Positions 1 through 14,778 of a stretch of 14,778 bases of DNA are shown here, one piece after another (the first letter of the stretch is position 1; every line of letters starts with the position of its first letter). The notes under the pieces are model-generated. The model saw only the letters and a list, made by a program, of their open reading frames with translations. It did no database searches and was not told the DNA's origin. The stretch comes from Sphingomonadales bacterium (lineage in GTDB: Bacteria; Pseudomonadota; Alphaproteobacteria; Sphingomonadales; Sphingomonadaceae), in NCBI GenBank assembly GCA_027486275.1, contig JAIXPM010000269.1, forward strand, positions 1-14,778. Direction: 5' to 3'. The position numbers and the translations under genes were made by a program.

Positions 1-12
1 GGCCTCTGGGCT

Positions 13-1500
13 TTGTTTGACAGTCTTTCCGAGCGGTTGGGCGGCATTTTCGAGCGGTTGCGCGGTCGTGGCGCGCTGACCGAGATCGACGTGCGTGCCG
101 CCATGCGCGAAGTGCGCGTAGCGCTGCTGGAAGCCGATGTCGCCCTGCCCGTCGTCAAGGATTTCATCGAGAACGCCACCCAGCGTGCCATCGGCGCCGA
201 AGTCATCAAATCGGTCACGCCGGGGCAGCAGGTCGTCAAGATCGTCAACGATTGCCTGGTGGAATTGCTCGGCGGTGAAGAAGAACCAATCCCGCTGAAG
301 ATTGCCGTTACGCCGCCCGCCGTTGTCATGATGGTTGGCCTGCAGGGCTCCGGCAAGACGACGAGCAGCGCCAAGCTGGCAAGCTGGCTTTCGACCCGTG
401 AACGCAAGAAGGTCATGATGGCCAGCCTGGACGTCGCTCGTCCGGCCGCCCAGGAACAATTGCGTGTGCTGGGTGAACAGACCGGCATCGCCACCCTGCC
501 GATCATTGCCGGCCAAACGCCGGTGCAGATTGCCGAGCGCGCCCGCCAGTCCGCGAAGCTGCAGGGCTTTGACGTGGTGGTGCTCGATACCGCCGGTCGC
601 CTCGGTGTTGATGAAGCGCTGATGGCCGAAATGGCCGCTATCGCCTCTGCCACCACGCCCGACGAAATCTTGCTGGTGGTCGACAGCCTGACCGGTCAGG
701 ACGCGGTGAATGTCGCGGCTGCCTTCAAGGAACGCGTGGCGCTGACCGGGGTGATCCTCACCCGTATGGATGGCGATGCCCGTGGCGGCGCGGCGCTGTC
801 GATGCGCAGCGTGACCGGTGCGCCGATCCGCTTTGCCGGTGTCGGCGAAAAGCTTGACGCGCTGGAATTGTTCGACGCCCGCCGCGTGGCTGGCCGCATC
901 CTGGGCATGGGCGACATTGTTGGCCTGGTGGAAAAGGCCGCCGCCAATTTCGAAGCCGATCAGGCCGAAAAAATGGCGGAGAAGCTGGCCAAGGGCCAGT
1001 TCGACATGGACGATCTGCGCCAGCAACTGGCGCAGATGAAGAAAATGGGCGGGCTTTCGGGCCTGGCAGCGATGATGCCGGGCATGGGCGCCGCCAAGAA
1101 GGCGATGGACAGCGGCGCGGTCAATCCCAAGATGCTTGACCGCATGGAAGCGATCATCCTGTCGATGACAATGAAGGAACGCACCAAGCCGGAAATTCTC
1201 ACCGCCAAGCGCAAGATCCGTATCGCCAATGGTTCTGGCACCACGGTGCAGGATGTCAACAAGGTGCTGAAGATGCACCAGGAAATGGCCAATGTCATGA
1301 AGCGCCTGAAGAAGATGGGCGGCATGAAGGGCATGATGAAGATGCTGGCTGGCATGGGCGGCGGCATGCCCGGGCCGGAAGGCGGCGCCGGCGGTGAAGG
1401 CCCCGGCGGTGCCATCGATTTGGGGGCAGTTGGCCGCATGTTCGGCCGCCCCGGCATGGGCAGCCTGCCGCCCGGCTTCAACAAGTTCGGCAGAAAATAA
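13..1500 (+). CDS. ffh: Signal recognition particle protein Ffh (SRP54), TTG start
   Basis: This is the SRP GTPase that, with 4.5S RNA, binds signal sequences of nascent membrane proteins and delivers ribosomes to FtsY. The 495-residue protein has the N domain at about 1-90, the G domain with P-loop GLQGSGKTT at 109-117, DTAGR at 192-196 and TRMDGDARGG at 250-259, and a methionine-rich M domain from about 310 to the end. The G4 motif carries TRMD where TKxD is usual. The start is placed at TTG because the protein then begins MFDSL, the usual start of the family. Upstream frame is open to the window edge, so a start outside the window cannot be excluded, and no clear Shine-Dalgarno is visible in the 12 available bases. 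It lies 36 nt before rpsP, probably in the same transcript. Length is normal for alphaproteobacteria. Confidence 0.97.
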   Translation: MFDSLSERLGGIFERLRGRGALTEIDVRAAMREVRVALLEADVALPVVKDFIENATQRAIGAEVIKSVTPGQQVVKIVNDCLVELLGGEEEPIPLKIAVTPPAVVMMVGLQGSGKTTSSAKLASWLSTRERKKVMMASLDVARPAAQEQLRVLGEQTGIATLPIIAGQTPVQIAERARQSAKLQGFDVVVLDTAGRLGVDEALMAEMAAIASATTPDEILLVVDSLTGQDAVNVAAAFKERVALTGVILTRMDGDARGGAALSMRSVTGAPIRFAGVGEKLDALELFDARRVAGRILGMGDIVGLVEKAAANFEADQAEKMAEKLAKGQFDMDDLRQQLAQMKKMGGLSGLAAMMPGMGAAKKAMDSGAVNPKMLDRMEAIILSMTMKERTKPEILTAKRKIRIANGSGTTVQDVNKVLKMHQEMANVMKRLKKMGGMKGMMKMLAGMGGGMPGPEGGAGGEGPGGAIDLGAVGRMFGRPGMGSLPPGFNKFGRK

Positions 1501-1536
1501 CTCTAATCAACGCAAATTACTAAAGGAAAGATCAAA

Positions 1537-2091
1537 ATGGCTACCTCTATTCGTCTTGCCCGCGGCGGCATGAAGAAGCGTCCGTTCTATCGCATCGTCG
1601 TGTCGGACAACCGCAGTCCTCGTGATGGCAAGTTCCTGGAAAAGCTGGGCACCTATAACCCGCTGCTGCCCAAGGATTCGCCCGAGCGCATCAAGCTGGA
1701 CACCGAGCGCGCGGCCTATTGGCTGAGCGTTGGTGCGCAGCCGACCGATCGTGTTGCCCGTTTCCTGGATGCCGCTGGCTTGCGCACCCGCGCTGCCAAG
1801 AACAACCCGAACAAGGGTGAACCGGGCGCCAAGGCCAAGGAACGCGTCGAAATGGCCGCCCAGAAGGCTGCTGAAGCCGTCGAAGCCGCCGCTGCTGCTG
1901 AAGCCGAAGCTGCTGAAGCCGCTGCCACTGCTGAAGCTGCTGCTGCCGAAGCTGCTGCCGCTCCCGCCCCGGAAGTCGTGGAAGTAGAAGCCCCGGCTGA
2001 AGAAGCTCCGGTTGAAGCTGCTGCTGATGAAGTGGCCGCCGAAGAAACGCCGGCCGCCGAAGCTGCTGCCGACGACGAAACGGCCGCTTAA
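1537..2091 (+). CDS. rpsP: 30S ribosomal protein S16 with long Ala/Glu tail
   Basis: S16 binds 16S rRNA during assembly of the 30S subunit. The N-terminal 85 or so residues are the S16 fold ([20 protein letters not shown], then [20 protein letters not shown]). After a basic linker (residues 86-105) comes a tail of about 79 residues made almost only of Ala, Glu, Pro, Val and Asp. The whole protein is 184 residues, against about 80-90 in E. coli; alphaproteobacterial S16 proteins are commonly extended, but this is long. The ATG is preceded by AAAGGAAAG at 1522-1530 with good spacing. The stop lies 12 nt before rimM, the usual partner, which matures the 30S subunit. The function of the tail is unknown. 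Confidence 0.97.
1850..2088 (+). repeat. Low-complexity GCT/GCC/GAA codon repeat in rpsP 3' end
   Basis: The last 240 nt of rpsP consist of degenerate repeats of units such as GCTGCTGAAGCC, encoding the Ala/Glu tail. The repeats are imperfect and in frame, so copy-number change by slippage would lengthen or shorten the tail without breaking the frame. On the opposite strand the same tract gives a Gly/Ser/Phe-rich frame that is an artefact. Confidence 0.75.
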
Positions 2092-2103
2092 GGCACGCGT
2101 GTA

Positions 2104-2592
2104 ATGGCGGCCGATCAGATCGTGCTGGCCGCCATTGCCGGCGCCCATGGCATTCGCGGCGAGGTGCGGCTGAAGCTGTTCACCGACGACGCCCAATCCC
2201 TGGCCCGTCACGCCCGCTTCGATGCGGGCGGGCGGGCCTTGGTTTTGGCCGCCATCCGTGCCGACAAACCCGGCACCGCCATTGCCCGTTTCGAGGGCGT
2301 GACCGATCGCAACGTGGCGGAATCGCTGCGTGGCCTCACGCTCACCGTTGCCCGCACCGCCTTGCCGGCGCTGGACGAGGGCGAATATTATGTCGCCGAT
2401 TATCTTGGCCGCAGCGTGGTGGACGAAACCGGCGCGACCGTTGGCACCGTGAAATCCATCGAGAATTTCGGCGCCTCCGACATCCTCGACATCGCACTGG
2501 CGAGCGGCGGCACGGTGATGGTGCCTTTCGTCGCCGAGGTGGTGCGCGAGGAGGCGGACCGGCTGATTGTTGACCGCGCGTGGTTAGCGTGA
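2104..2592 (+). CDS. rimM: Ribosome maturation factor RimM
   Basis: RimM binds S19 and helps mature the 3' domain of 16S rRNA in the 30S subunit. The 162-residue protein starts [20 protein letters not shown], matching the family signature (G-x-HGIRGEV). The N-terminal beta-barrel spans about 1-88. A PRC-barrel follows at about 92-162, with [13 protein letters not shown], then [17 protein letters not shown] and VPFVAEVV. Length is normal. The ATG is preceded by AAGG at 2090-2093, formed by the rpsP stop and the bases after it. The order rpsP-rimM-trmD-rplS is the classical one, and 10 nt separate its stop from trmD. Confidence 0.96.
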
Positions 2593-2602
2593 CTGGGCTC
2601 GC

Positions 2603-3334
2603 ATGAGCTGGCGGGCGACAATTCTGACGCTCTACCCCGAGATGTTCCCCGGCCACCTGGGCCAAAGCCTTGCAGGTCGGGCGCTGGCACAAGGCACCTG
2701 GGCCTGTAACGCCGTCAACATCCGCGATTTCGCGATGGACAAGCACCGCACGGTGGATGACACCCCGGCCGGCGGCGGCCCCGGCATGGTGCTGAAAGTG
2801 GACGTGCTCAGCGCCACCATCGATGCCGTGGCCGACGGCCGGCCGGTGCTGGCGATGACGCCGCGCGGGAAGCCCCTTACGCAGGCCCGCGTGCGCCAAT
2901 TGGCAGACGGCCCCGGTGCCATCATCCTGTGCGGCCGTTTCGAGGGTTTTGACGAACGCATCTTCCACCGCCGGGCCATCGAGGAAGTGTCGATTGGCGA
3001 CTATGTACTGTCCGGCGGCGAGGTTGCCGCGCTGGTGGTGATGGATGCTTGCGTGCGGCTGCTGCCCGGTGTAATGGGCGCGGCTTCAAGCGGTATAGAG
3101 GAAAGCCACGAAAGCGGCCTGCTCGAACACCCGCACTATACAAGGCCTCCCGAATGGGAAGGCCTTTCGATCCCCGAAGAGTTGCGATCGGGGGATCACG
3201 CACGCATCGCCAAATGGCGGCGCGCGCGGTCCGAAACGGACACACGGTCACGGCGGCCGGATCTGTGGGATCATCATGGGGATGATCGGGTCCAACCGCC
3301 CTCTGGCGCGCGACAACAGAAGAAAGAGGAATGA
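2603..3334 (+). CDS. trmD: tRNA (guanine-N1)-methyltransferase TrmD
   Basis: TrmD uses S-adenosylmethionine to make m1G37 next to the anticodon and so prevents frameshifting. The SPOUT core is clear: [20 protein letters not shown] near the N-terminus, [16 protein letters not shown], the SAM-knot segments [12 protein letters not shown] and [11 protein letters not shown], then [11 protein letters not shown] and [14 protein letters not shown]. Most family members end soon after the RPDLW motif, here residues 218-222. This protein continues for another 21 residues, rich in charged and polar amino acids, through what would normally be the rplS leader. Its TGA lies 1 nt before the rplS ATG. The start at ATG 2603 gives the expected family N-terminus; the upstream Shine-Dalgarno is weak. 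Confidence 0.96.
3269..3287 (+). other. Perfect hairpin at the 3' end of trmD, upstream of rplS
   Basis: GATCATC (3269-3275) and GATGATC (3281-3287) are perfect reverse complements around a 5-nt loop. The hairpin starts exactly at the codon after the TrmD RPDLW motif and lies about 50 nt before the rplS start. No T-run follows, so it is not an intrinsic terminator. It may be a leftover rplS leader structure or an RNA-stability element; its function is inferred only from position. Confidence 0.4.
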
Positions 3335-3335
3335 G

Positions 3336-3713
3336 ATGAATCTCATCCAGCAGCTCGAAGCCGAGCAGATTGCCAAGCTCACCGAAAAGCGCAGCATCCC
3401 GCTGTTCCGCGCCGGCGACACGCTGCGCGTGGGCGTGCGCGTTGTTGAAGGCGAACGCACCCGCGTGCAGAATTACGAAGGCGTGTGCATCGCGCGTTCG
3501 AACCGCGGCATCAACTCGTCGTTCACCGTGCGCAAGATCTCGTTCGGCGAAGGCGTGGAACGTGTGTTCCCGCTGTACAGCCCGAGCATCGAAGCCATCG
3601 AAGTCGTCCGCCGCGGTGTCGTCCGCCGCGCCAAGCTTTATTATCTGCGTGGCCGCAGCGGCAAGTCCGCCCGCATCGTCGAAAAGCGCGACGCGCGTCC
3701 CGCCAAGGACTGA
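3336..3713 (+). CDS. rplS: 50S ribosomal protein L19
   Basis: L19 sits at the 30S-50S interface of the ribosome. The 125-residue product starts [15 protein letters not shown] and carries the family core [20 protein letters not shown], then [39 protein letters not shown] and a basic end with [18 protein letters not shown]. The chosen ATG matches the known family start; an in-frame ATG at 3276 would add 20 residues unlike L19. A good Shine-Dalgarno, AAAGAGGA at 3323-3330, lies inside the trmD 3' end, and the trmD stop is 1 nt upstream, so the two are translationally close. It is the last gene of the block and is followed by a strong terminator. Confidence 0.97.
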
Positions 3714-3731
3714 TCTTCATTCAGATTGCCG

Positions 3732-3768
3732 AAAGGGCGCCAGTGGCACTGCTGCTGGCGCCCTTTTT
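3732..3768 (+). terminator. Rho-independent terminator after rplS
   Basis: A perfect 12-bp stem pairs AAAGGGCGCCAG (3732-3743) with CTGGCGCCCTTT (3755-3766) around an 11-nt loop, and a run of five T occupies 3764-3768. It begins 18 nt after the rplS stop and ends 37 nt before ybgC, so it separates the ribosomal block from the tol block. Confidence 0.93.
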
Positions 3769-3770
3769 CA

Positions 3771-3800
3771 TTGCGTGTTCGCAGCCCAAGCCCCTATCTG
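3771..3800 (+). promoter_or_regulatory. Weak candidate promoter for ybgC-tolQRA
   Basis: The strong terminator upstream means the tol block needs its own promoter in the 37 nt before ybgC. TTGCGT (3771-3776) could be a -35 box, with TATCTG (3795-3800) as a -10 box 18 nt downstream. If used, transcription would start close to the ybgC ATG and give a nearly leaderless mRNA; no good Shine-Dalgarno is visible before ybgC. The match is poor and the call rests mainly on position. Confidence 0.2.
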
Positions 3801-3805
3801 AAGCC

Positions 3806-4252
3806 ATGTCCCCCCTTCCCCCTTCCGGCGCGATCGATGGCGGCATCCATCGCCTGCCAGCCCGGGTCTATTTCGAAGACACGGATACCGCCGGCATCAT
3901 GTATCACGCCAAATATCTGCACTTCATGGAGCGCGGCCGCACCGAGTTTCTGCGTGTCGCCGGCATCGATCATGGCGCCGCAGTAAAGGCCGGTGAAGGC
4001 GCCTATGCGGTGACCGAAATGCAGATCAAGTGGCTGCGCCCGGCAAAGCTGGACGATGTGCTGACCATCGAGACCCGCCTGGTCAGCGTCCGCGCCGCGG
4101 CCTGCACTATCGCTCAGCGCATCACCCGCGCCGGTGAGCCGCTGCTAGACGCCACCCTCACCGCCGCTTTCCTCGATCCCGCCGGCCGCCCCCGCCGGCA
4201 ACCGCGCGACTGGATGGCGCGGTTCCACGAACTTCTGGCACAGGAACCATGA
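3806..4252 (+). CDS. ybgC: Tol-Pal-associated acyl-CoA thioesterase YbgC
   Basis: YbgC is a cytoplasmic hot-dog-fold thioesterase that hydrolyses acyl-CoA thioesters and is encoded with the tol genes in most proteobacteria; its link to Tol function is not settled. The 148-residue protein shows the 4-hydroxybenzoyl-CoA-thioesterase-type signature: VYFEDTDTAGIMYHAKYLHF at about 21-40, with Asp25 or Asp27 as the likely catalytic acid, then MERGRTEFLR. The frame is open far upstream, but starts before 3806 would lie in rplS and the terminator, so ATG 3806 is chosen. Its TGA overlaps the tolQ ATG by 4 nt (ATGA), indicating coupled translation. Confidence 0.93.
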   Translation: MSPLPPSGAIDGGIHRLPARVYFEDTDTAGIMYHAKYLHFMERGRTEFLRVAGIDHGAAVKAGEGAYAVTEMQIKWLRPAKLDDVLTIETRLVSVRAAACTIAQRITRAGEPLLDATLTAAFLDPAGRPRRQPRDWMARFHELLAQEP

Positions 4253-4962
4253 TGCAAGCCGATATCGCGATCAAAACCGCGGCCGAACTGTCGCCGTTCG
4301 CCCTGTTCATGCAGGCCGATATCGTCGTGAAGGCGGTGATGTTCGGGCTGTTGCTGGCCAGTGTGTGGAGCTGGGCGATCATTCTCGAACGCTCGCGCCG
4401 CCTTTCGCGCCTGAACGGTGAAGCCGCCAAGTTTGAAGACTGGTTCTGGAAGGCCAAGGATCTCGACAGCCTCTATGAACCCGCGTCCCGCGCTGATCAC
4501 CCGTCGGCCCGCGCCTTCCTGGCCGGCATGAACGAATGGCGGCGCAGCCTTTCGGCCAAGACCGGCCGCAGCATCGATCGCGAAGGCCTGCGGGGGCGCC
4601 TGGCCAGCGCCATCAATGTCGCCATCGGCCGCGACATCGATGAATTGTCAGACCGGTTGAACGCGCTCGCCACCATCGGCTCCGTTGCGCCGTTCGTCGG
4701 CCTGTTCGGCACGGTGTGGGGCATCATGCGCAGCTTTGCCAGCATCGCCGCCAGCCAGAACACATCGCTGGCCGTGGTCGCGCCCGGCATTGCCGAAGCC
4801 CTGTTCGCCACCGCCATCGGCCTGTTCGCGGCCATTCCCGCCGTGATCGGTTACAACCGGCTCCTCCACCGCGTGAACCGCCTTGAGGCGCGCCTGAACG
4901 CCTTCTCGGAAGAGTATCTCAACCTCCTCTCTCGCCAGCTTGACGGCATGGACAGCCAGTAA
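4249..4962 (+). CDS. tolQ: Tol-Pal motor protein TolQ (MotA/ExbB family)
   Basis: TolQ is the inner-membrane pentameric channel part of the proton-driven Tol motor that keeps the outer membrane attached during division. The 237-residue protein has three predicted membrane spans, at about 26-46, 138-162 and 176-200. The conserved stretch [20 protein letters not shown], then VWGIM, and the [20 protein letters not shown] helix identify the MotA/TolQ/ExbB domain. Two adjacent ATG codons, 4249 and 4252, could start it; the first gives the ATGA overlap with ybgC. The stop overlaps the tolR ATG by 1 nt (TAATG). Length is normal. Confidence 0.97.
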
Positions 4963-5393
4963 TGGGTATGGGTTCCCCCCGACGCGGCCGCGGCCGCCAG
5001 CCCATGGCGGAAATCAACGTCACACCATTGGTGGACGTGATGCTGGTGCTGCTGATCATCTTCATGGTGACAGCGCCGCTGCTGGTTGCCGGCGTGCCGG
5101 TGGATCTGCCCGACGCCAAGGCGCAAAGCCTGCCGCAAGACCAGTCCCCGATCCAGATCAGCCTGAATGCCGCCGGCGAGCTGTTTGTTGATCGCATGGC
5201 CATCGCGCCGGCTGCCCTGCCCGCCAAGCTCGCCGCGCTGCGTGAAGCCCGCAGTGACGAAGCCCGCGTCTATGTGCGCGCCGATCGCGGCCTGGATTAT
5301 GGCCGGGTGATGCAGGTGGTGGGCGACGTAAACGGCGCCGGCTTCAAGAAAGTGGCGCTGGTTACCGACGGGCAAGCCAAAAACCCGCAATGA
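4962..5393 (+). CDS. tolR: Tol-Pal motor protein TolR (ExbD family)
   Basis: TolR is the single-span rotor partner of TolQ. After a short basic N-terminus (PRRGRGRQP) comes MAEINVTPLVDVMLVLLIIF, in which Asp25 is the membrane-buried aspartate that carries the proton in ExbD/TolR proteins. The periplasmic domain follows from about residue 45 to the end (residue 143), with VYVRADRGLDYGRVMQVVGD typical of the family C-terminal fold. It overlaps tolQ by 1 nt and tolA by 4 nt (ATGA). Length is normal. Confidence 0.97.
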   Translation: MGMGSPRRGRGRQPMAEINVTPLVDVMLVLLIIFMVTAPLLVAGVPVDLPDAKAQSLPQDQSPIQISLNAAGELFVDRMAIAPAALPAKLAALREARSDEARVYVRADRGLDYGRVMQVVGDVNGAGFKKVALVTDGQAKNPQ

Positions 5394-6178
5394 CGCGCAG
5401 CGAACGCCTCAGCATTGCCGGCGCTGCCATCGCACACCTGGTGCTGCTCGCCGCGCTCAGCCTTGCCTGGCAGAACAGCCAGAAGATGCTGGCCGCGCCA
5501 ACTGATGTGGTGCCGGTGGAGATCGTCGACATCTCCGACGCCCCGCGCACGCCGGAACCGCCCAAGCCATCGATGGAAGCTGCCCCGCAGGAAACCGCCG
5601 CTGCTGCCCCCGAAGCCGAAACTGCGCCCGAACCGGAACCGGTGAAGCCTGACGCCGTGCCGCCGCCTGAACCGACCGAACCAACACCGCCAAAGCCCAA
5701 GGCGGCAACACCCACCAAGGCACCGCCCTCTCCGCTCGATACCTCCACCCTGTCCAGCTTGATCGACAAAGCCTTGCCCAAGGCGGTGAAAAAGCCGCTC
5801 GACACCTCGAAACTCGCCAAGGAACTCAACGCCAGCGCCCCCGCGCGCGCCACCGTTGATCCCCGCGCCGCGGCCACCCTCGCCCAGGCCATCCGCGCCC
5901 AGGTCGCTCCGTGCTGGAACCCACCCGTGGGCGGCCGCGACGTGCGCCGCATGACCGTGATCGTGACCGTGAACTACAGCCGCGACGGCCGCGTCATCGG
6001 CATGCCGGCCGCTGGCACCCCCACCGGCATGACCGCCGCCAACGCCGATTACGCCCGCGCCTTCGCCGAAACTGCCCGCCGCGCCGTGCTGCGCTGCCAG
6101 CCGTTGAAGCTGCCGGCGGAGTTGTATGATCTGTGGGGCAGCGTGGAGATCAATTTCGATCCGGAAGAAATGACGTAA
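5390..6178 (+). CDS. tolA: Cell envelope integrity protein TolA (TonB-like)
   Basis: TolA links the TolQR motor to TolB and Pal across the periplasm. The 262-residue protein has an N-terminal membrane anchor (about 7-26) containing the conserved His16 in IAHLVL. A Pro/Glu/Ala/Lys-rich periplasmic stalk covers about 50-115. It contains a PLDTS duplication at 115-119 and 136-140. A C-terminal TolA/TonB-like domain runs from about 155, with Cys175 (APCWNPP) and Cys236 (VLRCQPL) placed to form a disulfide, as in TolA domain III. The stalk is short compared with enterobacterial TolA, as is usual in alphaproteobacteria. It overlaps tolR by 4 nt. Instead of tolB, a gene on the opposite strand follows 15 nt downstream. 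Confidence 0.93.
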   Translation: MTRSERLSIAGAAIAHLVLLAALSLAWQNSQKMLAAPTDVVPVEIVDISDAPRTPEPPKPSMEAAPQETAAAAPEAETAPEPEPVKPDAVPPPEPTEPTPPKPKAATPTKAPPSPLDTSTLSSLIDKALPKAVKKPLDTSKLAKELNASAPARATVDPRAAATLAQAIRAQVAPCWNPPVGGRDVRRMTVIVTVNYSRDGRVIGMPAAGTPTGMTAANADYARAFAETARRAVLRCQPLKLPAELYDLWGSVEINFDPEEMT

Positions 6179-6208
6179 GAGACTGGGGCCTCCCTACTTC
6201 ACAGTCTC
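6179..6208. terminator. Weak hairpin between convergent tolA and amidohydrolase
   Basis: GAGACTG (6179-6185) and CAGTCTC (6202-6208) are perfect inverted repeats around a 16-nt loop that itself contains GGGG and CCTCCC. The hairpin sits at the 15-nt convergent gap and overlaps the last codons of the minus-strand gene. No T-run follows on either strand, so any termination would be weak or Rho-assisted. Confidence 0.25.
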
Positions 6209-7873
6209 CCACACAAATCGCCCTTCCTTCATCGTCCCAACCACCTTGATGCCCCGGATGCGCGCCGCTGGTGTGTTCAAAGGATTGGCGCTGAGCAGGG
6301 TGAAGTCGGCAAGTTTGCCCACCTCGATGCTGCCGCGCCGGCTCTCTTCCCGGTAGGCCCAGGCCGGGTTGATGGTCAGCGCCTTCAGGCCGGCCCAGGC
6401 ATTCAGGCGTTCGGCCGGCCCCAACACAAATCCGCTTCGGGTGGTGCGGGCCATGCTGGTCCACAGGATGAACATCGGGTCGAGCGGGGTGACGATGAAA
6501 TCGCTGTGGTTGCTGGCGTTCAGGCCGAGTGCCATGGCGCTGCGGATCGGGGAGATATGGGCTGCGCGCGCTTCGCCGAAGTTGCCGCGGTGGACGTCGC
6601 CCCAGAAATAGCTGTGATTGGTGAAGTAACTCGGTGTGATGCCCAGCGCGGCGTAGCGCGGCAATTGGTCGGGGCGCTGCACCTGGCTGTGGATGACGAT
6701 GGTGCGGTGATCGGCGGGCAGGTGCAACGTTTCGACCGCGTTGATCACGTCGTCCATCGCGGCGTCGCCGTTGGCGTGGATGAAGAGTTGCAGCCCGGCG
6801 GCGCTGGCAGCCTTGGCGGTAGCGAGGAAGGCCGGATAAGGCTGAATGCCCTGCGCGCGCCAATTCTCCTGCCCGGTGGGGCCGCCGTGCAGATAGGGCG
6901 TGCTCATATAGGCGGTGCGGCCTTGCGGGCTGCCATCCTGGGTGATCTTGATGCCTTGCAGCTTCAGCCGGCCCTGCCATTGCCCGAAGGCATAGGCCGG
7001 CCTGCCCAGCCATTTCGGCATATCAACAAAGCTGGGCAGCGCCACCACATCGAGCACGAGGCGCCCTTGCGCGGCCGCGGCCTGCAGCAGATCGAGATCA
7101 GCAAGGCTGGTGAAGCCATCATTGGCCAGCGTGTAGCCGTTCCTGGCATAAAGCTGCTGCACGGCGGCGAGATTCTGCAGCCGCTGTTCACGCGGTGGCG
7201 GTTTCAGCGCCGGGCCAGCCAGCATCAGCGCGCTTTCCCAGATCTGGCCGTTGGGCGTGCGGCCATCGGCTTCGCGGTTGATCAGGCCGCCTTCGGGGGC
7301 CTTCGTTTCGGGCGTGACGCCGATCGCTGCCAGCCCGGCCGAGTTCAGCACAGCACCATGGCCCGAAACATGCATCACCAGCACCGGCCGATCCGGGAAG
7401 CGCGCATCGAGATCGCGGCGGGTCAGGTCGCGCTTTTCGGCCAGCAGGCTGGCGTCATAGCCCCACCCCACCAGCCATTCATTGGGCGCGATCTTCAGCG
7501 TCGCCTCGCCAGCGGCCAGCTTGCCGACCAGATCGGCAATGCTGGCGACGGTGCCCACAGGCGCACCCGACACATTCACCCGCCGCGCCAGATCAACCGC
7601 CATGGCGAGGTGGCTGTGCGCATCGATCAAGCCGGGCAGCAACGTGCGGCCCTTCAGATCCAGCCGCTGCATTTCCGCACCGGCGATCCGCTGCGCCTGC
7701 GCCAGCGGTCCGGCAAAGGCGATCCTGCCGCCTTCTACGACCACCGCCGCCACCGTGTGCGGCCTGTCCCCCACCATGGTCAGGATCGGGCCGCCGTGGA
7801 TCAGCAGATCGGCGGCGCTGGCTGGGCTGGCCAGCGCCACAATGCAGCCCAGGCCAATGCGGCAGCTGATCAT
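6194..7873 (-). CDS. Secreted amidohydrolase, YtcJ-like (amidohydrolase family 3)
   Basis: This is a metal-dependent hydrolase of the YtcJ/amidohydrolase-3 type; the substrate cannot be told from sequence. From ATG 7873 the protein is 559 residues with a signal peptide (cleavage near ASA/AD, residue 20), so it is probably periplasmic. Visible metal-site features are GLIDAHSHL (His86, His88), the possible bridging Lys309 in GIKITQDGSPQGRT, His366 (FIHANGDAAMDD), His395 (VIHSQVQRPDQL) and Asp458 (NHSDFIVTPLDP). The C-terminal composite domain (GSIEVGKLADFTLLSANPL) is typical. The frame stays open upstream to 8206, into tolB. ATG 7873 is preferred because of the signal peptide and the G-rich Shine-Dalgarno (GGGGGG at 7882-7877). 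It lies on the opposite strand between tolA and tolB. Confidence 0.88.
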   Translation of the reverse strand: MISCRIGLGCIVALASPASAADLLIHGGPILTMVGDRPHTVAAVVVEGGRIAFAGPLAQAQRIAGAEMQRLDLKGRTLLPGLIDAHSHLAMAVDLARRVNVSGAPVGTVASIADLVGKLAAGEATLKIAPNEWLVGWGYDASLLAEKRDLTRRDLDARFPDRPVLVMHVSGHGAVLNSAGLAAIGVTPETKAPEGGLINREADGRTPNGQIWESALMLAGPALKPPPREQRLQNLAAVQQLYARNGYTLANDGFTSLADLDLLQAAAAQGRLVLDVVALPSFVDMPKWLGRPAYAFGQWQGRLKLQGIKITQDGSPQGRTAYMSTPYLHGGPTGQENWRAQGIQPYPAFLATAKAASAAGLQLFIHANGDAAMDDVINAVETLHLPADHRTIVIHSQVQRPDQLPRYAALGITPSYFTNHSYFWGDVHRGNFGEARAAHISPIRSAMALGLNASNHSDFIVTPLDPMFILWTSMARTTRSGFVLGPAERLNAWAGLKALTINPAWAYREESRRGSIEVGKLADFTLLSANPLNTPAARIRGIKVVGTMKEGRFVWETVK

Positions 7874-8006
7874 ATTCCCCCCAACTATCTGTATTAGACG
7901 TGTTACACAGTGTGTTTGCACGGGAATCCTTCGCCACGCAAGACGCTGCCGGCCACGGCAAACAGTTTGGCTCCCGTTCAGCTCCCCCCCCTGATATGGT
8001 GAGGTG
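7874..8006. promoter_or_regulatory. Divergent regulatory region between amidohydrolase and tolB
   Basis: This 133-nt gap must serve both the minus-strand amidohydrolase and plus-strand tolB. On the minus strand, TAATAC (plus-strand GTATTA, 7891-7896) is a possible -10 box for the amidohydrolase, but no convincing -35 box was found. The 11-bp palindrome ACACAGTGTGT (7905-7915), flanked nearly symmetrically by CGTG (7899-7902) and CACG (7919-7922), would fall in the spacer of that promoter and could be an operator. On the plus strand, TATGGT (7995-8000) just before tolB is -10-like but has no -35 partner. Binding proteins are unknown. Confidence 0.35.
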
Positions 8007-9326
8007 ATGAGACTGATTCTGTTCACAGCCGCACTGATTGCCGCCCCTGCCTTTGCGCAAGGCACGCCGCTTCGCGTGGATATCAACGCTGGACTGATGC
8101 AGCCGATGCCGATCGCCGTGCCCGCCTTTGCCCCCGGCAATGGCGCCAGCACCGAAGCCGGTACCACCACGCAGATTGGCGAGCGCGCGGCGCAGGTCAT
8201 TGCCAATGATTTGAAATCCTCAGGTCTGTTCCGACCACTCGATCCCGCAGCCTACACAACCACGGTGGGCATTGATGATGTGCTGAAACCGGATTTTCCG
8301 GCCTGGCGCACGATTGCCGCGCAGGCGCTGGTAACGGGCACGGTGACGGCCAATCCGGATGGCGGGATCACGCTGGCCTGTTATGCCTATGATGTGTTTG
8401 CCGGCGCCGAAATCGCGCGGCAAGGGTTCGTGACCACGGCGGCCGGTTGGCGCCGCGCCGCGCACAAATGCGCCGATCTCGTCTATTCACGCCTCACCGG
8501 AGAAAGCGGCTATTTCGACAGCCGCATTGTTTATGTGAGCGAGACAGGTTCACGCACCAAACGCATCAAGCGGCTCGCCATCATGGATCAGGACGGCGCC
8601 GGCCACCGCTTCCTCACTTCCGGTCAGAACCTGGTGCTCACGCCGCGCTTTGCGCCGGGGCAGCAGACCATCACCTACATGAGTTTCGAGAATAACCGCC
8701 CGCGCGTGTGGATCTACACGCTGGGCAGTGGCCGGCAGGAAGCGGTGGGCCAGTTTTCCGCGATGACCTTCGCGCCGCGCTTCTCGCCCGACGGGCAGAA
8801 CCTGGTGTTTTCCATGGCGGTGGGCGGCAACACCGATATCTATCGCTTCAACCTTGCCACCCGCAGCACGACGCGCCTCACCAGCGGACCGGGGATCGAC
8901 ACCTCGCCCAGCTATTCGCCCGATGGCACGAAGATCGTGTTTGAAAGCGATCGCGGCGGTTCGCAGCAACTCTATGTGATGAACGCCGATGGCAGCGGCC
9001 AGAGCCGGATCAGCTTTGGGGAAGGCCGCTCCGCCAGCCCGGTTTGGAGCCCGCGCGGCGATTATATCGCCTTCACCCGCATGGGCGGCGGCCGTTTCGG
9101 CGTTGGCGTCATGCGCCCCGATGGCTCTGGCGAACGACTGCTGACCAACGGCTTTCAGGATGAAAGTCCGGCCTGGTCCCCCAATGGCCGCGTTATCCTG
9201 TTTGCCCGCGGCGACAGGTCGGGTCGTTCGGGCTTGTGGTCCGTCGATATTTCCGGTTTGAATGAACGCCGTATCGCGACCCCGCTGGATGCATCTGATC
9301 CGGCATGGTCGCCCTTGTTACCCTGA
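8007..9326 (+). CDS. tolB: Tol-Pal periplasmic protein TolB
   Basis: TolB is the periplasmic beta-propeller that cycles between TolA and Pal. The protein (439 residues) has a short signal peptide, [17 protein letters not shown], with cleavage before QG. The N-terminal TolB domain (about 20-150) contains [19 protein letters not shown] and [16 protein letters not shown]. The beta-propeller spans about 175-435, with repeats such as [13 protein letters not shown] and [20 protein letters not shown]. An in-frame TGA at 7992 leaves only GTG 8004 or ATG 8007 as starts. ATG is chosen, though GAGG at 8001-8004 is very close to it. tolB is cut off from tolQRA by the inverted amidohydrolase and must have its own promoter. 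pal follows after 22 nt. Confidence 0.96.
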
Positions 9327-9348
9327 CAGTTGGAAGAGGAGCCCCCAA

Positions 9349-9894
9349 ATGACCCGCCACCTGCCCAAATTGCCCCTGCTGGCGCTTGTTCTGCTTGCTG
9401 CCGCCTGCGCGCCCAAGAAGCCGCCGGCCGAATTGCAGGCTCCGCCGGCCACCGCCCGTCCCGAAGCGCCGGCACCGGCACCGACGGATCGGCCAGCCTC
9501 CGTTGAAACGGGTGCCAGCAACATCGTGCCCGGCAGCCAGGATGATCTGCGCGCCCAGGCTGGCGGCGACACGGTGCTGTTTGCCTATGACAGTTATGAA
9601 CTGGATGGCGAGGCCCGCGCCACGTTGCTGAAGCACGCGACCTGGCTGCGCGCCAATCCGAACGTGCGCGTGACGCTGGAAGGCCATTGCGACGAACGCG
9701 GCACCCGCGAATATAACCTCGCGCTGGGTGATCGCCGCGCCAATTCGGCGAAGAATTTCCTCGCGTCTCAGGGGGTCGACGTGGCCCGGCTCAGCACCAT
9801 TTCCTATGGCAAGGAAAAGCCGGCCGTCGATGGCGCCGATGAAGCCGCCTATGCGCAGAATCGCCGCGCCGTGACCATGGTGATGAGCCGCTAA
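9349..9894 (+). CDS. pal: Peptidoglycan-associated lipoprotein Pal
   Basis: Pal anchors the outer membrane to peptidoglycan and is moved by the Tol motor. The 181-residue precursor has a lipoprotein signal ending in LAAAC, with Cys20 as the lipidated residue, then a Pro/Ala-rich linker to about 60. The OmpA-C domain (about 75-181) shows VLFAYDSYELD, LEGHCDERGTREYNLALGDR and RAN, which form the diaminopimelate-binding site (Asp128 and nearby Arg), and RRAVTMVM at the end. ATG 9349 is chosen over upstream in-frame codons because it gives the lipoprotein signal and is preceded by GGAAGAGGAG at 9332-9341. It is probably cotranscribed with tolB; the hairpin at 9928-9969 would end that transcript. 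Confidence 0.97.
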   Translation: MTRHLPKLPLLALVLLAAACAPKKPPAELQAPPATARPEAPAPAPTDRPASVETGASNIVPGSQDDLRAQAGGDTVLFAYDSYELDGEARATLLKHATWLRANPNVRVTLEGHCDERGTREYNLALGDRRANSAKNFLASQGVDVARLSTISYGKEKPAVDGADEAAYAQNRRAVTMVMSR

Positions 9895-9927
9895 GGCCCC
9901 TTCCCCCGTCACCGTTTAATCGTTTAC

Positions 9928-9969
9928 AGGCGTGCCCATGCGGATCATCCACATGGGCACGCCTTTTTT
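9928..9969 (+). terminator. Strong terminator hairpin after pal overlapping the fmt start
   Basis: A perfect 13-bp stem pairs AGGCGTGCCCATG (9928-9940) with CATGGGCACGCCT (9952-9964), with an 11-nt loop and six T at 9964-9969. It begins 34 nt after the pal stop, the normal place for an intrinsic terminator. The left arm holds both the only Shine-Dalgarno-like AGG (9928-9930) and the fmt ATG (9938-9940). The right arm and T-run are fmt codons 5-11. In an mRNA containing both arms it would end transcription and hide the fmt ribosome-binding site. Confidence 0.82.
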
Positions 9970-10843
9970 CGCCGTTCCGGCGCTCGATGCGCTGGCGGCG
10001 GCCGGGCACGAGATCATCGCCGTCTATACCCGCGCGCCCAAGCCGGCCGGGCGCGGCAAGCAGTTGCAGATGAGCCCGGTCCACGCCCGCGCCGACGCGC
10101 TGGGCATTCCGGTCTTCACCCCCCGCAGCTTCCGTGATCCGGCGGCGGTGGCGCAGTTCCTCGAAATCGCGCAGGGATGCGATGTCGCCGTGGTCGCTGC
10201 CTATGGCCTGATCCTGCCGCGCGCCGTGCTCGACGCACCGCGCTTGGGCTGCCTCAACATCCACGGTTCGCTGCTGCCACGCTGGCGCGGGGCGGCGCCG
10301 ATCCAGCGCGCGGTGCTGGCCGGCGATGCCATCACCGGCGTGACCATCATGCAGATGGAGGAAGGGCTGGATACCGGCCCGATGCTGGCCACGGTGGAGA
10401 CGCCCATCGACGCCAAGACCAGCGGCGATCTGTTTGCCGAACTGGCGCAGTTGGGCGCTGAATTGTTGATCGACGTGCTGGCCAATCCGCGCGCGGCCGT
10501 GCCGCAGCCGGAAGACGGCGTCACGCTCGCCCCGCGCATCGACAAGGCCGAAGCGCATCTCGATACCAGCCTGCCCGCTCTGCAACTGGAACGGCAGGTG
10601 CGCGGCTTCAATCCGGCGCCAGGGGCCTGGATCGATATTGCCGGTGAACGGGTGAAGATCCTTGCCGCCAGCGTCGAGCCCGCCCCGGCCGCGCCCGGCA
10701 TCACCGTCGATGATCGGCTTGGGCTGGGCACGGGCGATGGCGTGTTGAGGCCCACGCTTGTTCAGCGCGCTGGCAAACCGGCCATGCCGGTCAAGGCCCT
10801 GCTCAACGGTTGGCGCGTTCCGGCCGGCTCAACGCTTGCATGA
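9938..10843 (+). CDS. fmt: Methionyl-tRNA formyltransferase Fmt
   Basis: Fmt transfers a formyl group from 10-formyl-tetrahydrofolate to initiator Met-tRNA. The 301-residue protein starts [19 protein letters not shown], which matches the family start. The usual acidic residue of GTP[D/E]FA is Phe10 here. The catalytic triad of the formyltransferase fold is present: Asn107 and His109 in [20 protein letters not shown], and Asp145 in GLDTGPM. The C-terminal OB-like domain runs from about 200. A GTG at 9932 could add two residues, but ATG 9938 fits the family. The start codon is inside a strong terminator hairpin (9928-9969). The stop overlaps the truA ATG by 4 nt (ATGA). Peptide deformylase, a frequent neighbour, is not in the window. 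Confidence 0.96.
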
Positions 10844-11604
10844 CCCGTTTCCGTTTCACCGTGGAATATGATGGCCGGCCCTATTTGGGCTGGCAGCGGC
10901 AGGATCATGGCCCATCGGTGCAGGCCGCCATCGAGGAGGCGATCTTGCAGGTGACGGGCGAGACGGTGGACGTTCATGCGTCGGGCCGTACCGATGCCGG
11001 CGTCCACGCCCGCGCCATGCCCGCCCATGCCGATATCACAAAATCCCTCACACCGTTCCGCCTGATGGAGGCGATCAACGCCCGGTTGAAGCCGCAGCCG
11101 GTGGCCATTATCGATTGCGCGCAAGCCCCCAATTGGCACGCCCGCTTCGATTGCACCGGGCGGCGCTATCACTATCGCATCATCAATCGCCGCGCGCCGC
11201 TCAGCTTTGATGCGGGGCTGGCCTGGCGGGTGCCAACCACGCTGGATGTGCAGGCTATGCACGCGGCAGCCCAGATACTGGTTGGCCAGCATGATTTCAC
11301 CACCTTTCGTTCTGCCAAGTGCCAGGCCAAATCACCGCTGCGCACGCTCGATCGGCTGGAGGTGACGCGCATGGGGGAAGAGGTGCATATCTTCGCCGCG
11401 GCCCGCAGTTTCCTGCATCATCAGGTGCGTTCCATGGTGGGCTGCCTGAAACTGGTGGGGGAAGCCAAGTGGAGCGCCGATGATCTTGCCGCCGCGCTCG
11501 CCGCCCGTGATCGCGATGCGCTGGGACTGAACGCGCCGCCCGATGGCCTGTATTTCATCGGCGCCAGCTACCCCGAACTGTCGGTAGGCTTTACAACTGA
11601 CTAA
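10840..11604 (+). CDS. truA: tRNA pseudouridine(38-40) synthase TruA
   Basis: TruA converts uridines 38-40 in the anticodon arm of many tRNAs to pseudouridine. The 254-residue protein begins [20 protein letters not shown], as in the family, and carries the catalytic Asp52 in the [12 protein letters not shown] motif. [14 protein letters not shown], then [20 protein letters not shown] and [17 protein letters not shown] follow. The ATG overlaps the fmt stop (ATGA), so translation is probably coupled; upstream in-frame starts would lie inside fmt. The fmt-truA order is common in alphaproteobacteria. CTTTA (11589-11593) and TAAAG (11602-11606) form a small inverted repeat across the stop, but there is no convincing terminator. 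Confidence 0.97.
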
Positions 11605-11657
11605 AGTTTCTCGCTTGCCGATTGGGTGGATTCAGCCACTTGCCGGCAATCCACAAA

Positions 11658-11674
11658 TTGGCACGCTAATTGCA
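11658..11674 (+). promoter_or_regulatory. Sigma-54 (RpoN) promoter, near-perfect consensus
   Basis: TTGGCACGCTAATTGCA matches the sigma-54 consensus TGGCACG-N4-TTGCW at every fixed position. The -24 GG (11660-11661) and -12 GC (11672-11673) are separated by exactly 10 nt, as required. It resembles the E. coli pspA promoter as I remember it. Transcription would start near 11685, giving a leader of about 25 nt to the ATG at 11710. Sigma-54 promoters need an enhancer-binding activator. Upstream palindromes TTGCCGGCAA (11640-11649) and CTTTA-N8-TAAAG (11589-11606) are possible but unproven sites. The promoter is outside any gene, between the truA stop and the small membrane-peptide frame. Confidence 0.75.
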
Positions 11675-11709
11675 AGATTGGTGTTGGATCGCCACCGAAG
11701 AAGCACAAC

Positions 11710-11835
11710 ATGCCCCAAGGGCCACATCTTGCACACAGCCAAACTGGCCAGCGCGGCAAGCGTCTCTGGCTCTGGATGGGGCTGTCACTCGGAACCGCCG
11801 GCGGATTGCTGGCAGGCTGGCTGATTTCTGGCTGA
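11710..11835 (+). CDS. Putative 41-aa single-span membrane peptide
   Basis: I do not recognise a family. The frame encodes 41 residues: a polar, basic N-terminus (MPQGPHLAHSQTGQRGKR) followed by one hydrophobic, glycine-rich helix (about 20-39, LWLWMGLSLGTAGGLLAGWL) and a short ISG end. The GxxxG-like spacing suggests helix packing. Arg/Lys before the helix predicts the N-terminus in the cytoplasm. A purine-rich GAAGAAG at 11697-11703 sits 6 nt before the ATG. An ideal sigma-54 promoter 36 nt upstream of the ATG is the main reason to treat it as real. It could be a stress-induced envelope peptide like the small Psp proteins, but sequence identity to them is not claimed. Its stop is 6 nt from the converging alkaline phosphatase stop. 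The frame can be read further upstream, to ATG 11626, but that start precedes the promoter. Confidence 0.5.
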   Translation: MPQGPHLAHSQTGQRGKRLWLWMGLSLGTAGGLLAGWLISG

Positions 11836-11841
11836 GGCCAG

Positions 11842-13338
11842 TTACCGCCAGCCAAGTGCCTCCGCCATGATGTGGAAGATCAGATTCTGCTCCATCACGC
11901 CGCGCACCAGATCGGCGCGCGGGCCTTCGGCAAACAGCGCCACATCCTCACCGCCATGGCTTTCGCTGCCGGTGCCATAGGTCTTGTTGGCGAGATAATT
12001 GGGATCCGTGGGTGGCAGCGTGCGGGACAGGCCGCGGCTCACGAAAGGCCCGTTGGCATAAGTCAGCGTCGTCATCGGCTGGCCGCGATCATCCAGCGCA
12101 TAGCCTTCGGGGCTCAGGCCACCATCGCCTTCGCCACCGCCCTTGGGTGGCTTGATATAGCCCAATATGTCATTCCCACGCTCCGGGTAGCCGGCGATGG
12201 TCAGCACATGGCTGTGATCGGCGGTGACCAGCACCAGCGTCTCATCCAGGTTCACGGACTTCAGCACCTCGGCCACGGTGGCGCTGAACATCTGCGCTTC
12301 CTTCAGCGCCCGATACGGGTTGCTGGCGTGGTGGGCATGATCGATGCGGCCGCCTTCGATCATCAGATAATAGCCCTTGCCACCGCGGGCCGCCTTGCCG
12401 GCGTCCAGCTTGGCCAGCGCAAAGCGCGCCAATTCCGGCAGGCTGGGCTCGGCCTCGTCCTTGCGGTCATGCTCAAAGCTCAGGTGATCGGGCGTAAACA
12501 GGCCTAAAACCGGGCCAGCGTTGCGGCTGTTCAATGCCCGAAGCCCCTTGGAATCAGCAACAAACTGGCCCTGCGGCCAGGCCTTCTGCCAATCTTCCAC
12601 CAGGTTGCGGCCATCATCGCGTTGGCCGCCCTTGCCCAGCGGCAGGAAGCGCGCAAGGCCGCCGCCCAGCACAACGTCCAGCCCGCCCTTGAAACCCACC
12701 AGCTGCGTGGCGAGATCGGCACAACCGGACGCGCGATCGGCGGCAGGATAGGCGCGATCTGCGCCTTCCCAATCGCGGAACGGCACATGGCCATAAACCG
12801 CGGCCGGCGTCGCATGGGTGATGCGGGTGGTGGTAACAACGCCCACGCCCATCCCCTGCCCCTTGGCGATCTCGGCCAGGGTGCGCGGCAGTTTATCCGG
12901 CGTCTTGCAGGCCTCCACGCCCTGATCGGCGCCCATGTTGATGGTGCCAATGCGGGTTTTCACGCCGGTGTTGAAGCTGCTGGCGGTGCCGGCACTGTCC
13001 GGCACCTGGGCATTGGTGTTGTAGGTCTTGATCAGGGCGGTGCTGGCCATCTTGTCCCAGGCCAGGTTGTTCTCCTCGCCGGTGGACGGCGCGCGGCCAT
13101 CGATGGGATGCTGGCCATCAAAGATGCGCGCGGCGGTGAGCGTGGAGATGCCCATCCCGTCACCAACCATCAGGATGACATTCTTCGCCCGCTTCGGCCG
13201 ATTCACCACTTTCAGGCGGGCATCAAGTGCGGCGCGGCCATCGGTCCACCAACTGTCCTTCACCGGCGTATCGAGCACCGGGGCAGCTGAAACAGAGGTG
13301 GCCAGCAGGCCAGCCATAAGCATTGCGCGCATCATCAT
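11842..13338 (-). CDS. Secreted alkaline phosphatase, PhoA family
   Basis: This periplasmic or secreted metalloenzyme hydrolyses phosphomonoesters to release phosphate. The 498-residue precursor has a signal peptide (MRAMLMAGLLATSVSA, cleavage near residue 18). The PhoA-type active site is clear: Asp60 in NVILMVGDGMG, nucleophile Ser115 in VPDSAGTASSFNTGVKT, His175 and Thr177 in THATPAA, Glu328 and Asp333/His337 in IEGGRIDHAHH, Asp374 and His375 in TADHSH, and His461 in SESHGGEDV. Three ATG codons in a row start the frame; AGGGG (13351-13347) lies 8 nt before the first. It follows the oxygenase gene by 39 nt on the same strand and may be cotranscribed with it. No PHO box is visible in that gap. 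The symbol phoA is likely but not assigned. Confidence 0.93.
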   Translation of the reverse strand: MMMRAMLMAGLLATSVSAAPVLDTPVKDSWWTDGRAALDARLKVVNRPKRAKNVILMVGDGMGISTLTAARIFDGQHPIDGRAPSTGEENNLAWDKMASTALIKTYNTNAQVPDSAGTASSFNTGVKTRIGTINMGADQGVEACKTPDKLPRTLAEIAKGQGMGVGVVTTTRITHATPAAVYGHVPFRDWEGADRAYPAADRASGCADLATQLVGFKGGLDVVLGGGLARFLPLGKGGQRDDGRNLVEDWQKAWPQGQFVADSKGLRALNSRNAGPVLGLFTPDHLSFEHDRKDEAEPSLPELARFALAKLDAGKAARGGKGYYLMIEGGRIDHAHHASNPYRALKEAQMFSATVAEVLKSVNLDETLVLVTADHSHVLTIAGYPERGNDILGYIKPPKGGGEGDGGLSPEGYALDDRGQPMTTLTYANGPFVSRGLSRTLPPTDPNYLANKTYGTGSESHGGEDVALFAEGPRADLVRGVMEQNLIFHIMAEALGWR

Positions 13339-13377
13339 GTCGTTTTCCCCTGCCCAAAAATCATTGCAGCACCGACG

Positions 13378-14304
13378 TTACAGCAATTTGATATCGCGCA
13401 GCCGTTCCAGCAGATAATCGTTCGCGGTGATCGGCGGCTCCTCTTGCGGCCCGCCGGGCAGCGCGGTGATCAGATAATCCGGCCGGAAATGCAGGAAGAA
13501 CGGCGTTGAATAACGCGCCACGCCCATGCGTTCCGGTGCCGGATTGACAACACGGTGCGTGGTCGACGGCAGGCGATGCCCGGTCAGCCGTTGCAGCATG
13601 TCACCCACATTGCACACCAGGCTGCCGGCCGGCGCATCGATGAACCGCCACTCGCCATTCTTGTCGAGCAATTGCAGCCCGGCTTCCTCGGCACCCAGCA
13701 GCAGCGTGATGACATTGATATCCTCGTGCGCGCCGGCGCGGATGGCCCCAGCGGTTTCCGGGGGTACCGGCGGATAATGCAGCAGGCGCAGGATCGAGTT
13801 TCCATCGCGCACCGGATCGGCGAAGAACTCCGTGTCCAGCCCAAGGTGCACGGCAATGGCGCGCAGCAGGGTGGCGCCCGTCTTGTCGAGCGCGTCGAAC
13901 AATGCCCACACCGCATCGTGGAAATCAGGGATTTCACTGGGCCACAGGTTCGGCGGCATTACGCTGGCATAAGCATGGCCGGGCGGCAGTTCGCGGCCCA
14001 CATGCCAGAATTCCTTCAGATCGGCCTTGGCGTGGCCCTTGGCCGCCTCCACCCCGAACGGCGTCAACCCGCGCTGGCCGCCGCCGCCGGGCACGACGTA
14101 CTGGCGCTTCACCTCCTCCGGCAGCGCAAAGAACGCCTTGGTGGCGGCATTGGCTTTATCGATCAGTCCCTGATCGATGCCGTGATCGGACACCACGGCA
14201 AAACCGGTGCGGGCAAACGCATCGCCAAAACCAGCAGCAGCGGCAGCCAGATCGGTGTGCACCAGCGAAAGCGGAATCGGCTTGATGTCGGCAGCAAGTG
14301 TCAT
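13378..14304 (-). CDS. 2-oxoglutarate/Fe(II) oxygenase, isopenicillin N synthase-like
   Basis: This is a non-haem iron oxygenase of the isopenicillin N synthase/2OG-Fe(II) group; the substrate is unknown. The 308-residue protein has the N-terminal DIOX_N-like part (TGFAVVSDHGIDQGLIDKAN, then FFALPEEVKRQY). The jelly-roll carries the iron ligands His193 and Asp195 (GAHEDINVITLLLG) and His250 (LPSTTHRVVNP), with Arg264-Tyr-Ser266 (RYSTPFF) as the 2-oxoglutarate-binding pair. ATG 14304 is chosen because it starts just before the family fold and has AAAGGG 5 nt upstream of it on its strand. The frame is open further upstream, to 14577, but that part is not protein-like. The alkaline phosphatase follows 39 nt downstream. 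Confidence 0.92.
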   Translation of the reverse strand: MTLAADIKPIPLSLVHTDLAAAAAGFGDAFARTGFAVVSDHGIDQGLIDKANAATKAFFALPEEVKRQYVVPGGGGQRGLTPFGVEAAKGHAKADLKEFWHVGRELPPGHAYASVMPPNLWPSEIPDFHDAVWALFDALDKTGATLLRAIAVHLGLDTEFFADPVRDGNSILRLLHYPPVPPETAGAIRAGAHEDINVITLLLGAEEAGLQLLDKNGEWRFIDAPAGSLVCNVGDMLQRLTGHRLPSTTHRVVNPAPERMGVARYSTPFFLHFRPDYLITALPGGPQEEPPITANDYLLERLRDIKLL

Positions 14305-14778
14305 GTCCGCCCTTTGCCCCGGATTCTGGTCGTCTGCCAGTCCCCTTGAATGCGGATCGTCCCGGTTGACCAATGGCCGCAAGGCCCATCCGGCGCGCAT
14401 TGCCGCGGTTGATGTGTGCGTGGCGCAGAACAACTCGGCTGCGGCGAAAGCCCGGGAAGAACGCTTGGCCCAAGAGGGTGCGCCCGGCGCCTGTACCGCC
14501 AATGGCGAAGTGGCAGTTGGGTGATCTCGCCGGCGCTGACCTTCACGGAAACCGTGACTTGCGACAGTGATCAGCACAACAGTTCACTTCTGTCTGCCTC
14601 GCAAATGACCACGCGGTTGAATGACCGCCTTTCAGCCCGCATATGGTTCCAGATCGACAATGAAAACAATCAGAAGCTGGGCCGCGAGAACGACGATACT
14701 GTTATATTCGTTAAGCCGGTCTATAATTCGTGACCCACAGTTGACCGCCGGCTGCGGCATATTCAAACTGTTGTTACC
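14305..14778. other. Long intergenic region upstream of the oxygenase
   Basis: These 474 nt hold no intact gene. The part next to the oxygenase (14305-14365) should contain its promoter on the minus strand, but I see no convincing -35/-10 pair. From about 14366 to 14733 the plus strand carries the remnant of a DUF481-type gene. The 3' part (about 14560-14733) is visibly richer in A and T than the rest of the window. The last 45 nt show nothing recognisable. Confidence 0.6.
14366..14733 (+). pseudogene. Remnant of a DUF481 outer-membrane protein gene, internally deleted
   Basis: DUF481 (YdiY-like) proteins are outer-membrane beta-barrels of about 250-330 residues common in sphingomonads. Two pieces remain. 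The first, in the frame of 14387-14521, reads HPARIAAVDVCVAQNNSAAA, then KAREERLAQEG and NGEVAVG, and ends at TGA 14522-14524. It resembles the linker just before the first barrel strand (AREEKLA...GEVELG in relatives, from memory). The second, in another frame from about 14524 to TGA 14731, reads SPALTFTETVTC, then TTRLNDRLSARIWFQIDNEN and VKPVYNS. It resembles the last strands of the barrel (SARLSF..., ending SLVYGF), but the usual final Phe is Ser. About 150-200 residues of barrel and the signal peptide are missing, and the frames do not match. Similarity is by eye. Confidence 0.5.

Follow-up and report, generated by a model that had tools for sequence, protein, structure and literature searches.

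What does a sigma-54 promoter drive in the short gap behind truA, a housekeeping gene, and which activator would switch it on? The window analysed here is a stretch of 14,778 nucleotides from a Sphingomonadales bacterium (contig JAIXPM010000269.1). The tRNA pseudouridine(38-40) synthase gene truA occupies positions 10840-11604 on the + strand (173.5 bits to TIGR00071, cut-off 142.85), and an intergenic gap of 237 nt (11605-11841) separates it from an alkaline phosphatase family gene on the - strand (11842-13338, 355.6 bits to PF00245). An initial annotation had placed a sigma-54 site in this gap, pointing at a frame of 41 codons (11710-11835); re-reading of the window returned the same sequence and coordinates for the site, the same frame and the same gap length. 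Elsewhere in the window, an amidohydrolase gene (PF07969, 6194-7897, - strand) lies directly upstream of tolB on the opposite strand and apparently splits the tol-pal cluster, in which the gene at 5390-6178 matched no family and is called tolA by its position only. The ribosomal protein S16 gene (1537-2091) carries an alanine/glutamate-rich tail of about 100 residues past the S16 domain.

The site, TGGCACGCTAATTGCA at 11659-11674 on the + strand, is the single exact match to TGGCACG-N4-TTGCW in the whole window. It has the -24 GG and -12 GC elements (motif 2) without mismatch, and the predicted transcription start lies near 11685. Given the base composition, a gap of 237 nt read on two strands should hold 5.9e-5 exact matches, and the entire window 0.0037, which bears out the earlier statement that a chance match in the gap is unlikely. 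When up to 2 mismatches were allowed, the pattern had 3 matches in the window, the two others with 2 mismatches each, against a mean of 4.55 in 200 shuffles. Because three matches are no more than chance would give, the case is carried by the exactness of the match and by its conservation, not by the count. Chance is further excluded since 21 of the 49 relatives examined carry the site behind truA and since a second motif accompanies it at a published spacing. Judged from these sequence comparisons, the sigma-54 promoter at 11659-11674 is almost certainly real. We found no sigma-70-like promoter at 11500-11960. A terminator-like pattern at 11808-11821 falls inside the small ORF and was not accepted as real, and a plasmid origin was dropped as the region 11560-11870 had no plasmid match.

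A composite promoter of this type has been described for proteobacterial PEP-CTERM genes by Haft et al. 2006 (PMC1569441). Their description of the box consists of a 17-nt motif 1 ending in TTTACA, a spacer (mean 62.8, S.D. 10.6, range 32-92) and the sigma-54 motif 2, and they predict that PrsR activates it; a few additional sites precede other genes and are said never to lie within coding regions. The window holds a corresponding predicted activator motif, TGTCGGTAGGCTTTACA at 11579-11595 on the + strand. It is an imperfect palindrome of the form TGTNNN-N5-TTTACA, here TGTCGG-N5-TTTACA, and is located 63 nt upstream of the sigma-54 site, within the published range; its assignment is by comparison with the published description in words. 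In some boxes (L185, L186) motif 1 is TGTAAAATAATTTTACA, a perfect palindrome with the arms TGTAAA-N5-TTTACA, which suggests that PrsR binds as a symmetric dimer.

Motif 1 lies in the last truA codons, the stop codon being at 11602-11604. TTTACA is found 53-75 nt before TGGC in 17 of the 21 promoter-bearing relatives, at 63 nt in 14 of them; the hexamer is CTTACA in G023, G005 and G014 and, by eye, ATTACA in G027. The truA frame was followed in the window itself and in 18 of the 21 relatives (all except G017, G019 and G027). The stop follows motif 1 in the window and in 14 relatives, so that the motif is coding there; in G018 and G013 the stop interrupts the motif, and in G024 and G020 it precedes it. 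Where motif 1 is coding, the closing codon pair is TTT-ACA (the window and 11 relatives) or CTT-ACA (G023, G005 and G014), and the codons ahead of this pair vary among relatives. In 16 window genes, some of them present in part, TTT accounts for 28.5% of the codons for Phe and ACA for 7.6% of those for Thr. What is conserved at the end of truA seems to be a DNA motif rather than a peptide.

In order to follow the promoter in relatives, we located truA in 59 of 60 genomes and examined its downstream region in 49 of these, looking for a site of no more than 2 mismatches that has a short ORF behind it, one containing a strongly hydrophobic segment. Both were found together in 21 of the 49, namely 20 of 24 genomes of the same genus and G027, which belongs to another genus of the same family. 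Fifteen of the 20 same-genus sites have no mismatch and five have one; the truA-linked site of G027 has two. Among the other same-genus genomes, G021 shows a degenerate site with 3 mismatches next to a similar ORF, and G004, G006 and G007 have no such site or ORF behind truA. The check on close relatives proposed in the initial annotation thus found that, of 24 same-genus genomes with the flanking truA, 20 retain the GG and GC elements. G007 also lacks a PrsR above cut-off. G004 and G006 do carry PrsR yet lack promoter and ORF, so the small gene is dispensable there. Sites without such an ORF in G029 (1 mismatch) and G031 (2 mismatches) are probably due to chance. Matches seen in a single genome are often fortuitous, and the losses in three of 24 same-genus genomes, with decay in a fourth, could be taken as the mark of a chance match or of a functionless relic. 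Such a reading is scarcely credible in view of the 5.9e-5 matches expected per gap, the retention of the site in 20 of 24 genomes, the conservation of both elements across species, and a composite score of 47.6 where random sequence reached at most 14.9 (see below).

The small ORF at 11710-11835 (+ strand) encodes a protein of 41 aa, MPQGPHLAHSQTGQRGKRLWLWMGLSLGTAGGLLAGWLISG, in which basic residues are followed by one glycine-rich hydrophobic helix. Its truA-linked counterparts are 34-66 aa long. We aligned 20 of the 22 small proteins (alignment A1, without G001 and G022 and with the starts of G023 and G005 shortened). In window numbering, G24, G28 and G32 are invariant and W20 and L25 nearly so, in members as low as 24% identical to the first sequence; basic residues ahead of the helix were seen by eye in most members. 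The dN/dS ratio is 0.14-0.41 over 16 pairs, and variable sites fall 3, 2 and 6 on the three codon positions in four close genomes, where the closest pairs differ by few changes. These values point to purifying selection on the encoded protein. They also bear on the idea that the promoter makes a regulatory RNA, either a small RNA or an antisense to the alkaline phosphatase gene, from a unit whose ORF is not translated. The unit is indeed short, and on the opposite strand the convergent phosphatase gene comes to its end at 11842; yet neither the substitution pattern nor the maintenance of a hydrophobic helix with three invariant glycines at identities down to 24% would be expected of an untranslated frame, and we regard a regulatory RNA as improbable.

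The small protein matched no family in NCBIfam or Pfam; weak matches to 8 Pfam families, none of them involving more than 2 of the 20 members (best E 0.0026), were put down to chance. When 5.8 billion proteins were searched, 25 relatives of the small protein came up among the 7988 candidates listed. None of these 25 has a precomputed Pfam domain or a name beyond 'hypothetical protein'; the source of one, P0008, is named as Sandarakinorhabdus or Polymorphobacter glacialis, a hint at that group. Another, P0002, has a called start upstream of the promoter, and if the promoter is right its start is the ATG equivalent to 11710. The earlier expectation that a standard annotation would miss the unit therefore holds in part: the relatives are unnamed or merely 'hypothetical protein', but some have been called as genes, P0002 from a start ahead of the promoter. 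The protein does not belong to the PEP-CTERM sorted proteins (NF035944 / TIGR02595). By eye, the 20 aligned members contain no PEP motif, so the protein is not itself PEP-CTERM cargo. Our literature searches found no report joining PEP-CTERM with a small membrane protein, and none joining Sandarakinorhabdus with PEP-CTERM.

We then asked how closely the composite box follows PrsR and PEP-CTERM genes. A box profile was trained on 59 boxes not located behind truA. Sixty had been picked by an exact TTTACA...TGGCAY...TTGC, one duplicate being dropped, so that these positions are 100% in the 60 boxes by construction of the selection. The profile ranks the box at 11579-11674 first in the window with a score of 47.6 (training median 45.1). 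On either strand, the next independent match in the window scores 1.3; random windows, of which 60 were read on one strand each, gave 14.9 at most. The composite pattern TTTACA-N45-75-TGGCAY-N5-TTGC gave 153 matches in 39 of the 60 relatives; its reversed control matched once. Of the 153, 145 fall in the 45 genomes that have PrsR above cut-off and 8 in the 15 others. Counted by genome, 34 of the 45 with PrsR have a composite match and 11 have none; five of the 15 without PrsR above cut-off have matches, two (G038 and G056) holding partial PrsR-like matches. In the nearest genome, G001, four of the eight exact sigma-54 sites precede PEPxxWA-CTERM proteins (NF035944, 44-51 bits, cut-off 35), and all four have TTTACA upstream. 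The fifth is the site of the small ORF, and the other three (L071, L075 and L076) are not of this kind. A simple pattern recognized a PEP-CTERM ending in 16 of 30 loci from the composite search, and L103 was added as a seventeenth by eye; four of these 30 are themselves truA loci (L121, L122, L126 and L130).

The distance between the two motifs is not spread evenly. We drew the spacer histogram from 150 of the 153 composite matches, over the range 45-75 nt and with the truA-linked boxes included; one place in G001 enters it twice, TTTACA being present twice there. The spacers pile up at 51-53 (42 matches), 61-65 (72) and 72-75 (27), with 9 elsewhere (n=150), the third pile being cut off because the search range stopped at 75. 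The piles stand near 52, 63 and 74, about 11 bp from one to the next, as expected if PrsR and polymerase must share one face of the helix. In the window, a putative IHF-like element, ATTCAGCCACTTG, lies between the two motifs at 11630-11642 (+ strand). It has 1 mismatch to WATCARNNNNTTR, which we take to be the IHF consensus, and ends 16 nt before TGGC. With at most 1 mismatch and on the forward strand, 17 of 22 truA-linked promoters have an element of this kind, where shuffles gave 0.46 on average and 3 at most; these counts are not independent because four of the 22 promoters are nearly identical. The other boxes were scored on either strand, using 59 boxes of which one (spacer 48) falls outside the three spacer classes: the element is present in 21/27, 13/18 and 7/13 by class, against shuffle means of 2.5, 1.9 and 1.7 and maxima of 7, 6 and 5. 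It lies on the reverse strand 17-18 nt before TGGC in the 52-class (17 matches) and on the forward strand 15-17 nt before TGGC in the 63-class (11 matches), and its positions are scattered in the 74-class. Outside this family an IHF-like element is weakly indicated, only 4 of 14 loci from other families having one. The published account of the box (PMC1569441) makes no mention of phasing or IHF in the parts that describe its motifs. Literature searched by title for PEP-CTERM with integration host factor or with upstream activation/sigma54 gave nothing on phasing or IHF among the matches listed.

The gene content for rpoN, PrsR and IHF was read from the nearest genome, G001, in which 41% of the window's sampled 31-mers recur and the 401 bases 11500-11900 have a 98% identical counterpart; for the window's own genome, rpoN and PrsR are inferred from it. 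G001 contains rpoN (PF04552, 205.1 bits), a gene that the initial annotation had named as a check. Its presence and the conservation of the GG and GC elements in 20 of 24 same-genus genomes support the view that a sigma-54 promoter marks a small regulated unit here. For IHF, the beta subunit is above cut-off and the alpha subunit just below (116.1 vs 120.25). Five AAA+ enhancer-binding proteins of G001 score strongly, at 180-237 bits to PF00158. The genome codes for PrsR (TIGR02915, 674.9 bits, cut-off 502.6), and a PrsK-like kinase adjoins prsR, upstream of it, as two ORFs on the - strand (L215, 4751-5797 and 6008-7015) that match the two parts of TIGR02916, one with 293.4 bits and the other with 124.7, neither at the cut-off of 300. 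It also codes for PspF (477.6 bits, cut-off 443.55), for NtrX (742.3 bits, cut-off 600) and for two more enhancer-binding proteins, L005 and L004, which are below every NCBIfam cut-off.

With these four present, one of them might activate the promoter, TTTACA being incidental. This is very unlikely, as the upstream motif and the phased spacing are common to PEP-CTERM-type genes, and behind truA the motif persists also in genomes whose truA stop falls inside it or before it. PrsR, rather than PspF, is the likely activator. PspF had been suggested earlier as an example of the enhancer-binding protein to look for; it is present in G001, but the evidence favours PrsR. Control by PspF as in the phage shock response, and generic stress control, were ranked low: the promoter is not adjacent to psp genes, its neighbours being truA and the alkaline phosphatase gene. 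The stress or nutrient responses that the initial annotation had named as usual for sigma-54 promoters give way to an expected role in the control of surface proteins or exopolysaccharide. An exosortase (TIGR03109, PF09721) was sought in the whole G001 assembly without a match, while its kin G003 and G012 have one; this reflects either a loss or an assembly gap. A role of the small protein as a direct partner of exosortase is weakened by the lack of one in G001.

The region 11579-11674 is thus very probably a PrsR-dependent sigma-54 promoter of the PEP-CTERM-gene type, driving a single-gene unit for a predicted bitopic inner-membrane protein of 41 aa. We propose that PrsR, phosphorylated upon activation by the PrsK kinase, would bind the near-palindrome TGTCGG-N5-TTTACA at 11579-11595. 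A bend at about 11630-11642, probably made by IHF, would bring it over the sigma-54 holoenzyme at 11659-11674, where ATP hydrolysis would open the complex and transcription would begin near 11685. The small protein would then be co-produced whenever PEP-CTERM cargo genes are on. Its basic N-terminus would probably remain inside, with the glycine-rich helix across the membrane, and it would most likely work together with, or act upon, the machinery of PEP-CTERM/exosortase or of exopolysaccharide export. What the sequence itself shows is the pair of motifs with their spacing and conservation, the regulon context and selection on the coding frame; binding by PrsR and IHF, transcription, and the topology and function of the protein are inferred from it.

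Co-regulation and the membrane helix lead us to suggest tentatively, at somewhat less than an even chance, that the small protein is an accessory or regulatory factor in PEP-CTERM export or exopolysaccharide assembly. That a PEP-CTERM-type box stands before a membrane protein this small, conserved but without a name, suggests that a partner of the surface-protein system has been overlooked. PrsR is predicted to control mainly genes for cargo proteins; a conserved micro-protein that shares this switch without being cargo points to a component of the machinery that is still missing, or to a regulator of that machinery. A broader proposal, which we also hold as possible and slightly short of evenly balanced, has two parts. 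The truA-linked glycine-rich inner-membrane micro-protein, co-induced with cargo by PrsR, would be a dedicated, undescribed PEP-CTERM/exopolysaccharide component in this clade. In addition, the PrsR promoters of the clade would share an undescribed architecture, in which the spacings of the activator sites (near 52, 63 and 74) differ by about a helical turn and an IHF-type bend has a strand and position of its own in each of the first two classes; the activator site of the present box is set in the final codons of a housekeeping gene. The IHF-like element, together with the helical phasing, offers a testable looping mechanism for the PrsR box, as well as a sharper search pattern for the whole PrsR regulon in other genomes.

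Sigma-54 promoters have been linked to membrane proteins in the PspF-dependent phage shock promoters. The small-ORF promoter resembles these in combining a sigma-54 promoter with a membrane protein, in a lineage whose nearest genome has a PspF gene; it differs in its neighbours, truA and alkaline phosphatase, and in its PEP-CTERM-type upstream motif. A second comparison is offered by the pepA promoter of Aquincola tertiaricarbonis, which is RpoN1-dependent and has mapped -24/-12 elements TGGCAC / CTGCTT ahead of a PEP-CTERM gene, the previously predicted enhancer sequence also being noted upstream (PMC9850573). That promoter drives a PEP-CTERM protein and its RpoN dependence was measured, whereas the small-ORF promoter is predicted here from sequence; the same work describes PEP-CTERM proteins as important in flocs and aggregates. 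The closest likeness is to the PrsR-sigma-54 box as described in PMC1569441. The locus shares with it the 17-nt motif ending in TTTACA, a spacer near 63, the sigma-54 motif, an apparent single-gene unit and, in G001, a genome with PrsR and a PrsK-like kinase, the latter split and below cut-off; it differs in its target, which here is a single-helix protein of 41 aa that has no PEP-CTERM signal.
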